The notes beneath the pieces are model-generated. The model saw only the letters and a program-made list of their open reading frames with translations, did no database searches and was not told the origin of the DNA. Source: Sinomonas humi (GTDB lineage Bacteria > Actinomycetota > Actinomycetes > Actinomycetales > Micrococcaceae). From it: a stretch of DNA of 64,000 bases. Shown here piece by piece: positions 1 to 64,000 of the stretch; position 1 is the first letter of the stretch, and the number at the start of each line of letters is the position of its first letter. The DNA lies in NCBI RefSeq assembly GCF_000802235.1, contig NZ_JTDL01000138.1, forward strand, positions 1 to 64,000, in the 5' to 3' direction. A program made the position numbers and the translations under genes.

Positions 1-883
1 CTGCTTCGAGATCCCCCGCACCATGGTGCGTGGCATCTCGAAGCAGGGCGGCACGATCCTCGGCACCTCGCGCACGAACCCGTTCGAAAACGGCGGCGGC
101 CCGCAGGTCATCAAGGGCCACATGGACCGCCTGGGCATCGACGCGATGATCGCGATCGGCGGCGAGGGAACGCTCGCGGCCGCGAAGCGCCTCACGGACG
201 CCGGGATCAGGATCGTCGGCGTGCCCAAGACCATCGACAACGACCTCGACGCCACCGACTACACGTTCGGCTTCGACACAGCCGTGGAGATCGCGACCGA
301 GGCCATAGACCGGCTCCGCACCACCGGCGAGTCCCATCACCGCTGCATGGTCGCCGAGGTCATGGGCCGCCACGTCGGCTGGATCGCCCTCCACTCGGGC
401 ATGGCTTCCGGCGCGCACGCGATCCTCATCCCTGAACAGCGCGTGAGCATCGACCAGATCGTCGAATGGGTCAAACTGGCCCACGACCGCGGCCGTGCCC
501 CGCTCGTCGTCGTCGCCGAGGGCTTCACAACCGACACAATGGCCGAAGCCCACTCGGAGCGCGGCCTGGACACGTTCGGCCGCCCCCGCCTCGGCGGCAT
601 CGGCGAGCAGCTCGCCCCGGAGATCGAGGCCCGCACCGGCATCGAGACCCGCGCCACCGTCCTCGGCCACATCCAGCGCGGCGGCGTGCCGACTGCCTTC
701 GACCGGGTCCTCGCGACTCGGCTTGGCATGGCAGCAATCGACTCGGTCGTCGAGGGCCGTTGGGGCACGATGGTCTCGCTCAACGGCACAGACATCGTCC
801 ACGTCGGCTTCGAGGCCGCCCTCGGTCGGCTCAAGACCGTTCCCCAGGACCGGTACGACGAGGCCCGGGTCCTCTTCGGCTAG
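1..883 (+). CDS. pfkA: 6-phosphofructokinase, 3' part (5' end outside window)
   Basis: This enzyme phosphorylates fructose 6-phosphate to fructose 1,6-bisphosphate in cytosolic glycolysis. The reading frame is open at base 2, so the N-terminus lies upstream; about 293 residues are present, against roughly 340 in the family. Visible motifs are GTSRTNP, the nucleotide-site GGEGT, the catalytic PKTIDND, MGRHVGW and GHIQRGG. The glycine in GGEGT is typical of ATP-using enzymes (PPi enzymes usually have Asp there), whereas the Lys of PKTIDND also occurs in PPi-PFKs. The Gly/Lys combination is known from actinobacterial ATP-PFKs, so ATP is the likelier donor. The gene ends with TAG at 881, 7 bp before the next gene. 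Confidence 0.95.
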   Translation, partial: CFEIPRTMVRGISKQGGTILGTSRTNPFENGGGPQVIKGHMDRLGIDAMIAIGGEGTLAAAKRLTDAGIRIVGVPKTIDNDLDATDYTFGFDTAVEIATEAIDRLRTTGESHHRCMVAEVMGRHVGWIALHSGMASGAHAILIPEQRVSIDQIVEWVKLAHDRGRAPLVVVAEGFTTDTMAEAHSERGLDTFGRPRLGGIGEQLAPEIEARTGIETRATVLGHIQRGGVPTAFDRVLATRLGMAAIDSVVEGRWGTMVSLNGTDIVHVGFEAALGRLKTVPQDRYDEARVLFG

Positions 884-890
884 GGCCGGC

Positions 891-1595
891 TTGAACGAGA
901 CTTTCCACGAGAGCAGCCGGGGGATCGTCCGGCTGGCTTGGGCACGTCGCCTCGGCCTGCCGGACCTTTCGTTCTCGGACGACGGCGGCCGCCTCCTGGG
1001 GTTCCGGGACAGCGCGCGCGAACTCATCGCCGTCGAACTCTTCGGGCAGCTCGCGCTCTCCGGGCCGACTGCCCTGGTCAACGAAGCTGCAGACCTGGCC
1101 GACGACGACCTGCTCGGCGGCGGCGCCCTCCTCCGAGTCGCCGGGCCGGGCGCTCACGCGCTCAGCACGGCCGTGCTCGGCTTCGCCGACGATCTCCCCC
1201 TCTTCCAGCCCGAGACCGAGCCCGAGGTCTCGCGAGGGAATCCGCAGGCCGTCGAGCTCGAGACCCGCTGCCCGCCGGACGACGTCAGCTCGGCGGGAAT
1301 CGAGCGGCGGGATCACAGGTTCACGCTCATGCTCGACGGCGAACCGGTGGCGTGCGCGGCCTACTCGGTGATCGAGGGTCTCCTCGCAGACCTCGGCGTC
1401 CTCGTGGCGCCCGGCTTCCGGGGACGCGGCCTTGGTGCGTTCATGGTGCGCCTCGTCGCCCACGAAGCGCTCGCGGAGGGATTCCTCGTGCAGGTCGAGG
1501 CGCAGGCCCAGAACGCTGGAGCGTTGCGGCTGGCGGACACGGTCGGGGTCGCGCCCTCCGCCCGGGTCGCCTCGGTCAAGCTACGGACCCGCTGA
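891..1595 (+). CDS. GNAT-family N-acetyltransferase, hypothetical substrate
   Basis: This is a protein of about 234 residues whose C-terminal third is a GNAT fold. Acetyl-CoA-binding motif A is visible as VAPGFRGRGLGAFMVRLVA, preceded by a beta strand containing the phrase ACAAYSVIEGLLADLGVLVA. The N-terminal half has no motif I recognise. The frame runs open far upstream inside pfkA, so the start was placed after the pfkA stop, at TTG 891, giving MNETFHESSRG. No strong ribosome site precedes it, so the start is uncertain. The 7-bp gap to pfkA suggests co-transcription. The substrate cannot be inferred. Confidence 0.72.
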   Translation: MNETFHESSRGIVRLAWARRLGLPDLSFSDDGGRLLGFRDSARELIAVELFGQLALSGPTALVNEAADLADDDLLGGGALLRVAGPGAHALSTAVLGFADDLPLFQPETEPEVSRGNPQAVELETRCPPDDVSSAGIERRDHRFTLMLDGEPVACAAYSVIEGLLADLGVLVAPGFRGRGLGAFMVRLVAHEALAEGFLVQVEAQAQNAGALRLADTVGVAPSARVASVKLRTR

Positions 1596-1645
1596 CTGCT
1601 CGCTACGGCATCCGACTCGGTACCTCACGGCAGAGTCTGCGAGCC

Positions 1646-2479
1646 TCAGTGGCCGAAGGTGTTCGGATCGGCGGCCGTTGGCCCCGTGCCATCGAGCGAG
1701 TTGAGGCTCCGGATCTCCTCCGCGCTGAGATCGAAGTCGAACACCGCGAGGTTCGCCTCGAGCCGCTCACGCGAGGCCGACTTCGGGATGGCGACAAGCC
1801 CCTGCTGGGTGTGCCACCGCAGGACGGCCTGGGCTGGCGACACCCCGTGAGCCTCGGCAACCGAGACCACCGCCGGTTCGGAGAGCAGTTCCTGGCCCCG
1901 CCCGATCGGGCTGTACGACTCGGTCACGATCGCGTGTGCTTGATGGTAGGCACGAGCGTTGTCCTGGACCCAGTACGGGCTCAACTGGATCTGGTTGACA
2001 TCCGGTCCCACACCAGTCGCCTCGATAATCGCGTCGAGGTGCTCTGGCGTGAAGTTCGAGACCCCGATCGAGTGGACTTTCCCCTGATCGCGCAAGGCCA
2101 CGAGGCCCTCCCAAGCCTGGACGAACGTGCCCTGATCAGGATTGGGCCAATGCACAAGGAACAAGTCGAGGTACTCGAGGCCCAGTCGCCGCACGGCGTG
2201 CTCCCACGCTTCTCGCACCCCCTCGACGCTGTGCCACGCGCGGTTGAACTTCGTGGTGACGAAAACGTCCTCGCGAGCAACGCCCGAGCGCCGGATCCCC
2301 TCGCCGACGCCTTCTTCATTGCCGTAGTTCTCCGCAGTATCGACGTGCCGGTAGCCGAGCTCGAACGCGGTGGCGACGACGTCCGCCGCCTCCGCGTTGT
2401 CGAGCGGCCAGGTCCCGAGGCCGAGCTGCGGGATGGAGTGTCCGGAAGCGAGCTGGATGCTGGGTGCCGAAGAAGTCAT
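1646..2479 (-). CDS. Aldo/keto reductase (2,5-diketo-gluconate reductase type)
   Basis: This is a 277-residue NADPH-dependent carbonyl reductase with a (beta/alpha)8 fold. The catalytic tetrad of the family is visible: Asp47 and Tyr52 in DTAENYG, Lys77 in FVTTKFNRAW and His110 in LVHWPNP. The cofactor-side motifs GVSNF and the C-terminal IPKSASRERLEANL are also present. It acts in the cytosol; the natural substrate is unknown. The start is supported by a TAGGCT box (2486-2491) exactly 6 nt upstream of ATG, which suggests a leaderless mRNA. It lies 9 bp beyond the stop of the efflux gene encoded upstream on the same strand. Confidence 0.92.
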   Translation of the reverse strand: MTSSAPSIQLASGHSIPQLGLGTWPLDNAEAADVVATAFELGYRHVDTAENYGNEEGVGEGIRRSGVAREDVFVTTKFNRAWHSVEGVREAWEHAVRRLGLEYLDLFLVHWPNPDQGTFVQAWEGLVALRDQGKVHSIGVSNFTPEHLDAIIEATGVGPDVNQIQLSPYWVQDNARAYHQAHAIVTESYSPIGRGQELLSEPAVVSVAEAHGVSPAQAVLRWHTQQGLVAIPKSASRERLEANLAVFDFDLSAEEIRSLNSLDGTGPTAADPNTFGH

Positions 2480-2488
2480 GGGGCCAGC

Positions 2489-4015
2489 CTAGGGTCGGTC
2501 GGCCTCCACAGGCGAGGGTGGCTCGGTACCCGTGCGCTGCGCGTCGGCCGGGGCGCCCCATGAAGGCTGACGGACCTTCGCGAAGAAGAACGCCACGATG
2601 AACCCGATCGCAATCACGGCCGCGGGGAGCAGGATCGACTCAGCCATCGCCGTCGTAAAGCCGCCTTGGATGAAGGACGGAAGCGGACCGGATGCCAGGC
2701 TGCTCGTGCTCGCCGCGGCACCACCCGGCCGTGCGGGGAGGTCGGCCGCGAGGCGCGACTCCATGAGCGTCGCGATCGCCGCGCTGCCGAGCACGCCGCC
2801 GATCTGCCGGGTCGTGTTGTAGATGCCTGAGCCGGCGCCGGCCAGCTGGGGAGGAAGATTCCGCGTCGCGAGTGTCGCAAGGGGACCCCAGATGCCCGCG
2901 TTGGCCACGCCGAGAATGGCACCCGGGATGAGCAGCATCCAGATCGGCTGATCCGGGGTCAGCAGGACGGAGTACAGGACGAGGGCGACGACGAACAGGA
3001 GCATCCCAGCGATATTCATCACCTTCGCATGGCCCCGGTCCACGAGCTTGCCCGCGAAGGGTGCGAGACCACCGGAGAGGACGGCCATCGGGATCATCAT
3101 GAGCGCCGACTGCGTGGGGCTCATCCCACGGACGAGCTGGTAGTAGAAGATCGTCGGAAGTCCGAACGAGGTCACCGTGAAGCCCACTGTCGTGATGCCC
3201 AGATTCGCGAGCGAGAAGTTGCGGTCGCGGAAGAGTCCGAGCGGCACGAGCGGCTCCGCCTTGTTGACTGCCTGCCACACGACGAACAGCACCATGATGA
3301 CGATTCCGGCAATGATCAATCCCCACACCGTGATAGGACCGGTGATCGTCCCCCACGAGTAGGTCTGGCCTTCCTGAATGCCGAACACGATGAGGAACAT
3401 CGCAATACCGCTCAGCGCGACGCCCAGCCAGTCGAAGCGGTGCGCGTGCGTCTTGAGCGTCGGCACGAGGCGCCACGCGAGGATGAAGCCCACGATCCCC
3501 ACGGGGACGTTGATGAAGAACACCCACTCCCAGCCGAGACCATCGACGAGAAGGCCGCCGAGGATCGGGCCGACAAGCATGGCGACGCCCGCCGTCGAAC
3601 CCCACACGCTCATTGCCGCACCGCGGCGCTCCGGCGGGAAGATTCGCGTGATGACCGCCATGGTCTGCGGAGTCATGAGGCCAGCGCCGATGCCCTGTAC
3701 GACTCGAGCGGTGATGAGCGATGCGATGCTGCCCGAGAGGCCGCACCAGAGCGAGGCGAGCGTGAACACCACGAGGCCCGCGAGATACACGTTCTTGGGC
3801 CCGAGTCGATCGCCGAGCCGCCCAGTGATGAGCAGAGGCACGACGTACGAGAGCAGGTAGGCGCTCGTGACCCAGATGACCTCATTGATGTCCGCACCGA
3901 TGCCCCGCATGATCGCCGGGTTGGCGACCGAAACGATGGTCGTGTCGATGAGGATCATGAAGAACCCGATGACGAGGGACCACAGGGCCGCCCAGGGGCG
4001 TTCGACTTTTTCCAC
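2489..4015 (-). CDS. DHA2-family MFS drug:H+ antiporter (EmrB/QacA type)
   Basis: This is a 508-residue, strongly hydrophobic protein that fits 14 membrane helices, the size of EmrB/QacA exporters. Motif A of the major facilitator superfamily is visible near residue 66 (GRLGDRLGPKNVY), and the antiporter motif C appears as GPILGGLLVDGLGW. The C-terminus is a hydrophilic, proline-rich tail. The start is GTG at 4015, giving MEKVERPW. No ribosome site is clear; a TAGTCC hexamer lies just upstream but is too close to be a convincing -10. The predicted role is export of lipophilic compounds across the cytoplasmic membrane; the substrate is unknown. Confidence 0.92.
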   Translation of the reverse strand: MEKVERPWAALWSLVIGFFMILIDTTIVSVANPAIMRGIGADINEVIWVTSAYLLSYVVPLLITGRLGDRLGPKNVYLAGLVVFTLASLWCGLSGSIASLITARVVQGIGAGLMTPQTMAVITRIFPPERRGAAMSVWGSTAGVAMLVGPILGGLLVDGLGWEWVFFINVPVGIVGFILAWRLVPTLKTHAHRFDWLGVALSGIAMFLIVFGIQEGQTYSWGTITGPITVWGLIIAGIVIMVLFVVWQAVNKAEPLVPLGLFRDRNFSLANLGITTVGFTVTSFGLPTIFYYQLVRGMSPTQSALMMIPMAVLSGGLAPFAGKLVDRGHAKVMNIAGMLLFVVALVLYSVLLTPDQPIWMLLIPGAILGVANAGIWGPLATLATRNLPPQLAGAGSGIYNTTRQIGGVLGSAAIATLMESRLAADLPARPGGAAASTSSLASGPLPSFIQGGFTTAMAESILLPAAVIAIGFIVAFFFAKVRQPSWGAPADAQRTGTEPPSPVEADRP

Positions 4016-4088
4016 CGGACTAGGGTCTCACTTCCTGAGGACAGCTTCAGTCCGCAGGAGTCCGCCTCGAGGTATTAGGAGACGAACC

Positions 4089-4535
4089 TCACACGTTGAA
4101 GCGTTGAATGAGCTCGTCCCGGCCGAACATCTGCGCGGCCTGACGGGCGGAGGGAGTTCCGGCGTCGGGATCGGCTCCGAACTCGAGAAGGGCGTCGACG
4201 ACGTCGGCATACCCCTTGAAGACCGCCCCCGCGAGCGGTGTCTGCCCGCGATCGTTGGGGGTCTGGACGTCGGCGCCGTGCTCGCCGAGGAGGCGAACGG
4301 TGCCTGCGTGGCCGTGATATGCGGCCAGCATGATGAGCGTGTCCCCCGATTGGTTGGCGAGCGACGACGGCGCCCCGGCCTCGAGATAGGCGCGCAGCGT
4401 TGGCTCGTCCCCACTCCTTGCTGCATCGAAGAGGCGCGTGGCCAGCTCGATGACGTCGGCGTCCGGCTGGCTCGGGGCCGGCCTGCTGTCGGCTGGCTGG
4501 CCTGCGTTGTCGGTCACGTTTCCTCCTGGCATCAT
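4089..4535 (-). CDS. Ankyrin-repeat protein
   Basis: This is a small 148-residue protein. After a polar N-terminus it contains about three ankyrin repeats, seen as GDEPTLRAYLEAGAP, GDTLIMLAAYHGHAGTVRLL and RGQTPLAGAVFKGYADVVDA, followed by a short capping helix (ARQAAQMFGRDELIQRF). It is most likely a cytosolic protein-protein adaptor. Its ATG overlaps the TGA of the upstream ygfZ-like gene as ATGA, so the two are translationally coupled. The same arrangement is familiar from Arthrobacter-type genomes (recollection, not searched). No catalytic residues are visible. Confidence 0.88.
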   Translation of the reverse strand: MMPGGNVTDNAGQPADSRPAPSQPDADVIELATRLFDAARSGDEPTLRAYLEAGAPSSLANQSGDTLIMLAAYHGHAGTVRLLGEHGADVQTPNDRGQTPLAGAVFKGYADVVDALLEFGADPDAGTPSARQAAQMFGRDELIQRFNV

Positions 4536-5671
4536 GGCTGGCCGCGCAGCAGGCCGGCGGGCCGCTGCACGACCTGACCCGCATCCGGAGCAACGATGAG
4601 CTCCTGGGCAGCCGCATACTCCTCGCCCTCCGCCTCGCCGCGGACAACGAGCGTTGCGGAGGGGTCCGTGCTGCGCTTGACGATTGCGAGGGCGATCGGG
4701 CCCATCTCGTAGTGAAGGGCCGCCGAGGTGACGCGCCCGACCTGCTTCTCGGCGCCGTCGTCCGCCCGCTGGAGAACCGGACTCCCAACGGCAGGGAGCG
4801 TGTGCGCGGAACCGTCCAGCTGGAGCATGACGAGCCGCCGCGGGGGGTGCCCGAGGTTGTGGACTCGCGCGATCGTCTCCTGACCCTTGTAGCAGCCCTT
4901 GGACAGGTGCACCGCCGTGCGCAGCAGGTCCAGCTCGTGCGGAATGACCTTGTCGTCACTCTCGAAGCCCATGCGCGGACGCCATGCGGCAATGCGAAGC
5001 GCCTCAGCGGCCATGGAACCCGCGAGGCCCGTGCCCGCGGCATCAAGCAAGGCGGCCGCGACGCCGAGCTGGTCGGCCGGAACGAGGTGCTCGAACCACG
5101 GGCGTTCGAGGCCCGGGTGCTGTTGCTCCGGCACGGGCGCGTAGCTGTACCCGCCCGGTGCGATGTGGGGCCACGGGTCTTCCCACACGGGGCCGACGCC
5201 CACGATTTCGGCTAGCACCTCGAGGCGGCGGGTCGCGCCCAGAACGCCCCACTCGTCGCTCACGTTGGCGACCTCGACACGGAGCATGAACCGCATCGAG
5301 TCGAGCCATGCGGCGAGGCCCTCGGCCTCGGCGGCCTCCACGAGGAGCCAAGCCCTCTCGCCGTCGTCCACGATCCGCGCGTCGTACTCGATCCTGCCCT
5401 GGACGCTCAGGAGGAGCAGTTCCGCCGACTGGCCCGGGACCAGCGCCGAGACCTGCTGGGAGGAGAGGGTTGTGAGCCATGTGAGCCGGTCGGGGCCAGC
5501 AACAGTGACGACGCCCCGGAACGAGAGGTCGACGACGGCGCTCCCCTCGGCGAGCAGGCGCTGCTCGCGTACAGGGTCACCGTAGTGGGCGGCCACACCC
5601 GCGTCAGCGCCGGACGCGGCGACGGCGCCCGGCCGTCCGAGGAGGGGAGAAACGAAACTCATGACAGTCAC
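4532..5671 (-). CDS. ygfZ: YgfZ/GcvT-domain folate-binding protein
   Basis: This 379-residue protein belongs to the YgfZ branch of the GcvT family, which uses tetrahydrofolate in maintenance of certain Fe-S proteins. The signature K-G-C-Y-x-G-Q-E is visible near residue 260 as SKGCYKGQETIARV, followed by RRLVMLQL. The N-terminal half has the GcvT-like segment DLSFRGVVTVAGPDRLTWL. Two starts are possible: GTG at 5671 (MTVMSF) or ATG at 5662 (MSFVSP); neither has a strong ribosome site. It is the first gene of a coupled pair with the ankyrin gene through an ATGA overlap. Confidence 0.9.
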   Translation of the reverse strand: MTVMSFVSPLLGRPGAVAASGADAGVAAHYGDPVREQRLLAEGSAVVDLSFRGVVTVAGPDRLTWLTTLSSQQVSALVPGQSAELLLLSVQGRIEYDARIVDDGERAWLLVEAAEAEGLAAWLDSMRFMLRVEVANVSDEWGVLGATRRLEVLAEIVGVGPVWEDPWPHIAPGGYSYAPVPEQQHPGLERPWFEHLVPADQLGVAAALLDAAGTGLAGSMAAEALRIAAWRPRMGFESDDKVIPHELDLLRTAVHLSKGCYKGQETIARVHNLGHPPRRLVMLQLDGSAHTLPAVGSPVLQRADDGAEKQVGRVTSAALHYEMGPIALAIVKRSTDPSATLVVRGEAEGEEYAAAQELIVAPDAGQVVQRPAGLLRGQP

Positions 5672-5713
5672 AACGTCCAGACGTTCGGTTTCAGTCCGCG
5701 AGGACCGAAGTTC

Positions 5714-6343
5714 TCATTCGGTGGGCTGCTGCGGCGTCTCCGGCGTTGCCACGCGGTGAAGGATTGCCGAGGCATGCGGGCCAAGAGGCGAGCCTCCCGA
5801 GGCGACATCCCAACGCCAGAACAGGTCGCCGTTGACTAGTCCGAGGAGGCGCGTCGCGGCGGAGTAGTCATGGCTGTGAGCGCCGCGCATGACGGCGTCC
5901 GTGCTGAGATGGATCTGGGGACCCTTGATCTGGCCATAGTAGAGCTCGGCGATGCTCCCCGGGTGGAGGATCGTGACGGCGATGTCGAAGCCCCCATCCG
6001 CGTTCCGGAGCCGCTCGACCTCGTCCGCGGACTTGTAGGCCGGGACGATGTCCGGGGGCGTGAGACCGGGGCCTCCGTCGGCGTCTTGCAGCGGGCGGTC
6101 CAGCTGCCAGTAGCCGGTCTCGACGGAGAGGGGGCGCAGCTTTGCGCCGTTCTCATCGCAGAGCCAGCTCTCGGCCTTGTACTCGAGGTACGGAAAGCCG
6201 TTCTGTGCAAACGTGACGTGCTGCCCGAAGTGCTCGTCACCCGCCTCACCCGCGCCGAGACGCCCGCGACCCTCCCACTCCCCGATGAGCCACGACAGTG
6301 GGACGAGCTCGGGGGTGAGTCCGGTTGGGATCTCGATGGGCAT
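5714..6343 (-). CDS. FABP-family (nitrobindin-like) protein
   Basis: This 209-residue protein matches the bacterial FABP/nitrobindin family (formerly DUF1794), a small beta-barrel that can hold ferric heme. The family opening is visible near residues 18-35 as WLIGEWEGRGRLG, followed by HVTFAQNGFPYLEY. The barrel-closing segment near the C-terminus (GPHASAILHRV) contains the histidine position used as heme ligand in nitrobindins. An SD-like GGAG lies about 7 nt before ATG. It follows ygfZ in reverse order with about 40 bp between stop and start. Heme binding is inferred from the family. Confidence 0.88.
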   Translation of the reverse strand: MPIEIPTGLTPELVPLSWLIGEWEGRGRLGAGEAGDEHFGQHVTFAQNGFPYLEYKAESWLCDENGAKLRPLSVETGYWQLDRPLQDADGGPGLTPPDIVPAYKSADEVERLRNADGGFDIAVTILHPGSIAELYYGQIKGPQIHLSTDAVMRGAHSHDYSAATRLLGLVNGDLFWRWDVASGGSPLGPHASAILHRVATPETPQQPTE

Positions 6344-6361
6344 TAGTGGTCTCCGCGAGGG

Positions 6362-6475
6362 TCAGCGCTGGCCGCGGAACAGCCCGAGGATCGCGTACAC
6401 AGCGAACCAGGCCATCGAGATCCCGGCGATCACAAGCAGGACGAGGAAGAGGATTTCCCAGGCAAGAACAGACAT
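6362..6475 (-). CDS. Short single-helix membrane protein (37 aa)
   Basis: This is a 37-residue open frame that starts at ATG 6475 and ends at TGA 6362, 18 bp upstream of the FABP gene on the same strand. The peptide is MSVLAWEIL followed by an uninterrupted hydrophobic helix (residues 7-30) and a basic end, LFRGQR, which predicts one transmembrane segment with a cytoplasmic C-terminus. The composition and position between two conserved genes argue for a real gene. Only a weak ribosome site is seen and no function can be assigned. Confidence 0.55.
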   Translation of the reverse strand: MSVLAWEILFLVLLVIAGISMAWFAVYAILGLFRGQR

Positions 6476-6522
6476 AGCGCCATCGTAACGCCTCCCAAAG
6501 AGGGTGCTCGTCGCATGACGGC

Positions 6523-7269
6523 TCAATAGATGAGGAGCTTGTCGATGAAATAGGCGAGCGATCCGACGGCAAGCACCGGACCGAGGGCGAGCGCGACGAG
6601 GCCCGGGCGCGGCATCGGCCGCAGGCGTGTCCGGTTGAGGCGCCGTACCGCCGCGAGGACCGCTCCGATGAGGACGCCTGCAGCTGTGGCTGGAATCACG
6701 GTCACGCCCGTGAGCACGAGCGCGGCGAGGGGCGCGGCGAGCCCTGCGAAGATGATGGCGAGAGGCGCAACGATCGTGTCCGGCCAGTTGATCGCACCGA
6801 CCAGAAGCGCGACCGTCGTGCTGATGCCCGCGACGAGAAGCATCGAGCCCATGCCCGTGAAGCGCGCGGTCGCGATCCAGCCTGCCCCAAGGGCGCACAG
6901 CAGGACGCCGGAGCTCGCCCCGAGTGTCGATTCCAGACGGTGGGACTGCCCGGTTCCGCGGATCAGCTGGACGACGATGACGGCCATGATCCCCAAGGCG
7001 ATGACGGACGGTGTCCACGAAAGGTACTCCGGGCCGCTCGCCGCCGCGGCGGCGACTCCCGAGACTGCGCCCGAAAGCGCAAGAATGACACCGTTGGTCC
7101 GCTTGGCGGGAATGCCGAGGAAGAACGGCCATCCGAGCCCTGCTCCTGCGGAGAGGACGACGGCGACCGCAGCCTGCGTGAATGGGCCGCCGAGGCTCGA
7201 CACGACGAGTGCGAGCGTGCCCGCCACGCCTATGCCCGCGGCCGCCGCGCCTCCGATCCACGTCTTCAC
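6523..7269 (-). CDS. Multi-pass membrane protein, hypothetical (permease-like)
   Basis: This is a 248-residue, glycine/alanine-rich hydrophobic protein predicted to cross the membrane about eight times. Polar breaks include IPAKRTNG near residue 54, RGTGQSHRLES near 105 and a basic stretch LNRTRLRPMPRPG near 215. There is no transporter signature I recognise. It ends before the small membrane gene and is divergent from glnR, with 89 bp between the two starts. That region contains a TATACT box (7297-7302) better placed for glnR. Function unknown. Confidence 0.75.
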   Translation of the reverse strand: MKTWIGGAAAAGIGVAGTLALVVSSLGGPFTQAAVAVVLSAGAGLGWPFFLGIPAKRTNGVILALSGAVSGVAAAAASGPEYLSWTPSVIALGIMAVIVVQLIRGTGQSHRLESTLGASSGVLLCALGAGWIATARFTGMGSMLLVAGISTTVALLVGAINWPDTIVAPLAIIFAGLAAPLAALVLTGVTVIPATAAGVLIGAVLAAVRRLNRTRLRPMPRPGLVALALGPVLAVGSLAYFIDKLLIY

Positions 7270-7358
7270 ACAGCCATCCTTCCATAGCGCTCCACGTATA
7301 CTCGTTCAAATAGGAACGACCTGCCCGACGGTGTGCAGCCTGCTCTTCGGGAGGAACC

Positions 7359-8054
7359 ATGTCGCACATCCTGCTGCTGACCAATAGCCGAGGCTCTTCG
7401 GTCGAGGTCCTCCCTGCCCTCGAGCTCCTGAACCATCAGGTGCACATCCTCGCGGCCGAGCCGACTGCCCTGCTCGACGCGGATCCGGCCGACGTGATCT
7501 TCCTCGACGCGCGCAAAGACCTTGTGGGCGCCCGCTCGCTCACCCAGCTCCTCAAGGCCACGGGACTGAGCGCCCCTCTCCTTCTCATCCTCACCGAAGG
7601 CGGGATGGCGGCCATCTCGTCGGCATGGGCGGTCGACGACATCGTCCTCGAGTCGGCCGGTCCTGCCGAGATCGAGGCACGCATTCGCCTCGCCATGTCA
7701 CGCTCGGCCCGCGTCGACGAGCCCGAGACCGAGATCAGGGCGGCCGGCGTCGTCATCGACGAGGCGAGCTACACCGCCCGCGTCAACGGGGAGGCGCTCA
7801 ACCTCACGTTCAAGGAGTTCGAGCTGCTCAAGTACCTCGCACAGCATCCGGGCCGCGTCTTCACCCGCCAGCAGCTCCTCACGGAGGTATGGGGATACGA
7901 CTACTACGGGGGCACCCGAACGGTCGATGTGCACGTTCGGCGACTCCGCGCCAAGCTCGGGCCCGATCACGAGGGCCTCATCGGCACCGTTCGAAACGTG
8001 GGCTACCGGCTCACTCTCACGCGGCTCAACGAGGACGAGCTGAGCGACGCCTAG
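7359..8054 (+). CDS. glnR: GlnR-type orphan response regulator (nitrogen control)
   Basis: This is a 231-residue OmpR-family regulator. Residues 1-110 form an atypical receiver ([40 protein letters not shown]). Residues 125-220 form a winged helix with [20 protein letters not shown] and [16 protein letters not shown]. The sequence closely resembles remembered Streptomyces GlnR, which controls ammonium-assimilation genes as a phosphorylation-independent homodimer. No cognate kinase adjoins it, as is usual for GlnR. A good ribosome site GGGAGGAACC precedes ATG, and TATACT at 7297-7302 is a plausible -10. It precedes mshD, an order I recall from other actinobacteria. The identity is recognised from motifs, not searched. 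Confidence 0.86.
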
Positions 8055-8086
8055 GCGGGCACAGCCAACCTTGCCCCCGGGACCAC

Positions 8087-8120
8087 GAAAGGCCCTGCAC
8101 GAATCCGTGCAGGGCCTTTC
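8087..8120. terminator. Strong hairpin after glnR, probably bidirectional
   Basis: A perfect 14-bp stem (GAAAGGCCCTGCAC with its complement) closes a six-base loop, 33 bp after the glnR stop. Only short T tracts flank it on either strand, as is common for high-GC terminators. On the minus strand it also lies directly behind the tRNA-like element at 8121-8218, so it may terminate both transcripts. Confidence 0.75.
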
Positions 8121-8218
8121 GGCTTGTGGAGGACATACGGGTCGAACGTATCAAGGCCACCCCACTGGTGGATCCCCCGCGACCGCCTTTCAGCGGCGAG
8201 CCACCACTCTACACAGAC
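8121..8218 (-). other. Unresolved structured element with a tRNA-like T-arm
   Basis: Read on the minus strand, positions 8151-8135 form a canonical T-arm: a 5-bp stem ATACG/CGTAT around TTCGACC. It is followed by seven bases GTCCTCC (8134-8128) and an A, exactly as the 3' half of a tRNA would be. Upstream lies a 5-bp arm CCACC/GGTGG, resembling a long variable arm, and a CCGC/GCGG hairpin. No proper 5' acceptor complement or anticodon arm can be paired. It may be a tRNA relic or a tRNA-mimicking small RNA ending in the adjacent hairpin. I cannot call it a functional tRNA. Confidence 0.35.
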
Positions 8219-8273
8219 GCCGCGACTGGCGCCAAACGGCCCACGCCTCCCCCGCATTCGCTAGCCTTGCTGC

Positions 8274-9257
8274 ATGACGAGCGCAAACCCCCAGGACTGG
8301 CCCGCCACCGTCGTCGAGGGACGCGTCCCCCGTGCCCTGTGGAGCGAGGTCGAGGCGCTCCTTGCCGCCGCAGAGGATTCCGACGGCACGCCGTCGCTTT
8401 CCGAGCAGACGATCGTGCTCCAGCGCTCGCCCGAGACGAGATCGGAGGAGATCCTGACTGTCGCGGTGCACGCGCTCGACGACACGTCGGAGTCAGAGGC
8501 GCCACAGGACCTTGCCGGGGTAGCTGCGATTGCGTTCCAACCCGACGGCACGGGAGTCGTCGAGCTCGCCGTCCATCCGAACTACCGCAACCAGGGTGTG
8601 GGTGTACGGCTCGTCGAAGCGATCCGGGAACTGCGGGGACCCGCTGGCCAGGAAGGCCTCACTGCCTGGTCCCATGGGAACCACGAGGCGGCTGCTGAGC
8701 TCGCGGCGCTCTACGGGTACGTTCCCCTGCGCGAGTTGTGGCGAATGGTCATGGTGCGCCACGCCGAGGGGCCGACGCCTAGCCTTCCCGAGGGCGTTGC
8801 CCTGAGGAACTTTGTGCCCGGGCAGGACGAGGAAGCGTGGCTCGAGGCCAACAGGGCTGCCTTCGCCCACCACCCCGAGCAGGGCGCGCTTCGCCGAAGC
8901 GATCTCGAGGCCCGCATGGCCGAGCCGTGGTTCGACCCTGCCGGCTTCTTCCTCGCGGTCGACGGCGATGACCGGATCCTCGGGTTCCACTGGACCAAGG
9001 TGCATCCCGCCCACGGCGAGCACAAGCCGATCGGAGAGGTCTACGTCGTCGGCGTCGACCCGTCAGCGCAAGGGCGGGGCCTGGGCCTCGCCCTGACCCG
9101 GACGGGGATCGACTACCTCCACTCCCAAGGGCTCAAGACGATCATGCTCTACGTCGACGCTGACAACGCGGCTGCCGTGGCCCTCTACCGCAAGCTGGGC
9201 TTCACGCTCTGGGACAAGGACGTGCTCTACGGGCCTCCCCAGCCTGCCCGCGCCTGA
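8274..9257 (+). CDS. mshD: Mycothiol synthase (MshD)
   Basis: This enzyme acetylates Cys-GlcN-inositol with acetyl-CoA, the last step of mycothiol synthesis, in the cytosol. The protein has 327 residues and two tandem GNAT domains, the family hallmark. The N-terminal one shows LAVHPNYRNQGVGVRLVEAI and the C-terminal one VGVDPSAQGRGLGLALTRTG, followed by LYVDADNAAAVALYRKLGF. The ATG is preceded by TAGCCT (8262-8267) at a 6-nt distance with no ribosome site, suggesting a leaderless mRNA. It lies between glnR and ppk. Mycothiol synthesis is confined to Actinobacteria, which supports the taxonomic reading. Confidence 0.93.
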   Translation: MTSANPQDWPATVVEGRVPRALWSEVEALLAAAEDSDGTPSLSEQTIVLQRSPETRSEEILTVAVHALDDTSESEAPQDLAGVAAIAFQPDGTGVVELAVHPNYRNQGVGVRLVEAIRELRGPAGQEGLTAWSHGNHEAAAELAALYGYVPLRELWRMVMVRHAEGPTPSLPEGVALRNFVPGQDEEAWLEANRAAFAHHPEQGALRRSDLEARMAEPWFDPAGFFLAVDGDDRILGFHWTKVHPAHGEHKPIGEVYVVGVDPSAQGRGLGLALTRTGIDYLHSQGLKTIMLYVDADNAAAVALYRKLGFTLWDKDVLYGPPQPARA

Positions 9258-9342
9258 GCCGACGGCCGGTCGCGGCGGGTCGATCAGGCCACAGCCCTTG
9301 TAGGCTGGTTTCCGAACGGACAAGAGCTCCTGCGGAGGAACA

Positions 9343-11640
9343 GTGACTGAAGCCCAGAACGAGAGCACTGCAGCACTGGCGCCGCAGAATCCTGACCTCG
9401 CCGCCGTCGGGACGACCCGTACTGCCGTACGGCCCAGCGGCGCTGCGCCCGTCTTCGGTTCGTCAGAGGTCCCAGCCTCTCGGGCGACAGAGGACCGGAT
9501 CGACATCCCCCAGTTCCAGCCAAGCCCCTCCCCCGCTGGGGAGATCGGCCCAGACCGCTTCCTGGACAGGGAACTGAGCTGGCTCGCGTTCAACGCGCGC
9601 GTCCTCGAGCTCGCAGAGGACCCCGAGCTGTTCCTGCTCGAGCGCGTGAACTTCCTCTCGATCTTCGCCTCGAATCTCGACGAGTTCTTCATGGTCCGCG
9701 TCGCCGGTCTCAAGCGACGCATCGCGACCGGCCTCGCCGTCCCCTCTGCCTCGGGGCTTAGCCCGCACGAGGTCCTCGATCAGATCTCGGTCGCAGCGCA
9801 CGAACTGCAGGAGCGCCACTGCCGCGTCTTCAACGACCAGATTCGCCCCGCCCTCTCCGAAGCCGGCATCCAGCTCGTCTCGTGGGACGATCTGGGCGAG
9901 GCCGAGCACGAGCGCCTGAGCACCCTGTTCTCCGAGCAGGTCTTCCCGATCCTGACGCCCCTCGCTGTCGACCCGGCCCACCCGTTCCCCTACATTTCGG
10001 GCCTCTCGCTCAATCTCGCCGTCGTCGTCCGCAATCCTGTGAGCGACAAGGACCTCTTCGCGCGCCTCAAGGTGCCGGACCAGCTTCCGCGGCTCATCTC
10101 CATAGACGGCCCGCGGGCCGGGAGCGTCGCCGGGCGGCTCGCACGTTTCATCCCCCTCGAAGACCTCATTGCGGTTCATCTCGACCAGCTCTTCCCGGGG
10201 ATGGAGGTTGTGGAGCACCACACGTTCCGCGTGACCCGCAACGAGGACCTCGAGGTCGAAGAGGACGACGCCGAGAACCTCCTCCAGGCGCTCGAGAAGG
10301 AGCTCCTGCGGCGGCGGTTCGGTCCGCCAGTTCGCCTCGAGGTCACAACGGACATCAATCCGAACATCCGGGCCCTTCTGGTCCGGGAGCTCGGCGTGGA
10401 CGAGGCCGAGGTGTACTCCCTCCCGGGGCCGCTCGATCTCCGTGGCCTCTCGGTGATCAGCGCGATCGACAGGCCCGAGCTCCACTACCCGAAGCAGCTC
10501 GCCCACACCTCGCGCTTCCTCAACGAGTCCGAGACGTCGAAGGCCGCGAACGTCTTCGCGGCCATGCGCCGCCGGGATATCCTCCTGCACCACCCGTACG
10601 ACTCCTTCTCGACCTCGGTCCAGGCGTTCTTGGAGCAGGCCGCGGCGGATCCGAAGGTTCAGGCCATCAAGCAGACCCTGTACCGCACCTCGGGCGACTC
10701 GCCGATCGTGGACGCGCTCATCGACGCGGCCGAGGCCGGCAAACAGGTGCTGGCCCTCGTCGAGATCAAGGCCCGGTTCGACGAGCAGGCGAACATCTCG
10801 TGGGCGCGGAAGCTCGAGCAGGCCGGAGTGCACGTGGTCTACGGCATCGTGGGGCTCAAGACCCACTGCAAGCTTTCGCTCGTGGTCCGGCAGGAGAACG
10901 ACGGCCTCCGCCGCTACTGCCACATCGGCACCGGCAACTACCACCCGAGAACGGCCCGGTATTACGAGGACCTCGGGCTCCTCACGTGCGACGAGCAGGT
11001 CGGCGAGGACCTTTCCAAACTCTTCAATCAGCTTTCCGGCTACGCTCCCAAGTCCACGTTCAAGCGCCTCCTCGTCGCACCGCGCTCGGTGCGCTCGGGG
11101 CTGATCGACCGCATCGAGACGGAGATCAGGAACGCTCGGGCGGGCCTCCGGGCGCGCGTCGTCATCAAGGTCAACTCGATGGTCGACGAGGCCATCATCG
11201 ACTCGCTCTACCGCGCCTCCCAGGCGGGAGTGAAGGTCGACATCATCGTTCGCGGCATCTGCTCGCTGCGGCCCGGCGTGCCGGGGCTGAGCGAGAACAT
11301 CACGGTCCGCTCCATCCTCGGCCGGTTCCTCGAGCACTCGCGCGTGTTCGCGTTCGCGAATGGGGGGAGCCCCGTCGTCTACATCGGCTCGGCGGACATG
11401 ATGCACCGCAACCTCGACCGGCGGGTGGAGGCCCTCGTCCAGCTCCGGAACCGCGAGGACATCAACGAGCTGATTGCCCTCTTGGACCGCTACCTCGACG
11501 ACAGCACATCAAGCTGGCACCTCGACCGGACCGGCACCTGGACCCGGCACCACATCGATGCGGAGGGCCCTCCCCTTCAGGACATCCAGTCGTGGCTGCT
11601 CGCGTCCCGCGCCCGCCAGCGGTCCTCGTCCCTGCGGTGA
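9343..11640 (+). CDS. ppk: Polyphosphate kinase 1
   Basis: This enzyme makes inorganic polyphosphate from the ATP gamma-phosphate, reversibly, through a phosphohistidine. The 765-residue protein carries an N-terminal extension of about 60 residues before the conserved [17 protein letters not shown]. The phosphorylated histidine is in [19 protein letters not shown] (His near residue 527). The two PLD-like C-terminal domains include [14 protein letters not shown] and [12 protein letters not shown]. The start is GTG at 9343 behind GGAGGAACA. The next gene begins 2 bp after its TGA, so the Nudix gene is almost certainly co-transcribed. Confidence 0.95.
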
Positions 11641-11642
11641 CG

Positions 11643-12620
11643 ATGGCGGATCAACCGCGCATTGCCGACGAAGGCCAGGTCCTGGGCGAGCCCGTCTCGG
11701 TCTACGCGGCCGGAGCCCTCCCGTGGCGTATCCGCTCGGGCGAGCTGGAGGTGCTCCTGATCCACCGCCCGCGCTATGACGACTGGTCTTGGCCTAAGGG
11801 CAAGCAGGACCGCGGCGAGACGATGCCCGAGTGCGCGATCCGGGAGGTGCGCGAGGAGATCGGCCTCGAGGAACCGCTCGGCGTCCCACTCCCGGCCACG
11901 AGCTACCACGTCACGGCCGGGTTGAAGATCGTCCACTACTGGGCGCTCAAAGTGCCGCCGAGCGCCGTCATCCGCCCTGACGGCACCGAGGTCGATTCGG
12001 TGCACTGGTGCGGCGTCGAGGAGGCGGCGACGCTCCTGACGAACCCCACAGACGTCCTGCCCCTGCGCTGGCTCGCGGAATGCCACCGGCGCGGCGAGCT
12101 CGACACGTTGCCGCTCATCCTTCTTCGGCACGCCAAGGCGAAGCCGCGGGGCTCGTGGACCAAGGCCGAGGGCGATCGGACCTTGGCTGCATCAGGCGTC
12201 CGGCAGGCCGCGGCCCTTGCAAGGCTCCTCGCTGCCTGGCGGCCCAAGCGGGTCGTCACGAGCCCGTGGCGTCGCTGCGTCGACACCGTCCAGCCGTACA
12301 TCGCAGCCTCGAAGGGCACCGTCAAGGTCCGCCTCAACGAGAAGCTCACCGAGGCGGCGTACAAGCGGAAGCCGGAGAAGGCCGCGGCGATCGTGGGAAA
12401 GCTCTTCGACAAGCGGTCGAGCGCCCTCATCTGCACCCACCGGCCCGTGCTGCCTGCCCTGCTCGGGGCCTTCGCCGAGCGGTGCGAGCCGGGCATCGAG
12501 AGCGAGCTCCCCGCGGAGGACCCCTACCTCGCGCCCGGCGAGATGCTCGTGTTCCACGTGACCGTCGAGGGCACGCCGCAGGTCGTGGCGGTCGAGCAGG
12601 TCAAGCCGTTCGAAGACTGA
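11643..12620 (+). CDS. mutT1: Nudix hydrolase fused to histidine phosphatase (MutT1-like)
   Basis: This 325-residue two-domain protein matches mycobacterial MutT1, which clears 8-oxo-(d)GTP and cleaves diadenosine polyphosphates. The Nudix box lies near residues 53-75 (GKQDRGETMPECA then REVREEIGL). A histidine-phosphatase domain starts near residue 160 with the RHG-type motif LILLRHAKAK, and has a second catalytic His in ALICTHRPVLPAL. The ATG lies 2 bp behind the ppk stop, giving MADQPRIADEG. The frame is open far upstream through ppk, but that part is antisense-like translation and not protein. Coupling to ppk suggests linked phosphate and nucleotide-pool housekeeping (inference). Confidence 0.9.
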   Translation: MADQPRIADEGQVLGEPVSVYAAGALPWRIRSGELEVLLIHRPRYDDWSWPKGKQDRGETMPECAIREVREEIGLEEPLGVPLPATSYHVTAGLKIVHYWALKVPPSAVIRPDGTEVDSVHWCGVEEAATLLTNPTDVLPLRWLAECHRRGELDTLPLILLRHAKAKPRGSWTKAEGDRTLAASGVRQAAALARLLAAWRPKRVVTSPWRRCVDTVQPYIAASKGTVKVRLNEKLTEAAYKRKPEKAAAIVGKLFDKRSSALICTHRPVLPALLGAFAERCEPGIESELPAEDPYLAPGEMLVFHVTVEGTPQVVAVEQVKPFED

Positions 12621-12650
12621 TCTTCGGTATCGCGACGTTACCCTAGATGC

Positions 12651-13484
12651 ATGCCCACCCCGACGCGCATTGCCACGCCCTACGAGGACCTCTTGCGCGA
12701 CGTCCTCGATCACGGAACCCACAAGTCAGACCGCACCGGAACCGGGACCCGCAGCGTCTTCGGGCGCCAGATCCGCTTCGACCTCGCCGAAGGCTTCCCG
12801 CTCGTGACCACCAAGCGAGTCCATTTCAAGTCGATCGCCGTTGAGCTCCTCTGGTTCCTGCGCGGCGACTCGAACGTGCGTTGGCTGCAGGAGCAAGGCG
12901 TCACCATCTGGGACGAGTGGGCGGACGACGACGGCGAACTCGGCCCGGTCTATGGCGTCCAGTGGCGCTCGTGGCCCACCCCGGACGGCCAGCACATCGA
13001 CCAGATCGCCTCCGTCATGGAGTCGCTGCGCAGCAACCCGGATTCGAGGCGGCACATCGTCTCGGCGTGGAACGTCGCCGAGATCTCGAAGATGGCCCTT
13101 CCGCCGTGCCACGCGTTCTTCCAGTTCTACGTAGAGCCCGGCAGCGGTGGGGAGCCGGGCAAGCTCTCGTGCCAGCTCTACCAGCGCAGCGCGGACATGT
13201 TCCTCGGCGTCCCGTTCAACATCGCCTCGTACGCCCTGCTCACCCACATGGTGGCGCATCAGCTCGGCCTCGGCGTGGGCGACTTCGTCTGGACGGGCGG
13301 CGACTGCCACATTTACGACACGCATCTCGAGCAGGTCCAGGAGCAGCTCTCCCGCGAGCCGTATCCGTACCCGAAACTGAGCCTTGTGCGGAAGCCCGAG
13401 AGCATCTTCGACTACCGATTCGAGGACTTCGAGGTCGCCGACTACCGCCACCATCCCGCGATCAAGGCCCCCGTCGCTGTATGA
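12651..13484 (+). CDS. thyA: Thymidylate synthase
   Basis: ThyA converts dUMP to dTMP, using methylenetetrahydrofolate as carbon donor and reductant. It has 277 residues (E. coli 264). Visible hallmarks are [16 protein letters not shown] near the N-terminus, the catalytic cysteine in [11 protein letters not shown] (Cys near 153), [18 protein letters not shown] and [14 protein letters not shown]. The ATG is preceded by TACCCT (12639-12644) at 6 nt and no ribosome site, the leaderless pattern seen repeatedly here. Its TGA overlaps the ATG of folA as ATGA, so both enzymes of the thymidylate cycle are translationally coupled. Confidence 0.97.
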
Positions 13485-14053
13485 CTCAGTCCGGAAGCAC
13501 CCAGCCGCAAGGAGTCTCTCCCCCTGACGCAAACGCCACGCCGGGCGTGGGCCTCGTCTGGGCGCAGAGCCGGGATGGGGTGATCGGTCGCAACGGGACC
13601 ATGCCCTGGCACGTCCCCGAGGACCTCGCGCACTTCTCCTCCCTCACAAAGGGTCACCCCGTGGTCATGGGACGGCGCACATGGGAGTCGATCCCGCCGA
13701 AGTTCCGGCCCTTCGCGGGGCGCACGAATATCGTCGTGACCCGCCAGAAGGGCTGGGAGGCGGAGGGCGCCGTCGTCGTCCACTCGCTGGGGGACGGCCT
13801 CGCCCAAGCCGCGGCCGCGCCCGGCGGCGCACGCACTTGGCTTATCGGCGGCGGGGAGCTGTTCGAACAGGCCCTCGCCCTCGATGGCGTGGACACCGCC
13901 GTCGTCACCTTCCTCGATCTCGACGTGGACGGCGACACGAAAGCACCCGCCCTCGGCCCGGAATGGCGCCCTGTGGGAGCCGATCCAGGCGAGGACGGGT
14001 GGCGTGATTCGCGGAGCGGGATCCGCTACCGGATCATCGTGTTCCGCCGCTAG
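13481..14053 (+). CDS. folA: Dihydrofolate reductase
   Basis: This enzyme reduces dihydrofolate, the by-product of ThyA, to tetrahydrofolate with NADPH. The 190-residue protein shows [20 protein letters not shown], the substrate-binding acidic residue in HVPEDLAHF, the NADPH motif [15 protein letters not shown] and the C-terminal [17 protein letters not shown]. The N-terminus is about 20 residues longer than in E. coli and polar. It overlaps thyA by 4 bp. At the 3' end its TAG shares the palindrome CTAG with the stop of the convergent permease gene. Confidence 0.95.
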
Positions 14054-15735
14054 CCGACGGCGGGCCCAGCGGCGCGACGGCCGCCCGGCTCGCCTTCCAG
14101 CGCGTCGATTTCCTCGAACTCGAACTCGTCCTCGCCCACGGCAGCCTCGATGTCCTCGGTCTTCATCGCGAGGCCCACGGCGTAGTAGAAGATCACGAGG
14201 GCGTAGCCGATGACGAAGGCGATGTCGACCCACTCGGGGAGGATGTTCAGCGCGCCGGTCCCGTAGCGACCGAGGAGCCCGAGCACGAGCAGGCCGATGA
14301 GCCACGGCCAGATCCACGAAGCCGCGCGCCAGTCGAGGTCGCGGCGCTCGCGGAGGGACTTCGAGCGCCGCAAGGCGATCTCGAAGATGATCCGGCCGAT
14401 GAGGATCGCGGTCAGGAGCTTCCAGATGGCCTCGAAGCCAGACCAGTAGATGATGAGGTTGGCCGCAACGAAGCCGAACGGGGTGAGGACCTTCGGCCAC
14501 GGCACGCGGTACGGGTGCCTCCGGCTCTCATGCTGGCGGATGAGGGCTTCGAGCGAGACCGGGGCGAAGGCGTACATGATTGCCGTCGCATCGGTGACGA
14601 GGCCCACGAGGGACTGCCAGCTCGGGAACGGGAGCAGTGCGATGAGGCCGATGATGAACGCGATGACGAGCGACGCCCAGGGCACGCCGCGGCGGCTGAC
14701 CCGCGTGAGGGCTGAGGGCAACGCGTCGTCCTCGCCGAGGGCGTAGGAGATGCGGGCCGACGTGCCCACGTAGACAAGGCCGGTACCGGCAGGCGAGACG
14801 ACGGCGTCGATCAGGAGGATTGTCGCCAGCCATCCTGCTCCCGCGGCTATCGCAAGGTCGTAGTACGGCCCGTAGGCTCCAGCACCGAGCGGGTTGGCCC
14901 AGCCCTTGGCGATGTTCGCCGGATCCAGCGCCCCGATGAACGCGACCTCGAGCAGGATGTAGATCGCCGCTCCGATGAACATCGCGATGATGATGGCCCG
15001 CGCGACGTCCTTCTTCGGGTTGCGAGCCTCACCGGCCATCTGGGCGGCCTGCTCGAAGCCTTGGAGGGCGAAGACGACGCCGAGCGGCAGCGCCGCGAAG
15101 ATGCCGTGGACGCCGTTGGGGGCAAAGCCGCCCCCGCCCTGCGTGAAGTTCCCGGGATGGAACCGCAGGAAGATGATCACGATGATCGTCAGGATCGGCA
15201 CGGCCGTCTTCCAGATCACCACAACGACGTTGCTGTCCGAGAGCCACTTCGCGCCCATGAGGTTGATGACCAGGAAGAGGGCCAGCGCGAGCGCCGCGAT
15301 GAGCAGGCCGATCGGCGTGAGCGTCGAATCCGGGTTCACCATCTTGAGGCCCGATGCCCACGGAGCGCTCTCGAGATAGGTAATGCTGCCTTCCACCTCG
15401 ATCGGCGCGATCGTGACCGCCTGCAGGTAGCCTGCCCAACCCGCAGTGAACCCGGCAAGAGCGCCGAACGCGTAGTGCGGATAGCGGGCGGTGCCGCCCG
15501 CGACGGGATACGCCGCACCGAGATCGGCGTGGATGAGCGCCAGAACCACGAGGAGCACGGCCGCGAGGAGCCACGAGATGAGAGATGCGGGGCCCGCCGA
15601 CTTGGCGGCCCCGAGCGCACCCAGCAGCCAGCCCGAACCGATGATGGATCCGAGGGAGACGAACATGAGCCCCCAGAATCCGACCACCCGTTTGAGGGCG
15701 TGGCCACGGTGGCTCTGGACGACTTCTTGGGTCAT
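14050..15735 (-). CDS. APC-superfamily amino-acid permease
   Basis: This is a 561-residue membrane transporter with about 12-14 predicted helices. The N-terminal signature segment reads LKRVVGFWGLMFVSLGSIIG then SGWLLGA, typical of APC permeases near helix 1. Later landmarks are ALQGFEQAAQMAGEARNPKK near the middle and a charged C-terminal tail (EAAVGEDEFEFEEIDALEG). The start at ATG 15735 is supported by AAGGAG about 10 nt upstream; the frame is open further upstream but lacks a site. The predicted substrate is an amino acid or polyamine; which one cannot be told. Confidence 0.88.
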   Translation of the reverse strand: MTQEVVQSHRGHALKRVVGFWGLMFVSLGSIIGSGWLLGALGAAKSAGPASLISWLLAAVLLVVLALIHADLGAAYPVAGGTARYPHYAFGALAGFTAGWAGYLQAVTIAPIEVEGSITYLESAPWASGLKMVNPDSTLTPIGLLIAALALALFLVINLMGAKWLSDSNVVVVIWKTAVPILTIIVIIFLRFHPGNFTQGGGGFAPNGVHGIFAALPLGVVFALQGFEQAAQMAGEARNPKKDVARAIIIAMFIGAAIYILLEVAFIGALDPANIAKGWANPLGAGAYGPYYDLAIAAGAGWLATILLIDAVVSPAGTGLVYVGTSARISYALGEDDALPSALTRVSRRGVPWASLVIAFIIGLIALLPFPSWQSLVGLVTDATAIMYAFAPVSLEALIRQHESRRHPYRVPWPKVLTPFGFVAANLIIYWSGFEAIWKLLTAILIGRIIFEIALRRSKSLRERRDLDWRAASWIWPWLIGLLVLGLLGRYGTGALNILPEWVDIAFVIGYALVIFYYAVGLAMKTEDIEAAVGEDEFEFEEIDALEGEPGGRRAAGPAVG

Positions 15736-15979
15736 GTAGTCCACTCCTTGTCGCTTGCACTGCACTTGGATGCCGGGGCTGAGGACAGCCCCGCGCCTCG
15801 GGTGCGGGGCGGAGCGACCTCCGTCCACGTGCTCCAGATCACGACCTGCCCCCAGCGACCCTTTGAACGATAACGGTGCAACCCGAATGTGGAAAGGGTT
15901 TCCGTCTGCCGTGTCTTGGCTCGTCAGCGCTGATCCAGGGGCGCGGTCCGGGTGGCCGGCGGCGTGTAGGGTGGCGAGC
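15736..15979. promoter_or_regulatory. Gene-free divergent region, with hairpin in permease leader
   Basis: These 244 bp separate the permease start from a plus-strand hypothetical gene. On the minus strand a GC-rich hairpin, GCCCCGC/GCGGGGC (about 15780-15805), sits some 45-70 nt before the permease ribosome site, where a leader structure could act. For the plus-strand gene, TAGGGT at 15967-15972 lies 7 nt before GTG. I compared the leader with known riboswitch signatures from memory and matched none. Confidence 0.4.
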
Positions 15980-16639
15980 GTGCATGCCGAGGCAGAAAAG
16001 GACGCAGAAGAGACCGCCACCCAGGGCACAGCCGAGGAGATCGGGCTCGGATTCGCCGAGCTGCTCGCGCTCCTCGCTTTGCAGGGCGGACCGAGCGCTC
16101 AGGCTACCGCGGAGCTTCTCGGCGTCATCGACTACGCCGACATCCCGGAGGTACTCTCCTCGGGCGCCTCTGCCCTCGTCGCGCGCCGGTTCGCCGAGGT
16201 CGGAAGCACGGGCGAGCTCCTGGTCGAGGGGCCTGTAGCGGGCATCGCCGCCGCGCTCGGCGACGCAGAACGCAGGATGGACCTCACCCTCGAGTCCCGC
16301 GAGTGGTCGGACCGGATCGTCCTGCTTGAGGCGCCCGGAATCGCCATCCTCCTGAGGCCCCGTGCCTACGGCACGTGGTGGGCGCTGCCCCAGCGAGCCG
16401 ACCTCCCGCCGGCTGAGGCGACGTTCCAGCTCATAGCCGGCCACCTCGGCGAGCACCCGGACGGGCGGGTCCTGGTGGAGCGGCACGGCGTGGGCCAAGG
16501 CTATGCGCTCTCGGTTCGGGCGGCGCACGACGGCGGCTGGCTGCTCGGTGTGAAGATGCCCGATTCGGCGGATATCGCCGAGGACCCCGGCGACGACGCC
16601 ATCCTCCTGACAGCCCTGCGCGCGGTCCGCAACGACTGA
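15980..16639 (+). CDS. Hypothetical protein (219 aa)
   Basis: This is a predicted soluble, acidic protein with no motif I recognise. The N-terminus is polar and Glu/Ala-rich ([19 protein letters not shown]), followed by an alpha-helical segment [15 protein letters not shown]. The C-terminal half is mixed alpha/beta ([40 protein letters not shown]). The start was set at GTG 15980 because TAGGGT lies 7 nt upstream and the longer frame has no initiation signal. It lies between the permease and asd, with an 82-bp gap to asd. Codon usage is like its neighbours. Confidence 0.65.
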
Positions 16640-16721
16640 CCGCCCCCGCCCGCTTGACCGCCCTCCTCGGTGTGAAGTAACGCGCAGCGGGAGCACCGCC
16701 GTCGCCCGTAAAATGGAAGGC

Positions 16722-17849
16722 ATGACTTCTTCGGTGGGCTTTGTCGGCTGGCGCGGCATGGTGGGCTCCGTGCTCATGGAGCGGATGCAGGACGAAGGCG
16801 ACTTCGCCTCGATCGACCCCGTGTTCTTCTCCACGTCGAACGCCGGCGGCGCCGCTCCCGCGTTCGCTGAGGGCGCGGGGCCGCTGCTGGATGCGTACGA
16901 CGTCGAGGCCCTCGCCAAGCTGCCGATCATCGTGACCGCGCAGGGCGGGGACTACACGAAGAAGGTGCACCCCCAGCTGCGCGGCGCTGGCTGGGACGGC
17001 CTCTGGATTGACGCGGCGTCGACGCTGCGGATGAACGACGACTCGATCATCGTGCTGGATCCTGTCAACCGGAAGGTCATCGACGAAGGCCTCGCGACCG
17101 GCGTGAAGGACTTCATCGGTGGCAACTGCACGGTCTCGTGCATGCTCATGGGCCTCGGTGGGCTGTTCCGCAACAACCTCGTCGAGTGGGGCACGTCCAT
17201 GACGTACCAGGCCGCCTCGGGCGGCGGTGCGCGGCACATGCGCGAGCTGCTCACCCAGTTCGGAACCCTGCACGGTGCCGTCGCATCCGAACTCGAAGAC
17301 CCCGCGTCAGCGATCCTCGAGATTGACCGCAAGGTTCTCGCGGCCCAGCGCGGCGGTGTCGACGCGACGCAGTTCGGCGTTCCGCTCGCAGGCTCCCTCA
17401 TCCCGTGGATCGATGCCGACCTCGGCAATGGCCAGTCCAAGGAAGAGTGGAAGGCCGGGGTCGAAACCAACAAGATCCTCGGGACGCGCGCCGGCGGTGC
17501 TATCGATCCGGTCATCATGGACGGCCTCTGCGTCCGGATCGGCGCCATGCGCTCGCACTCCCAAGCCCTCACCCTGAAGCTGCGGGAGGACCTCCCGGTC
17601 GCTGAGATCGAGCGGATCATCGATGCCGACAACGAGTGGGCGCACGTGGTGCCGAACGAGAAGCAGGCGTCCATGGACGAGCTGACCCCCGTGGCGGCGT
17701 CCGGAACGCTCGACATCCCTGTGGGCCGTATCCGGAAGCTCGAGATGGGGCCGGAGTACATCTCCGCGTTCACCGTCGGAGATCAGCTCCTGTGGGGAGC
17801 CGCGGAGCCGCTGCGCCGCATGCTCAAGATCGCGACCGGCACGCTCTGA
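16722..17849 (+). CDS. asd: Aspartate-semialdehyde dehydrogenase
   Basis: Asd reduces beta-aspartyl phosphate with NADPH to aspartate semialdehyde, the branch point to lysine/diaminopimelate, threonine and methionine. The 375-residue protein is of the long, E. coli-like type. The NADP site is [18 protein letters not shown] at the N-terminus, and the active cysteine is in [17 protein letters not shown] (near residue 136). The substrate-binding [13 protein letters not shown] and C-terminal [16 protein letters not shown] are present. ATG at 16713 is possible, but TAAAAT (16709-16714) lies exactly 7 nt before ATG 16722, favouring a leaderless start there. Confidence 0.94.
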
Positions 17850-17881
17850 CACGAGCTGCTTCAACCGGCGCAGCACCTTCT

Positions 17882-19066
17882 TCAGCCGGCCCAGTACTTT
17901 TCGATCCGAGCCACGGCTCGGGCCATAGCGTCGGCCGCCGCGGGCGGGAGCTCCTCGAACAGCTCCGGCCGGACGCGGGGAGCGGCCGGGGTGCCCTCCT
18001 TGAGCCACGTTCCGACCGCTCGGCCGCCGAACGAAAGCATGGCCTTGAAGACACCGTTCACGCCCGGGATCAGCCGCTCGAGATACGGCGCCGGAATGGC
18101 CACGGATCGGTCCGGGTAACCGAGGGCAAGCTCGTCGTAGCCCGGCAGCGCGACAGCCGTGCGCGCACCCGCCCGCGAGTCGAGCAGCGACGCGACCTCG
18201 GGCGTGCAGAACAGCACCCGGCCCTCATTTTCGACCGCGACCACCTTCGCGGCGGCCGCGCGAAAAGGTCCTCTCACGCTTCCGAGCGGCTGGCCGATCC
18301 ACCAGGCGAAGTCACGCTCGTCAACGGGTCCGTGTGAGGCCACATACCGGCCCGCGAGATATTCGAGGGCATCGTCCCCCGCGAGCCCCTCGCCCGGCGG
18401 CAACCACTCCTCGGCGAGCCTGAACTCCTGCTGCCGCCCTCGAAGCGGCCCCTGCACCAGAACCAACCTGTGGCTCAGGATCGACAGCAGATGGATCCCC
18501 CGCTGGCCGCCTGTGGGCTGGCCCGCCGCCTGAAACGCGTCGAACAGCTCCGCCCGAGTTAAGCCGTTTCCCCCACCAAGCCGTTCCTCGGCGACCTTCC
18601 GCACGACCGCCACGTCTTCCTCCGCGATCCCGAGCCCCCGGTGCCGAGAAGCGGCCGACCGCATGACGCGCGCCGAGGCGAGTTTCACATACGTGCGGAC
18701 ATCCTCGGCGAGGACGAGGAACAGCGTCCCCCGCATGGTCCAGGTGCGGACGACGGCGCCACTCGCCAAAGCTGCCGCGACGCCGCTCGCTGTGGCCCCG
18801 TCCGCCCGCACGCCGACGGCGAGCATTCCGGCCGGGAGGTCCTGACTCTGAAGCGCCGTCATCCGTCGCACTGCCGAGACGGGATCCGGCGACATCCGCA
18901 ACGGCGGGGGAAGCGAGTCACCGGGCACGAGTCCCTGGGCGACAAGGCGGAGGCGAGCCAGCGCCGTCGTGCTTATCGGCGAACCTGTGCTTATCGGCGA
19001 ACCTGTGCTTATCGGCGAACCTGTGCTTATCGGCGAACCTGTGGGCGAAACGGAATCCGTCGGCAT
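17882..19066 (-). CDS. Winged-helix protein of the AlkZ/YcaQ DNA glycosylase family
   Basis: This 394-residue protein belongs to the HTH_42 (winged-helix DNA-binding) family that includes AlkZ/YcaQ glycosylases, which unhook crosslinks and remove alkylated bases. The QxQ element thought to be catalytic in that family is present near residue 72 as MTALQSQD. Downstream conserved phrases are WTMRGTLFLV and PGYDELALGYPDRS. The first 25 residues are a low-complexity repeat (STGSPI four times) encoded by an 18-bp minisatellite and are probably dispensable. It ends 33 bp from the asd stop, convergent. DNA-repair function is inferred from family and motif. Confidence 0.8.
   Translation of the reverse strand: MPTDSVSPTGSPISTGSPISTGSPISTGSPISTTALARLRLVAQGLVPGDSLPPPLRMSPDPVSAVRRMTALQSQDLPAGMLAVGVRADGATASGVAAALASGAVVRTWTMRGTLFLVLAEDVRTYVKLASARVMRSAASRHRGLGIAEEDVAVVRKVAEERLGGGNGLTRAELFDAFQAAGQPTGGQRGIHLLSILSHRLVLVQGPLRGRQQEFRLAEEWLPPGEGLAGDDALEYLAGRYVASHGPVDERDFAWWIGQPLGSVRGPFRAAAAKVVAVENEGRVLFCTPEVASLLDSRAGARTAVALPGYDELALGYPDRSVAIPAPYLERLIPGVNGVFKAMLSFGGRAVGTWLKEGTPAAPRVRPELFEELPPAAADAMARAVARIEKYWAG
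18969..19040 (-). repeat. 18-bp tandem repeat x4 in 5' coding end
   Basis: Four identical copies of the 18-bp unit GTGCTTATCGGCGAACCT (plus strand) lie head to tail, followed by a partial copy. They encode STGSPI on the minus strand at the N-terminus of the AlkZ-like protein. Perfect identity suggests recent expansion. The unit keeps the frame, so copy-number change would only lengthen the tail. Confidence 0.95.
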
Positions 19067-19084
19067 CCCTTCATCATCGCGCGT

Positions 19085-20149
19085 TCACAGCGCGAGCCCG
19101 ATGAGAAGCGGCTCGTTCGTCAGCTCGATGCCGAAGCGCGCTCGCACCCCGTCGCGCACCTCTCGGGCGAGAGCGAGCAGGTCCTTCGCACTCGCTCCCC
19201 CGCGGTTGGTGATCGCGAGTGTGTGCTTGGTCGAGAGCGATGCGCGGCCGCCGGTGACGCTGTCGTCCTCAAGGCCGTAGCCCTTGTGGAAACCGGCCTG
19301 CTCGATCAGCCAGGCCGCCGACGTCTTCACGAGACCCTCCCCAGCCGGGTACCGCGGCGCCTCGGAAGGCAGCGACCTAGCCGCTTCGAGGGAGAGGATG
19401 GGGTTGGTGAAGAAGGAGCCGGTCGAGTAGGTGTCCCGGTCGTCGGCATCGAGCACCATGCCCTTGGACCCTCGGAGCCGGAGGACCTCGCGGCGCACGT
19501 CGAGGGCTGAGGCCCGCTGCCCGGGCTCGACGCCGAGCGCCCTCGCGAGCTCCGCGTAGCGGACCGGGGAGCTCATCCGGCCGAGCGCGAGCTGGAAGTC
19601 CACCCGAAGCACCACGTAGCGGGGCGAGCCCTCCCTCGTCGTCTGCTTGAGGAGGGAATCCCGGTAGCCGAACTTGAGCTCAGACGGGACAAAAGTCTTG
19701 ACGGCGCCCGCCTCGCGGTCCCACGTGCGCACCTGCCAGATGGTCTGGGAGACGTCCGAACCGTACGCCCCCACGTTCTGCACTGGCGTGGCACCCGTCG
19801 ATCCGGGGATGCCTGAGAGCGCCTCGACGCCACTCCACGCGTGGTGCACGGCGTGGTCCACGAAGTCGTCCCACGGATGTCCCGCCTGTACCCCGACGGA
19901 GACGCCCCCGCATGCGTCTGCGGAGTCAACCTCAAGGCCCTCAGACGCGACCTTGAGCACCGTTCCTGGGTAGCCCTCGTCCGCGACGAGCAGGTTCGAA
20001 CCGCCGCTGACAATCAGAAGGGGCTCGCCGGCGTCGTCCGCGGTCCGAACGGCGTCGACGATCTCCGCCTCCGTGCGGGCCTCCTCGAAGCGGGCCGCGG
20101 GGCCGCCCACGGCGGAGGTGGTCAGGGAGGAAAGGAGGGTCTCGCTCAC
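19085..20149 (-). CDS. murB: UDP-N-acetylenolpyruvoylglucosamine reductase
   Basis: MurB reduces UDP-GlcNAc-enolpyruvate to UDP-MurNAc with NADPH and FAD, an early peptidoglycan step in the cytosol. The 354-residue protein shows the FAD-binding stretch LLIVSGGSNLLVADEGYPG, YGSDVSQTIWQVR, FGYRDSLLK and the catalytic-serine region STGSFFTNPILS, with a C-terminal NEPLLIGLAL. The start is GTG at 20149, with TAAGCT (20156-20161) exactly 6 nt upstream, indicating a leaderless transcript. The MaoC-fold pair lies upstream on the same strand, 23 bp away. Confidence 0.95.
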   Translation of the reverse strand: MSETLLSSLTTSAVGGPAARFEEARTEAEIVDAVRTADDAGEPLLIVSGGSNLLVADEGYPGTVLKVASEGLEVDSADACGGVSVGVQAGHPWDDFVDHAVHHAWSGVEALSGIPGSTGATPVQNVGAYGSDVSQTIWQVRTWDREAGAVKTFVPSELKFGYRDSLLKQTTREGSPRYVVLRVDFQLALGRMSSPVRYAELARALGVEPGQRASALDVRREVLRLRGSKGMVLDADDRDTYSTGSFFTNPILSLEAARSLPSEAPRYPAGEGLVKTSAAWLIEQAGFHKGYGLEDDSVTGGRASLSTKHTLAITNRGGASAKDLLALAREVRDGVRARFGIELTNEPLLIGLAL

Positions 20150-20172
20150 CGTCCCAGCTTAGTCGGACCGTC

Positions 20173-20631
20173 TCACGCGAGGCGGACGACCGCTTGGGCC
20201 TTGGTCAGGACGCGCTGGCCCGCGCAGGTGACGGCCAGATCGACGCGTGCGGTGCGCGCGTCGGCGTCGAGCGCCCCGATGGTTCCCACAATCTCGAGGA
20301 CGGCGCCGGGCTCGTCGGTTCCCGTGGTGTCGGAGACTGGCACAGGCTTGGTGAAGCGGGTCTGGTAGTCGACGACGGCCCCCGGGTCGCCCGCCCAGTC
20401 CACGACGAGCTGGACGGCGGCGCCCATCGTGAACATGCCGTGGGCGATCACGCCGGGAAGCTCAACGCCGACTGCGAAGTCGTTGTTCCAATGGATGGGG
20501 TTGAAGTCGCCGGAAGCGCCGGCGTATCTGACGAGGTCTGCGCGTGTCACGGCAATCTCGCGCCGCCCGATCTCGAGCCCGGTCTCCAGCTGTTCGAACA
20601 CCGGCGCTGCGGCGAATCCTGCAGTGGTCAC
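20173..20631 (-). CDS. MaoC-like (R)-specific acyl dehydratase subunit, HadB-type
   Basis: This is a 152-residue hot-dog-fold protein carrying the hydratase-2 motif with catalytic Asp and His as GDFNPIHWNNDFA near residue 40, and GVIAHGMFTMG shortly after. In the actinobacterial HadA/HadB arrangement this is the catalytic subunit that dehydrates 3-hydroxyacyl-ACP or hydrates enoyl-CoA. The start is GTG at 20631, overlapping the TGA of the upstream subunit gene as GTGA. The obligate pairing with the next gene supports a heterodimer. The pathway (fatty-acid synthesis versus CoA metabolism) cannot be decided here. Confidence 0.87.
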   Translation of the reverse strand: MTTAGFAAAPVFEQLETGLEIGRREIAVTRADLVRYAGASGDFNPIHWNNDFAVGVELPGVIAHGMFTMGAAVQLVVDWAGDPGAVVDYQTRFTKPVPVSDTTGTDEPGAVLEIVGTIGALDADARTARVDLAVTCAGQRVLTKAQAVVRLA

Positions 20632-21077
20632 TGGCCCTCCCCCCGGACAAGGATGGACGAGGTCGTGGTGGCGACCTTCTCCCCCGACTCGGACGCGATC
20701 TCGGCGCGAGTCGTGATCATCGCACCACCCCCCATGGCGCGCACGTTGTCGACGTGCAGCTCGGCCGTGAGGCGATCGCCCGCCACGATCGGTCGGTGAT
20801 GCGTGAAGCGCTGCTCGGCGTGGACGACGCGCGAGAAGTCGATGCCCGAATCGGGATCCGCGATGAGCTGGGCATCGGCGCGCTGGGCGACGATGATCGC
20901 GAACGACGGCGGCGCGACCAGGTCCGCATAGCCGAGCGACTTCGCGGCCTCGACGTCGAAATGCGCCGGATTCCCGGCTTTGACGGCACGGGCGAATTCG
21001 CGGATCTTCTCGCGGGCGACGTCGTACGCCTCGGCAGGCGGGTAGACGCGACCCTGCAGGTCGGGGTTTATGGCCAT
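20628..21077 (-). CDS. MaoC N-terminal-domain (FAS1-type) dehydratase partner, HadA-type
   Basis: This 149-residue hot-dog-fold protein lacks the catalytic DxxPxH motif. It matches the structural partner (HadA or HadC-like, MaoC_dehydrat_N) with PAEAYDVAREKIREFARAV near residue 13, the loop FDVEAAKSLGYADLVAPPSF and HAEQRFTHHRPIVAGDRL. It should form a heterodimer with the downstream HadB-like subunit, with which it is translationally coupled. The 9-bp gap to the upstream membrane-protein gene suggests one operon running through to murB. Confidence 0.86.
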   Translation of the reverse strand: MAINPDLQGRVYPPAEAYDVAREKIREFARAVKAGNPAHFDVEAAKSLGYADLVAPPSFAIIVAQRADAQLIADPDSGIDFSRVVHAEQRFTHHRPIVAGDRLTAELHVDNVRAMGGGAMITTRAEIASESGEKVATTTSSILVRGEGQ

Positions 21078-21086
21078 GGAAGAAGC

Positions 21087-21308
21087 CTATCCTCGGAGGC
21101 GACGGCGCATCTCGCGCGCCCGGATGCCGATGCCAAAAAGGTGCGCGACGATGCCGACGGCGATGATCGCCAGTGACACGAAGAGGAGCCAGACGACGTT
21201 GGCGAGGTTCGCGACAATATTGCAGATGATTCCCACGCCCAGGAAGGCCATGCCCGAGAGCACGACCTTCCTGTAGAGCGGAGGGGCCGTCTCCCAGAAG
21301 TCGTTCAC
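21087..21308 (-). CDS. Small two-helix membrane protein (73 aa)
   Basis: This 73-residue protein has a short amphipathic start (MNDFWETAPPLYRKVVLSG), two hydrophobic helices at about residues 17-37 and 39-60, and a basic tail AREMRRRLRG. It is therefore probably an inner-membrane hairpin with a cytoplasmic C-terminus. It sits tightly between the CitE-like lyase gene (12-bp gap) and the hadA-like gene (9-bp gap) on the same strand. No family recognised; the coding call rests on tight spacing, composition and lack of overlap. Confidence 0.68.
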   Translation of the reverse strand: MNDFWETAPPLYRKVVLSGMAFLGVGIICNIVANLANVVWLLFVSLAIIAVGIVAHLFGIGIRAREMRRRLRG

Positions 21309-21320
21309 GCGTTCCCTCGT

Positions 21321-22229
21321 TCAGGCCGGCTGAACGCCGAAGGCAGTTGCGAGCTTCATGATCTTCTCGGCGCGACCGAGGCGCGGGAGATCGGAGCCGT
21401 CGCGGATGACGCGGCCGTTCGCCTCGAAGTCCCGCATGAAGTCGGAAGCCCACGCGACGTCGCTCGGCGTCGGGCTGATGACCTCGTTGATCACCGTAGT
21501 CTGATCGATCGCGAGGCACAGCTTGCCCGTCATGCCCATCATGACGGTAATGGCGCTCTGCTCCCGCAGGATCGGGTGGTTGGTGCCCACAGTCGGCCCG
21601 TCGATGGGTCCAGGAAGGCCGCCCACGCGGCTCGCGACGACGAGTTTCGCTCGCGGGTACGCCATGGCTTCCGGGGTGGCCGCCATGCCCGTATCGCGGC
21701 GGAAATCGCCCGAACCGAATGCGAGGCGGAACGCTCCTTGAGCCTTGGCGATGTGATTCGCCTCCTCGATCCCCACGGCCGACTCGACCAACGGGATCAC
21801 GGGAGTCTTGCCGTCCATGCGGTGGTAGCTCTCCGTGACCTGATCCGAGGACTCGGTCTTGGCGAGCATGACGCCGAGCAGTCCAGTCGTTCCGCGCAGG
21901 CCCGCGAGGTCATCGGCCCAGAAGGGACTCGTCGCATCGTTGATGCGGACCCAAGCCTGGCCGCCGTCGCGCATCCAGCGGATCACGTTCTCGCGGGCCT
22001 CGCCCTTGTGCGAGGGATCGACGGCGTCCTCGATGTCAAGGATGACCGCATCCGCCCGCGAGGACGAGGCCTCGGAGAAGATCTCCGGCCGCATCGCGTT
22101 GACCAGCAGCCATGAGCGAGCAATCTCGGGATTCACGCTGCGGGCTGGGCGGGAGGAATCGGCGCCGGTGGGGCGGGAGAGATCAGCCCCGGTGGGGCGC
22201 GGCGATTCGGCGGCGGTCGTTGAGGTCAT
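21321..22229 (-). CDS. HpcH/HpaI-family CoA-ester lyase (CitE-like)
   Basis: This 302-residue protein is of the citrate-lyase beta-subunit-like family, which cleaves or forms CoA thioesters such as malyl- or citramalyl-CoA by Mg2+-dependent aldol chemistry. Family marks are NAMRPEIFSEASSSRADAV, the metal-site DIEDAVDPSHKGEARENV and, near residue 160, PLVESAVGIEEANHIAKA. The first 32 residues are a low-complexity tail with SRPTGAD repeated. TACCGT (22236-22241) lies 6 nt before ATG 22229, suggesting a leaderless mRNA. The substrate is unknown; a stand-alone CitE-like enzyme does not imply citrate fermentation. Confidence 0.87.
   Translation of the reverse strand: MTSTTAAESPRPTGADLSRPTGADSSRPARSVNPEIARSWLLVNAMRPEIFSEASSSRADAVILDIEDAVDPSHKGEARENVIRWMRDGGQAWVRINDATSPFWADDLAGLRGTTGLLGVMLAKTESSDQVTESYHRMDGKTPVIPLVESAVGIEEANHIAKAQGAFRLAFGSGDFRRDTGMAATPEAMAYPRAKLVVASRVGGLPGPIDGPTVGTNHPILREQSAITVMMGMTGKLCLAIDQTTVINEVISPTPSDVAWASDFMRDFEANGRVIRDGSDLPRLGRAEKIMKLATAFGVQPA
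22151..22198 (-). repeat. 24-bp tandem duplication in 5' coding end
   Basis: Two adjacent 24-bp units (22151-22174 and 22175-22198) differ at a few positions and encode the SRPTGAD repeats at the N-terminus of the CitE-like lyase. They keep the reading frame. This resembles the other minisatellites at protein termini in the window. Confidence 0.85.
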
Positions 22230-22339
22230 GGGTCAACGGTATCCCCCGCGCGCGCCCGTGGCACATCGAGCAGCCTCCGGGGGCACGCGGCGCGGGTTTC
22301 GTGCCGCCCGCGCCTGCCCCCGTCCTTATGCTGATCACC

Positions 22340-22522
22340 CTAAATGCTGAGCGCATACCTCGAATTCCACCCGCCGCAGGCCTCCCACCAAGTGATTCCC
22401 GATCGCATGCCCGGGGCATGCACTGTGGACAGCGTCCGCAGCGAGGGACCGCCTTTTTCAGGGCCGGAGGTTGCATCTTCCGCGACGGTAGATTCGGCAA
22501 TCTGGGGCTCGACATCAGCCAT
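22340..22522 (-). CDS. Orphan 60-residue peptide with Trp/Cys-rich C-terminus
   Basis: A short frame starts at ATG 22522 behind a good ribosome site (AGGAG, 7 nt spacing) and ends at 22340. The N-terminal 30 residues are acidic and polar (MADVEPQIAESTVAEDATSG). The C-terminal third is unusual: SGITWWEACGGWNSRYALSI, with three Trp, one Cys and aromatic or glycine residues. A leader-plus-core shape recalls ribosomally made modified peptides, but no maturase or exporter gene is adjacent. A TTGACA box lies at about 22610 on the same strand, in a locally AT-rich patch. I cannot assign a family; it may be a small protein of ordinary function or not a gene. Confidence 0.45.
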   Translation of the reverse strand: MADVEPQIAESTVAEDATSGPEKGGPSLRTLSTVHAPGMRSGITWWEACGGWNSRYALSI

Positions 22523-22674
22523 GGCTGTTCTCCTGATACTTCTCGGGATGGTCGAAGAATCGCTCCCCAGCGCTACGATCCAGTACCAGTGGACTACGGC
22601 CAAATTATTATGTCAAGCGATTTGATAAATTGCTCAGACCTCTGCCCTGAATGGACTCGGCCTAGAGAAAATCC

Positions 22675-23109
22675 CTAGGCCAGGAACACCTGACGGCCGG
22701 TCAACTGCCGAGGAACGAGCCTCACAAAGCGGTCACGAATGCCCCCAGCCCATGGCTCCTCGACGGCCAGTCCGAACAGCTCGGTGAGGAGGCCAGAATC
22801 CTCGACGGCGCTCGCAGTGCCCGAGACGAGCACTGACCAGCCGGCCTGCGCATCGGGTCGTGCGGAGTCGATTTCGAAGGCTGCGCCTTCTTGTGGGAGG
22901 GCGGCAGCGATCACTCCTTCGGCGGAGGTGCGGAAGTAGACGCTGCCCCTGTGGACTGCGTAATGCACAGGGAAGACCTGGATACGCCCTCCATGGGTGA
23001 ATGCGAATCTTCCAATGCCAGACGATCCGAGCAGCGCCCAGCACTTCTCCTCGTCGAGCTCGAAGTCCTCGTGCCGGACACCGGGTCCGTAGTCCCCAAC
23101 CGTGGGCAT
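22675..23109 (-). CDS. Pyridoxamine 5'-phosphate oxidase-fold protein (F420/FMN-type split barrel)
   Basis: This 144-residue protein has the split-barrel fold of the PPOX-like family, which binds FMN, F420 or heme. Family features are the opening helix FELDEEKCWALLGSSGIGRF, the strand RIQVFPVHYAVHRGSVYFR and the ending RFVRLVPRQLTGRQVF. Many actinobacterial members of this size are uncharacterised redox enzymes. The start at ATG 23109 follows GAGGAGG with good spacing. A longer frame exists upstream but runs through a perfect hairpin and is rejected. The cofactor cannot be fixed from sequence. Confidence 0.84.
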   Translation of the reverse strand: MPTVGDYGPGVRHEDFELDEEKCWALLGSSGIGRFAFTHGGRIQVFPVHYAVHRGSVYFRTSAEGVIAAALPQEGAAFEIDSARPDAQAGWSVLVSGTASAVEDSGLLTELFGLAVEEPWAGGIRDRFVRLVPRQLTGRQVFLA

Positions 23110-23149
23110 GGCCGCCTCCTCGCGCGTCACGCCCCAGCCTGCCATGAGT

Positions 23150-23194
23150 GAGGCGACGAGTGGAAGGACCTTAGTCCCTTCCACTCGTCGCCTC
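23150..23194. terminator. Perfect 18-bp inverted repeat between GH13 and PPOX genes
   Basis: An 18-bp perfect stem (arms 23150-23167 and 23177-23194, starting GAGGCGACGAGT) with a 9-nt loop lies 49 bp after the alpha-glucosidase stop and 40 bp before the PPOX start, both on the minus strand. No T tract follows. It is most simply the alpha-glucosidase terminator, as high-GC actinobacterial terminators often lack U runs, but its position also allows an operator or attenuator for the PPOX gene. Confidence 0.65.
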
Positions 23195-23242
23195 AAAGAA
23201 CACGACCGGCAGACCCGCGGGCAGCCGGCGGAGTCGCAGCTG

Positions 23243-24949
23243 TCAGCCGGCTACGCGGACCCACGCGGTCGCCTCGCCGGGGAGCTTGCCGCCCTCGACG
23301 TCGGCGCTCGCGAGGAGAACCTCGCCCTCGGGCAGAACGACGGGGGCCGTCCCGAAGTTCGCCACAACGTGCCAGCCGCCGGGCCGCACGAAGTGCAGCA
23401 CGTCGCCGTCGGCGGAATCCTGCCAGCCGAGCGACCCAGCGGCCTGCAGCTCGTGGCGGAGCTTGAGTGCGCGCCGATAGAAGGAAAGGGTCGAGCCGGC
23501 GTCGGCTGCCTGGACGTTCGCCGCGTAGTCCGCGAACCACGCGGGCTGCGGGAGGTGCGAGCCGTTCGAACCGAAGCCGAACGAGGAGCCTTCCGCTGGC
23601 GCTGCCTCCCACGGGAGCGGCACGCGGCACCCGTCGCGGCCCACCTCGACGCCCTTGTTCCGGAAGAAGGTGGGATCCTGACGGTCCGCATCCGGAATCT
23701 GGCCGACCTCTTGGAGGCCGAGCTCCTCGCCCTGGTACAGGTAAGCCGAGCCCGGAAGCCCGAGCATGAGCAGCGTCGCAGCCTTCGCGCGGCGCAGGCC
23801 CCGCTCGGCGTCGACCTCCGCCGGGTCGCCGCCCTCGAGCAGCCAGTCCTTGCCGTCGGCCCCGGAGCCCTCCTCGCGCCCACTGCCCTTGGGGAGGCCG
23901 TAGCGCGTCGCGTGGCGGACGACGTCATGGTTTGAGAACACCCAAGTCGAGGAGGCACCCGTGGCGGCTGCTTCCGCGAGGTTCTTGCTGATGATCGTCC
24001 GGAACTGCCCGGCGTCGAAATCGGCCTTGAGCAGGTCGAAGTTGAACGCCTGGCCGAGGCCCTCCGGCGATGCGTAGCGCGCGCGGCGGTCTGCGTGCAC
24101 CCAAGCCTCGGCGACTGCCGTGCGCGGCGGGTTGTACTCGTTGAACACCTTGCGCCACTCGGCGTAGATGCTGTGCACCTCGTCGCGGTCCCAGAGGGGA
24201 TGCTCGCCCTTGCTGAACAGGTCTGCGCGGTGCAGCAGTTCGAGGCTCGGAAGCTCCGCATCCATGTCCTTCTTGAGGGCATGTGCAACGTCGACCCGGA
24301 ATCCGTCGGCCCCGCGGTCGGACCAGAACCGGAGGGTCTTGAGGAAGTCCTCATGGACCTCGGGGTTGTCCCAATCGAGGTCCGGCTGCTCCTTCGCGAA
24401 CAGGTGAAGGTACCACTGTCCCGGCGTCCCATCCGGTTCGGTCACGCGCTCCCACGCGCTCCCGCCGAACATCGAGGTCCACTCATTCGGGGGCAGTTCG
24501 CCGTTCTCGCCGAGGCCTTCGCGGAAGATGTACCGGCCACGGGCGGCGGAACCTCTCGGAGAGGCCAGGGCCTCCTTGAACCACTCATGCCGGTTCGAGG
24601 TGTGGTTGGGGACGATGTCCACGATCACCTTGATGCCGGCGCCGTGGAGAGCGGCAGCCATTTCATCGAAGTCCTCAAGGGTGCCGAGGCGCGGGTCGAC
24701 GTTGCGGTAGTCGTCGACGTCGTAGCCGCCGTCCGCGAGGGCCGAGGGGTAGAACGGGCTGAGCCAGACGGCGTCGACCCCCAGCTCCTTGAGGTATTGG
24801 ACCTTCGACGTGATGCCCTTGAGGTCACCGAGGCCGTCCCCATTCGAATCGGAGAAGCTGCGGGGGTAGATCTGGTAGACGGTCGCCTGCCGCCACCAGT
24901 GGGCGTCTTGGGCGGTGGTGTCCGGTGCGGACTCAGCAGGGGTGGACAC
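23243..24949 (-). CDS. GH13 alpha-glucosidase / oligo-1,6-glucosidase
   Basis: This 568-residue cytosolic glycoside hydrolase cleaves alpha-glucosidic bonds in maltose- or isomaltose-type oligosaccharides. Clan motifs are VYQIYPRSFSDSNGDGLGDL, DIVPNHTS, the nucleophile in DGFRVDVAHAL (Asp near 219), the general acid in AVAEAWV (Glu near 281) and FSNHDVVRHA (Asp near 341). The final 90 residues form the beta-sandwich C domain. It lacks a signal peptide. The start is GTG at 24949 behind AAGGAG. It is divergent from a ROK regulator, with a palindromic operator overlapping the likely -10 (TATATT, 25051-25056), so repression by that regulator relieved by sugar is likely. Confidence 0.93.
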   Translation of the reverse strand: MSTPAESAPDTTAQDAHWWRQATVYQIYPRSFSDSNGDGLGDLKGITSKVQYLKELGVDAVWLSPFYPSALADGGYDVDDYRNVDPRLGTLEDFDEMAAALHGAGIKVIVDIVPNHTSNRHEWFKEALASPRGSAARGRYIFREGLGENGELPPNEWTSMFGGSAWERVTEPDGTPGQWYLHLFAKEQPDLDWDNPEVHEDFLKTLRFWSDRGADGFRVDVAHALKKDMDAELPSLELLHRADLFSKGEHPLWDRDEVHSIYAEWRKVFNEYNPPRTAVAEAWVHADRRARYASPEGLGQAFNFDLLKADFDAGQFRTIISKNLAEAAATGASSTWVFSNHDVVRHATRYGLPKGSGREEGSGADGKDWLLEGGDPAEVDAERGLRRAKAATLLMLGLPGSAYLYQGEELGLQEVGQIPDADRQDPTFFRNKGVEVGRDGCRVPLPWEAAPAEGSSFGFGSNGSHLPQPAWFADYAANVQAADAGSTLSFYRRALKLRHELQAAGSLGWQDSADGDVLHFVRPGGWHVVANFGTAPVVLPEGEVLLASADVEGGKLPGEATAWVRVAG

Positions 24950-25038
24950 GAGGTCTCCTTGTCATGGAAGAACGTTGTGATGAAACGCGGACGAGAGATG
25001 GCCCGGAGAGGAGTGACCTTCAAAGCCGAAGGGAGATA

Positions 25039-25053
25039 ATTTAGAATCTAAAT
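25039..25053. promoter_or_regulatory. Perfect 15-bp palindrome, probable ROK operator
   Basis: ATTTAGAATCTAAAT is a perfect palindrome around a central A. It lies between the divergent alpha-glucosidase and ROK genes and is strikingly AT-rich in this GC-rich DNA. On the minus strand it overlaps TATATT (25051-25056), a likely -10 of the glucosidase gene. On the plus strand it is 48 bp before the ROK start. Both genes could therefore be controlled from one site. Confidence 0.75.
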
Positions 25054-25100
25054 ATAGCTCGCGTCACCATTATTGTGTCGCGGCAGGAGGAGGTCAAGCG

Positions 25101-26348
25101 GTGGAGGGACGAGCCGGGGATCGGCACGAACGGAGCGGGCGCGAGCGCTCCGAGCCAGCATCCGTCGGGCCGCACGTCGTGCGCTTCGTCACTGCCCGCA
25201 CCGTGCTTGCAGCCCTTCGCGGCGGTGGCCCCTACACCGTGACCGAGCTCGTCGAGCGGACCGGCCTCACGCGGGCGACCGTCATCGCAGTCTGCGAGGA
25301 CCTCGTGAGCCGCGGCTGGGCAGAGGAGCAGGACCCCGAGCGGGCCGGCCCTCAGCGCGGCCGCCCGCCGCGGAGCTTCGGCTTCCGAGCCGACGCGGGC
25401 GTCGTCGTCGGACTCGACATCGGTGCCCACAAGACGACGGCGCTCGTCGCCGACCTGCGTGGGAAGATCCTCGCGACCGCGTCCGGGGGGCTCCCCCGCG
25501 GGCGCCAGTCAGCCGCGGCGCGCCTCGACGTCGTGAGCTCAGTAGCCCTCGCGGCCCTCCAGAACGCCGGCCGCGGGCCGCGCGACGTCGTCTCCGTCGG
25601 CGCGGGCGTCGCGGCACCCGTGGACCGCAACGGGCACGTCGCGGAGGGCTCGGGGTTCTGGGAGATGTTCGACGTCGGGCTCGCGGCCGCGCTCTTCGAT
25701 CGGCACGGGTGGCACGTGCTGCTCGAGAACGACGCCAACCTCGCGGCCCTCGCCGAGCAGTGGCGGGGCGCGGCTCAGGGCCTCGACGATGTCGCCGTCC
25801 TGCTCGCCGGCGAGCGCCTCGGCGGCGGGATCATCGAGTCCGGTCGCCTTCTGCGCGGGCGGAACGGCGCCGCCGGAGAGCTCGCGTTCCTCCGGCTCGT
25901 CGACGGCGCCGTGGGACCGCACGGCATCGCGCAGCTGGCCCGTGAATGGGGCGCGGACGCCGCGGCGCAGCCGAAAGGACTGGGCGGCCTGGCTCCAGCC
26001 GACGTCACCGCCGAGGCAGTCTTCGCGGCGGCCGACGACGGCGACCCTGCCGCGGCGGCCGTCCTCCACCGTCTCGAGGACCGGATGGCACGCGTCGTCG
26101 CCGTGCTCAGCACGCTCCTGAACCCCGAGCTCGTCGTCCTGGGGGGCGCGATCGCCCCAGCCGCCGCGCGACTGCTGCCGGGGATTCGCGCCGCGCTCCC
26201 CGAGCTGACCGAGACGCCCGCCGAGATCGAGGTCTCGGAACTTGGAGGCGAGGCGGTGGCGCTCGGCGCCGTCAGGCGGGCGCTCGACGACGTGGCCGAG
26301 CGATCGCTCGAGATTGCCTTGCCGGCCGCGAACAACCAGGCGCGATAG
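25101..26348 (+). CDS. ROK-family transcriptional repressor
   Basis: This 415-residue regulator has an N-terminal winged helix (about residues 28-80; YTVTELVERTGLTRATVIAV, then RGWAEEQ) and a ROK sugar-kinase-like domain from residue 95 (VVGLDIGAHKTTALVADLRG). The phosphate-2 region LENDANLAALAEQWRG and the segment GGGIIESGRLLRGRNGAAGE are present. The usual ROK zinc motif CxCGxxGCxE is missing; the corresponding segment reads FLRLVDGAVGPHG, so it probably does not use zinc there. The start is GTG behind AGGAGGAGG. It is divergent from the GH13 gene, which it likely represses through the palindrome at 25039-25053. Confidence 0.9.
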   Translation: MEGRAGDRHERSGRERSEPASVGPHVVRFVTARTVLAALRGGGPYTVTELVERTGLTRATVIAVCEDLVSRGWAEEQDPERAGPQRGRPPRSFGFRADAGVVVGLDIGAHKTTALVADLRGKILATASGGLPRGRQSAAARLDVVSSVALAALQNAGRGPRDVVSVGAGVAAPVDRNGHVAEGSGFWEMFDVGLAAALFDRHGWHVLLENDANLAALAEQWRGAAQGLDDVAVLLAGERLGGGIIESGRLLRGRNGAAGELAFLRLVDGAVGPHGIAQLAREWGADAAAQPKGLGGLAPADVTAEAVFAAADDGDPAAAAVLHRLEDRMARVVAVLSTLLNPELVVLGGAIAPAAARLLPGIRAALPELTETPAEIEVSELGGEAVALGAVRRALDDVAERSLEIALPAANNQAR

Positions 26349-27398
26349 TCAGGCCAAGGACTTGCGCAGCCGGGCGATGAGCGGTTGCGTCACGCGATGG
26401 GCGACGACGGCGAGCACCAGCGAGATCGGCAGCGCGAGCCACCCGACTTCAAGCCAGTCAGAGTGGTTCAGGACGCCGAGGATGCACAGCACCGGGTAGT
26501 GCCACAGGTAGATCTCGTAGCTGACACGGCCGAGGGAGGCGAACGGTCCCACCGAAAGGATCTTGTGAAGGAGCCCCTGGGGACCCCGCATGATGCCCAA
26601 GACAAGCAGCAGGGCACCGAGGTCCGCGGTCAGGACGTCGAGGGTCGAGAAGGGTGCCATGGAGGACCGCAGCACGCTGAGCGCGAGGAACGCGAGGCCA
26701 GCCAGCCCAACCCATCGGCCGACGGAGAAGGCCCTGCGCTGCAGCACAAGGGCGAGAACGCAGCCAGCCATGAGCCCGCAGGCACGCAGGATGAAGGAGA
26801 CTTCGGCGGACTCGGCCTCAGCGACGAACGCGCCGACGGCGAGTCCCGCTGCGGCGACGGCCGCAGCCACAACTGCCCAGCGCCGTCGTCCGCGCAGCAG
26901 CAGGAGGAGCGCCGGGGGCCAGAGGAAGTAGAACCACTCCTCCACCCCGAGCGACCACGTGTGCTCATAGGGAGAGAGCATGGTCGAGCCGGACTCGGCG
27001 CCGACGGGCATGAGATAGAACAGCGATAGCCCAGAGCCGCTGAGGGCGGTCTTCACACCCATCGTCACCGCGATCGGCACGAAGACGACGGCGAGCATGA
27101 GCAGGAGAGGCGGGTACAGGCGGACGAGGCGTCGAGTGTAGAAGCGGCGGAACGAAACCGTACCTGTGGCCCTTCGCTCCTGCACGAGAAGCGTGGTGAT
27201 GAGGAAGCCCGAAAGCACGAAGAAGACGTCGACACCGCCTGCCCCGCCGAAGTGGGCAGGCATGACGGCGTGGTAGACCGCGACCAACACGATTGCCAGG
27301 GCGCGCAGCCCGTCGAGCGCCGGAATGTAGCCGAGGCGGGGAGGGCGCACGCCTTGGGCAGAGGACTGGACGGGTAACGTTTGAGTAACGGTCATCAT
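26349..27398 (-). CDS. Acyltransferase-3 family membrane O-acyltransferase (OafA-like)
   Basis: This 349-residue polytopic protein has about ten membrane helices. The conserved opening is PALDGLRALAIVLVAVYHAV near residue 20, with the catalytic-site His of the family, then GGVDVFFVLSGFLIT and an arginine-rich loop FRRFYTRRLVRLYPP. Later SLGVEEWFYFLWPP is typical. It should O-acylate a cell-surface glycan or lipid. Two adjacent ATG codons (27398 and 27395) can start it, only 8 bp after the SGNH-hydrolase stop. The pair probably act together in adding or removing acyl groups. Its TGA abuts the ROK stop. Confidence 0.88.
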   Translation of the reverse strand: MMTVTQTLPVQSSAQGVRPPRLGYIPALDGLRALAIVLVAVYHAVMPAHFGGAGGVDVFFVLSGFLITTLLVQERRATGTVSFRRFYTRRLVRLYPPLLLMLAVVFVPIAVTMGVKTALSGSGLSLFYLMPVGAESGSTMLSPYEHTWSLGVEEWFYFLWPPALLLLLRGRRRWAVVAAAVAAAGLAVGAFVAEAESAEVSFILRACGLMAGCVLALVLQRRAFSVGRWVGLAGLAFLALSVLRSSMAPFSTLDVLTADLGALLLVLGIMRGPQGLLHKILSVGPFASLGRVSYEIYLWHYPVLCILGVLNHSDWLEVGWLALPISLVLAVVAHRVTQPLIARLRKSLA

Positions 27399-27405
27399 TG
27401 CCAGT

Positions 27406-28080
27406 CTAACGGGAGATGGCGGCGTCCAGCGCGCGCCCCAGCGCCTCAGCTCCCGCTTCCGTGGGATGAATTCCGTCGAGGGACATTCCCGCTGCGTACT
27501 GCTCCCCGTCACGGACCGCTGCAGGAGCATCGACCCATTCCCACTTGTGGGCCAGCACGAATGCCTTGAGCGAGGCGTTGTACGCTGCCGTCGCCGCGGG
27601 GGCGGAGTTGCGGGGCGGGATCGCCGAGACGACCACGCGCGGCGCACCGACGGTCTCAACGATGCGCGCGATGTTGGACTCCGTCACGGCGAACGGCACA
27701 CCCTGAGCGAGGTCGTTGGTTCCCGCGATGATGACGAGGACATCCGCCTTGACGGGTTGCACATTCGCCGCCATGCGCGCCGTCGTCGCCCCGCCCGCGG
27801 CCCAGCCGCCCGCGAAGAGGTCGAGCGGGGAGCGCGCGTACGTCACCCACGAGAGGCTGCCGGTGAGACCGACGCTGAAGTCAGGACTGTTGCCCTGGGT
27901 GATGGAGTCCCCGACCGCTGCAAACCTGACAACCTTGGGTTCCGATGAGGGCCACGTCGGCCCCGCACTGTCCGGGAGGCTGCGGATGGCACCCACGCCT
28001 ACGACCACGCCCGTGAGGACGGCGAGCGCCGCCCACGCCATGAGCCTTCTGCGGCCGAGCCTGTTGGTCCCCTGCGGCAT
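27406..28080 (-). CDS. Membrane-anchored SGNH/GDSL hydrolase
   Basis: This 224-residue protein begins with a basic stretch and a hydrophobic helix (residues 11-33), so it is probably anchored outside the membrane or secreted. The SGNH blocks are all visible: block I VGDSITQG (Ser near 58), the block II glycine in GGWAAGGATTARM, block III AGTNDLAQG and block V LDGIHPTEAG. It is likely a carbohydrate esterase or lipase-like deacylase. ATG 28080 follows a GGGGG ribosome site. The acyltransferase gene follows after 8 bp; such pairs or fusions are known in surface-glycan acylation. Confidence 0.88.
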   Translation of the reverse strand: MPQGTNRLGRRRLMAWAALAVLTGVVVGVGAIRSLPDSAGPTWPSSEPKVVRFAAVGDSITQGNSPDFSVGLTGSLSWVTYARSPLDLFAGGWAAGGATTARMAANVQPVKADVLVIIAGTNDLAQGVPFAVTESNIARIVETVGAPRVVVSAIPPRNSAPAATAAYNASLKAFVLAHKWEWVDAPAAVRDGEQYAAGMSLDGIHPTEAGAEALGRALDAAISR

Positions 28081-28137
28081 GTGCCCCCTGCCAGTCGAGC
28101 GCCCTGGACTGCGCCAAGAATACTCCGGAAACACGAC

Positions 28138-28163
28138 AAAGGCCCCGGTCTCCCGGGGCCTTT
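28138..28163 (-). terminator. Terminator of the tRNA-Thr/tRNA-Met unit
   Basis: An 11-bp perfect stem, AAAGGCCCCGG and its complement around a TCTC loop, lies 7 bp beyond the 3' end of tRNA-Met on the minus strand. It is followed by a few T residues in that direction. It also separates the tRNA unit from the SGNH gene. Confidence 0.85.
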
Positions 28164-28169
28164 GGGCCG

Positions 28170-28243
28170 TAGCGGTGGGGAGGCTCGATCTCCCGACCTC
28201 ACGATTATGAGTCGTGCGCTCTAACCAACTGAGCTACACCGCC
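28170..28243 (-). tRNA. tRNA-Met (anticodon CAT)
   Basis: The 74-nt cloverleaf reads on the minus strand GGCGGTGTAGCTCAGTTGG and so on. It has the anticodon stem ACGAC/ATCGT-type around CTCATAA (anticodon CAT), and a T-arm GGGAG-ATCGAGC-CTCCC whose loop differs from the usual TTCGANN at its first base. The acceptor stem has G1 opposite U72 and the CCA is not encoded. CAT could also mean tRNA-Ile2 with lysidine; the body fits elongator Met better, but this is not certain. Confidence 0.88.
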
Positions 28244-28247
28244 AGAG

Positions 28248-28319
28248 AGCCCCCCACGGGAATCGATCCCGTGACCTCCATCTTACCAAGATGGCGCTCT
28301 ACCACTGAGCTAGGGGGGC
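28248..28319 (-). tRNA. tRNA-Thr (anticodon GGT)
   Basis: The 72-nt cloverleaf reads on the minus strand GCCCCCCTAGCTCAGTGGTA and so on, with the anticodon loop TTGGTAA (anticodon GGT) in a CCATC/GATGG stem, the T-arm ACGGG-ATCGATT-CCCGT and a complementary 7-bp acceptor. CCA is not encoded. It is separated from tRNA-Met by only 4 bp, so the two are one transcript. Confidence 0.95.
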
Positions 28320-28330
28320 AACAGACAGAT

Positions 28331-28360
28331 ACTTTACCGGAAGCGGGGAGCCCCCGACAA
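28331..28360 (-). promoter_or_regulatory. Probable promoter of the tRNA-Thr/Met unit
   Basis: On the minus strand, TTGTCG (28360-28355) and TAAAGT (28336-28331) are 18 bp apart and end 11 bp before the mature 5' end of tRNA-Thr. This fits a housekeeping sigma promoter for a stable RNA unit. Confidence 0.55.
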
Positions 28361-28620
28361 ATCGCAGGCAGGCGGCACGGGGGACGCCCTGCGAGGGCAT
28401 CCGAAGGGTCCGAAACGAAGGCCTAGCGACCCCTCAGATACGACGAGGTCCGGCTGCATCCCCCCAGCAGGTTGCAGCCGGACCTCGGTCGCGGCAGCGC
28501 GGGAGTCCGCGCTTCCGCTGCCCACCCCCGACTATCTTGACACGATAAGACCTATCTTGTCACTAGCTTTGACTAGATATGACAAGCTAGTGAACTAGTC
28601 GAGAGCAACGTCTCAGAAGC
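28361..28620. other. Gene-free 260 bp: helicase terminator plus AT-rich dyads
   Basis: There is no credible gene here. A hairpin with 14-bp arms (28445-28458 and 28473-28486) is the probable deaD terminator. Nearer deaD, 28533-28600 is AT-rich and repetitive: TATCTTGACA at 28533 and TATCTTGTCA at 28553 are direct repeats 20 bp apart. CACTAGCTT (28561) pairs with AAGCTAGTG (28584-28592), and GACTAG (28571) pairs with CTAGTC (28595-28600). The role of this second cluster is unknown. Confidence 0.6.
28445..28486 (-). terminator. Hairpin downstream of deaD
   Basis: The arms GAGGTCCGGCTGCA (28445-28458) and its perfect complement (28473-28486) enclose a 14-nt loop. It lies about 135 bp after the deaD stop on the minus strand with no other gene between. 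No T tract is seen. Confidence 0.65.
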
Positions 28621-30645
28621 TCAGCCTCGGCTGCCGCCGAAGCGGCGGGCCCCGCCCGACGCCCCGCTGCGGCCGCTGAAGCCACCTCGGCCGCTGAAGC
28701 CCTCACGGCCTCCACGGTCGCGGCGGTCGCGGCGGTCGCCCCAGTCGTCCCGGCGATCGCGGCTGAAGCCGCCATGGCCGCCGCGCGAGCCCCAGTCACC
28801 GTCACGGGGACCGCGGTCACGGTCGCGACCGCCGCGGCTTCCTCGTGAGCCCCAGTCGTCGCCGTCACGCGCCGGGCGGCGGCCCGAGTCAAGCTCGAGC
28901 TTGATGAGCTCACCGCCGATACGGGTCTTCGAGAGCGCCCTCCACTGCTCGCTCGAGAGCTCGGAAGGAAGTTCGACGAGGGAGAAGTCGGAGCGGATGT
29001 CGATCCCACCGATCTGGCTCGAGTGGAAACCGCCCTCGTTCGCGAGTGCACCGACGATTGAGCCGGGCTGCACCCGCTGACGGCGACCCACTGCGATGCG
29101 GTACGTCGCGCTTCCCTCAGACGAGCCGCGCGGCGCGCGCCCTTGGCCGCGACCGCCGTCGCGCCCGTCGCGATCCCGCCCGCGCTTGGCGAACTCCGGA
29201 GCGCTCGGCAGTTCCTCGACGAAGAACGGGGCGTCGCCCTGGACCATCACCGCGAGCGCTGCCGCGATCTCGGCCGCGGGCACATTGTGCTCGGTCTCGT
29301 AGGAAGCGATGAGGTCGCGGAACAGCGAGACGTCCTCGGACTCGAGCGTCTCCGTGATCTGGTCGGCGAACTTGCTCATGCGCAGCGAGTTGACGGTCTC
29401 CGCCGTCGGCAGCGACATCTGCTCGACGGCCTGGTGCGTAGCCTTCTCGATCGCGCGAAGGAGGTACTTCTCGCGCGGGGTCATGAACAGGATCGCATCG
29501 CCCTTGCGGCCGGCGCGGCCCGTCCGGCCGATTCGGTGCACGTAGCTCTCGGTGTCATGCGGGATGTCGTAGTTCACGACGTGGCTGATGCGCTCCACGT
29601 CGAGGCCACGCGCCGCGACGTCCGTCGCGACGAGGATGTCGATCTTGCCCTCACGCAGCGCCTCGACGGTGCGCTCGCGCTGCGCCTGGGCGATGTCGCC
29701 GTTGATCGCGGCGGCCTGGAAGCCACGCGCCTTGAGCTTGTCCGCAAGATCCTCGGTGGCCATCTTCGTCCGGACGAACGCGATGACGCCGTCGAACTCC
29801 TCGACCTCGAGGATGCGGGTGAGCGCATCCAGCTTGTGCGAGCCCACGACCTGCACGTACCGCTGGCGGATGTTCTGCCCGGTCGTGGTCTTGGACTTGA
29901 CCGTGACCTCTTCCGGGTTGTTGAGGTACTGCTTCGACATCCGGCGGATCTGCGACGGCATGGTCGCGGAGAACAGGGCAACCTGGCGACCGTCCGGGGT
30001 CTCCTGGAAGATGCGCTCGACGTCGTCCGCGAAGCCCATGCGGAGCATTTCGTCGGCCTCGTCGAGCACGAGGTACTGGAGCTCGGAGAGATCCAGCGAG
30101 CCCTTCTCGAGGTGGTCGATCACGCGGCCAGGCGTGCCGACGACGACCTGCGCGCCCCGGCGGAGACCAGCAAGCTGCGGACCGTATGCGGAGCCGCCGT
30201 AGACCGGGAGGACAGTGAAGTCCTCGAGGTGCTTCGCGTAGGACGTGAATGCCTCCGCAACCTGGAGCGCGAGCTCGCGGGTCGGTGCGAGGACGAGCGC
30301 CTGGGTCGAACGGGAGGGCCCGTTCTGGTCGTGGAGTTCCGCGAGGCGCGAGAGCGCCGGAACGGCGAACGCCGCAGTCTTGCCCGTTCCCGTCTGGGCG
30401 AGGCCGACGACGTCGCGCCCCTCAAGCAGGAGCGGAATGGTTGCCGCCTGGATGGGCGAGGGCTTCTCGTAGCCGACCTCGGTCAGCGCTGCGAGAATGC
30501 GGGCGTCGATGCCGAGGTCGGTGAAGAGCACACCGCGCTCCTCCTCGCTCTGCTGCTCGGCGGGGGCAGTAGTCTCGGTCTCGGGGGCAGTGGTCTCGGA
30601 AGCCTCTTCATTGGTGGCGAAGGGGGCATCGAGGGTTTCAGACAT
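28621..30645 (-). CDS. deaD: DEAD-box RNA helicase (DeaD/CsdA type)
   Basis: This 674-residue ATP-dependent RNA helicase has roles in ribosome assembly and mRNA decay, often cold-induced. After a 45-residue acidic N-terminus come the Q motif (SPIQAATIP), motif I AQTGTGKT (near 88), PTRELALQ, DEAD (near 197), SAT, and HRIGRTGRAGR (near 373). A DbpA-type RNA-binding domain follows (about 540-610; RIAVGRRQRVQPGSIVGAL), then an Arg/Gly/Asp-rich tail with RGG-like repeats. ATG 30645 has GGAGG 8 nt upstream. The frame continues to a GTG at 30825, but that extension has no domain and is not preferred. The leader of about 240 nt suggests post-transcriptional control. Confidence 0.95.
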   Translation of the reverse strand: MSETLDAPFATNEEASETTAPETETTAPAEQQSEEERGVLFTDLGIDARILAALTEVGYEKPSPIQAATIPLLLEGRDVVGLAQTGTGKTAAFAVPALSRLAELHDQNGPSRSTQALVLAPTRELALQVAEAFTSYAKHLEDFTVLPVYGGSAYGPQLAGLRRGAQVVVGTPGRVIDHLEKGSLDLSELQYLVLDEADEMLRMGFADDVERIFQETPDGRQVALFSATMPSQIRRMSKQYLNNPEEVTVKSKTTTGQNIRQRYVQVVGSHKLDALTRILEVEEFDGVIAFVRTKMATEDLADKLKARGFQAAAINGDIAQAQRERTVEALREGKIDILVATDVAARGLDVERISHVVNYDIPHDTESYVHRIGRTGRAGRKGDAILFMTPREKYLLRAIEKATHQAVEQMSLPTAETVNSLRMSKFADQITETLESEDVSLFRDLIASYETEHNVPAAEIAAALAVMVQGDAPFFVEELPSAPEFAKRGRDRDGRDGGRGQGRAPRGSSEGSATYRIAVGRRQRVQPGSIVGALANEGGFHSSQIGGIDIRSDFSLVELPSELSSEQWRALSKTRIGGELIKLELDSGRRPARDGDDWGSRGSRGGRDRDRGPRDGDWGSRGGHGGFSRDRRDDWGDRRDRRDRGGREGFSGRGGFSGRSGASGGARRFGGSRG

Positions 30646-30893
30646 AGAGGTGTCCTCCGGTTTGGGGAGCCTGAATGTTGGCTCGTCGGTCAATACCGAA
30701 GCCCGGCGCTGTCTCAATCCCATGGCAGGACTTCTCGCTGCACTCGGCGCCACACGCGCACCAACAGCGTTTTCTTCAGCCGGCTCCCCTATGAAACTGC
30801 CCGCCTCGCGGGCCCCAACACGCACTACTCCTGCCTCAAGAATTGGGCAGGAAGAGGGAATACCGGCGCAGTGGGGGATACATCTATCTTACA
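30646..30893 (-). promoter_or_regulatory. Long untranslated leader and putative promoter of deaD
   Basis: On the minus strand an extended -10, TGTAAGAT (about 30893-30886), is the first promoter-like element upstream of deaD. It would give a leader of about 235 nt. The leader holds a short hairpin GCCCGC-GAGG-CGGGC (about 30800). Long structured leaders are usual for cold-induced helicase mRNAs; the promoter assignment is tentative. The stretch 30894-31024 shows nothing recognisable. Confidence 0.4.
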
Positions 30894-31024
30894 GGACGGA
30901 CGACGCCGACTTGTCGCCGTCGTCGCATAGGCGCCGTGAGCTTGGGCACAGGGCGCTTTCCGGCAGGCCGGCGGTTGGCTGCACGTCGGTGTGTTGGCGA
31001 CACATCCAGCTGGTTGGTTGCACC

Positions 31025-31540
31025 ACCGGCCGATGGGGGCACGAGCGTCCCTCGGCCGGTCAGGCCCCTCGGCCGGTCGTGTCCCTCCGCCGCACCACCG
31101 CCCCTCGGCCGGTCGTGTCCCTCGGCCGCACCACCGCCCCTCAGCCGCACCACCCTTCTTCAGCCGCACGACCGTCCCTCGGAGGCACGAACGTCCCGCA
31201 CGCGCGACGGTTATGCCGTTCCCAGCCGTACGACCGTTCCTCGGAAGCACGCGCGTCCCCTGGCCCCACGACCGTCCCTCGTCCTCACGACCGTCCCTCG
31301 GAGGCACGAGCGTCCCGCACACGCGGCGGTTATGCCGTTCCGCGACGGTTATGCCGTTCGGCGACGGTTATGCCGTTCGGCGACGGTTATGCCGTTCCGC
31401 GACGGTTAAGCCGCCCCCAGCCGCACGACCGTCCCTCGGAGGCACGAGCGTCCCGCACGCGCGGCGGTTATGCCGTTCCGCGACGTTTATGCCGTTCGGC
31501 GACGGCTATGCCGCTGTGGGACGGTTATGGTTCGGGGTGT
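31025..31540. repeat. Iteron-like intergenic array (ACGNNCGT dyads, ~19-20 bp period)
   Basis: About 515 bp of non-coding repeats fill the space between the helicase leader and the MOSC gene. A 54-bp unit recurs at 31169-31222, 31288-31341 and 31426-31479. Within it, and between copies, the core RCACGANCGTYCC appears about ten times with a variable middle (AC, AA, AG, CG), often 19-20 bp apart. Between these, the 19-bp unit GGTTATGCCGTTCCGCGAC is tandem four times at 31328-31403 and about three times at 31466-31522, with ACGG...CCGT symmetry. The first 140 bp use a related CCTCGGCCGGTCGTG unit. Open frames across it are repeat artefacts. Function unknown. Confidence 0.85.
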
Positions 31541-32191
31541 CTAGGCCTCGAGGCCGAGTACGCGGTCGATATAGGGCCGGATCTCAGCCGCGAGACGGAT
31601 GGTGCCCTCGGCCTCGGCGTCGAGGAGTGCCTCTGCCCGCTCGCGGGTGGGGTCAGCGAGCCACTCCCCCACACGGACGCCATGGTCAGGGACGTGTTCG
31701 ACGCCGAACTGTTCGCCCGCCTCGACGTCGCCGGGAGTGATCACCCGGAGATACGCGCCGGACAGACCCGAAGCTTTGAACCGCTTGACCCAGCCGTCCT
31801 CGCCGACCCGCCGTGCGAACGTCGCACACGGGACCCTGGGCATCGTGACTTCAAGGACGGTGCCGCCCGGGAAGCGCCAGCGTTCCCCGATGACGGCGTT
31901 GCTCGCGGTGAGGCCAGCCACCCGGAAGTTCTCCCCGAAGTAGCCCGGCGGAACCTCGCGGCCGAGGACTCCGGCCCACAGCCCGGCGTCGTCCTCTGAG
32001 TACGCGTAAACGGCCTTGTTCTCACCGCCGTGGTTCGCACGGTCAGCCTGGACGTCTCCATGGAGCCCTAGCCTGCGGATACGGACCGGCCCCACGACTG
32101 GCCGCTTGTCGATCGCGGTCACGCCCACGGGGCCCGAATCGGGCAGGAGCTGCTGGACGCGACAGACGGCTACGAGGCGTGCGGACTTCAT
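31541..32191 (-). CDS. MOSC-domain protein (YiiM-like)
   Basis: This 216-residue protein has the MOSC beta-barrel found at the C-terminus of Moco sulfurases and in YiiM, which binds molybdenum cofactor and reduces N-hydroxylated compounds. The family phrases RRLGLHGDVQADRANHGGEN, KAVYAYSEDD and the conserved cysteine in VPCATFARRV are present. The start at ATG 32191 has TATTCT (32199-32204) 7 nt upstream, a leaderless arrangement. Its stop touches the repeat array at 31540. Electron partners are not adjacent. Enzymatic role inferred from family. Confidence 0.88.
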   Translation of the reverse strand: MKSARLVAVCRVQQLLPDSGPVGVTAIDKRPVVGPVRIRRLGLHGDVQADRANHGGENKAVYAYSEDDAGLWAGVLGREVPPGYFGENFRVAGLTASNAVIGERWRFPGGTVLEVTMPRVPCATFARRVGEDGWVKRFKASGLSGAYLRVITPGDVEAGEQFGVEHVPDHGVRVGEWLADPTRERAEALLDAEAEGTIRLAAEIRPYIDRVLGLEA

Positions 32192-32235
32192 GGCGGACAG
32201 AATAACCGAGACGGAGCCCGGAGGAGCCTACGACT

Positions 32236-32910
32236 TCAGGGATCGAAGCGGTATCCGATCCCCGCCTCGGTCTTGAGATGCCGGGGATTGGAAGGGTCCT
32301 GCTCGAGCTTGCGGCGCAGCTGTGCCATATAGACGCGGAGGTACTGCGCCTCCTTCGCGTAGGCGGGCCCCCAGACTTGGGTGAGGAGCTCGCGCTGCGT
32401 CACGAGCGTGCCGGGCTGCCGCACGAGGAGGGCGAGAATGCTCCACTCCGTGGGCGTGAGCCGAACATCGTTGCCCTCCCGCACCACCCGGCGCGCAGCA
32501 AGATCGACGCTGAAGTCTGCGGTCTGCACACGCGGAACCTCGGTACGGGCCGTGCTGCGCCGGGCGGCGGCCCGAAGTCGGGCGAGGAGTTCCTCGAGGC
32601 CGAACGGCTTCGTGACGTAATCGTCGGCGCCTGCATCGAGCGCCTCCACCTTGTCCTCGGCCGCGTGCCTCGCGGAGAGCACGATGATCGGCACGCTCGT
32701 CCACTCGCGCAGGCGGCGAATGACGGCGACGCCGTCCATCCCCGGCAGCCCCAGGTCGAGGACCACGATATCGGGAGGCGACGACGCCGCGGCCTCGAGG
32801 GCGGCCTCGCCCGATTGCGCGGTCACCGCTTCATAGCCATGGACACGCAGGTTGATCTGGAGCGCCCGCGCAATCTGCGCCTCGTCCTCGACCACCAGCA
32901 CGCGGGTCAC
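32236..32910 (-). CDS. kdpE: KdpE-like OmpR-family response regulator
   Basis: This 224-residue regulator has an intact receiver: acidic pocket VEDEAQIARAL, phospho-acceptor Asp near 51 in VVLDLGLPGMDG, LSA, and Lys near 104 in YVTKPFGLEELLARL. A winged-helix output domain from about 130 shows LTPTEWSILALLVRQPGTLV and YLRVYMAQLRRKLEQDP. Its sequence is characteristic of KdpE, the activator of the potassium-ATPase operon. The start at 32910 overlaps the kinase stop by 4 bp. No kdpABC genes lie in the window, so the target must be elsewhere. Confidence 0.9.
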   Translation of the reverse strand: MTRVLVVEDEAQIARALQINLRVHGYEAVTAQSGEAALEAAASSPPDIVVLDLGLPGMDGVAVIRRLREWTSVPIIVLSARHAAEDKVEALDAGADDYVTKPFGLEELLARLRAAARRSTARTEVPRVQTADFSVDLAARRVVREGNDVRLTPTEWSILALLVRQPGTLVTQRELLTQVWGPAYAKEAQYLRVYMAQLRRKLEQDPSNPRHLKTEAGIGYRFDP

Positions 32911-34565
32911 CCCTTGCCCCCTCGCGCCGCGGGGGTTGGGCCGCCCGTTGCGCTGCCCGTTGCGCTACCCGACGCGGTGCCGCCCGTTGCGCTGCCCGTT
33001 GCGCTACCCGACGCGGTGCCGGACACGGTACCCCCCGACGCGGTGCCGCCCGGCGCCCTCGCGAGCGGAACAGCGCGTGGGGCCTCATGGCCGTCGTGCG
33101 CGGCGAGCGGAAGGATGATGCGCATCGTCAGCCCCCCGCCTTGCGTCTGCCCGGCGGAGATACGCCCGCCCATCGCCTCGACGAAACCCTTCGCCACGGC
33201 AAGGCCGAGGCCGATCCCGGCACCGTGCCGGCTCGCGTCGCCCACGCGCTGGAACGGATCGAACACGGCCAAGAGCTGCTCGGGTGGGATGCCTCCGCCA
33301 TGGTCGACGACGCGCAGCTCCCCCATCGCGCGCCCCGACGGATCGGCTTCGCCAGGGCCGGCCTCAAGCTCGAGCGGGAGGCCCGGGGCGTACTTGAGGG
33401 CGTTCTCGACGAGGTTCGCCACGACTCGTTCGAGCAGCACAGGGTCCGCCTCCACGGGCGGGCAGCCGGGCGAGACCCTGTCCTCGACGACGGCGTCCTC
33501 CGGCCACGGCGGAAGCACCTCGCGCCACCGGACCGGCCGCAGGAGCGGCGTCACGCTGTCCGCGGAGATGCGGGACATGTCGAGCAGGTTCCCGACAAGC
33601 GCGGAGAGCCTGTCCGTGTAGTCCTCGATGGTCTCAAGGAGCTCCGCCTGCTCCTCCCGCGTGAAGTCGACGTCGGGCTGGCGGAGGCTGCTCACACTCA
33701 GCTTGATGCCGGAAAGGGGCGTGCGCAGGTCATGCGAGACAGCGCGGAGAATGGACGTCCGGATCGTGTTGCCTTCCTCAAGGCGCCGGTTCGCCTCGCG
33801 GCTCGAGGCCAGCTGGCGCCCCTGCCGGATTGCGACGAGGTAGGCGCCGAAGGCCTCCATCATGCGCCGCTCGGCCGGCTCGAGGGCCCGTCCGCCGGCG
33901 AGGAGCGTGTAGTGCTCGTCGGCCACGACAAGATCGTCCGACGCAGCAGGCGTCACGGGAGGAGCCTCCCCCGCGCTCGCGACGACCTCCCAGCCAGGGC
34001 TCACCGCCCGGGGCGTGCCTGGCTCGCGCCGTTCCAGGAGGGTCACCGCCCTCAGACCGAGGGCTGCCCGAACACGCTCGAGGAAGTCCTGCACGCGGCC
34101 GCCCGAACCCAGGATGCCCCGCGCGAGCTCTGCCATCGCTCGCGCGTCCGCCTGCGCTCGCGTCGCCTGCTCGAACCGACGGGTCGCGGCCCCGACCGCG
34201 AGGCCCACGGCGCATGCGACTGCAAGGAAGATGAGAAGCTCGACCACGACCTGTGGGTCAGCGATCTGGAAAGTCCCGACCGGCGCGACGGAGAAGTAGC
34301 TGAGCAGGAGGGAGCCCTCCACCGCGGCCACGGCGGCCGGCCAGAGGCCGCCGACGACGGCGACGGCGACCGCCGCTGCGAGCTGCAGGAGCATCGTCAT
34401 GGCAACGTTGTGGTAGCCGATGGCAAGAAGGGCCGCCTCCACCGCGGCTGGCAGGATGATCGCGAGGGCGAGGCCCCACAGCGTCCGACGGCGGTCCAGC
34501 ACACCCAGCTCAGCAAGCCGGAGGCGATGCTCTCGGGCAGGCAGGAGCGGAACACGCTGCGGCAT
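32907..34565 (-). CDS. KdpD-like sensor histidine kinase lacking the N-terminal KdpD region
   Basis: This 552-residue kinase starts almost at the four-helix DUF4118 membrane region (residues 25-125), so it lacks the about 350-residue KdpD/USP cytoplasmic domain of classic KdpD. A GAF-like segment follows (about 150-250). Then come the HisKA domain with the phosphorylated His in RAVSHDLRTPLSGIKL (near 277) and the HATPase with VVANLVENALKYAP and GAGIGLGLAVAKGF. The last 45 residues are a Thr/Ala/Ser/Gly repeat made by a 39-bp duplication. It is coupled to kdpE by a 4-bp overlap. Signal may be turgor or K+, by family. Confidence 0.88.
   Translation of the reverse strand: MPQRVPLLPAREHRLRLAELGVLDRRRTLWGLALAIILPAAVEAALLAIGYHNVAMTMLLQLAAAVAVAVVGGLWPAAVAAVEGSLLLSYFSVAPVGTFQIADPQVVVELLIFLAVACAVGLAVGAATRRFEQATRAQADARAMAELARGILGSGGRVQDFLERVRAALGLRAVTLLERREPGTPRAVSPGWEVVASAGEAPPVTPAASDDLVVADEHYTLLAGGRALEPAERRMMEAFGAYLVAIRQGRQLASSREANRRLEEGNTIRTSILRAVSHDLRTPLSGIKLSVSSLRQPDVDFTREEQAELLETIEDYTDRLSALVGNLLDMSRISADSVTPLLRPVRWREVLPPWPEDAVVEDRVSPGCPPVEADPVLLERVVANLVENALKYAPGLPLELEAGPGEADPSGRAMGELRVVDHGGGIPPEQLLAVFDPFQRVGDASRHGAGIGLGLAVAKGFVEAMGGRISAGQTQGGGLTMRIILPLAAHDGHEAPRAVPLARAPGGTASGGTVSGTASGSATGSATGGTASGSATGSATGGPTPAARGGKG
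32942..33019 (-). repeat. 39-bp tandem duplication in 3' coding end of the kinase
   Basis: Two identical 39-bp units (32942-32980 and 32981-33019) lie head to tail, followed by a degenerate part-copy to about 33058. Each contains GTTGCGCT twice. They encode SGSATGSATGGTA-type repeats beyond the ATPase domain, so the kinase tail length may vary between strains. Confidence 0.92.
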
Positions 34566-34683
34566 GTGACCATGCTGTCACATCGCGCAACGAGGGGATT
34601 GCTTTCGCGTCATGGAGCCATGGATCATTGCTCTCTCCTAGGCGGAGGCGCAGAACGCTGCCTCATCACGCGGAAGGATCAGG

Positions 34684-35097
34684 ATGCCCGTAAGCTCGCT
34701 CGACGCCTTGTTCTCGGCCTTGGAAAGCGCCCTCGAGTCCGGCGACGAAGAGGCATTGCGAGCGCTCTATCTCCCGACAGCCGTCATCGGCCACGACCTC
34801 GGTCGCGAACGCTTCGAAAGCACCCCCGAGGAGGCGGCGGCCGACCGGGTGCGGCTCGGCATCCCGATCCGTGCATCCCTGCGGCGCCTCGACGTCGACG
34901 GCGACTCCGTCCGCGGCGAACTCGTCTGGGCCGTCGAAGGGGTAACTCCCGACGGCACGGAGCTCACACTCGACGGCGCGGCGGTCCTCACTTGCAGCGA
35001 CGTCGGCTCAGCCTGGTACATCGCGTCCGAGACGGTCACGTGCACCCAGGCGGCGCCGTTCAGTTCCGCGTCACCGAGCCCATCAGCGAGGCGATAG
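34684..35097 (+). CDS. NTF2/SnoaL-like small protein, hypothetical
   Basis: This 137-residue protein has the look of an NTF2-like cone fold: an opening helix (LDALFSALESALESGDEEAL), YLPTAVIGHDLGRERFEST, a central strand pair (DVDGDSVRGELVWAVEGV) and AVLTCSDVGSAWYIASETV. NTF2-like proteins may be small enzymes or ligand pockets; no catalytic residues stand out. AAGGATCAGG precedes ATG. The last 38 bp overlap the end of the convergent cytochrome gene, and the Ser-rich tail lies in that overlap, which is a little unusual but both frames look coding. Confidence 0.66.
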   Translation: MPVSSLDALFSALESALESGDEEALRALYLPTAVIGHDLGRERFESTPEEAAADRVRLGIPIRASLRRLDVDGDSVRGELVWAVEGVTPDGTELTLDGAAVLTCSDVGSAWYIASETVTCTQAAPFSSASPSPSARR

Positions 35098-35998
35098 GCC
35101 GCAGGAACAGCGGGCGCGCGAGGAACCACGCCGCGACGATGACGACCACGGCGGCGGCGAAGAACCCGAACCCAAGCCAGCCCTCGCCGTCGTTCGCGGC
35201 GAAAATGTGGTTGAGGTTCCGGAGAACACCCGTGGTGAGCACGAGCGTGACGTGCACGATCACGAAGGCGACGAAGTAGATCGCGACCGGGAAGTGCACG
35301 CTGCGGGCAAGCTCGATCGGGTAGGCCTTGTTGAGGCGAGGCGCCTTCGAGGGCCATGCACCGGACATCCGCAGCCCCGTGAGGATCGCGAGAGGCGCCG
35401 CGATGAAGCTCGTGATGAAGTAGAAGAGCAGCTGGAGGGCGTTGTAGTTCGTCCACCCGTTCTCGAGGGGCCAGTTGAGCGAGGCGTACTGGATCGCGAC
35501 CGAGACGGCGTGCGGGAAGACGTCCCAGCTCGTGGGGATGACGCGCTTCCACTGGCCTGTCGAGAACAGCAGGATCCAGTAGATGAGCCCGTTGAGCACC
35601 CACAAGGCGTCGAGCGAGAGGTGGAACCACAGGTCGAGGCTGATCTTCTTGGGCTGGCCTTTGGTCTTGATCAGGCCCTTGTTGTTCCGCTTCCAGTAGC
35701 CCTGGGGCCGGGTCGTGTACCGGACCTGCAGGCCCGAGCGGATGATCAGCACGATGAAGAACATGTTGAGGAAGTGGCTCCAGTTGAGCCACACCGGCAG
35801 GCCCACCGGCGTTCCCGCCGGCTGCGACGCGTAGCCCGGGTACGTCGCGATGAACGAGGAGACGGCTTCCGTGCTGCGGAGCCACTTGGCGAGCAGGACG
35901 AGGATCCCCAGGACGACGACCGCACCGACGGCGATCACGGCGGGCTTGAACCAGGCCGCCTTGGTCCAGGCGGGAGCAGTCGACGGCGACGTCGGCAT
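35060..35998 (-). CDS. Cytochrome b/b6-domain membrane protein (cytochrome b561-like)
   Basis: This 312-residue protein has five or six predicted helices. Candidate heme-ligand histidines lie within helices: LNWSHFLNMFFIVLIIRSG (near 75), SLDLWFHLSLDALWVLNG (near 130), RSVHFPVAIYFVAFVIVHV (near 240). This resembles the diheme cytochrome b subunits of membrane oxidoreductases, which pass electrons between quinol and a periplasmic partner such as a molybdoenzyme. No partner subunit is adjacent. The start at ATG 35998 has only a distant GAGAGG. Specific function unknown. Confidence 0.8.
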   Translation of the reverse strand: MPTSPSTAPAWTKAAWFKPAVIAVGAVVVLGILVLLAKWLRSTEAVSSFIATYPGYASQPAGTPVGLPVWLNWSHFLNMFFIVLIIRSGLQVRYTTRPQGYWKRNNKGLIKTKGQPKKISLDLWFHLSLDALWVLNGLIYWILLFSTGQWKRVIPTSWDVFPHAVSVAIQYASLNWPLENGWTNYNALQLLFYFITSFIAAPLAILTGLRMSGAWPSKAPRLNKAYPIELARSVHFPVAIYFVAFVIVHVTLVLTTGVLRNLNHIFAANDGEGWLGFGFFAAAVVVIVAAWFLARPLFLRPIASLMGSVTRN

Positions 35999-36031
35999 CG
36001 TGGGGTGGTCCTCTCGGTCAGTTGAGACGGG

Positions 36032-37192
36032 TCAGAGTTGGCTTATCGCGTTGTCGAGGTCCCCGATGAGATCGTCCGCATCCTCGATGCCGACGGAGAG
36101 CCGGATGAGGTTTTCAGGGACGGCCAGTTCAGTGCCCTTGACAGAGGCATGGGTCATCTCGGACGGGTAGTTCATGAGCGATTCGATGCCGCCGAGCGAT
36201 TCGGCGAGCGTGAACAGCCTCGTGGCCTCGGCGACCTTGCGAGCGGCCGCTTCCCCGCCGGTGAACTGGACCGAGATCATGCCGCCGAAGCGCCGCATCT
36301 GCCGCGCGGCGAGGTCATGCCCCGGGTGCTCCGGCAGCCCTGGGTACAGAACCTTCTCGACGCCCGGCCGCCCCACGAGCCACTCCGCGATCTTCTGGGC
36401 GTTGTCCGAGTGACGCTCCATGCGCACGCCGAGCGTCTTGAGGCCGCGGGTCGTGAGGAAGGCATCCATCGGGCCGGAGACCGCGCCGACCGCGAACTGG
36501 ACGAACCCGATCTTCTCCGCCAATTCGCTGTCCTTGACGACGACGGCGCCGCCAACGACGTCGGAGTGCCCACCGATGTACTTGGTCGTGGAGTGGACGA
36601 CGACGTCGGCACCCAAGGCTAGCGGGTTCTGGAGGTAGGGCGACGCGAAGGTGTTGTCGACGACGAGGAGGGCCCCGGCGTCGTGCGCGATCTCGGCGAC
36701 CGCGGAAATGTCGGTGACCTTCATCAACGGGTTGGACGGCGTCTCGACCCACACGAGCCGCGCACCCTCGCCCTCGGCAACCGCAGCCCGGACGTCGTCG
36801 AGCGCCGCCATGTCGACGGGCTTGTTCTGGATGCCCCAACCGCCCAGCACCCGGCTGATGAGCCGGTACGTGCCGCCGTACGCGTCGTTGCCGAGGACGA
36901 TCCGGTCCCCGGGAGTGCACAGGGCGCGGATGAGTGCGTCTTCGGCGGCGAGGCCCGAGCCGAACGAGAACGCGTGCGCCCCTCTTTCAAGGGCCGCGAG
37001 CTGCTCCTGGAGCGCGTCCCGCGTCGGGTTGCCACCGCGGCCGTACTCGTAGCCCGAGCGCAGGCCGCCGATGCCGTCCTGCGCGTAGGTGGTGCTGAAG
37101 TGGAGTGGTGGAACAACCGCGCCCGTGCGCGGCTCGAATTCCTGGCCGGCATGGACAGCGCGGGTGTTGAAGCCCTGGTTGGTCTCGCTCAC
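36032..37192 (-). CDS. metB: Cystathionine gamma-synthase / gamma-lyase (PLP enzyme)
   Basis: This 386-residue enzyme is of the Cys/Met-metabolism PLP family. The Schiff-base lysine is in STTKYIGGHSDVVGGAVV (Lys near 203). YGRGGNPTRDALQEQLAALE near residue 55 and ETPSNPLMKVTD are diagnostic. It either makes cystathionine from an O-acylhomoserine and cysteine or splits it. Being next to cbs favours a role in reverse transsulfuration, homocysteine to cysteine, but both reactions are possible. GTG 37192 is chosen because AAGGAG lies 7 nt upstream; the ATG at 37219 directly after the cbs stop lacks a site. Confidence 0.9.
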   Translation of the reverse strand: MSETNQGFNTRAVHAGQEFEPRTGAVVPPLHFSTTYAQDGIGGLRSGYEYGRGGNPTRDALQEQLAALERGAHAFSFGSGLAAEDALIRALCTPGDRIVLGNDAYGGTYRLISRVLGGWGIQNKPVDMAALDDVRAAVAEGEGARLVWVETPSNPLMKVTDISAVAEIAHDAGALLVVDNTFASPYLQNPLALGADVVVHSTTKYIGGHSDVVGGAVVVKDSELAEKIGFVQFAVGAVSGPMDAFLTTRGLKTLGVRMERHSDNAQKIAEWLVGRPGVEKVLYPGLPEHPGHDLAARQMRRFGGMISVQFTGGEAAARKVAEATRLFTLAESLGGIESLMNYPSEMTHASVKGTELAVPENLIRLSVGIEDADDLIGDLDNAISQL

Positions 37193-37219
37193 GTGCAGCT
37201 CCTTGTCTGAGACTTGCAT

Positions 37220-38605
37220 CTATTTGTTCAGGTTCGCGAGCAGGTCGTGCCGCGTGACAATGCCGATCGGGGCCCCCACGAACGTCACCATGAGCGCGTC
37301 CGCCTCGGTGAGCATCTCGCGCGCCGTGCCTTGGCTCTCGAGCGAGCCGATGACGGGCAGGCGTGCGCCCATGTGTTCCGAGATCTTGTCCGTGAGCTTC
37401 GCCTCGCCCTTGAACAGCTTCGCCGAAAGAGCCCGCTCATCGACCGCGCCGAGCACCTCGCCCATGACGACCGGCGGTTCATTGGAGAGGACCGGGAGGT
37501 GGCTCACGCCATACTCGGTCATGATGTCGATGACCTCGCGGACGGTCTCGTTCGGGTGCGTATGGACGAGATCGGGGAGCTTCCCGTCCTTGCCCTTGAG
37601 CACGTCCCCGACCGTTGCCTCAGAAGCGCCGGGGAGGAAGCCGAAGGAACGCATCCAGTCGTCGTTGAAGATCTTGGCGAGGTAGCCGCGGCCGCTGTCC
37701 GGGAGGACGACGACGACGATCGCCGACTCGGGCAGGTCCCGCGCCGCGCGGAGGGCAGCTACGACCGCCATGCCGGACGAGCCTCCCACGAGGAGGCCCT
37801 CCTCACGCGCGAGCCTGCGGGTCATCGCGAACGACTCCGCATCGCTCACCGCAAGCACGTCGTCGGGAACGGCCTTGTCGTAGTTCGCGGGCCACATGTC
37901 CTCGCCCACGCCCTCGACAAAGTAGGGGCGGCCTGTGCCTCCGGAGTAGACAGAACCCTCGGGATCCGCGCCGATGACCGTGACCTGGCCGCCTTCGGAC
38001 TCCGGGCGGTCCTTCGAGACGTCCTTGAGGAAGCGGCCCGTTCCGGAGATGGTGCCGCCTGTCCCGGCACCGATGACCACATGGGTCACCTTGCCGTCGG
38101 TGTCGGCCCAGATCTCGGGCCCTGTGGTCTCGTAGTGGCTCGCGGGGGCGCCGGGGTTGGAGAACTGGTCAGGCTTGAACGCGCCCGGAATCTCGCGGAC
38201 GAGACGGTCGGAGACCCCGTAGTAGGACTGTGGCGAATCCGGCGGGACTGCCGTCGGCGTGACGACGACCTCGGCCCCATAGGCCTCGAGGACCGACCGC
38301 TTCTCCTGGCCGACCTTGTCCGGCACCACGAAGATGCACTTGTAGCCCTTCTGCTGGCCCACGAGCGCGAGGCCTACGCCGGTATTGCCGCTCGTCGGCT
38401 CGACGATCGTGCCTCCCGGCTGAAGCTTGCCGCTGCGTTCCGCCTCCTCGATCATCTTGAGGGCGATACGGTCCTTGATGGAGCCGCCCGGATTGAGGTA
38501 CTCGAGCTTCACAAGAACGGTGGCCTTGATCCCCTCGGTGACCTTCTGGAGCTTGACCAGAGGTGTATGGCCAATGAGCTCGACGATGGAGTTGGCGTAT
38601 TTCAC
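37220..38605 (-). CDS. cbs: Cystathionine beta-synthase
   Basis: This enzyme condenses serine (or acetylserine) with homocysteine to cystathionine. The 461-residue protein has the PLP lysine in NPGGSIKDRIALKMIEEAE (near 43), the substrate loop PTSGNTGVGLALVG and the phosphate loop GAGTGGTISGTGR. A C-terminal pair of CBS regulatory modules runs from about 340 (VREVIDIMTEYGVSHLPVL and LMVTFVGAPIGIVTRHDLL), which in homologues bind adenosyl ligands. The start is GTG 38605 with TAGAGT (38612-38617) 6 nt upstream, leaderless-like. It precedes metB on the same strand. Confidence 0.95.
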   Translation of the reverse strand: MKYANSIVELIGHTPLVKLQKVTEGIKATVLVKLEYLNPGGSIKDRIALKMIEEAERSGKLQPGGTIVEPTSGNTGVGLALVGQQKGYKCIFVVPDKVGQEKRSVLEAYGAEVVVTPTAVPPDSPQSYYGVSDRLVREIPGAFKPDQFSNPGAPASHYETTGPEIWADTDGKVTHVVIGAGTGGTISGTGRFLKDVSKDRPESEGGQVTVIGADPEGSVYSGGTGRPYFVEGVGEDMWPANYDKAVPDDVLAVSDAESFAMTRRLAREEGLLVGGSSGMAVVAALRAARDLPESAIVVVVLPDSGRGYLAKIFNDDWMRSFGFLPGASEATVGDVLKGKDGKLPDLVHTHPNETVREVIDIMTEYGVSHLPVLSNEPPVVMGEVLGAVDERALSAKLFKGEAKLTDKISEHMGARLPVIGSLESQGTAREMLTEADALMVTFVGAPIGIVTRHDLLANLNK

Positions 38606-38709
38606 GCCCCAACTCTATCCGCTGGGCCCGACAGGCCAGAGATTGCATGTACTCCCTTGACGTGGCCAATGCGACGGCAGGGAAGCCTTCGAAAACGACA
38701 CGCCCGCGA

Positions 38710-38738
38710 TTGACTTAATCGAACACAGTTTCGAAAAT
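38710..38738 (+). promoter_or_regulatory. SOS-controlled promoter with LexA box (imuA-imuB-dnaE2)
   Basis: TTGACT (38710-38715) and GAAAAT (38733-38738) are separated by exactly 17 bp, forming a housekeeping promoter whose start would fall at the imuA ATG. TCGAACACAGTTTCGA at 38719-38734 fills the spacer and overlaps the -10. It matches the actinobacterial LexA box TCGAAC-N4-GTTCGA at 11 of 12 fixed positions. Bound LexA would directly occlude RNA polymerase. Confidence 0.85.
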
Positions 38739-38745
38739 GGGGAGT

Positions 38746-39462
38746 ATGTCGCTTCCCGCCAGCTCCACGTCCGCAGCCTCGGCTGGGGAACAGCTGCGCG
38801 AGCTCCAGGAGCGAATCCACCTCCTTCAAGGGCGCCGGAACCGCGAAGCGACGTACGCCCTCCTGCCCGCTTTCTCGCCCCTGCTCCCCTATGGCCTTCG
38901 CGCAGGTGCGGTCTACTCACTCGAAGCGCCCCTCTCCGTCGCGATGGCCCTCCTCGCTGGCCCGTCCGCACAGGGCCACTGGTGCGGTGTCACCGGCATC
39001 CCGGACTTCGGCACCGAAGCGGCCGCAGGCTTCGGAATCTCGCTTGAGCGGACGGTCCTCGTCCCAGACCCGGGCGAACGCTGGCTCGTGACCGTCTCGG
39101 CCCTTGCGGACGTCCTCCCACTGTTGCTCGTCCGGCCTCCAGCCCTAGCCAGTGCAGGCCACGCCTCCCGACTCTCGTCCAGGCTGCGGGAGCGCGGATG
39201 CACCCTCCTCATCCTCGGCCCATGGCCTCAGGCAGAGGGAATCCTGAGCGTCGAGGCTTCCCGTTGGGAGGGCCTCGGAGATGGACACGGACACCTACGC
39301 AGCCATCGCGTTGACCTGGCCTGGTCCCAGCGCGGGAAGCGGCGGAAGGTGATGGTGGACCTCGCAACGCTTCACGCCGATCCGACACAGGCGGGCGGAT
39401 TGACCCAGCCGGGCGGAGTGACACAGCCGGGCGGAGCGGGGCTCCTAGGGGCGCGGCCTTGA
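38746..39462 (+). CDS. imuA': ImuA'-like mutasome accessory protein
   Basis: This is a 238-residue protein with a RecA-like appearance but no usable Walker A motif; the corresponding place reads GPSAQGHWCGVTGI. It begins with a helix EQLRELQERIHLLQGRRN and has SLEAPLSVAMALLAG. Position defines it: it is first in an imuA-imuB-dnaE2 cassette, where ImuA' tethers the error-prone polymerase complex in SOS mutagenesis. ATG 38746 is preferred over 38737 because GAAAAT ends 7 nt before it. Its C-terminus carries an 18-bp minisatellite, and its TGA overlaps the imuB TTG start. Confidence 0.82.
   Translation: MSLPASSTSAASAGEQLRELQERIHLLQGRRNREATYALLPAFSPLLPYGLRAGAVYSLEAPLSVAMALLAGPSAQGHWCGVTGIPDFGTEAAAGFGISLERTVLVPDPGERWLVTVSALADVLPLLLVRPPALASAGHASRLSSRLRERGCTLLILGPWPQAEGILSVEASRWEGLGDGHGHLRSHRVDLAWSQRGKRRKVMVDLATLHADPTQAGGLTQPGGVTQPGGAGLLGARP
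39385..39438 (+). repeat. 18-bp tandem repeat x3 at the imuA' 3' end
   Basis: Three 18-bp units (starting at 39385, 39403, 39421; form ACACAGCCGGGCGGAGTG) encode TQAGGL, TQPGGV and TQPGGA just before the imuA' stop. They are in frame and nearly identical, so the C-terminal tail is a repeat expansion. Confidence 0.9.
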
Positions 39463-41108
39463 GCGCGCGCGCTGCGGCGGGCACGACCGTGCCGGTCCGG
39501 GCCGTGCCGGTAGGAGCCTCAGCGCTCCCGAGAGCGCTTGTCGTGTGGTTCCCTGACTGGCCACTCGTCGCAGCCCAGCTTGCAGGCGAGCTGGGCGAGC
39601 GGGTACCGGCCGCCGTGATCGACAAGGGGCTCGTTTCCGTGTGCTCGGCGGAGGCGCGTGCCGCCGGGGTCGTCCGTGGCCTCCGGGTGCGGGAGGCCCA
39701 GTCTCGTTGCCCCGACCTCACGGCCATTCGAGCCGACCCGGCACGCGATGCGAGGGAATTCGATGAGGTGCTCGCCGCCGTCGAACGCGACCTGCCCGGG
39801 GTCCATGTGCTGCGGCCCGGCTTGTGCGCTTGGCGAGCGCGTGGGGCAGCCAGGTTCTTCGGAAGCGAGCAGGAAGCCGGCGGAACCGCCCTTGAGGCAG
39901 TTGCCAAACTCGGGCTTGAGGCGCGTGTGGGGGTGGCTGACTCGGTCTTCGCCGCGGAACAGGCAGCGCGCCGCGCGAGCGAACTCGCAGCGCTCTTCGT
40001 GGTCCCGGCAGGAGGTTCCCGCGACTTCCTCGCTCCTCTTCCGATCGCGACCCTCGACGATCCCAGACTCGCCTCGCTCCTCGTGCGGCTGGGCATCCGC
40101 ACACTCGGCGCATTCGCGGCGCTGCCGGAAGCCGAAATCCGCTCCCGATTCGGGCCTGACGGCACCCTCGCCCATGCGCGGGCCTCCGGGCTCGATCCCC
40201 AGGCCATCGTGCCTCGCGTTCCGCCCACACCGCTCGAGCGTGCGACGGACTTCGAGCCTGGACTCGACCGCATCGATCAGATCGCTTTCGCCTTGCGGCC
40301 GCTTGCCGAGGATTTCGTAGAGGGCCTGCGCCGCGCGGGTCTCGCGTGCACGGAACTGCGGGTGCAGATCATGGACGACGCCGGGCGGCGATCCGAGCGC
40401 TGTTGGGGCCACCCGCGCCAGTTCGGGGCAAGCGACGTCTTGGACAGGGTGCGCTGGCAACTTCAGTCGGGGGACGAGACCTCGGGGGGTCGCAGGGGTG
40501 GGCGGCCAGCCACGTGGCGTTCAACGGGTGATTCCCTCACAGCGCCTGTCGTGCAGGTCCGCCTGCTGCCTGAGCGGACCGATCAGATCGGACTGCGAGG
40601 CCAAGCACTGTTCGGCGGCGTTGACGAGCGGCTCGACCATGGGCTCAGGCGCCTGCAGAGCATGCTCGGACACGGTTCGGTGCTGCATCCGGTCAGCGCC
40701 GGGGGGCGGCTCCTCGCGGAGCGCTGCCTCATGGTGCCGTGGGGTGAGGACGCTCCGCCCGAAACGTCCGCCTTGGCCCAACGTCCGTGGCCGGGATCCC
40801 TCCCTGCTCCCCTGCCCACGACGGTGTTCGCCGAGCCCATACCGGTCGAGCTCCTCGACGCGGAGGCGCGGCCGCTTCGCGTGGACGAGCGAGGGGCGGC
40901 AGCTTCGCCTGCCTGGTTCAGGCCCGGATCTGGCCAAGACCGGCGCCCGGTTCTTGGCTGGGCGGGGCCGTGGCCTCTGCGACAGCGATGGTGGGACCCC
41001 GACGATCGCCGGAGCGTAGAGCGCTACCAGGTCATCGACGACCATGGCGAGGCGTGGCTCCTCATTGGGGCCGAGGGCCAATGGTGGGCCGAGGCCCGCT
41101 ACGACTGA
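39459..41108 (+). CDS. imuB: ImuB, catalytically degenerate Y-family polymerase
   Basis: This 549-residue Y-family polymerase relative acts as hub of the ImuA'-ImuB-DnaE2 mutasome. Where active Y polymerases have a DxD-type motif, it reads VVWFPDWPLVAAQLAGEL, as in ImuB proteins that lack catalysis. The palm/finger phrases AARFFGSEQEAGG and GVADSVFAAEQAARRASELA, plus a helix-hairpin-helix-like LLVRLGIRTLGAFAAL, are present. QALFGG (near residue 385) could be the beta-clamp-binding motif. The start is TTG 39459, overlapping imuA' by TTGA. It feeds damaged-template synthesis to DnaE2. Confidence 0.9.
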   Translation: MSARAAAGTTVPVRAVPVGASALPRALVVWFPDWPLVAAQLAGELGERVPAAVIDKGLVSVCSAEARAAGVVRGLRVREAQSRCPDLTAIRADPARDAREFDEVLAAVERDLPGVHVLRPGLCAWRARGAARFFGSEQEAGGTALEAVAKLGLEARVGVADSVFAAEQAARRASELAALFVVPAGGSRDFLAPLPIATLDDPRLASLLVRLGIRTLGAFAALPEAEIRSRFGPDGTLAHARASGLDPQAIVPRVPPTPLERATDFEPGLDRIDQIAFALRPLAEDFVEGLRRAGLACTELRVQIMDDAGRRSERCWGHPRQFGASDVLDRVRWQLQSGDETSGGRRGGRPATWRSTGDSLTAPVVQVRLLPERTDQIGLRGQALFGGVDERLDHGLRRLQSMLGHGSVLHPVSAGGRLLAERCLMVPWGEDAPPETSALAQRPWPGSLPAPLPTTVFAEPIPVELLDAEARPLRVDERGAAASPAWFRPGSGQDRRPVLGWAGPWPLRQRWWDPDDRRSVERYQVIDDHGEAWLLIGAEGQWWAEARYD

Positions 41109-41126
41109 GGTGACGTCCGGGACGAG

Positions 41127-41256
41127 GCACGACCGTCCGAGAGGGGCACAACCGTCTGGACGGGCACGACCGTCCGGCAGTAACAACGATCTTGCCGTTC
41201 AGGGACGATCTTGCCGTTCAGGGACGGCCCGGCGTTCGAATACGGCCTTGGCGTTC
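41127..41256. repeat. Second iteron-like array, upstream of dnaE2
   Basis: Seven dyad units stand 18-22 bp apart at 41127, 41146, 41164 (GCACGACCGTCC type), 41186, 41205 (ACGATCTTGCCGTTC type), 41224 and 41242 (ACGGCCTTGGCGTTC type). The order, GCACGANCGTCC units followed by ACG-N-GCCGTTC units, repeats the design of the array at 31025-31540 although the sequences differ. It fills the gap between the imuB stop and the dnaE2 ribosome site. Effect on dnaE2 expression unknown. Confidence 0.8.
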
Positions 41257-41271
41257 AGAGAGGAGGAACGA

Positions 41272-44200
41272 ATGGGCTTCAACAATCCGTCCATACGGTG
41301 GCAGGACCTCCACGACATTCTGGTCGGCAAAGAGGTCCACCTCGACCGCACCGGAGCCGGACGAGCACCCGAACAGCACGACGGCGGCGACAGCCCCGCG
41401 TGGTCGCGCAAGCGCGGGCCGTATATCCCCCTGCCGCAGCTCACAAGCGCTGCCCAGACAAGCGCTGCTCAGGCGCACGCTGCCCAAGCAGACGCTGCCC
41501 AGACAAGCGCTGCCCAGGGTGACTCGAGACGGGAAGCCGGGACGCCGCCGTCGTGCTTCGCCCTCCCGCACGTCCCCTACGCCGAGCTGCACGCCCACTC
41601 GCATTACAGCTTCCTCGACGGCGTCTCCTCTCCGGAGGAACTCGTGGAAGAGGCCGTGAAGCTTGGCCTGCACGCCTTGGCGATCACGGACCATGACGGC
41701 TTCTACGGGGTCGTGCGGCTCGCCGAAGCCGCGGAGGCTTACGGCCTCAAGACGGTGTTCGGCGCCGAGCTCTCGCTCGCGTTGTCCGCACCGCAGAACG
41801 GGGTGCCCGACCCGGAGGGCGAGCACCTCGTGGTCCTTGCCCGGGGTGAGGAGGGCTACCATCGCCTGGCCGGCGCCATCACCGCAGCACAGCTCGCGGA
41901 GGGAGCGGAGAAGGGCCGCCCCGTGTACCGGCTCGAGGACCTCGCCGAGCGTCTCCGCGGCCATGTGCTCGTCCTCACCGGCTGCCGCAAAGGTGCGGTC
42001 CGGCAGGCGCTGGCGAACGACGGCGAGCTGGCCGCCGAGCGCGAAATGCGGCGCCTCGTGCGCCTCTTCGGCGAGGACGGGGTGTCGGTCGAGCTCTTCG
42101 ACCACGGCAATCCTCTCGACAGCGCCCACAACGACGCCCTTGCGGCCATCGCGGCCCGGCTCGCGCTACCGCTCGTGGCTACCAACGCGGTTCACTATGC
42201 AGACCCTGCCCGCCATCCCCTCGCAACCGCCGTCGCTGCTGTCCGAGCGCGGCGAAGCCTCGACGAGGCGGACGGCTGGCTCCCCGCGAGCGACGGCGCG
42301 CACCTGCGCAGCGGGGCCGAGATGGCCCGGAAGTTCTCCCGCTATCCGGGCGCCCTCGAGAACACAGTGCGTTTCGCCGACGAGCTCGCGTTCCCACTGC
42401 GCTCCGCCCGCCCCAAGCTCCCGAAGCAAGAGGTCCCGGAGGGGCACACGCCCATGACCTACCTCCGGGTGCTCGTCGAGCGCGGGCTCGTGGATCGGTA
42501 CGGCACGCCGGGAGTGGATTGGCGGGGGCCCGCCCCGGTCGAGGACGTGAGACGTCGCGTGGAGCAGGAGCTCGACGTGATCGAGCGGAAGGACTTTCCC
42601 GGCTACTTCCTCATCGTGCACGAGCTCGTCCAGTTCGCACGGAGTCGCGGCATCCTGTGCCAGGGCAGGGGCTCGGCCGCCAACTCGGCCGTGTGCTACC
42701 TGCTCGGCATCACCGCCGTCGACAGCATCCGCTACCGCCTCCCATTCGAACGGTTCCTCTCGAGCCTCCGAGAGGAGGAGCCGGACATCGACGTCGACTT
42801 CGATTCCGACCGGCGCGAAGAAGTGATCCAGCACGCCTACGAAAAGTACGGACGGGCCAACGCCGCGCAGGTCGCGAACGTCGTGAGCTACCGCCCCAAG
42901 AACGCTGTTCGGGACGTCGCCAAGGCTCTCGGGTACAGCCAAGGGCAGCAGGACGCATGGTCCAAGCGACTCGAGCGCTGGGACGCGCTCTCCGAGGCGC
43001 GCCGCCCCGAAAGCGAGCACGGCGAGCGCGGTTCAGACGACGACGGCATCCCCCCGCGTGTTCTGGCGCTCGCCGAGCAGCTGCTGGGCGCCCCACGCCA
43101 TTTGGGCATCCATTCGGGCGGGATGGTGCTCACCGAACGGCCTGTGGGCGAGGTCGTCCCCATCGAGCATGCACGGATGGAGGGCCGCACAGTTCTGCAG
43201 TGGGACAAGGACGACTGCGAATGGATGGGACTCGTCAAGTTCGATCTGCTGGGACTCGGAATGCTCGCGGCGTTGCAGTACTGCTTCGACCTCGTCGATG
43301 AGCACTTCGGCGAGCGCTGGCGGATCGAGGACATCCCCAAGGAGGAACCAGCGGTCTACGACATGCTGTGCCGGGCTGATTCGGTGGGCGTGTTCCAAGT
43401 GGAGTCGCGGGCTCAGATGAGCACTCTTCCCCGGCTCCGGCCGCGGCGCTTCTACGACCTCGTCGTCGAGATCGCGCTCATCCGGCCGGGGCCCATTCAG
43501 GGCGGGGCCGTCCATCCGTACATCCGTCGACGGGCGGGCGAGGAGGATGTCACCTACCCGCATCCCCTGCTCGTGCCCGTCCTCGAGCGGACACTGGGAG
43601 TGCCGCTCTTCCAAGAGCAGCTCATGCAGATGGCTATGGCGATCGGCAACTGCACGGCCGAGGATGCCGACCTCCTGCGCCGTGCCATGGGATCAAAGCG
43701 CGGCGTCGAGCGGATCGGGAGCCTCCACGACAAGCTGTTCGCGGGCATGGCCGCCAACGGCCTCTCGCCTGAGGAGTCCAAGGCGATCTACACCCAGATC
43801 GCAGCGTTCGCCGATTTCGGCTTCGCGGAATCGCACTCGATCAGCTTCGCGGTTCTCGTCTATGCGAGTTCATGGCTCAAGCTCCACTATCCCGGGGCCT
43901 TTCTCGCCGCGCTCCTGCGGGCCCAGCCCATGGGGTTCTACTCGCCACAGACCCTCGTCGCCGACGCCCGGCGGCACGGGGTCACGGTGCTGCGCCCGTG
44001 CATCCTCCGCTCGCAGGCGGAGGCGTGCCTCGAGCCGCTCGAGGAGCCGGAGCCTCATCAGGGTATGGGCTCGTGCCTCGAGTTCGACCAACCGGAGCCG
44101 GGGCCGTTCGATCCGGAAGCCCCAGACCGCAGCGCGGAGCACCGGCGTGATGCCTCGTGCGCGGTGCGGATGGGCCTCTCGAGCGTCACTGGAATCGGAA

Positions 44201-44862
44201 AGGACCTCGCCGAGCGGATCGTCGCAGAGCGTGTGGCGAACGGCCCGTACGGAGACCTGGCTGAGCTCTCTCGGCGAGTCGGTGTCTCGTCAGAGCAACT
44301 CGAAGCCCTCTCCTCCGCGGGAGCATTCGAGGTGCTCGGCCTCACGCGGCGCGAGGCCCTCTGGCGGTCGGGAGCTGCGGCGCTCGAACGGCCTGGGCAG
44401 CTGCCCGGGAGCCAGCCGTTCGTGCAGCCGCCCCTCCTGCCCGAGCTCGGCCCCGAGGAAGCCGTCGCTAGCGACCTCTGGGCCACCGGGGTCGCCCCGG
44501 ACGATCACCCCGTTCGGCACGCGCGGGCTGGGCTCGACGCCCGAGGCGTGCTTCGGATCGACCAGCTACGGCGTGCGGAGCCGGGGAGCCGCATCGAGGC
44601 CGCCGGTGTCGTGACGCACCGCCAGCGTCCGGGGACCGCTCAAGGCATCACGTTCATGAACCTCGAGGACGAGACGGGGATCCTCAACGTGGTCTGCAGT
44701 CGGGGCGTGTGGACGCGATACCGCCGCGTAGCTCAGGGGGCCGGGGCCATGGTGGTGCGCGGAATCCTCGAGCGCTCGAAGGAGGGCGTGACCAATCTGG
44801 TCGCGGACCGCCTCGAGCCGCTCAGGCTTTCCGCGAAGACGTCATCCCGCAACTTCCGCTGA
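41272..44862 (+). CDS. dnaE2: Error-prone DNA polymerase III alpha subunit DnaE2
   Basis: This is a 1196-residue C-family polymerase that carries out translesion synthesis after SOS induction. The PHP domain begins near 103 (YAELHAHSHYSFLDG). The polymerase acidic triad is in EPDIDVDFDSDRREE (near 503), with GRGSAANSAVCYLLGIT before it and SVGVFQVESRAQMSTLPRL later. An OB-fold near the C-terminus (AGVVTHRQRPGTAQGITF) and no separate tau-binding tail fit DnaE2. Residues 58-82 are an inserted SAAQ repeat. ATG 41272 has GAGGAGGAACGA upstream. The gap from imuB is 163 bp and holds the iteron-like array. Confidence 0.95.
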   Translation: MGFNNPSIRWQDLHDILVGKEVHLDRTGAGRAPEQHDGGDSPAWSRKRGPYIPLPQLTSAAQTSAAQAHAAQADAAQTSAAQGDSRREAGTPPSCFALPHVPYAELHAHSHYSFLDGVSSPEELVEEAVKLGLHALAITDHDGFYGVVRLAEAAEAYGLKTVFGAELSLALSAPQNGVPDPEGEHLVVLARGEEGYHRLAGAITAAQLAEGAEKGRPVYRLEDLAERLRGHVLVLTGCRKGAVRQALANDGELAAEREMRRLVRLFGEDGVSVELFDHGNPLDSAHNDALAAIAARLALPLVATNAVHYADPARHPLATAVAAVRARRSLDEADGWLPASDGAHLRSGAEMARKFSRYPGALENTVRFADELAFPLRSARPKLPKQEVPEGHTPMTYLRVLVERGLVDRYGTPGVDWRGPAPVEDVRRRVEQELDVIERKDFPGYFLIVHELVQFARSRGILCQGRGSAANSAVCYLLGITAVDSIRYRLPFERFLSSLREEEPDIDVDFDSDRREEVIQHAYEKYGRANAAQVANVVSYRPKNAVRDVAKALGYSQGQQDAWSKRLERWDALSEARRPESEHGERGSDDDGIPPRVLALAEQLLGAPRHLGIHSGGMVLTERPVGEVVPIEHARMEGRTVLQWDKDDCEWMGLVKFDLLGLGMLAALQYCFDLVDEHFGERWRIEDIPKEEPAVYDMLCRADSVGVFQVESRAQMSTLPRLRPRRFYDLVVEIALIRPGPIQGGAVHPYIRRRAGEEDVTYPHPLLVPVLERTLGVPLFQEQLMQMAMAIGNCTAEDADLLRRAMGSKRGVERIGSLHDKLFAGMAANGLSPEESKAIYTQIAAFADFGFAESHSISFAVLVYASSWLKLHYPGAFLAALLRAQPMGFYSPQTLVADARRHGVTVLRPCILRSQAEACLEPLEEPEPHQGMGSCLEFDQPEPGPFDPEAPDRSAEHRRDASCAVRMGLSSVTGIGKDLAERIVAERVANGPYGDLAELSRRVGVSSEQLEALSSAGAFEVLGLTRREALWRSGAAALERPGQLPGSQPFVQPPLLPELGPEEAVASDLWATGVAPDDHPVRHARAGLDARGVLRIDQLRRAEPGSRIEAAGVVTHRQRPGTAQGITFMNLEDETGILNVVCSRGVWTRYRRVAQGAGAMVVRGILERSKEGVTNLVADRLEPLRLSAKTSSRNFR
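41443..41517 (+). repeat. 15-bp tandem repeat x5 within dnaE2
   Basis: Five 15-bp units (first ACAAGCGCTGCCCAG at 41443, then 41458, 41473, 41488, 41503) encode TSAAQ, TSAAQ, AHAAQ, ADAAQ and TSAAQ between the N-terminal segment and the PHP domain of DnaE2. They are in frame and form a flexible linker. Confidence 0.92.
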
Positions 44863-44895
44863 CATGACCGCCGGTTGTGACATGACCGCCGGTTG
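44860..44895. repeat. 18-bp tandem repeat x2 starting at the dnaE2 stop
   Basis: TGACATGACCGCCGGTTG occurs at 44860-44877 and again at 44878-44895; a degenerate third copy runs to about 44916. The first copy begins with the TGA stop of dnaE2. It fills most of the space before the end of the convergent VOC gene. Confidence 0.9.
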
Positions 44896-44928
44896 ATCGA
44901 CTGACCGCCTGATTTAATCGACAGCCCT

Positions 44929-45327
44929 TCACTGTCCAGCTGGCGGACGGCCGGCCTCCCACAGCCCCAGCACGTTGCCCTCGGAGTCCTCGAAATAAGC
45001 CGCGAAGCCCATCTGGCCCACGGGCATCTTGGGCACGACGGTCTTGCCGCCAAGCGACTCGACCTTCGCCAACGCCGTGTCGATGTCCTCGACGTCAACG
45101 GTGATCACGGGAGTCCGGGGGAACTGCTCATTCCGGGTGTACATGCCTCCGTTGATGCTGCCTGGCTCGAGTGGCGAACCCGATTCGTCCGAAGGTGTGG
45201 TTCCGACCATCGTGTAGTCCATCTCGGGAACCGGCATGATGTTCCAGCCGAAGGCCTCGGTGTAGAACGTCTTCGCGCGGGCCGAATCGTCCGCGGGGAT
45301 CTCGAAGTGCACAACTTTTCCAGACAT
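44929..45327 (-). CDS. VOC-family (glyoxalase/bleomycin-resistance fold) protein
   Basis: This 132-residue protein has two beta-alpha-beta-beta-beta modules, seen as KVVHFEIPADDSARAKTFYT then AFGWNI at the start and PVITVDVEDIDTALAKVESL then GGKTVVPKMPVGQMGFAAYF in the second half, with DSEGNVLGLWE at the end. This is the layout of one-chain VOC proteins that bind a metal between modules. His8, Glu and other possible ligands are present, but the substrate is unknown. The start at ATG 45327 is supported by GGAAGG. It is convergent with dnaE2. Confidence 0.87.
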   Translation of the reverse strand: MSGKVVHFEIPADDSARAKTFYTEAFGWNIMPVPEMDYTMVGTTPSDESGSPLEPGSINGGMYTRNEQFPRTPVITVDVEDIDTALAKVESLGGKTVVPKMPVGQMGFAAYFEDSEGNVLGLWEAGRPPAGQ

Positions 45328-45473
45328 GGTGGCGCCTTCCTGTCTTCTCTGCCCGCCCTCCCCGAGTCGGCTCATAGCCGACACCGCGATTCTCAGCGGG
45401 TCCCATCGGGCCGTCAACGGTCGGATCGGCGAGGTGTCGGAAGCGCCGCCGGGGACCGTGACATGATGCTCCG

Positions 45474-46439
45474 GTGACACTCGCGGCCCCGCTCCCCCGA
45501 ACCGGCTTCGGTGACGCAGGGGACGAGTGGGAGGCGCCCGAGCACTATTCGCTCGCAGCGACGTGCTTCCCTCTGCAACGCGGCGACGGCGACCCGACAT
45601 TTGCTGCCCATCCCGGCGGACTCTGGACGGCCTTCCGCACGCCGCATGGCCCCGCATCCGTACTCCTCACCCAAGCCCCGGGTGAGGTGCGCGCGCGTGC
45701 GTGGGGCGAGGGGGCGGCGTCGGCCATCGCCTCAGTGCCAGCGCTCCTGGGGCTCACGGATTCGTGGGAGGCGTTCGACGGCGAAGGGTTCCTCGCGTCG
45801 CTGCCGCCCCTCGTGCGGGAGGCACGACGGCGGAATCCCGGACTGCGGCTCCCCGCGACCGGAAGGGTGATCGATGCGCTCGTGCCGACCATCCTCGAGC
45901 AGAAGGTAACGACGTTCGAGGCTCGGCGCGCCTACCGCTATCTACTGCGCCGGTTCGGTTCGCCTGCGCCGGGCGCCGGCCGGGTTGCGCCCGCGAGCCT
46001 TGTGCTCGCTCCGACCGTGGCTGAGTGGCTCCGTGTGCCGTCGTGGGAATGGCATCGCGCGGGCGTCGGGCCCCAGCGCTCGGCGACGGTCATGCGCACG
46101 CTGCGCTCGGCGTCGGGCCTCGAGCGACTAGCCGCAAAACCCGCAGCCGAGGCCACGACAGCGCTGCAGACGATCCCGGGCATCGGGGTCTGGACGGCCG
46201 CGGAGGTCACGCAGCGGACGCATGCCGACCCAGACTCCATTTCGGTGGGCGACTTCCACCTCGCCAAATTCGTCGGCCACGCCCTGACGGGGCAGCGGAC
46301 CGACGATGCGGGGATGCTCCGTCTCCTCGAGCCATGGCGCGGCCAGCGGCAGCGAATCGTGCGACTGCTCCTGCTCTCGGGAGTGCGCGCCCCACGGTTC
46401 GGGCCGAAGCTGACCATTCAAGACCATCGGGCGCACTGA
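45474..46439 (+). CDS. DNA-3-methyladenine glycosylase II-like (AlkA/HhH-GPD)
   Basis: This 321-residue base-excision glycosylase excises alkylated purines. The helix-hairpin-helix is at about 230 (LQTIPGIGVWTAAEVTQRTH) and the catalytic aspartate near 259 in ISVGDFHLAKF. Upstream, LVPTILEQKVTTFEARRAYR is the conserved HhH-GPD helix. The start is GTG 45474; CATGAT ends 6 nt before it, so a leaderless start is possible. Its TGA overlaps the ATG of the next gene (TGATG). Together with the nearby mutasome it enlarges a DNA-damage neighbourhood. Confidence 0.88.
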   Translation: MTLAAPLPRTGFGDAGDEWEAPEHYSLAATCFPLQRGDGDPTFAAHPGGLWTAFRTPHGPASVLLTQAPGEVRARAWGEGAASAIASVPALLGLTDSWEAFDGEGFLASLPPLVREARRRNPGLRLPATGRVIDALVPTILEQKVTTFEARRAYRYLLRRFGSPAPGAGRVAPASLVLAPTVAEWLRVPSWEWHRAGVGPQRSATVMRTLRSASGLERLAAKPAAEATTALQTIPGIGVWTAAEVTQRTHADPDSISVGDFHLAKFVGHALTGQRTDDAGMLRLLEPWRGQRQRIVRLLLLSGVRAPRFGPKLTIQDHRAH

Positions 46440-47671
46440 TGCCCCTGGCCATCACTGGAGCCGCCCTGCTCATTCTCGGGGCCATCGCGGTGGCCACAGG
46501 GCTCCTGCCGTGGCCGGCGCTGGGAGCACTGGCTGACCGCGTCGTCCCAATTCTCGCCTTCGTCGTGGCGATCACCGTCGTCACAGAGCTGCTCAACGCC
46601 TCCGGCCTGTTCGAATGGATCGCACGGCACTTCCGGCGCTGGGGACGCGGCCGGGCCTTCTACCTGTGGATCCTGGTCGCGGGACTCTCGCTCGCCGCGA
46701 CCATCTTCCTTTCGCTCGACACTACTGCTGTCCTGCTCACGCCAATCGTGGTTGTCCTCGCGCGCCGCTGCGGGCTCCCGCCGCTCCCGTTCGCCCTCAC
46801 GACGGTGTGGCTCGCGAACACCGCCTCGCTGCTCCTGCCTGTCTCCAACCTGACGAACCTGCTGGCGCTGCACACGTTCGGGGACATTTCCCCCGCGTCC
46901 TTCGCAGGCCGGATGGCCCTGCCCGCGGTGTGGTGCGCGCTCGTGCCGCTCGGAGCTATCGTCGTCCTCTTCGGCAAGGACTTGCTGGTGCGGTACGAGC
47001 TGAAACAGGCGGTTCCGGTCGTCGCTGACGACCCCTCGGCAGCTGATCCACCGCCGAGCCAGCCTGAGTCCAACCAACCAAGGTCGAGCCACCCCGTGTC
47101 AGCGGACCAGGTGCTGCTGTGGATCGGTGCTGGCGTGCTCGCTGCCCTGCTGCCTGCGCTTGTGTCGGGGATCCCGGTGTGGATTCCGGCCAGTGGAGCG
47201 GCGGCCGTGCTCGTAGCGGCTTTCGGTGTTCGGCGCCCGAGGGCGCTCCGTTGGGCACTCGTTCCGTGGCAGCTCATCGTGTTCGCGGCGGGCCTCTTCG
47301 TGGTCATGGAGGCGCTCCAACACGTCGGGGCGAGAGAGTTCGCGTCCGGGCTGCTGGGGACGGGCAATGGCCCGTTCGACCTCGTCAGGGTCTCGGCCGC
47401 AGGCGCGGCCGTGGCCAACGTTGTCAACAACCTGCCCGCCTATCTCGCGCTCGAGCAGGCAGCGGGAGCCCCCGCAAGGCTGGCAGCGCTGCTCGTCGGC
47501 GTCAACGCGGGGCCCCTCATCACGCCGTGGGCCTCGCTCGCGACGCTCATCTGGCACGAGCAGCTGCGGCGGCTCGGCGTCAAGATCTCGTGGTGGGGCT
47601 ATGCGGCTGCTGGCACGGTGCTCGTGCCCCTCATGATCGTGCCGGCGGCGCTTCTCGCCTCGCTCGCGTAG
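46439..47671 (+). CDS. ArsB/NhaD-superfamily anion or cation permease
   Basis: This is a 410-residue membrane protein with about ten to twelve helices. The superfamily fingerprints are FLSLDTTAVLLTPIVVVLAR near 95, ANTASLLLPVSNLTNLLALH near 140 and AAVANVVNNLPAYLALEQA near 330. These resemble ArsB-type arsenite exporters, although a SLC13-like anion transporter is also possible. No arsenic genes adjoin, so arsenite export is not asserted. A hydrophilic loop of about 40 residues (DDPSAADPPPSQPESNQPRS) splits the two halves. Translation is coupled to the alkA-like gene by a 1-bp overlap. Confidence 0.8.
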   Translation: MPLAITGAALLILGAIAVATGLLPWPALGALADRVVPILAFVVAITVVTELLNASGLFEWIARHFRRWGRGRAFYLWILVAGLSLAATIFLSLDTTAVLLTPIVVVLARRCGLPPLPFALTTVWLANTASLLLPVSNLTNLLALHTFGDISPASFAGRMALPAVWCALVPLGAIVVLFGKDLLVRYELKQAVPVVADDPSAADPPPSQPESNQPRSSHPVSADQVLLWIGAGVLAALLPALVSGIPVWIPASGAAAVLVAAFGVRRPRALRWALVPWQLIVFAAGLFVVMEALQHVGAREFASGLLGTGNGPFDLVRVSAAGAAVANVVNNLPAYLALEQAAGAPARLAALLVGVNAGPLITPWASLATLIWHEQLRRLGVKISWWGYAAAGTVLVPLMIVPAALLASLA

Positions 47672-47803
47672 CTCGCCTTCACCCGTATAAGGGCGCCGCG
47701 GCTCCTTCCCGCCCGGTTGTGTTTCCTCAATCACTCGGAACTCGGCGCGCCGCGCGCGACACGGCGAAACCCTAGCCCAGAAACGGGCCGGAGCGCGGCG
47801 CTG

Positions 47804-49492
47804 TCAGCCTGCGAGGCCCAGCCGCTCGATGGCCTCGTCACGCATCTCGACCTTCCGGACCTTGCCGGAGACGGTCATGGGGAAGCTCGAGCGGAGGTCG
47901 ATGTATCGGGGAATCTTGTAGTGCGCGAGGCGCCCCCGGCAGAATTCCGCGACGGCGTCGGCGTCAAGCGGCTCAGCTCCAGGCTTCAAGATGATGCAGG
48001 CCATGAGCTCCTCGCCATACTTCTCGTCGGGGACTCCGATCACCTGCACGTCCTGGATGCTCGGGTGCTCGTAGAGGAATTCCTCGATCTCGCGAGGGTA
48101 GATGTTCTCGCCGCCCCGGATCACGAGGTCTTTGATACGGCCCTCGATCACGATGTACCCGTCGTCGTCCATGCGTGCGAGGTCTCCTGTGTGCATCCAG
48201 CCCTCGGTGTCGATGGCCTCTGCCGTCTTGTCCGGCTGGTCCCAGTATCCCGCCATGACGGCGTAGCCCCGCGTGCAGAGCTCCCCGATCTCGCCCCGTT
48301 CCACGAGATCCCCGCCCGGATCGATGATCTTGCTCTCGAGGTGCGGCATGGTCCGTCCCACCGTCTCGGTCCGGTGCGCAATGGAGTCGCCGAGTCGGGT
48401 CATTGTAGATACCGGCGACGTTTCGGTCATGCCGTAGCAAATGGCCACGTCCTCCATATGCATGTCGGAGATGACTCGCTTCATGACTTCGATCGGGCAG
48501 GTGGACCCCGCCATGACCCCGGTTCGGAGGGTGTCCAGACGATACGAGTCGAAGTCGGGCAACGCGAGCTCCGCGATGAACATGGTCGGCACCCCGTACA
48601 GCGAAGTTCCGGCGAAGTCCTGCACTGCCTTGAGCGTGGCGGCGGGATTGAAGCCTCGGCCGGGCAGGATGGTGGCACAGCCGTGCGAGAACGCGTTGAG
48701 GTTCCCGATGACCATGCCGAAGCAGTGGTAGAAGGGCACGGGGATGACGATCCGGTCCTCCTCCGTGTACCCGAGCAGCTCTCCAATCGAGAAGCCGTTG
48801 TTGAGGATGTTCCGGTGCGTCAGGGTCGCGCCCTTCGGGAACCCCGTGGTGCCGGAGGTGTATTGGATGTTGATGGGATCGTCGGGGCTGAGGGCCGCTG
48901 CTCGCTCCTCGATTGAGGCAGGGACCTCCTCGGCGCGCGCCGCAAGGGCCTCCCACGTCGACTCGTCACCTGACTCTGGCTCCCCGGCGGTGAAGGCCGC
49001 ATCTCCCGCGTTCGTCGGGGCCGGGAGGAACACGAGTTCGCGCAGCTCCGGGCATTGGGCGAGCGCCCCGCGGGCCATCGCGACGTAGTCGCTCGTGCGG
49101 TCGGACGGCGCGACCACGAGCATTCGCATACCGTTCTGCTTTACGACGAAGACAAGTTCGTGGGTCCGGTACGCGGGGTTGACATTGACCAGGATCGCTC
49201 CGATCTTCGCGATCGCGTACTGGAGGATTGTCCATTCCGCGCAGTTCGGGCTCCAGATCCCGATCCGGTCACCCGCAGATACACCGGCAGCTAGAAGCCC
49301 GCGGGCCGTCCGGTCGATGTCGTGGTCGAGCTCCCGGAAGGTCCAGCGCCGAGCGGCAGCCGGGTCGCCATCGGCCGCCGCCTCGACGAGCGCCTCGCGG
49401 TCCCCGAAGCGCTCTACGATCCTGGCGAAGTTCTCCCCTATGGTCTCCTCGAGCAGGGGCACGTCGGTCTCTCCGGCGGTGGATGACAGCAT
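47804..49492 (-). CDS. AMP-dependent acyl-CoA synthetase
   Basis: This 562-residue adenylating enzyme activates a fatty or other carboxylic acid to the CoA ester through an acyl-AMP. The core P-loop-like motif is YTSGTTGFPKGATLTHRN near 210. GMTETSPVSTM (near 355) and WMHTGDLARMDDDGYIVIEG are the other AMP-binding motifs, and the C-terminal catalytic lysine lies in PMTVSGKVRKVEM. It resembles medium/long-chain FadD-type ligases. The start at ATG 49492 follows GAGGAGGATC. No beta-oxidation gene is adjacent, so the substrate is undetermined. Confidence 0.9.
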   Translation of the reverse strand: MLSSTAGETDVPLLEETIGENFARIVERFGDREALVEAAADGDPAAARRWTFRELDHDIDRTARGLLAAGVSAGDRIGIWSPNCAEWTILQYAIAKIGAILVNVNPAYRTHELVFVVKQNGMRMLVVAPSDRTSDYVAMARGALAQCPELRELVFLPAPTNAGDAAFTAGEPESGDESTWEALAARAEEVPASIEERAAALSPDDPINIQYTSGTTGFPKGATLTHRNILNNGFSIGELLGYTEEDRIVIPVPFYHCFGMVIGNLNAFSHGCATILPGRGFNPAATLKAVQDFAGTSLYGVPTMFIAELALPDFDSYRLDTLRTGVMAGSTCPIEVMKRVISDMHMEDVAICYGMTETSPVSTMTRLGDSIAHRTETVGRTMPHLESKIIDPGGDLVERGEIGELCTRGYAVMAGYWDQPDKTAEAIDTEGWMHTGDLARMDDDGYIVIEGRIKDLVIRGGENIYPREIEEFLYEHPSIQDVQVIGVPDEKYGEELMACIILKPGAEPLDADAVAEFCRGRLAHYKIPRYIDLRSSFPMTVSGKVRKVEMRDEAIERLGLAG

Positions 49493-49621
49493 GGCTTCTG
49501 ATCCTCCTCGATCGCGGCACCGCCAGCTGCGGCTGCCAGCAGGCTAGCAAGCGCGTGCCCGGCCGGGAATGGCCCCGAGGCGGGAAGTGCCTGACAGCCC
49601 CGAAGGCACCGGAGAACGACG

Positions 49622-49654
49622 ACGGCGCCGCTCCCCGAAGGGGAACGGCGCCGT
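49622..49654 (-). terminator. Hairpin after trxA
   Basis: The arms ACGGCGCCG (49622-49630) and CGGCGCCGT (49646-49654), with an inner CCCC/GGGG pair, form an imperfect stem 15 bp after the trxA stop on the minus strand. The next gene, the acyl-CoA ligase, begins 130 bp further on. Confidence 0.65.
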
Positions 49655-49668
49655 GGCGTCGGAGGGCT

Positions 49669-50046
49669 TCAGTTCTCGCCGCGGGCTGCCTGAGCCTCAG
49701 CGACCTTGCGGTGGACGTCCTCCATGTCGAGGCCCTTGACCGCTGTGATGACCTGCTCGAGCGCCTCGGGCGGAAGCGCTCCCGGCTGCGAGAACACGAG
49801 GACCTTCTCACGGAAGGCCATGAGAGTCGGGATCGACGTGATGTTGGCCTGAGCGGCGAGGACTTGTTCGGCCTCGGTGTCGACCTTGGCGAACACGACA
49901 TCCTGGTGCTTCTCCGAGGCGGCCTCGTACGTCGGGGCGAACTGGCGGCAGGGCCCGCACCACGAGGCCCAGAAGTCGACGAGAACGATGTCGTTCTTCT
50001 CGATGGTGTCAGCGAAATCTTCGCCTGTGATGTTCTTGGTGGCCAT
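49669..50046 (-). CDS. trxA: Thioredoxin
   Basis: This 125-residue thioredoxin reduces protein disulfides in the cytosol. The redox motif is DFWASWCGPCRQFAPTYEA (Cys31 and Cys34 approximately) and the cis-proline lies in ITSIPTLMAF. The C-terminus is about 15 residues longer than in E. coli Trx and mostly helical (MEDVHRKVAEAQAARGEN). The start at ATG 50046 is chosen for GAGGAG 7 nt upstream. It stands alone between an MFS gene and an acyl-CoA ligase; thioredoxin reductase is not nearby. Confidence 0.94.
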   Translation of the reverse strand: MATKNITGEDFADTIEKNDIVLVDFWASWCGPCRQFAPTYEAASEKHQDVVFAKVDTEAEQVLAAQANITSIPTLMAFREKVLVFSQPGALPPEALEQVITAVKGLDMEDVHRKVAEAQAARGEN

Positions 50047-50123
50047 TGACGCTCTCCTCACGATTGCGGTCGTCTAAGGAATCAACGACCCGTTCCGGAG
50101 GAACATTCCCCCGACCCGCAGCC

Positions 50124-51365
50124 TCAAACGGCCGCCGGCTCATGCTCGGAGAGGTAGGCCCGCCCCGCGAGGGCGATCCCGATGGCGATCACGAGGGCCA
50201 CGGCGGCCACGAAGAACGGGATCGGGGCACCGAAGGTTTCGCCCAGCTTCGTCGCGACATACGGTGCAAGCGCGCCGCCCATCCAGCGGACGAAGTTGTA
50301 ACCCGCACTCGCGACGGGGCGAGGCGAGTCGGAGACGCCCATGGCGAGTTCGGTGTAGACGGTGTTGTTGACCCCGAGCAGGGCGCCCGCGACGATCACG
50401 AGAACGACGATGCCCGGCACCGAGTGGACAGCAGCGGCGATGCCGATTCCTGCGAGGTCCAGCGCAAGGCCTGCGAGGGTGCCTGTGAGGACCTTGACGT
50501 CACCGAAGCGCGCCTGAAGCTGCGGGGCCACGAACACTGAGCACAGGGCGAGGGCAACGCCCCACCCGAAGAACACTGCACCGATCCCGTAGGCGCTCAT
50601 GCCGAGGATGAACGGCACGAAGGCCAGCACGGTGAAGAAGCCGAAGTTGTAGAAGAAGGCGCTGCCCGCCGTCGTGCGCAGGCCCGGGTGGGCGAGCGCC
50701 CGAATCGGCGCGCTGAGTCGCGTCTTCTGGGCTGGGGCGGGCGTCTTGGGGAGCATCACGATGAGGGCGATGAAGGCGATTGCCATGAGCGTCGCGGTGC
50801 CGAAGAACGGAGCGCGCCACTTCCAGCCGCCGAGCAGGGCCCCGGCGAGCGGGCCGAGCGAGATGCCGAGGCCGAGGGCGGCTTCGTAGAGGATGATCGC
50901 CGTCGATGTCCCGCCGGTCGCGACGCTGACGATCACCGCAAGCGCCGTCGCCACGAACAATGCGTTGCCGAGACCCCAGCCGGCGCGGAAGCCGACGAGC
51001 TGCCAGACCGAATTGCTCGTGCCGGAGAGCGAGGCGAAGACGACGATGAGGGCCAGGCCGATGAGGAGCGTCTTCTTCCCACCAATGCGCGACGAGACGA
51101 AGCCCGTCACAAGCATCGCGACAGCCGTGACGAGGAAGTAGCTCGTGAAGAGGAGCGACACCTCGCTCGGGGTCGCCTTCAGGTTCACCGCAATGGACGG
51201 GAGGATCGGGTCCACCAGACCGATGCCCATGAATGCGAAGACGGCCGCGATGGCCGTCGCCCAGACGGCCTTCGGCTGGCGGAAGAACGAGGCCTTTTCG
51301 GCCTCGAGGGTGGTTTCCGCGCTTGAGGTCTTTCCAGAAGTGTGGACTGCTGACTCGGCAGTCAT
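50124..51365 (-). CDS. MFS transporter, MarR-controlled
   Basis: This is a 413-residue, 12-helix major facilitator. Motif A appears after helix 2 as FVSSRIGGKKTLLIGLALIV, and helix 5 carries AALGLGISLGPLAGALLGGW, a motif C-like antiporter signature. The export substrate is unknown; the family mostly expels drugs or metabolites. The ATG overlaps the TGA of the upstream marR gene (ATGA), so regulator and pump are one operon behind the twin operators at 51826-51854. Such a layout typically means induction by the substrate. Confidence 0.9.
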   Translation of the reverse strand: MTAESAVHTSGKTSSAETTLEAEKASFFRQPKAVWATAIAAVFAFMGIGLVDPILPSIAVNLKATPSEVSLLFTSYFLVTAVAMLVTGFVSSRIGGKKTLLIGLALIVVFASLSGTSNSVWQLVGFRAGWGLGNALFVATALAVIVSVATGGTSTAIILYEAALGLGISLGPLAGALLGGWKWRAPFFGTATLMAIAFIALIVMLPKTPAPAQKTRLSAPIRALAHPGLRTTAGSAFFYNFGFFTVLAFVPFILGMSAYGIGAVFFGWGVALALCSVFVAPQLQARFGDVKVLTGTLAGLALDLAGIGIAAAVHSVPGIVVLVIVAGALLGVNNTVYTELAMGVSDSPRPVASAGYNFVRWMGGALAPYVATKLGETFGAPIPFFVAAVALVIAIGIALAGRAYLSEHEPAAV

Positions 51366-51823
51366 TCGATGTGCTCCTTGGGGTTCGAGATAGTGTGAAG
51401 CCGCTCGTTGATCTTGTCCATGACGGGCAGGGCCGTGCGGAGGGCCTCGAGTTCGGCGGGTTCGAGGGTTTCGAGGACATCGACCATGCGGGCGGTCCGG
51501 CGTCGGTTGGCGTCGGCCGCGGCTCGGTCACCGGCGTCGGTCCGGCGGACGACGACGGCGCGCGCGTCCCTGGGGTCAGCGCGCCTTTCGAGGAGGCCGG
51601 CCCGCTCGAGGCGGCTGACCTGTTCCGTGGCGGAGGGGACCCTGACGCCGAGATTCTCCGCGATGACGCCCATCCGCAACCCATCCCCACCACACATGGT
51701 GAGGATGCTTACTTGGGTCGTGGAGAGCTCAAGGTCGCCGTCGAGACGACGCGAGACGAACACAGCGAGGCGCAGCATCCCGCGGAAGCGATCGGCGAGG
51801 TCCGCGAGCTCCTTTTCCTTCAT
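51362..51823 (-). CDS. MarR-family transcriptional regulator
   Basis: This 153-residue winged-helix protein has the central MarR fold: LSTTQVSILTMCGGDGLRMG, the recognition region IAENLGVRVPSATEQVSRLE, and the wing ERRADPRDARAVVVRRTD. It should be a dimeric repressor of its own operon with the downstream MFS pump. The start is ATG 51823 without ribosome site; TAGGCT (51832-51837) is 8 nt upstream, so translation may be near-leaderless. Both palindromes at 51826-51854 overlap its promoter, supporting autorepression. Confidence 0.9.
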   Translation of the reverse strand: MKEKELADLADRFRGMLRLAVFVSRRLDGDLELSTTQVSILTMCGGDGLRMGVIAENLGVRVPSATEQVSRLERAGLLERRADPRDARAVVVRRTDAGDRAAADANRRRTARMVDVLETLEPAELEALRTALPVMDKINERLHTISNPKEHIE

Positions 51824-51825
51824 AG

Positions 51826-51860
51826 TTAGGAAGCCTAAATGTTAGGGAGCCTAAATTCAA
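51826..51860 (-). promoter_or_regulatory. marR promoter with twin 13-bp operators
   Basis: TTAGGAAGCCTAA (51826-51838) and TTAGGGAGCCTAA (51842-51854) are two inverted repeats with TTAGG/CCTAA arms whose centres are 16 bp apart. On the minus strand they overlap a promoter with TTGAAT (51860-51855), a 17-bp spacer and TAGGCT (51837-51832). Repressor bound here would cover the spacer and -10. Confidence 0.85.
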
Positions 51861-52048
51861 GAGGTTGAGACGGACTTCACGTCTCTGACGGAGTCCCGGC
51901 CTCTGCCTTCGGGAAGGGGGTTAACCGGAACGGCGGGGGTTGAAACCGGCGCCTGCAAGGGGGACCGGCACTCTTTCCGGCAACCGGCGCCTTTGTCCGG
52001 GGCTTCGATCCCCCGGGCCCCACCAGAACCGAGCCCAATCGGATACGA
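51861..52048. other. Gene-free stretch between marR and tRNA-Tyr
   Basis: These 188 bp show no credible gene. AACCGGCGCCT occurs twice (about 51938 and 51982). At 51997-52024 the plus strand reads like the end of a tRNA: a CCGGGG/CCCCGG stem, a 7-base loop CTTCGAT and GGCCCCACCA, but no rest of a cloverleaf can be paired. It may be a tRNA-end remnant or chance. Confidence 0.4.
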
Positions 52049-52078
52049 CGAAACCCCAGTCCGCAGACCGGGGTTTCG
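52049..52078 (-). terminator. Terminator of tRNA-Tyr
   Basis: The stem CGAAACCCC/GGGGTTTCG (52049-52057 and 52070-52078) with an inner GTC/GAC pair and CGCA loop lies 5 bp beyond the 3' end of tRNA-Tyr. Confidence 0.85.
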
Positions 52079-52083
52079 GTGGG

Positions 52084-52165
52084 TGGCAGATGAGGGATTC
52101 GAACCCCCGTAGGCAATGCCAGCTGATTTACAGTCAGCCCCCTTTGGCCGCTCGGGTAATCTGCC
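52084..52165 (-). tRNA. tRNA-Tyr (anticodon GTA)
   Basis: The 82-nt class II tRNA reads on the minus strand GGCAGATTACCCGAGCGG and so on. The anticodon loop is CTGTAAA (GTA) in a CTGA/TCAG-type stem, followed by a long variable arm (GCTGGCATTGCC region), a T-arm GGGGG-TTCGAAT-CCCTC and a complementary acceptor GGCAGAT/ATCTGCC. The discriminator is A and CCA is not encoded. Confidence 0.96.
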
Positions 52166-52268
52166 GAGAACGCGTCAGAACTGGCCGGAGCCACATTCCG
52201 CTGAGCGAGCAAGACAACCTTACAGAACATCGTGGCCTCAGTCGAATCGGCGCCGTCAGGCGCGGGTG

Positions 52269-52553
52269 TCAGGCTACGGAGCCGTCGTCGGCCGTGCTGC
52301 CCAGGATCTCTCGCTGCAGCTTGACCTCGAAGAGAGCGGCCTGCTCGGCCGTGATCTGGTGGAGCGCTACCGCCCGCTGAAGGTCCTGGTGGATCCCACC
52401 CAGACGTGCCTCCGGTGCCTGAGCGGGAGACATGACGATGCCAGCCGCAACGGTCGCCGCGACGACGCCGCCCGCAGCCGCTGCGACACCGTCCGCAACA
52501 ACGCGGACTGCGGAACGCCTCGCTGCGGGTTCCGAGTTGGACTTCCGTGCCAC
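52269..52553 (-). CDS. Small hypothetical protein (94 aa) with one hydrophobic segment
   Basis: The N-terminus is basic (residues 1-18, ARKSNSEPAARRSAVRVV). It is followed by an alanine/valine-rich hydrophobic stretch (about 19-43), so it may be membrane-anchored or exported. The C-terminal half is a soluble helix pair (GGIHQDLQRAVALHQITAEQ, then AALFEVKLQREIL). GTG 52553 is preceded by AAGGAGCAAATC, a good ribosome site; the longer upstream frame lacks one. No family recognised. It lies between tRNA-Tyr and yajQ. Confidence 0.62.
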   Translation of the reverse strand: MARKSNSEPAARRSAVRVVADGVAAAAGGVVAATVAAGIVMSPAQAPEARLGGIHQDLQRAVALHQITAEQAALFEVKLQREILGSTADDGSVA

Positions 52554-52731
52554 GATTTGCTCCTTCCGGATCTTCCGTCCACTCAACGTTCTCGTGCGAA
52601 CATCCGCTCCCGCTGGACTTCGGCTAAGAGTGAACTGTGACCGCGAGCGCCCTCGCACAGGGAGCAACTAGGCTGGGCGCAGACAACCCGATCCGCCGCG
52701 CGAAGCGGCGCGCCACGTGCAGGAGGCAGCA

Positions 52732-53217
52732 ATGGCTGATTCGACATTCGACGTCGTGAGCAAGGTCGACAAGCAGGAGGTCGCCAACGCGCTCAACCAG
52801 TCGCAAAAGGAGATCGCGCAGCGCTACGACTTCAAAGGAGTCGGAGCGGATATCGACCACAGCGGCGAGAAGATCCTCATGAAGGCCAACTCGGAAGAGC
52901 GGGTGAAGGCAGTCCTCGACGTGTTCCAGTCGAAGCTCGTCAAGCGGGGCATCTCCCTCAAGTCCCTCGACGCAGGCGAGCCGTTCGCCTCGGGCAAGGA
53001 GTACCGCATCGAGGCCTCGATCAAGGAGGGCATCTCCCAGGAGCACGCGAAGAAGATCTCCAAGCTCATCCGGGACGAGGCCCCGAAGAGCGTCAAGGCC
53101 CAGATCCAGGGCGACGAACTGCGCGTCTCGTCGAAGTCACGCGACGACCTGCAGGCCACGATCGCCCTCCTCAAGGGCTTCGAAGAAGCGGACCTGCAGT
53201 TCGTCAACTTCCGCTGA
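52732..53217 (+). CDS. yajQ: YajQ-family cyclic-di-GMP/nucleotide-binding protein
   Basis: This 161-residue protein of the YajQ (DUF520) family has two ferredoxin-like domains; members bind c-di-GMP or nucleic acid. The start [20 protein letters not shown], the phrases [12 protein letters not shown] and [19 protein letters not shown], and the end [12 protein letters not shown] are diagnostic. ATG 52732 follows AGGAGGCAGCA. It is monocistronic, with a terminator 28 bp after the stop. Cellular role in actinobacteria is not established. Confidence 0.95.
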
Positions 53218-53245
53218 TCCGAAGACTTCTCACGGAATTCGCAGG

Positions 53246-53283
53246 GCAAGAGGACCGCGGCCATACGGCTGCGGTCCTCTTGC
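53246..53283 (+). terminator. Terminator of yajQ
   Basis: A 13-bp perfect stem, GCAAGAGGACCGC (53246-53258) with its complement at 53271-53283, has a 12-nt loop and lies 28 bp after the yajQ stop. Confidence 0.85.
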
Positions 53284-53334
53284 ACGCCCGGCCCCACGAG
53301 CACGAGTCAGCAAAGCGGGATTACCGTCTGCAGC

Positions 53335-54105
53335 ATGACTCTCGAACGATGGCAGCGGATCTCCGAATGGCCCATGGTCGCCGCCGCCCTCCTGCTTCTC
53401 GCCGCCTATTCCGTGCAGGTGATCGGCGACCTTCGCGGTTCTGCCGGCCTCTGGGCGGACGACGTCATCTGGATTGCCTGGGCCATGTTCGTCCTCGACT
53501 TTGCGGCGAGGCTCTGGCTCGCATCGAACAGACGCCGTTGGTTCCTACGGAACTCCTACGAATTGGTGATCCTGGCGTTGCCGGCCTTGCGGCCCTTGAG
53601 ATTGCTGCGCCTCGTGGTCTTCCTCAAGGTGTTCCAGAACCGGGCGGGGGCCGCGTTGCGCGGACGCCTGCTCACATTCGTTCTGGGCTCGGCGGCCGTG
53701 CTCGTGTACTGCGGTTGGCTCGCCGTCCTAGACGCCGAACAGAATGACCCCCAGGCGAACATCCGATCGTTCGGCGACGCGCTCTGGTGGGCGCTCACGA
53801 CGATAACGACGGTGGGGTACGGCGACCGCTACCCCGTGACCCCCGTGGGCCGCTTCGCCGCAGCGGGGTTGATGCTCTCAGGAATTGCCGTCCTCGGCGT
53901 CGTCACCGCTTCCATCGCCTCGTGGCTCGTCGAGAACGTCTCGAAGGAAGCAGCGGCGAAGACCGCGGAAGCGATCGAAGAAGCGGTCGAGGCCATGGAT
54001 GATCCGCTCGAGGACCAGATCCGCTCGCTCACCGAGCAGGTAGCGAAGCTCACCGCTGCCGTCGAATCCAGGAACCGACGACAAATCAGGCCGACGGAAC
54101 CATGA
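53335..54105 (+). CDS. Voltage-sensor-like potassium channel protein
   Basis: This 256-residue channel subunit has about four N-terminal helices, an S4-like arginine-bearing helix (ALRPLRLLRLVVFLKVF near 80-97), and a pore region with the K+ selectivity filter TTVGYGD near 158, flanked by two helices. A C-terminal coiled-coil-like tail follows (EEAVEAMDDPLEDQIRSLTE and QVAKLTAAVESR), probably for tetramer assembly. The helix count looks one short of Kv's six; this is judged by eye. TACCGT (53322-53327) lies 7 nt before ATG, a leaderless start. Confidence 0.88.
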   Translation: MTLERWQRISEWPMVAAALLLLAAYSVQVIGDLRGSAGLWADDVIWIAWAMFVLDFAARLWLASNRRRWFLRNSYELVILALPALRPLRLLRLVVFLKVFQNRAGAALRGRLLTFVLGSAAVLVYCGWLAVLDAEQNDPQANIRSFGDALWWALTTITTVGYGDRYPVTPVGRFAAAGLMLSGIAVLGVVTASIASWLVENVSKEAAAKTAEAIEEAVEAMDDPLEDQIRSLTEQVAKLTAAVESRNRRQIRPTEP

Positions 54106-54120
54106 CGCCGAACGGCGTCC

Positions 54121-54294
54121 TCAGCGGCGCTTGCCCATCCGCCAAGTAAGGCCGGGTGCGAGCCTCAGCGTGACGCCTCGGCGACTGTTGAACGTCACAG
54201 GGCCCACGCGCTCGCTGACCGAGACGCCCGACTTCGAGACGTTCACGCTTGTGTTCCTCCCAAGCGTGAAGCGCTTGCGATAGATGAGGCCCAC
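54121..54294 (-). CDS. DUF4236-like small protein (57 aa)
   Basis: A 57-residue frame starts at GTG 54294 behind AAGGGGGAGAA and ends at 54121, 16 bp from the convergent channel gene. The translation reads GLIYRKRFTLGRNTSVNVSK then SGVSVSERVGPVTFNSRRGV then TLRLAPGLTWRMGKRR. The opening aromatic-basic strand, the NVSKSGVSVS element and glycine-spaced short strands match the DUF4236 pattern (a beta-rich domain often written as LNLSKSGVS). Family function is unknown. Confidence 0.72.
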   Translation of the reverse strand: MGLIYRKRFTLGRNTSVNVSKSGVSVSERVGPVTFNSRRGVTLRLAPGLTWRMGKRR

Positions 54295-54637
54295 TTCTCC
54301 CCCTTGCCTGCCGGCGCTTTGGATACCTCATGCTTGGGATAACTCATAGCGCTGTCGAATGGTAGCTCGGATGCTAGCAGTTCGGCCTCGTTCCATTCTG
54401 AGGGCGGCTTCACTGCCGCGACATAGCTGTAGCACAGTCTCGCTAGATAGCTTTTTCAAAGCGGCGCACCCGGTGCGGTGCGAGGGCCTCAGGACCGGGG
54501 GCCCTGTAGCGGGAGCGTCGCCAGAACTGCCCTTCGCATGGGTGAGGCCCCGGACTTCAGTCCGGGGCCTCGTGCGTTGTACGGGCGGAGCGACGGCGCT
54601 CAGCGGCAAGGCCGCAGGCCCTTACGCGGACGCCCGC
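54295..54637. other. Gene-free 343 bp with hairpin behind the HNH gene
   Basis: No supported gene is seen; the frames that cross it lack initiation sites and domains. The stretch 54340-54470 is locally AT-richer. The only clear element is the terminator-like hairpin at 54543-54570. Promoter elements for the DUF4236 gene would lie at its left end but none is convincing. Confidence 0.5.
54543..54570 (-). terminator. Hairpin downstream of the HNH lipoprotein gene
   Basis: The arms GAGGCCCCGGACT and AGTCCGGGGCCTC (54543-54555, 54558-54570) pair perfectly over 13 bp, leaving a 2-base loop (or 12 bp with TTCA). It is 68 bp past the HNH gene stop on the minus strand. Confidence 0.7.
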
Positions 54638-55579
54638 CTACTTGTACCAGACCGCGACGCCTCCGTGATGCGAGCACGTCCCGCTGTGGGTCGCGGAGTA
54701 CGAGAGGGTTCCGTCGTTGCACTTGGCGGTTGCGCCGGCTGGCGCAGGCGCCACCGGAGCAGGCGCAGGCGCCACCGGAGCAGGCGCAGGCGCCACCGGA
54801 GCAGGCGCAGGCGCCACCGGAGCAGGCGCAGGCGCCGCTGGCGCGGGAGCAGCGGGGGCCGGCGCCGGAGCCGCCGCGGCGACATAGGTCTCGTACGCGT
54901 CCCACCAGTCGGTGGCGATGGCCTGTTGCGCGGTTGCCAGCGCGAGCTGGCCCGAGCAGACCAGCGTATGGAGCTTGTTCTCGAGATCGTCCTTGGCCTT
55001 GGACCCACCGGTCGAGGCAGTCGACGGTTCGGGCCAGAGGTTGTGCACGTCCGAGGGCGCGCCGCCCAACTCGAGCGGGATGAGGTGATCCTCCTCGTAG
55101 TCGGCCGGGTTGAGGTCGCCCTGGTAGGCGTACCCGGCCCGCAGCTGGTCGAGCTTGAGCTGGGAGGTGTACGAGGACGGCGGACGAACCGTCGTCGTCC
55201 ATCCCGAAACGCAGATGGTGCTCGCGATGTCGCCTTGCGACACTGAGGGGTTCGTCGCGCCGGGCGTCGCAGCCCGGTCGGGCAGGATCGCCCCGCTCGC
55301 CACAGCTTCCGTCCCGCCCAACGTGGCCCCAGCGTAGGCCGGGGCGGACGACGACGGCGCCTCCGCCGTCGTCGGCGTCGCCGAGGCGCTGATCACCGGT
55401 GTGGCGCTCGCGGACGGAGAGCTGCTCGGCGAGCTGGCTACGGAGGCCGCGCCCGACGACGGTGCGAACGACGACGCTCCCCCGGCTGTCGAAGCCTGCG
55501 TTCCCCCGCACCCTGCCAAGGCAACCGCGAGCGCGGCCGACGTGAAACCCAGCAAGTACGAAGCTCCCCTGACCCGCAC
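54638..55579 (-). CDS. Secreted HNH-nuclease-like lipoprotein with Pro/Ala repeats and DUF3761 end
   Basis: This is a 313-residue predicted lipoprotein. It has an N-terminal signal and lipobox LAVALAGC (Cys near 23), then a Ser/Ala/Thr-rich linker to about 105. A DUF1524-type HNH domain (about 120-220) carries EEDHLIPLELGGAPSDVHNL followed by WPEP. A Pro-Ala-Val repeat (about 240-282) leads to a cysteine-bearing tail CNDGTLSYSATHSGTCSHHG like DUF3761. It is presumably an extracellular nuclease on the cell surface. GTG 55579 is favoured by the GGGGGGAATA site; ATG 55612 is possible. The linker repeats are a 21-bp minisatellite. Confidence 0.85.
   Translation of the reverse strand: MRVRGASYLLGFTSAALAVALAGCGGTQASTAGGASSFAPSSGAASVASSPSSSPSASATPVISASATPTTAEAPSSSAPAYAGATLGGTEAVASGAILPDRAATPGATNPSVSQGDIASTICVSGWTTTVRPPSSYTSQLKLDQLRAGYAYQGDLNPADYEEDHLIPLELGGAPSDVHNLWPEPSTASTGGSKAKDDLENKLHTLVCSGQLALATAQQAIATDWWDAYETYVAAAAPAPAPAAPAPAAPAPAPVAPAPAPVAPAPAPVAPAPAPVAPAPAGATAKCNDGTLSYSATHSGTCSHHGGVAVWYK
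54741..54824 (-). repeat. 21-bp tandem repeat x4 in the HNH lipoprotein gene
   Basis: Four identical 21-bp units (start 54741, 54762, 54783, 54804; unit GGCGCAGGCGCCACCGGAGC plus A) and a partial fifth encode APAPVAP-type repeats between the nuclease domain and the tail. They are in frame; identity suggests recent expansion. Confidence 0.95.
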
Positions 55580-55700
55580 TATTCCCCCCAAAACTCGGTT
55601 GTCAAAGACCATAAATCCAGATCCCGGATGCAGCTTTTCATTGCGAGCCGCCGTGCGCAAGCATTTCCTCATCGCCCCTGCGCGTCCTAGCGTGATCCCC

Positions 55701-56483
55701 ATGGAAACCGTGACCTCACACGATGGAACAGTCATCGCCTTCGACCGGCTCGGCGCAGGCGATCCGCTCATTCTCGTCTCCGGCGCCTCGTGCGACCGTC
55801 AGGCCGACGCGGCCCTCGCCAACGCGCTCGCCGAACGCTTCGACGTCGTCAACTACGATCGGCGCGGCCGCGGTGAGAGCACCGACACACTCCCGTTCGC
55901 CGTCGACCGCGAGATCGAGGACATCAGCGCCCTCCTCGACGTGGTCGGGGGCGCCGCGATCCTCGTCGGGCTCTCCTCAGGCGCTGCGCTCGCGGCGCGC
56001 GCGGCCGAGAAGCTGCCCGTTCGCGCACTCGTCATGTGGGAGCCGCCGTACCCGACTGACGAACAGGGCCTCGCCGCAGCCACGGCTTACACGGCCGCGC
56101 TCAAAGACCGCCTCGAGGCGGGCGACCAAGACGGTGCGTTCGCCCTGTTCCTCCAACGAGTCGGCCTGCCCGAGGAGGCGATCGCGGGGATGCGGCACTC
56201 GCCGTACTGGCCGCAGGGCGTGCGTCTCGCCCCTACCCTCGCATACGACGACGCCGCCCTCGGCGGCTCCATCCCCGCCGACGTCTTCGGCGCGATCAGC
56301 GTCCCGGCACTCGTCCTGGCCGGCGGGGCCAGCCCGAAGATGCTGCAGGACGGTGCGAGGGCGACAGCCGAGGCGATTCGGGGATCCGTCTTCGACACGC
56401 TCGAAGGCCAAACCCACGACGCCGCAGCGGACGTGCTCGCAGCCGCAGTCGTGGACTTCACGGCGCAGCTCCCGGCAGGCTAG
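55701..56483 (+). CDS. Alpha/beta-hydrolase
   Basis: This is a 260-residue alpha/beta-hydrolase. The oxyanion region LILVSGASCDRQADAALANA is followed by VVNYDRRGRGESTD. The nucleophile elbow reads LVGLSSGAALAARA (Ser in GLSSG, near 94); an Asp candidate follows in the C-terminal third, and the His is probably in EGQTHDAAADVLA. The substrate is unknown; the sequence resembles small esterases or lactonases. TAGCGT (55688-55693) lies 7 nt before ATG, a leaderless start. It is convergent with the MFS gene, 9 bp away. Confidence 0.88.
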   Translation: METVTSHDGTVIAFDRLGAGDPLILVSGASCDRQADAALANALAERFDVVNYDRRGRGESTDTLPFAVDREIEDISALLDVVGGAAILVGLSSGAALAARAAEKLPVRALVMWEPPYPTDEQGLAAATAYTAALKDRLEAGDQDGAFALFLQRVGLPEEAIAGMRHSPYWPQGVRLAPTLAYDDAALGGSIPADVFGAISVPALVLAGGASPKMLQDGARATAEAIRGSVFDTLEGQTHDAAADVLAAAVVDFTAQLPAG

Positions 56484-56492
56484 CGCGGGAAC

Positions 56493-57764
56493 TCACGGGG
56501 TCGGGTTCAGTGCGTCGTAGTGCGCGAACTTCGGCTGCGCGAGGCGGAGCACGCCCACGAGCGCGATGCACACGAGCGCACCGACGACGACGGCGAGCCC
56601 CTCCCCGAGCCAGCTTCCCATGCCTCCGGCGAACACGTCGCCGAGACGGGGCCCACCGGCGACGACGACCGTGAACACTCCTTGGAGGCGTCCCCGCATC
56701 GAGTCCGGCGTCGCCGCCAAAAGGATGGTGGAGCGCAGCGAGGAACTCACGGAGTCCGCTGCGCCCGCGGCCACCATGCACACGAGCGCGGGAAGGAGCC
56801 ACCACGTGGCCGCCCCCGGCGAGCTTCGACCGGCGCCGAGGACCACAAGCCCAAAAGCGAGGATGCTCGCGCCCCACCCGATGACGGCCAGTTGGACGCC
56901 GCGGCCCTGCCAGCGCAGCCTGCCGACGGGGCCGGAGAACAGGCCGCCGAGGAAGGTGCCGGCCGCGATGCCGCCGAGCAGAGCTCCCGCTGTCGCGGCG
57001 CCGCCGCCGATCGAGACGGCCGCGACGGCGGGCAGGAGCGAGCGCGGCATGGCGAAGACCATCGCGCAGAGGTCGATCAAGAACGTCATGCGGATGTTCG
57101 GGCGGGTGCCGAGGAACTTGAAGCCTTCCGCGACCGATCGCAGTCCCGCGCGCCGCACCTCACCCTCGGGCGGGAGCGACGGAAGACGGAACAGCGCCCA
57201 CATGGCGACCGTGAAGCTGAGCACGTCGAGCGTGTAGGTCCAGCCGTACCCCACGCTCGCGACGAGAGCGCCGGCCAGGAGCGGCCCGACCGCGCCACCA
57301 AGGCCGAACGTGATCATGTTGAGGGAGTTGGCCGCGACGAGGAGCTCGGGCCGGATGAGCCGGGCGATGATGCTGCTCCGCGCGGGCATGTTGATGCCCG
57401 AGCCGAGGGCTTGGAGCGCGACGAGCACGTAGATGAGCGCCACGCTCCCTACGTGCAGCCACGCCTGCAGCGCGATGAGGGCGCTCGTTCCCCACAGGAG
57501 CGCGGACGAGGCGATCGCGACGATCCTGCGATCGTGCGCATCCACAATCGCCCCGCCATACAGACCTGCGGCGATCAGTGGGACGAGCGCGACAAGTCCG
57601 AGCAGACCCACGTCGAAGCTCGAGCGCGTGAGGTCATAGACCTGAAGGCTCACCGCCGTAAGGGTGAGCTGGCTGCCAAGGATGCTCAGGAGCTGCCCGG
57701 TCCACATGCGGCGGAAGTCCAGGCTCTCCCGCAGGGGGGTCACATCGGCCAGCAGACTCTGCAC
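56493..57764 (-). CDS. MFS transporter (EntS/DHA3-like)
   Basis: This is a 423-residue 12-helix transporter of the DHA3/EntS-like group, as suggested by ESLDFRRMWTGQLLSILGSQ at the start, LYGGAIVDAHDRRIVAIASS as motif A, and GSGINMPARSSIIARLIRPE. Members export siderophores or drugs. No siderophore genes are near. The start is GTG 57764 with TAAGCT (57771-57776) 6 nt upstream, a leaderless arrangement. Confidence 0.9.
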   Translation of the reverse strand: MQSLLADVTPLRESLDFRRMWTGQLLSILGSQLTLTAVSLQVYDLTRSSFDVGLLGLVALVPLIAAGLYGGAIVDAHDRRIVAIASSALLWGTSALIALQAWLHVGSVALIYVLVALQALGSGINMPARSSIIARLIRPELLVAANSLNMITFGLGGAVGPLLAGALVASVGYGWTYTLDVLSFTVAMWALFRLPSLPPEGEVRRAGLRSVAEGFKFLGTRPNIRMTFLIDLCAMVFAMPRSLLPAVAAVSIGGGAATAGALLGGIAAGTFLGGLFSGPVGRLRWQGRGVQLAVIGWGASILAFGLVVLGAGRSSPGAATWWLLPALVCMVAAGAADSVSSSLRSTILLAATPDSMRGRLQGVFTVVVAGGPRLGDVFAGGMGSWLGEGLAVVVGALVCIALVGVLRLAQPKFAHYDALNPTP

Positions 57765-57819
57765 CGAAGAAGCTTAGCCTCCCGAAAGACCTGCGCCGCA
57801 AAGTCTTCCGGCCCCAGGA

Positions 57820-58698
57820 TCAGCGCTCGAGGCGACCGGCCATGGTCTCGAGGCGGTTGATGCGGTCCTTCATCGGCGGGTGGGTCGAGAACATGTTGGC
57901 CACGCCGCCGCCCCGCTTGAACGGGTTCGCGATCATGAGGTGCGATGTGTTGACGAGGGACTGGTCCTTCGGGAGCGGGTACTGTCGCACGCCGCCCTCG
58001 ATCTTGCTGAGCGCGGATGCAAGGCCGAGCGGGTCGCCCGTGAGGCGGGAACCGTCCTCGTCGGCGTCGTATTCGCGCGTGCGCGAGATCGCGAGCTGGA
58101 TCATGCTCGCCGCAAACGGGGCGAGCAGGGCCAGCGCGAGGAGGGCAAACGGGTTCGCGTTGCGATTGCGGCTGTCCCCACCGCCGAAGAACATCGCGAA
58201 CTGCGCGACCGAGGTGATGACACCGGCCACAGCCGCGGCGATCGACGACGTGAGGATGTCACGGTTGTAGACGTGCATGAGCTCGTGCCCGAGCACGCCT
58301 CGCAGCTCCCGCGCGTCGAGCATCTGGAGGATGCCCTCGGTGCAGCAGACGGCGGCGTGCTGTGGGTTGCGTCCGGTCGCGAACGCGTTGGGCGCCTGGG
58401 TGGGCGAGATGTAGATCCGCGGCATGGGCTGGTTGGCCCGCTGCGAGAGCTCGCGGACAATCTGGTAGAGCCCCGGAGCCTCCGCTTCACTGACAGGGTA
58501 GGCCTGCATGGAGCGGAGCGCGATCTTGTCGCTGTTCCAATAGCTGTATGCGGTAGTCGCGACGCCGATGGCCGCGAACAGCCAGATCGGCGCGGCGCTG
58601 CGGGTGCCCGCACCGATGAGCCCCCCGATGCCGAGGAGCACGGCCCACAGGACGCCGAACAGCACGGCGGTCTTGAGCCCGTTGTGATGGTTGTGCAC
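57820..58698 (-). CDS. htpX: Membrane zinc metalloprotease HtpX
   Basis: This 292-residue membrane-bound M48 protease degrades misfolded membrane proteins. Two N-terminal helices (about 10-50) precede the catalytic HELMH (GHELMHVYNRD, near 138), two further helices follow, and the third zinc ligand lies in REYDADEDGSRLTGD. STHPPMKDRINRLETM is conserved in HtpX. The start is set at GTG 58698 because AGGAGG lies 5 nt upstream; ATG 58719 would begin inside that site. The lipase gene lies 29 bp upstream on the same strand. Confidence 0.94.
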   Translation of the reverse strand: MHNHHNGLKTAVLFGVLWAVLLGIGGLIGAGTRSAAPIWLFAAIGVATTAYSYWNSDKIALRSMQAYPVSEAEAPGLYQIVRELSQRANQPMPRIYISPTQAPNAFATGRNPQHAAVCCTEGILQMLDARELRGVLGHELMHVYNRDILTSSIAAAVAGVITSVAQFAMFFGGGDSRNRNANPFALLALALLAPFAASMIQLAISRTREYDADEDGSRLTGDPLGLASALSKIEGGVRQYPLPKDQSLVNTSHLMIANPFKRGGGVANMFSTHPPMKDRINRLETMAGRLER

Positions 58699-58727
58699 AG
58701 TAACCTCCTGCCCCTTCAACGAACAAC

Positions 58728-59510
58728 TCAGCCTGCTTGCTCCCCGGAACCGCCAACTTCGTCTTGGAGGAAGTCGTCGACGACGGCCCTGAGCTCCGGA
58801 CTGGCGAGGATCCAGAAGTGTCCAATGACGGGGAGCACGATATTGTGGCCGCCTTCGAGCCGAGTCGAGCGCCCCACAAGCGGATCGAACCGTGCACCGA
58901 CCGAGACGATGCGCGCGTTCACCACGAGGTTCTTCGCGAGCGAGCCGAGCACCGGATGGCCCGGATAGAACGAGCGGAGGGGCCTGGTCGGCGCGAACCT
59001 CGAATAGCGTGCCCCCTCGAACGGGGTGCCGATCGCGAGCATCCGGGCCACGAGACCCTCATGGGTGTAGGCGGTCATGAGAAGCTTCCCGACCAGGCCG
59101 CCCTTGCTGTGGGCGATGACGACAGCGTCCCTCACCCCGAGCTCGCGGAGCCGGGCGGCGGCAACCTCGGCGGTCGCCGGAATGGTCCGCCGGTTGTACC
59201 CGAGCTCCGGCAGGACGACGACGCGGTGCCCCCGTTCCTGGAGCCAACGGCGAAGCGGGTCCATGAAGCCCGCGGGTTCGTAGATTCCCGGGATGAGGAC
59301 GACGTCGTCCTTCGCCCCGCGTGCCGATGACTCGTTGCCGGACGCTCCGCCGGGCGCACCCGCGGGAGGGTGGACCGTCGTCGTCGTGACGCGCCCTTGG
59401 GCGATGGAGGCAACCTGCCTCCAGAGCGCGTAGGCCCAGTCGAGCACGACGCCGCCGGCGACGGCAAGCGCCTCACGGGGCGCCGTCGTCGTCCCCGTCG
59501 CTGCATCCAC
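58728..59510 (-). CDS. Alpha/beta-hydrolase, triacylglycerol-lipase/esterase-like
   Basis: This is a 260-residue hydrolase. The strand DVVLIPGIYEPAGFMDPLRR, HRVVVLPELGYNRRTIPATA and the nucleophile elbow VIAHSKGGLVGKLLMTAY (Ser in HSKGG, near 134) define a lipase-like alpha/beta fold. The sequence GHNIVLPVIGHFWIL near the end may carry the catalytic His. A hydrophobic segment at about 10-35 suggests membrane association but no cleavage site is clear. The start is GTG 59510 behind AAGGAGTAATCC. It is divergent from the fur gene with an iron box between. Confidence 0.84.
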   Translation of the reverse strand: MDAATGTTTAPREALAVAGGVVLDWAYALWRQVASIAQGRVTTTTVHPPAGAPGGASGNESSARGAKDDVVLIPGIYEPAGFMDPLRRWLQERGHRVVVLPELGYNRRTIPATAEVAAARLRELGVRDAVVIAHSKGGLVGKLLMTAYTHEGLVARMLAIGTPFEGARYSRFAPTRPLRSFYPGHPVLGSLAKNLVVNARIVSVGARFDPLVGRSTRLEGGHNIVLPVIGHFWILASPELRAVVDDFLQDEVGGSGEQAG

Positions 59511-59626
59511 GGATTACTCCTTCCAAGGAGGGACGCAAGGTCCCATCGCCGCCAGCGTAGCCACGGCTCCTGTGCAGAAGCTGTCACACTTGCACCGCCT
59601 CCTGTCAAGCCCAGCCTCTATCGGGC

Positions 59627-59645
59627 TCAGGTGAGGCTCACCTTA
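59627..59645. promoter_or_regulatory. DtxR/IdeR-type iron box upstream of fur-katA
   Basis: TCAGGTGAGGCTCACCTTA has a perfect 15-bp core palindrome (AGGTGAG-G-CTCACCT, 59629-59643) and fits the DtxR/IdeR consensus TWAGGTWAGSCTWACCTWA with few departures. It lies 36 bp before the fur start and 116 bp from the divergent lipase start. Iron-dependent repression or activation of fur-katA is inferred. Confidence 0.7.
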
Positions 59646-59681
59646 TTGTGAGTTGCTCAAAATAAATGCTTCAATGGGCTC

Positions 59682-60173
59682 ATGGAACGCACGCACGGCA
59701 ACGGGCATCAGCCCTCTGTGCCAGCTTGGTCTACGGCCCTCCGCGAGCACGGACGGCGCGTCACGCGCCAGCGCCTCGCGGTGCTCGACGCCGTCGAGCG
59801 CCATCCGCATTCCTCGGCCGACGCGATCCTCGCGATCGCCCGCGAAGACCTTCCCGAGATCACGCCTCAGTCCGTCTACGTCGTCCTCGGCGACCTCACG
59901 GATCTCGGCATGCTGCGCCGCTTCGAGCCCCCGCACTCCCCTGCGCTCTACGAGACGCGGGTCGGCGACAACCACCACCACGCGATCTGCTCGGTGTGCG
60001 GACGGGTGGAGGACGTTGAGTGCGCGGTCGGCCACGCACCCTGCCTCACTCCCAGCGAGACCCACGGAATGACGATCATGATCGCCGACGTCACCTACGT
60101 CGGCATCTGCTCGGACTGCGCTGCGAAGCAGCACGCGCCGTCCGGACCCCCTCAGAACCTCCCCGCCACCTAA
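59682..60173 (+). CDS. furA: Fur-family regulator (FurA/CatR-like)
   Basis: This 163-residue regulator has an N-terminal winged helix ([20 protein letters not shown], then [19 protein letters not shown]). Its dimerisation/metal domain contains the Fur His cluster [18 protein letters not shown] (Cys and His), and a second cysteine pair is in GICSDCAAK, a structural zinc site. In actinobacteria, FurA next to catalase-peroxidase or catalase is a peroxide- or iron-sensing repressor of that catalase. The gene lies 41 bp before katA and is likely co-transcribed. TTCAAT ends 6 nt before ATG. Confidence 0.92.
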
Positions 60174-60214
60174 ACCCAAACTGCGCACAAGCGCGGAAAA
60201 AAAGAAGGAGAGTC

Positions 60215-61660
60215 ATGACGGTCAACTACTCGACGACCCAGTCCGGCGCCCCTGTCACCTCGGACGCCCACGCACAGTCGCTGGGCCCCGATGGCGCGAT
60301 CATCCTGACCGACCACTACCTGGTCGAGAAGCTCGCACAGTTCAACCGCGAGCGCGTCCCGGAGCGTGTGGTGCACGCCAAGGGCGGCGGCGCGTTCGGC
60401 GTCTTCAAGACGACCGAGGACGTCTCCCAGTACACGAAGGCCGCGCTCTTCCAGCCGGGCGTCGAGACCGAGATGCTCATCCGCTTCTCCTCCGTCGCTG
60501 GTGAGAACGGCTCGCCCGACACATGGCGCGACCCCCGCGGCTTCGCCGTCAAGTTCTACACGACCGAGGGCAACTACGACCTCGTCGGCAACAACACGCC
60601 CGTCTTCTTCATCCGCGACGGCATCAAGTTCCCCGACTTCATCCACTCGCAGAAGCGCCTTCCGGGCAGTCACCTGCACGATGCCGACATGGTGTGGGAC
60701 TTCTGGACCCTCTCCCCCGAGTCGGCCCATCAGGTCACGTGGCTCATGGGCGATCGCGGCCTCCCGAAGTCGTGGCGCAACATGCAGGGCTACGGCTCGC
60801 ACACGTACCAGTGGATCAACGCCTCAGGCGAGCGCTTCTGGGTCAAGTACCACTTCCACACCAACCAGGGCGTCGAGAACCTCACGAACGAGGAGGCCCA
60901 GCGGATTGCCGGCGAGAATGCCGACTACTACATCCAGGACCTCTACGAGAACATCGAAGAGGGCAACTTCCCGAGCTGGGAGCTCTTCGTGCAGGTCATG
61001 CCGTACGAGGAGGCCAAGACCTACCGGTACAACCCGTTCGACCTGACGAAGACGTGGTCCAAGAAGGACTTCCCCCTCATCAAGGTCGGCACGATGACCC
61101 TGAACCGGAACCCGGAGAACTACTTCGCCCAGATCGAGCAGGCCGCCTTCGCGCCGTCGAACTTCGTTCCCGGCATCGCAGCCTCGCCGGACAAGATGCT
61201 GCAGGCGCGCATCTTCTCCTACGCCGACGCGCACCGCTACCGCGTGGGCACGAACCACGCCCAGCTGCCGGTCAACGCGCCGAAGAACGAGGTGCGCAAC
61301 TACAGCCAGGACGGCCCAGGGCGCTTCTACTACAACTCGCCGGAGACCCCGGTCTACGCTCCCAACTCTCTCGGGGGCCCGGCCGCCGTCGAGCCCGCCA
61401 CCCCGGGTGGCGGCTGGGAGAACGACGGCGAGCTCACCCTCGCGGCGCATTCCCTCCACGCTGAGGACGGCGACTTCGTGCAGCCGGGCATCCTCTACCG
61501 CGAAGTGTTCGACGACGCCGCACGCGCCCGCTTCCTCGACACCATCGCCGGGGCGATCGGGGGCGTGAAGCGCGCTGACATCAAGGAGCGCGCAATCCAG
61601 TACTGGACGAACGTCGACGCAGAGCTCGGCGCCAAGCTCCGGGCAGAGCTCGGCAAGTAA
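60215..61660 (+). CDS. katA: Monofunctional heme catalase
   Basis: This 481-residue enzyme decomposes hydrogen peroxide. The catalytic His is in [17 protein letters not shown] (near 53). The active-site Asn region is [20 protein letters not shown], and the heme-iron tyrosine is Tyr336 in [14 protein letters not shown]. The N-terminal [20 protein letters not shown] is typical of small-subunit catalases. ATG 60215 has AAGAAGGAGA about 6 nt upstream. Its neighbour furA, with the iron box, implies control by peroxide and iron. Confidence 0.97.
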
Positions 61661-61680
61661 GGCAAGCACGAAGTAGGCAA

Positions 61681-61719
61681 GCGCGGGGTCCCATGCCCTC
61701 TGAGGTGAGGGCCCCGCGC
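61681..61719 (+). terminator. Imperfect terminator hairpin after katA
   Basis: GCGCGGGG (61681-61688) pairs with CCCCGCGC (61712-61719), with an inner CCC/GGG pair. It lies 20 bp after the katA stop. The 3' arm is in the first of two copies of a 21-nt unit (61700 and 61723, starting CTGAGGTGAGGGCC), so the terminator is partly duplicated. Confidence 0.6.
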
Positions 61720-61759
61720 CCCCTGAGGTGAGGGCCCCGCGCCAACTTCCCCACTCCCC

Positions 61760-61817
61760 AACGTCCAATGGTCACGTAACGACGGTGTCAACCGTCGTTA
61801 CGTGACCATTGGACGTT
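61760..61817. terminator. Perfect 27-bp inverted repeat between katA and tetR
   Basis: The arms 61760-61786 and 61791-61817 (starting AACGTCCAATGG) are perfectly complementary over 27 bp around a GTCA loop. It lies 11 bp after the tetR-like stop on the minus strand and in the convergent katA space, so terminator function is possible, yet it is unusually long and perfect and lacks a T run. It could also be a remnant of a mobile inverted repeat. Confidence 0.6.
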
Positions 61818-61827
61818 AAGGCGAGGA

Positions 61828-62430
61828 TTAGGCGCGGCCTTCGAGGGACGGCCGCGTGGCCTCGAGCTGGCGGACGAACACATCGACAAGCATCTCGAAC
61901 GATGCGGTGACAGCCTCGCGGTCGCCACAGATCACGTAGTCGTAAACGATGCCCATGGCTGAGGCGACGAAGGTACGGCCGCGGACTGCGGCGTCGTCGG
62001 CCGGGCAGCCCTCCTCCTCCAGCCATGACGAGAGGAAGTCGCACCAGCGGAGGTAGCCAGCCACCGAGTTACCCCGAGGGCGCTCGGCGACTGCATCCTG
62101 AACGGCGGCCTCGAACTCGAGGCGCTGGAGCTGCCGGCCGCGGTACTCGAGCGATTGGGTGAACACGCCGCGGGCCCAGAGCACGAGCTCGTCGAGGCCG
62201 AGGTGGCCGGCGCCTGGACGCTGCCTGTCGAATCGCGACTCAATGCCCCGGATGATCTCGGAGACGAGCTGCTCGCGATTGCCGAAATGATAGACGAGGA
62301 CGTAGCTGCTGATGCCGAGCCCGTCGGCGAGGCTCCGGAAGGTGAGGTCGGCAAGGGTCTTGTCCAGCAGGAAATCGAGAATCTGCTCGAGCAGCTCCGT
62401 CTTCCGCTCTGGCCGCGGCGGTCTTGCCAT
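61828..62430 (-). CDS. TetR-family transcriptional regulator
   Basis: This 200-residue regulator has an N-terminal helix-turn-helix (about 12-60): FLLDKTLADLTFRSLADGLG then SSYVLVYHFGNREQLVSEII, the conserved TetR recognition helix ending YHFG. A mostly helical ligand domain follows. The start ATG 62430 has AAGGA upstream. It is encoded just behind the permease on the same strand (84-bp gap), so the permease or genes beyond are candidate targets. The ligand is unknown. Confidence 0.87.
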   Translation of the reverse strand: MARPPRPERKTELLEQILDFLLDKTLADLTFRSLADGLGISSYVLVYHFGNREQLVSEIIRGIESRFDRQRPGAGHLGLDELVLWARGVFTQSLEYRGRQLQRLEFEAAVQDAVAERPRGNSVAGYLRWCDFLSSWLEEEGCPADDAAVRGRTFVASAMGIVYDYVICGDREAVTASFEMLVDVFVRQLEATRPSLEGRA

Positions 62431-62514
62431 AACTATTCCTTGCTACCGATCACAAATGTGCAATCGGATCTGCCGACTGTGTGTCCCCTTATTTGAGATC
62501 CTACAGCGGCCTTC

Positions 62515-64000
62515 TCAGGATTCCCGGCTCGTGACACGTTCCGCGGCCTCAGGCGCAACCGCCTGCCGCGCCTCGGTGAATCGCTCGTTGAGCCTCGAGT
62601 GGCGCCGACCGTACGAGAAGTAGATGATGAGCCCGATCACGACCCAGCCCGCCCAGTAGATCCACGTCTCGACCGCGAGGTTGGTCATGAGGTAGAGGCA
62701 GAGCACGGCCGAGACGATCGGGATGACCTTGCCGAACGGAACCCGGAACGAAGGCTTGAGGTCGGGGCGGCGCCTCCGCAGGACGATGATCCCAAGGCTC
62801 ACGACGACGAACGCCGAGAGCGTGCCGATGTTGATCATCTCCTCGAGCACGTCGACCTGGGTGAGGCCCGCAACCAGGGCGACGAGGGCGCCGCACAGGA
62901 TCTGGAGGCGTGCCGGCGTCGACCGCTTTTCCGAGGTGACCGAAAGCGCGCGGGGCAGGAGGCCGTCGCGGCTCATCGCGAGGACCACACGGGCGAAGCC
63001 CATGAGCAGCACCATGATGACGGTCGTGAGGCCCACGAGCGAGCCGAAGGCAATGACCTTGGCGGCGCCCGTGTTGCCTACGGCTTCGAAAGCGGTAGTG
63101 AGGGTCGGCTGGTCGGCGGCGGCAAGCGTCGTGTAGGGAACCATGCCGGTGAGGGCGAGAGAGACGAGGATGTAGAGGAGCGTCACGGCGCCAAGTCCGG
63201 CGAAGATGCCGCGCGGCAGCGTCTTCTGCGGGTCCTTGACTTCCTCTGCGCTCGTCGCGACGACGTCGAAGCCGATGAACGCGAAGAACACGAGGGCCGC
63301 GCCGCCGAACACGCCCAAGAGGCCGTACTGGGCAGGGGCCGAGCCGGTCGCGAACGCGAAGAGGGACTGCTGGAGGACGGCCGTGCTGCCCGAGGCGTGC
63401 GAGGGCACCGCAGCGGGAACGAACGGGCTGTAGTTCTGTGCCTTGACGTACATGAAGCCCACGACGATGACGAAGAGGACGACGGCGATCTTGACGACCG
63501 TGAAGAAGTTCGCCACCCGCGCGGACAGCTTCGTCCCCAGCACGAGCAGGGCCGTGAAGATCGCGACGATGAGGAACGGCCCCCATACGAGCTCAACCGG
63601 TCCGAGCTGGACGCTGGCCGGCACGTCGAGTCCGGCGAGGGCGAACACCTTGCTCAGGTAGAGGCCCCAGTACTTGGCGACGACGGCTCCGGCCGTGAAG
63701 AGCTCGAGGATCAGGTTCCAACCGATGATCCACGCAAGAAGCTCCCCCATGGTCGCGTACGTGAAGACGTAGGCGGAACCTGCCACCGGGATTGCGGTGG
63801 CGAACTCGGCGTAGCACATGATGGCCAGAGCACACGCGACCGCGGCGATGGCAAAGGAGACGGTCACGGCTGGCCCGGCAAAGCTCGCCGCGGCCTTGGC
63901 GCCCACCGAGAAGATGCCTGCCCCGACCGCTACCGCGATGCCCATGATCATGAGGTCCCAAGTGCTGAGGGAACGCTTGAGCCTCCTCCCGGGCTCGTCG
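62515..64000 (-). CDS. APC-family amino-acid permease (N-terminus outside window)
   Basis: The open frame runs past the right edge; the edge codons read DEPGRRLKRSLSTWDLMIMG, and the true start lies beyond 64000. About 490 residues and 11-12 membrane helices are visible. Typical APC features are GIFSVGAKAAASFAGPAVTV near helix 1, YAEFATAIPVAGSAYVFTYA and IGFDVVATSAEEVKDPQKTL. The C-terminal tail is polar and basic. It is the larger cationic-amino-acid/YfnA-like type; the substrate is unknown. It is upstream of the TetR-family gene. Confidence 0.92.
   Translation of the reverse strand, partial: DEPGRRLKRSLSTWDLMIMGIAVAVGAGIFSVGAKAAASFAGPAVTVSFAIAAVACALAIMCYAEFATAIPVAGSAYVFTYATMGELLAWIIGWNLILELFTAGAVVAKYWGLYLSKVFALAGLDVPASVQLGPVELVWGPFLIVAIFTALLVLGTKLSARVANFFTVVKIAVVLFVIVVGFMYVKAQNYSPFVPAAVPSHASGSTAVLQQSLFAFATGSAPAQYGLLGVFGGAALVFFAFIGFDVVATSAEEVKDPQKTLPRGIFAGLGAVTLLYILVSLALTGMVPYTTLAAADQPTLTTAFEAVGNTGAAKVIAFGSLVGLTTVIMVLLMGFARVVLAMSRDGLLPRALSVTSEKRSTPARLQILCGALVALVAGLTQVDVLEEMINIGTLSAFVVVSLGIIVLRRRRPDLKPSFRVPFGKVIPIVSAVLCLYLMTNLAVETWIYWAGWVVIGLIIYFSYGRRHSRLNERFTEARQAVAPEAAERVTSRES

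Follow-up and report, generated by a model that had tools for sequence, protein, structure and literature searches.

Sequence comparison across Sinomonas shows that a 60-codon frame on the minus strand of a 64,000-nucleotide stretch of the S. humi genome (hereafter the window) is a real protein-coding gene. At roughly even confidence, we read its product as a Sinomonas-restricted, disordered cytosolic regulator or adaptor of 55-65 aa, which would dock an aromatic and cysteine-containing tail onto a conserved partner. The features discussed below are listed in Table 1.

Table 1. Features at and around the small gene, in window coordinates
Feature	Position	Strand	Observation
Small protein gene, 60 codons and stop	22340..22522	-	open and aligned in 15/15 same-genus genomes
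N-terminal part, residues 1-41: acidic MAD/MAE start and variable linker	22400..22522	-	alignment; pN/pS 0.86; pLDDT about 50
Conserved C-terminal tail, residues 42-60, GITWWEACGGWNSRYALSI	22343..22399	-	alignment; pN/pS 0.28
WWEACGGW within the tail	22390-22367	-	
Shine-Dalgarno (SD) site TCAGGAG	22530..22536	-	TCAGG invariant in 15/15
Conserved 5'-leader element GCTGGGGAGCGATTCTTCGAC	22551..22571	-	near-invariant primary sequence, 15/15
Putative -10 hexamer TCCACT (T[CG]NACT, non-canonical)	22588..22593	-	spacer pattern in the genus
-35-like TTGACA	22611..22616	-	invariant in 15/15
AT-rich stretch TTTATCAAATCGC abutting TTGACA (putative UP element or operator)	22617..22629	-	
HpcH/HpaI aldolase (CitE-like), downstream neighbour, putatively with a separate promoter	21321..22229	-	
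Putative -10 of leaderless type, TACCGT, for the CitE-like gene; ATG follows after 6 nt	22236..22241	-	
Pyridox_ox_2 (PF12900) family protein, upstream neighbour, start approximate	22675..23196	-	

Conservation of the frame and its tail in Sinomonas

The frame runs from an ATG at 22522-22520 to a stop at 22342-22340, and its 60-aa product is MADVEPQIAESTVAEDATSGPEKGGPSLRTLSTVHAPGMRSGITWWEACGGWNSRYALSI. A sequence-only reading of the window had already given the coordinates of this frame, to which the minus strand is now assigned. The plus strand over the same interval reads as another open frame, distinct from the small gene. Since GC-rich DNA holds many spurious open frames (82 ORFs of at least 40 aa over the surrounding 9-kb stretch), the small gene had to be judged by conservation.

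The genus sample comprised the window genome and 14 other Sinomonas genomes. The frame was found in all 15 and is interrupted by internal stops in none; with each locus re-read in frame, the proteins measure 55-65 aa and their starts adjoin a TCAGG(A/G)G site. Loss of conservation or frameshifts in close relatives, which the sequence-only reading had taken to rule out a gene, were not observed. A longer start (TTG at 22603, 87 aa) was dropped: the ATG or GTG next to the SD site is conserved, and indels in the upstream alignment are not multiples of three. The gene may already carry a hypothetical protein label in the NCBI annotation of Sinomonas genomes.

The alignment of the 15 proteins spans 69 columns. 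Nine residues are invariant (M1, I43, W45, W46, E47, C49, G50, G51 and W52) and four nearly so (A2, G42, A48 and Y56), and the last 19-20 residues hold the consensus GI.WWE(A/T)CGGW..RY. Pooled pairwise pN/pS over the codon alignment of the 15 genes was about 0.28 in the tail versus about 0.86 in the N-terminal part and linker, with tail values of 0.12 and 0.28 in the two subclades; these values are descriptive, as the pairs compared depend on one another and synonymous sites differ strongly (pS 0.46-0.62). The contrast still shows that it is the peptide sequence of the tail, and not its DNA, that is retained. The codon alignment thereby shows purifying selection on the tail at the protein level, and shows the first two thirds of the protein to be free to vary. 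The first 12 residues carry a net charge of -3 in the window genome and of -2 to -4 across all 15 genomes. Several elements of the sequence-only reading are borne out here: the acidic, leader-like start, the C-terminus with WW, a single Cys, GGW and a terminal YALSI, and the two-part layout. The conserved core with variable leader that it had proposed to look for takes the form, across the 15 genomes, of a conserved tail behind a variable N-terminal part.

A motif scan of an 84,980-species collection returned 15 stretches, 11 in Sinomonas records and 4 elsewhere. Among the Sinomonas stretches, nine give proteins already present in the genus sample and a tenth matches, by eye, the protein of one sampled locus (L017). 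The S. cellulolyticus record supplies a sixteenth distinct Sinomonas sequence, with its frame intact. The 4 stretches outside Sinomonas lie in frames open from stop to stop over 22-88 codons; beyond the motif no likeness to the gene was seen, and they were judged to be chance matches.

AlphaFold2 was run on 12 of the sequences and gave a mean pLDDT of 53.7, with only one short helix (residues 45-49); on these low values the protein is predicted to have no fold of its own. The N-terminus is acidic and hydrophilic, and no hydrophobic or signal-like stretch was seen by eye in the 15-protein alignment. Our best reading is a mostly disordered, cytosolic protein.

Promoter, leader and RNA structure

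As the sequence-only reading had noticed, the gene has a good ribosome site, AGGAG at 22534-22530, seven bases before the ATG, and a TTGACA box in an AT-rich patch, at 22616-22611. The box begins 94 bases upstream of the ATG. A sigma-70 consensus scan came back empty, since the second hexamer does not resemble TATAAT. A T(C/G)NACT hexamer is found at a 17-nt spacer in 12 of the 15 genomes and is shifted or altered in the other 3. Conservation is nearly base by base in all 15 genomes from TTTAT(A/C)AAATCGCTTGACATA through to the start codon: past the hexamer come GCTGGGGAG(CC)CGATTC(T/G)TCGAC and then TCAGGAG. The most divergent leader is that of S. mesophila. These alignments show the promoter and leader region to be conserved in primary sequence.

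No other full-length copy of the leader was found in the 15 genus genomes. All 14 weak leader matches in the genus and all 10 in other genera were read by eye, and a full leader with the motif behind it was seen in none of them; filters were stricter in the family-wide search, which could have missed weak copies. One weak match, in a single Sinomonas genome, has only the promoter part in common with the small gene. At this place (L122, around 1501-1551, TTGACAAATTAATTCGTCGGTAGTCAACT) the promoter is much like that of the small gene, and a winged-helix/ArsR-like frame starts 6 bases past TTGACA-N17-TCAACT, which as one weak match supports the hexamer assignment. The two promoters may define a TTGACA-N17-T(C/G)NACT promoter type.

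Concerning RNA structure, Rfam at the gathering score identified only three tRNAs in the window, all elsewhere than the small gene, and sub-threshold matches around the gene had E values of 0.86 or worse. Single folds of eight leaders gave z-scores from -1.11 to 1.14, and RNAalifold on the 15 leaders found neither a supported consensus structure nor covariation. In one subclade, of nine genomes, pairing of GAUUCUUCGAC with GUCAGGAGAGUC into an 11-bp helix could cover the SD site. All 99 cells are paired (9/9 sequences), and two pairs carry one-sided changes that preserve pairing, none of them compensatory. A shuffle control was uninformative since the 5' arm never varies, and in the subclade of the window genome itself the helix fails on inspection by eye. 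The z-scores, the missing consensus and the lack of compensatory change weaken the case, and we regard an SD-covering helix in the nine-genome subclade as weakly supported and no more than suggestive. A conserved structure common to all 15 leaders was dropped from consideration, as RNAalifold gave no consensus and the helix is confined to one subclade.

The almost base-for-base conservation of the leader in all 15 genomes, together with this possible SD-sequestering helix, raises the question of whether the leader is mainly what is conserved, as a regulatory RNA or operator with the small ORF as its passenger or sensor. We hold this to be improbable: the protein tail is itself under strong selection at the amino-acid level, neither an Rfam family nor covariation was found at the gene, and the genus offers no second full-length leader.

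Chromosomal place and range

In all 14 other Sinomonas loci the small gene lies between an amylase-family gene and the CitE-like gene, and the Pyridox_ox_2 gene is found upstream in 13 of them (it was not found in L050). Synteny thus shows one fixed chromosomal place for the gene in Sinomonas. The CitE-like gene is preceded by TAC[CG]GT-N6-ATG in all 15 Sinomonas loci and in 3 of the 4 loci of other genera looked at; TAC[CG]GT six bases before the ATG is the layout of leaderless actinobacterial genes. From the stop of the small gene it is 39 to 134 nt to CitE, depending on the genome, and the genus alignment has no conserved stretch between that stop and the CitE promoter region. CitE orthologues 75-87% identical were found at three loci of other genera (g9, g18 and g19); the search for a motif-bearing frame ahead of CitE was negative there, and no Pyridox_ox_2 homologue was found in the 15.8-kb stretches. 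At g19, the only one of these loci inspected in detail, an aldo-keto-reductase-like frame occupies by eye the place of the small gene.

Pfam assigned further neighbours in the window to an amino-acid permease (6 kb from the small gene), a semialdehyde dehydrogenase, AlkZ-like, MurB, an acyltransferase, a DEAD helicase, MOSC, a response regulator, a histidine kinase, ROK, MaoC and FAS1_DH-type proteins; two neighbour frames (73 aa and 164 aa) have no Pfam family. A hydrophobic 73-aa minus-strand frame without Pfam family lies at 21087-21308, between the CitE-like and FAS1_DH-type dehydratase genes, and another genus has a similar frame of 75 aa in the corresponding position (L091, 8817-9044).

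Several tandem repeats were also noticed in the window. A 24-bp repeat in 3 copies (22147-22217) is translated as SRPTGAD units at the start of the CitE-like protein. A perfect 18-bp repeat of 4.2 copies (18969-19043) gives (TGSPIS)n as the N-terminal part of the AlkZ-like protein on the minus strand (17882-19066), and a perfect 21-bp repeat of 4.6 copies is found at 54741-54836. At 31304-31529, units of about 19 bp (CGCGACGGTTATGCCGTTC and variants) form a tandem array that adjoins other GC-rich arrays starting at 31049 and apparently has the DEAD-helicase gene (28621-30825) on one side and the MOSC gene (31541-32191) on the other.

The range of the protein was examined by profile searches of a partial sample of 245 family, 297 order and 396 phylum genomes. 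With the full-length profile, 17 family genomes were matched (the 15 of the genus and 2 marginal), 8 order genomes (genus members and 6 marginal, E 0.002-0.01) and 8 phylum genomes (genus members and 7 marginal, E 0.002-0.01). The marginal loci outside the genus number 14, with 2 from the family search, 5 new in the order search and 7 from the phylum search; all were read and offer partial resemblance, the full motif being present in none. With a tail-only profile, 36 of 240 family genomes had matches at E up to 0.1: the 15 genes scored 5.4e-12 or better and 24 other matches 0.01 or worse. Each of these 24 was read and is partial only; the nearest, TWWAACGGW in L196, continues into an unrelated frame. 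By these searches the protein is present throughout Sinomonas, with no convincing copy in the other genera sampled. Searches of viral contigs, plasmids and phages all came back negative, and a mobile element or phage origin was dropped on this ground. Our literature searches, to which the statement is limited, found the motif in no text and no text on a Sinomonas "small protein".

What the small protein may do

A variable part followed by a conserved tail is also the look of cofactor-type RiPP precursors and of arrest peptides. The sequence-only reading had compared the frame to a RiPP precursor. Such a precursor would be matured by an enzyme encoded in trans, with the WWEACGGW..RY tail as the core of a fixed product; the product would be cofactor-like because the core is invariant, and core conservation is a feature of some cofactor RiPPs, mycofactocin among them. 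The peptide is short, its near-invariant C-terminal segment contains a Cys, three Trp and usually a Tyr, and its N-terminal part varies. Like the MftA/PqqA-type precursors, it pairs a conserved C-terminal with a less conserved N-terminal part, but it differs from them in having no maturase among the scanned neighbours, no radical-SAM protein in the window genome that best matches a peptide maturase, and no NCBIfam match of its own.

The scan for such enzymes took in 17 window neighbours, genes syntenic in the 14 other loci included, and ORFs of at least 90 aa. As the sequence-only reading had stated, no modifying enzyme is visible nearby: the 17 (two of them without a family, one an amino-acid permease) include no maturase, protease or peptide exporter by Pfam. 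The genome-wide search that it had also proposed, made for radical-SAM, PqqD-like and YcaO proteins, turned up the first two in the window genome and no YcaO. The eight radical-SAM matches best fit the MoaA, MiaB, HemW, TrsS/Tes-like (below cut-off), HpnH, LipA, RlmN and Rv2578c models, none of which is a peptide-maturase family. YcaO was found in 1 of the 15 genus genomes. A PqqD-like protein is encoded in 9 (8 over the cut-off), the window genome included, and is missing in 6; its presence speaks for the RiPP reading, but at 1/15 and 9/15 YcaO and PqqD-like proteins are both less universal than the small peptide (15/15). The N-terminal part also lacks a conserved recognition segment beyond MAx(D/E). 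The RiPP reading is thus not supported by the maturase tests and the distribution of these enzymes, and we judge a trans-matured precursor to be rather unlikely. A more specific form, in which WWEACGGW would be the invariant core of a new Sinomonas cofactor-like or signalling RiPP, cross-linked at Trp, Cys and Tyr by a maturase encoded elsewhere (e.g. a P450 or MNIO) and with its output gated by the possibly SD-covering leader, is given a low probability. As a separate observation, a 128-aa PqqD-like frame of the window genome (L170, 1474-1857, minus strand) adjoins a 407-aa frame without Pfam family; it could belong to some peptide pathway, possibly an unrelated one.

The small protein might instead be a nascent-chain arrest or attenuation leader peptide controlling the CitE-like gene. 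Its conserved C-terminal end, variable N-terminal part and one fixed downstream gene fit this, as does a tail conserved in amino acids while synonymous sites vary. CitE has its own promoter-like site in all 15 loci, however, and also in three genera where no motif-bearing frame was found ahead of it. This site and the variable stop-to-CitE distance, with no conserved stretch before the CitE promoter region, make a leader-peptide role unlikely. The search that defined the actinobacterial arrest peptides ApcA and ApdA specified 80-200 aa, an N-terminal topogenic signal and a position upstream of sec/yidC (PMC7897499). The small gene is likewise a small ORF with a conserved C-terminal end upstream of a fixed gene, but its product differs in its length of 55-65 aa, in lacking an N-terminal topogenic segment of the ApcA/ApdA kind and in having no RAP/RAPP motif in the tail, and the gene that follows has its own promoter-like site.

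Release of the short, Trp-rich tail as a secreted or membrane-active peptide, bacteriocin-like or a signal, appears very unlikely: no signal-like segment was seen by eye, no peptide exporter is present among the scanned neighbours, and the tail is near-invariant across species. Competing bacteriocins generally are not. A chance open frame, which the sequence-only reading had allowed for and which GC-rich DNA produces in number, is refuted by conservation in all 15 genomes, the one further Sinomonas record and the tail-specific purifying selection, and its probability is negligible.

Among the three options of the sequence-only reading, a small regulatory peptide fits best, with the regulatory role itself putative. 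The pattern of tail conservation, together with the predicted disorder, leads us to propose that the protein probably acts by docking its C-terminal tail onto a putative partner. The gene would be transcribed on its own from TTGACA..T(C/G)NACT and, in one subclade, a leader helix over the SD site may gate its translation. The disordered regulator or adaptor would then dock onto a single conserved partner in the cell by its tail, GI.WWEACGGW..RY, with the acidic and variable part possibly serving as tether or spacer. In being taxonomically restricted and predicted to be disordered, with one conserved motif and a promoter that is probably its own, the protein resembles lineage-restricted small proteins acting through short linear motifs. 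It fits no known family: no match was found in PDB or NCBIfam, and Pfam and PHROGs gave only weak, single-member matches (E 0.064 or above).

Retention at one place throughout the genus and a near-invariant tail point to a constant job, and probably to a constant partner. What was an orphan 60-aa frame is now a defined small-protein family with a sharp motif and a conserved, putatively regulatory leader. The case also shows that genuine small genes can be told by genus-level conservation from the spurious frames in which GC-rich genomes abound.
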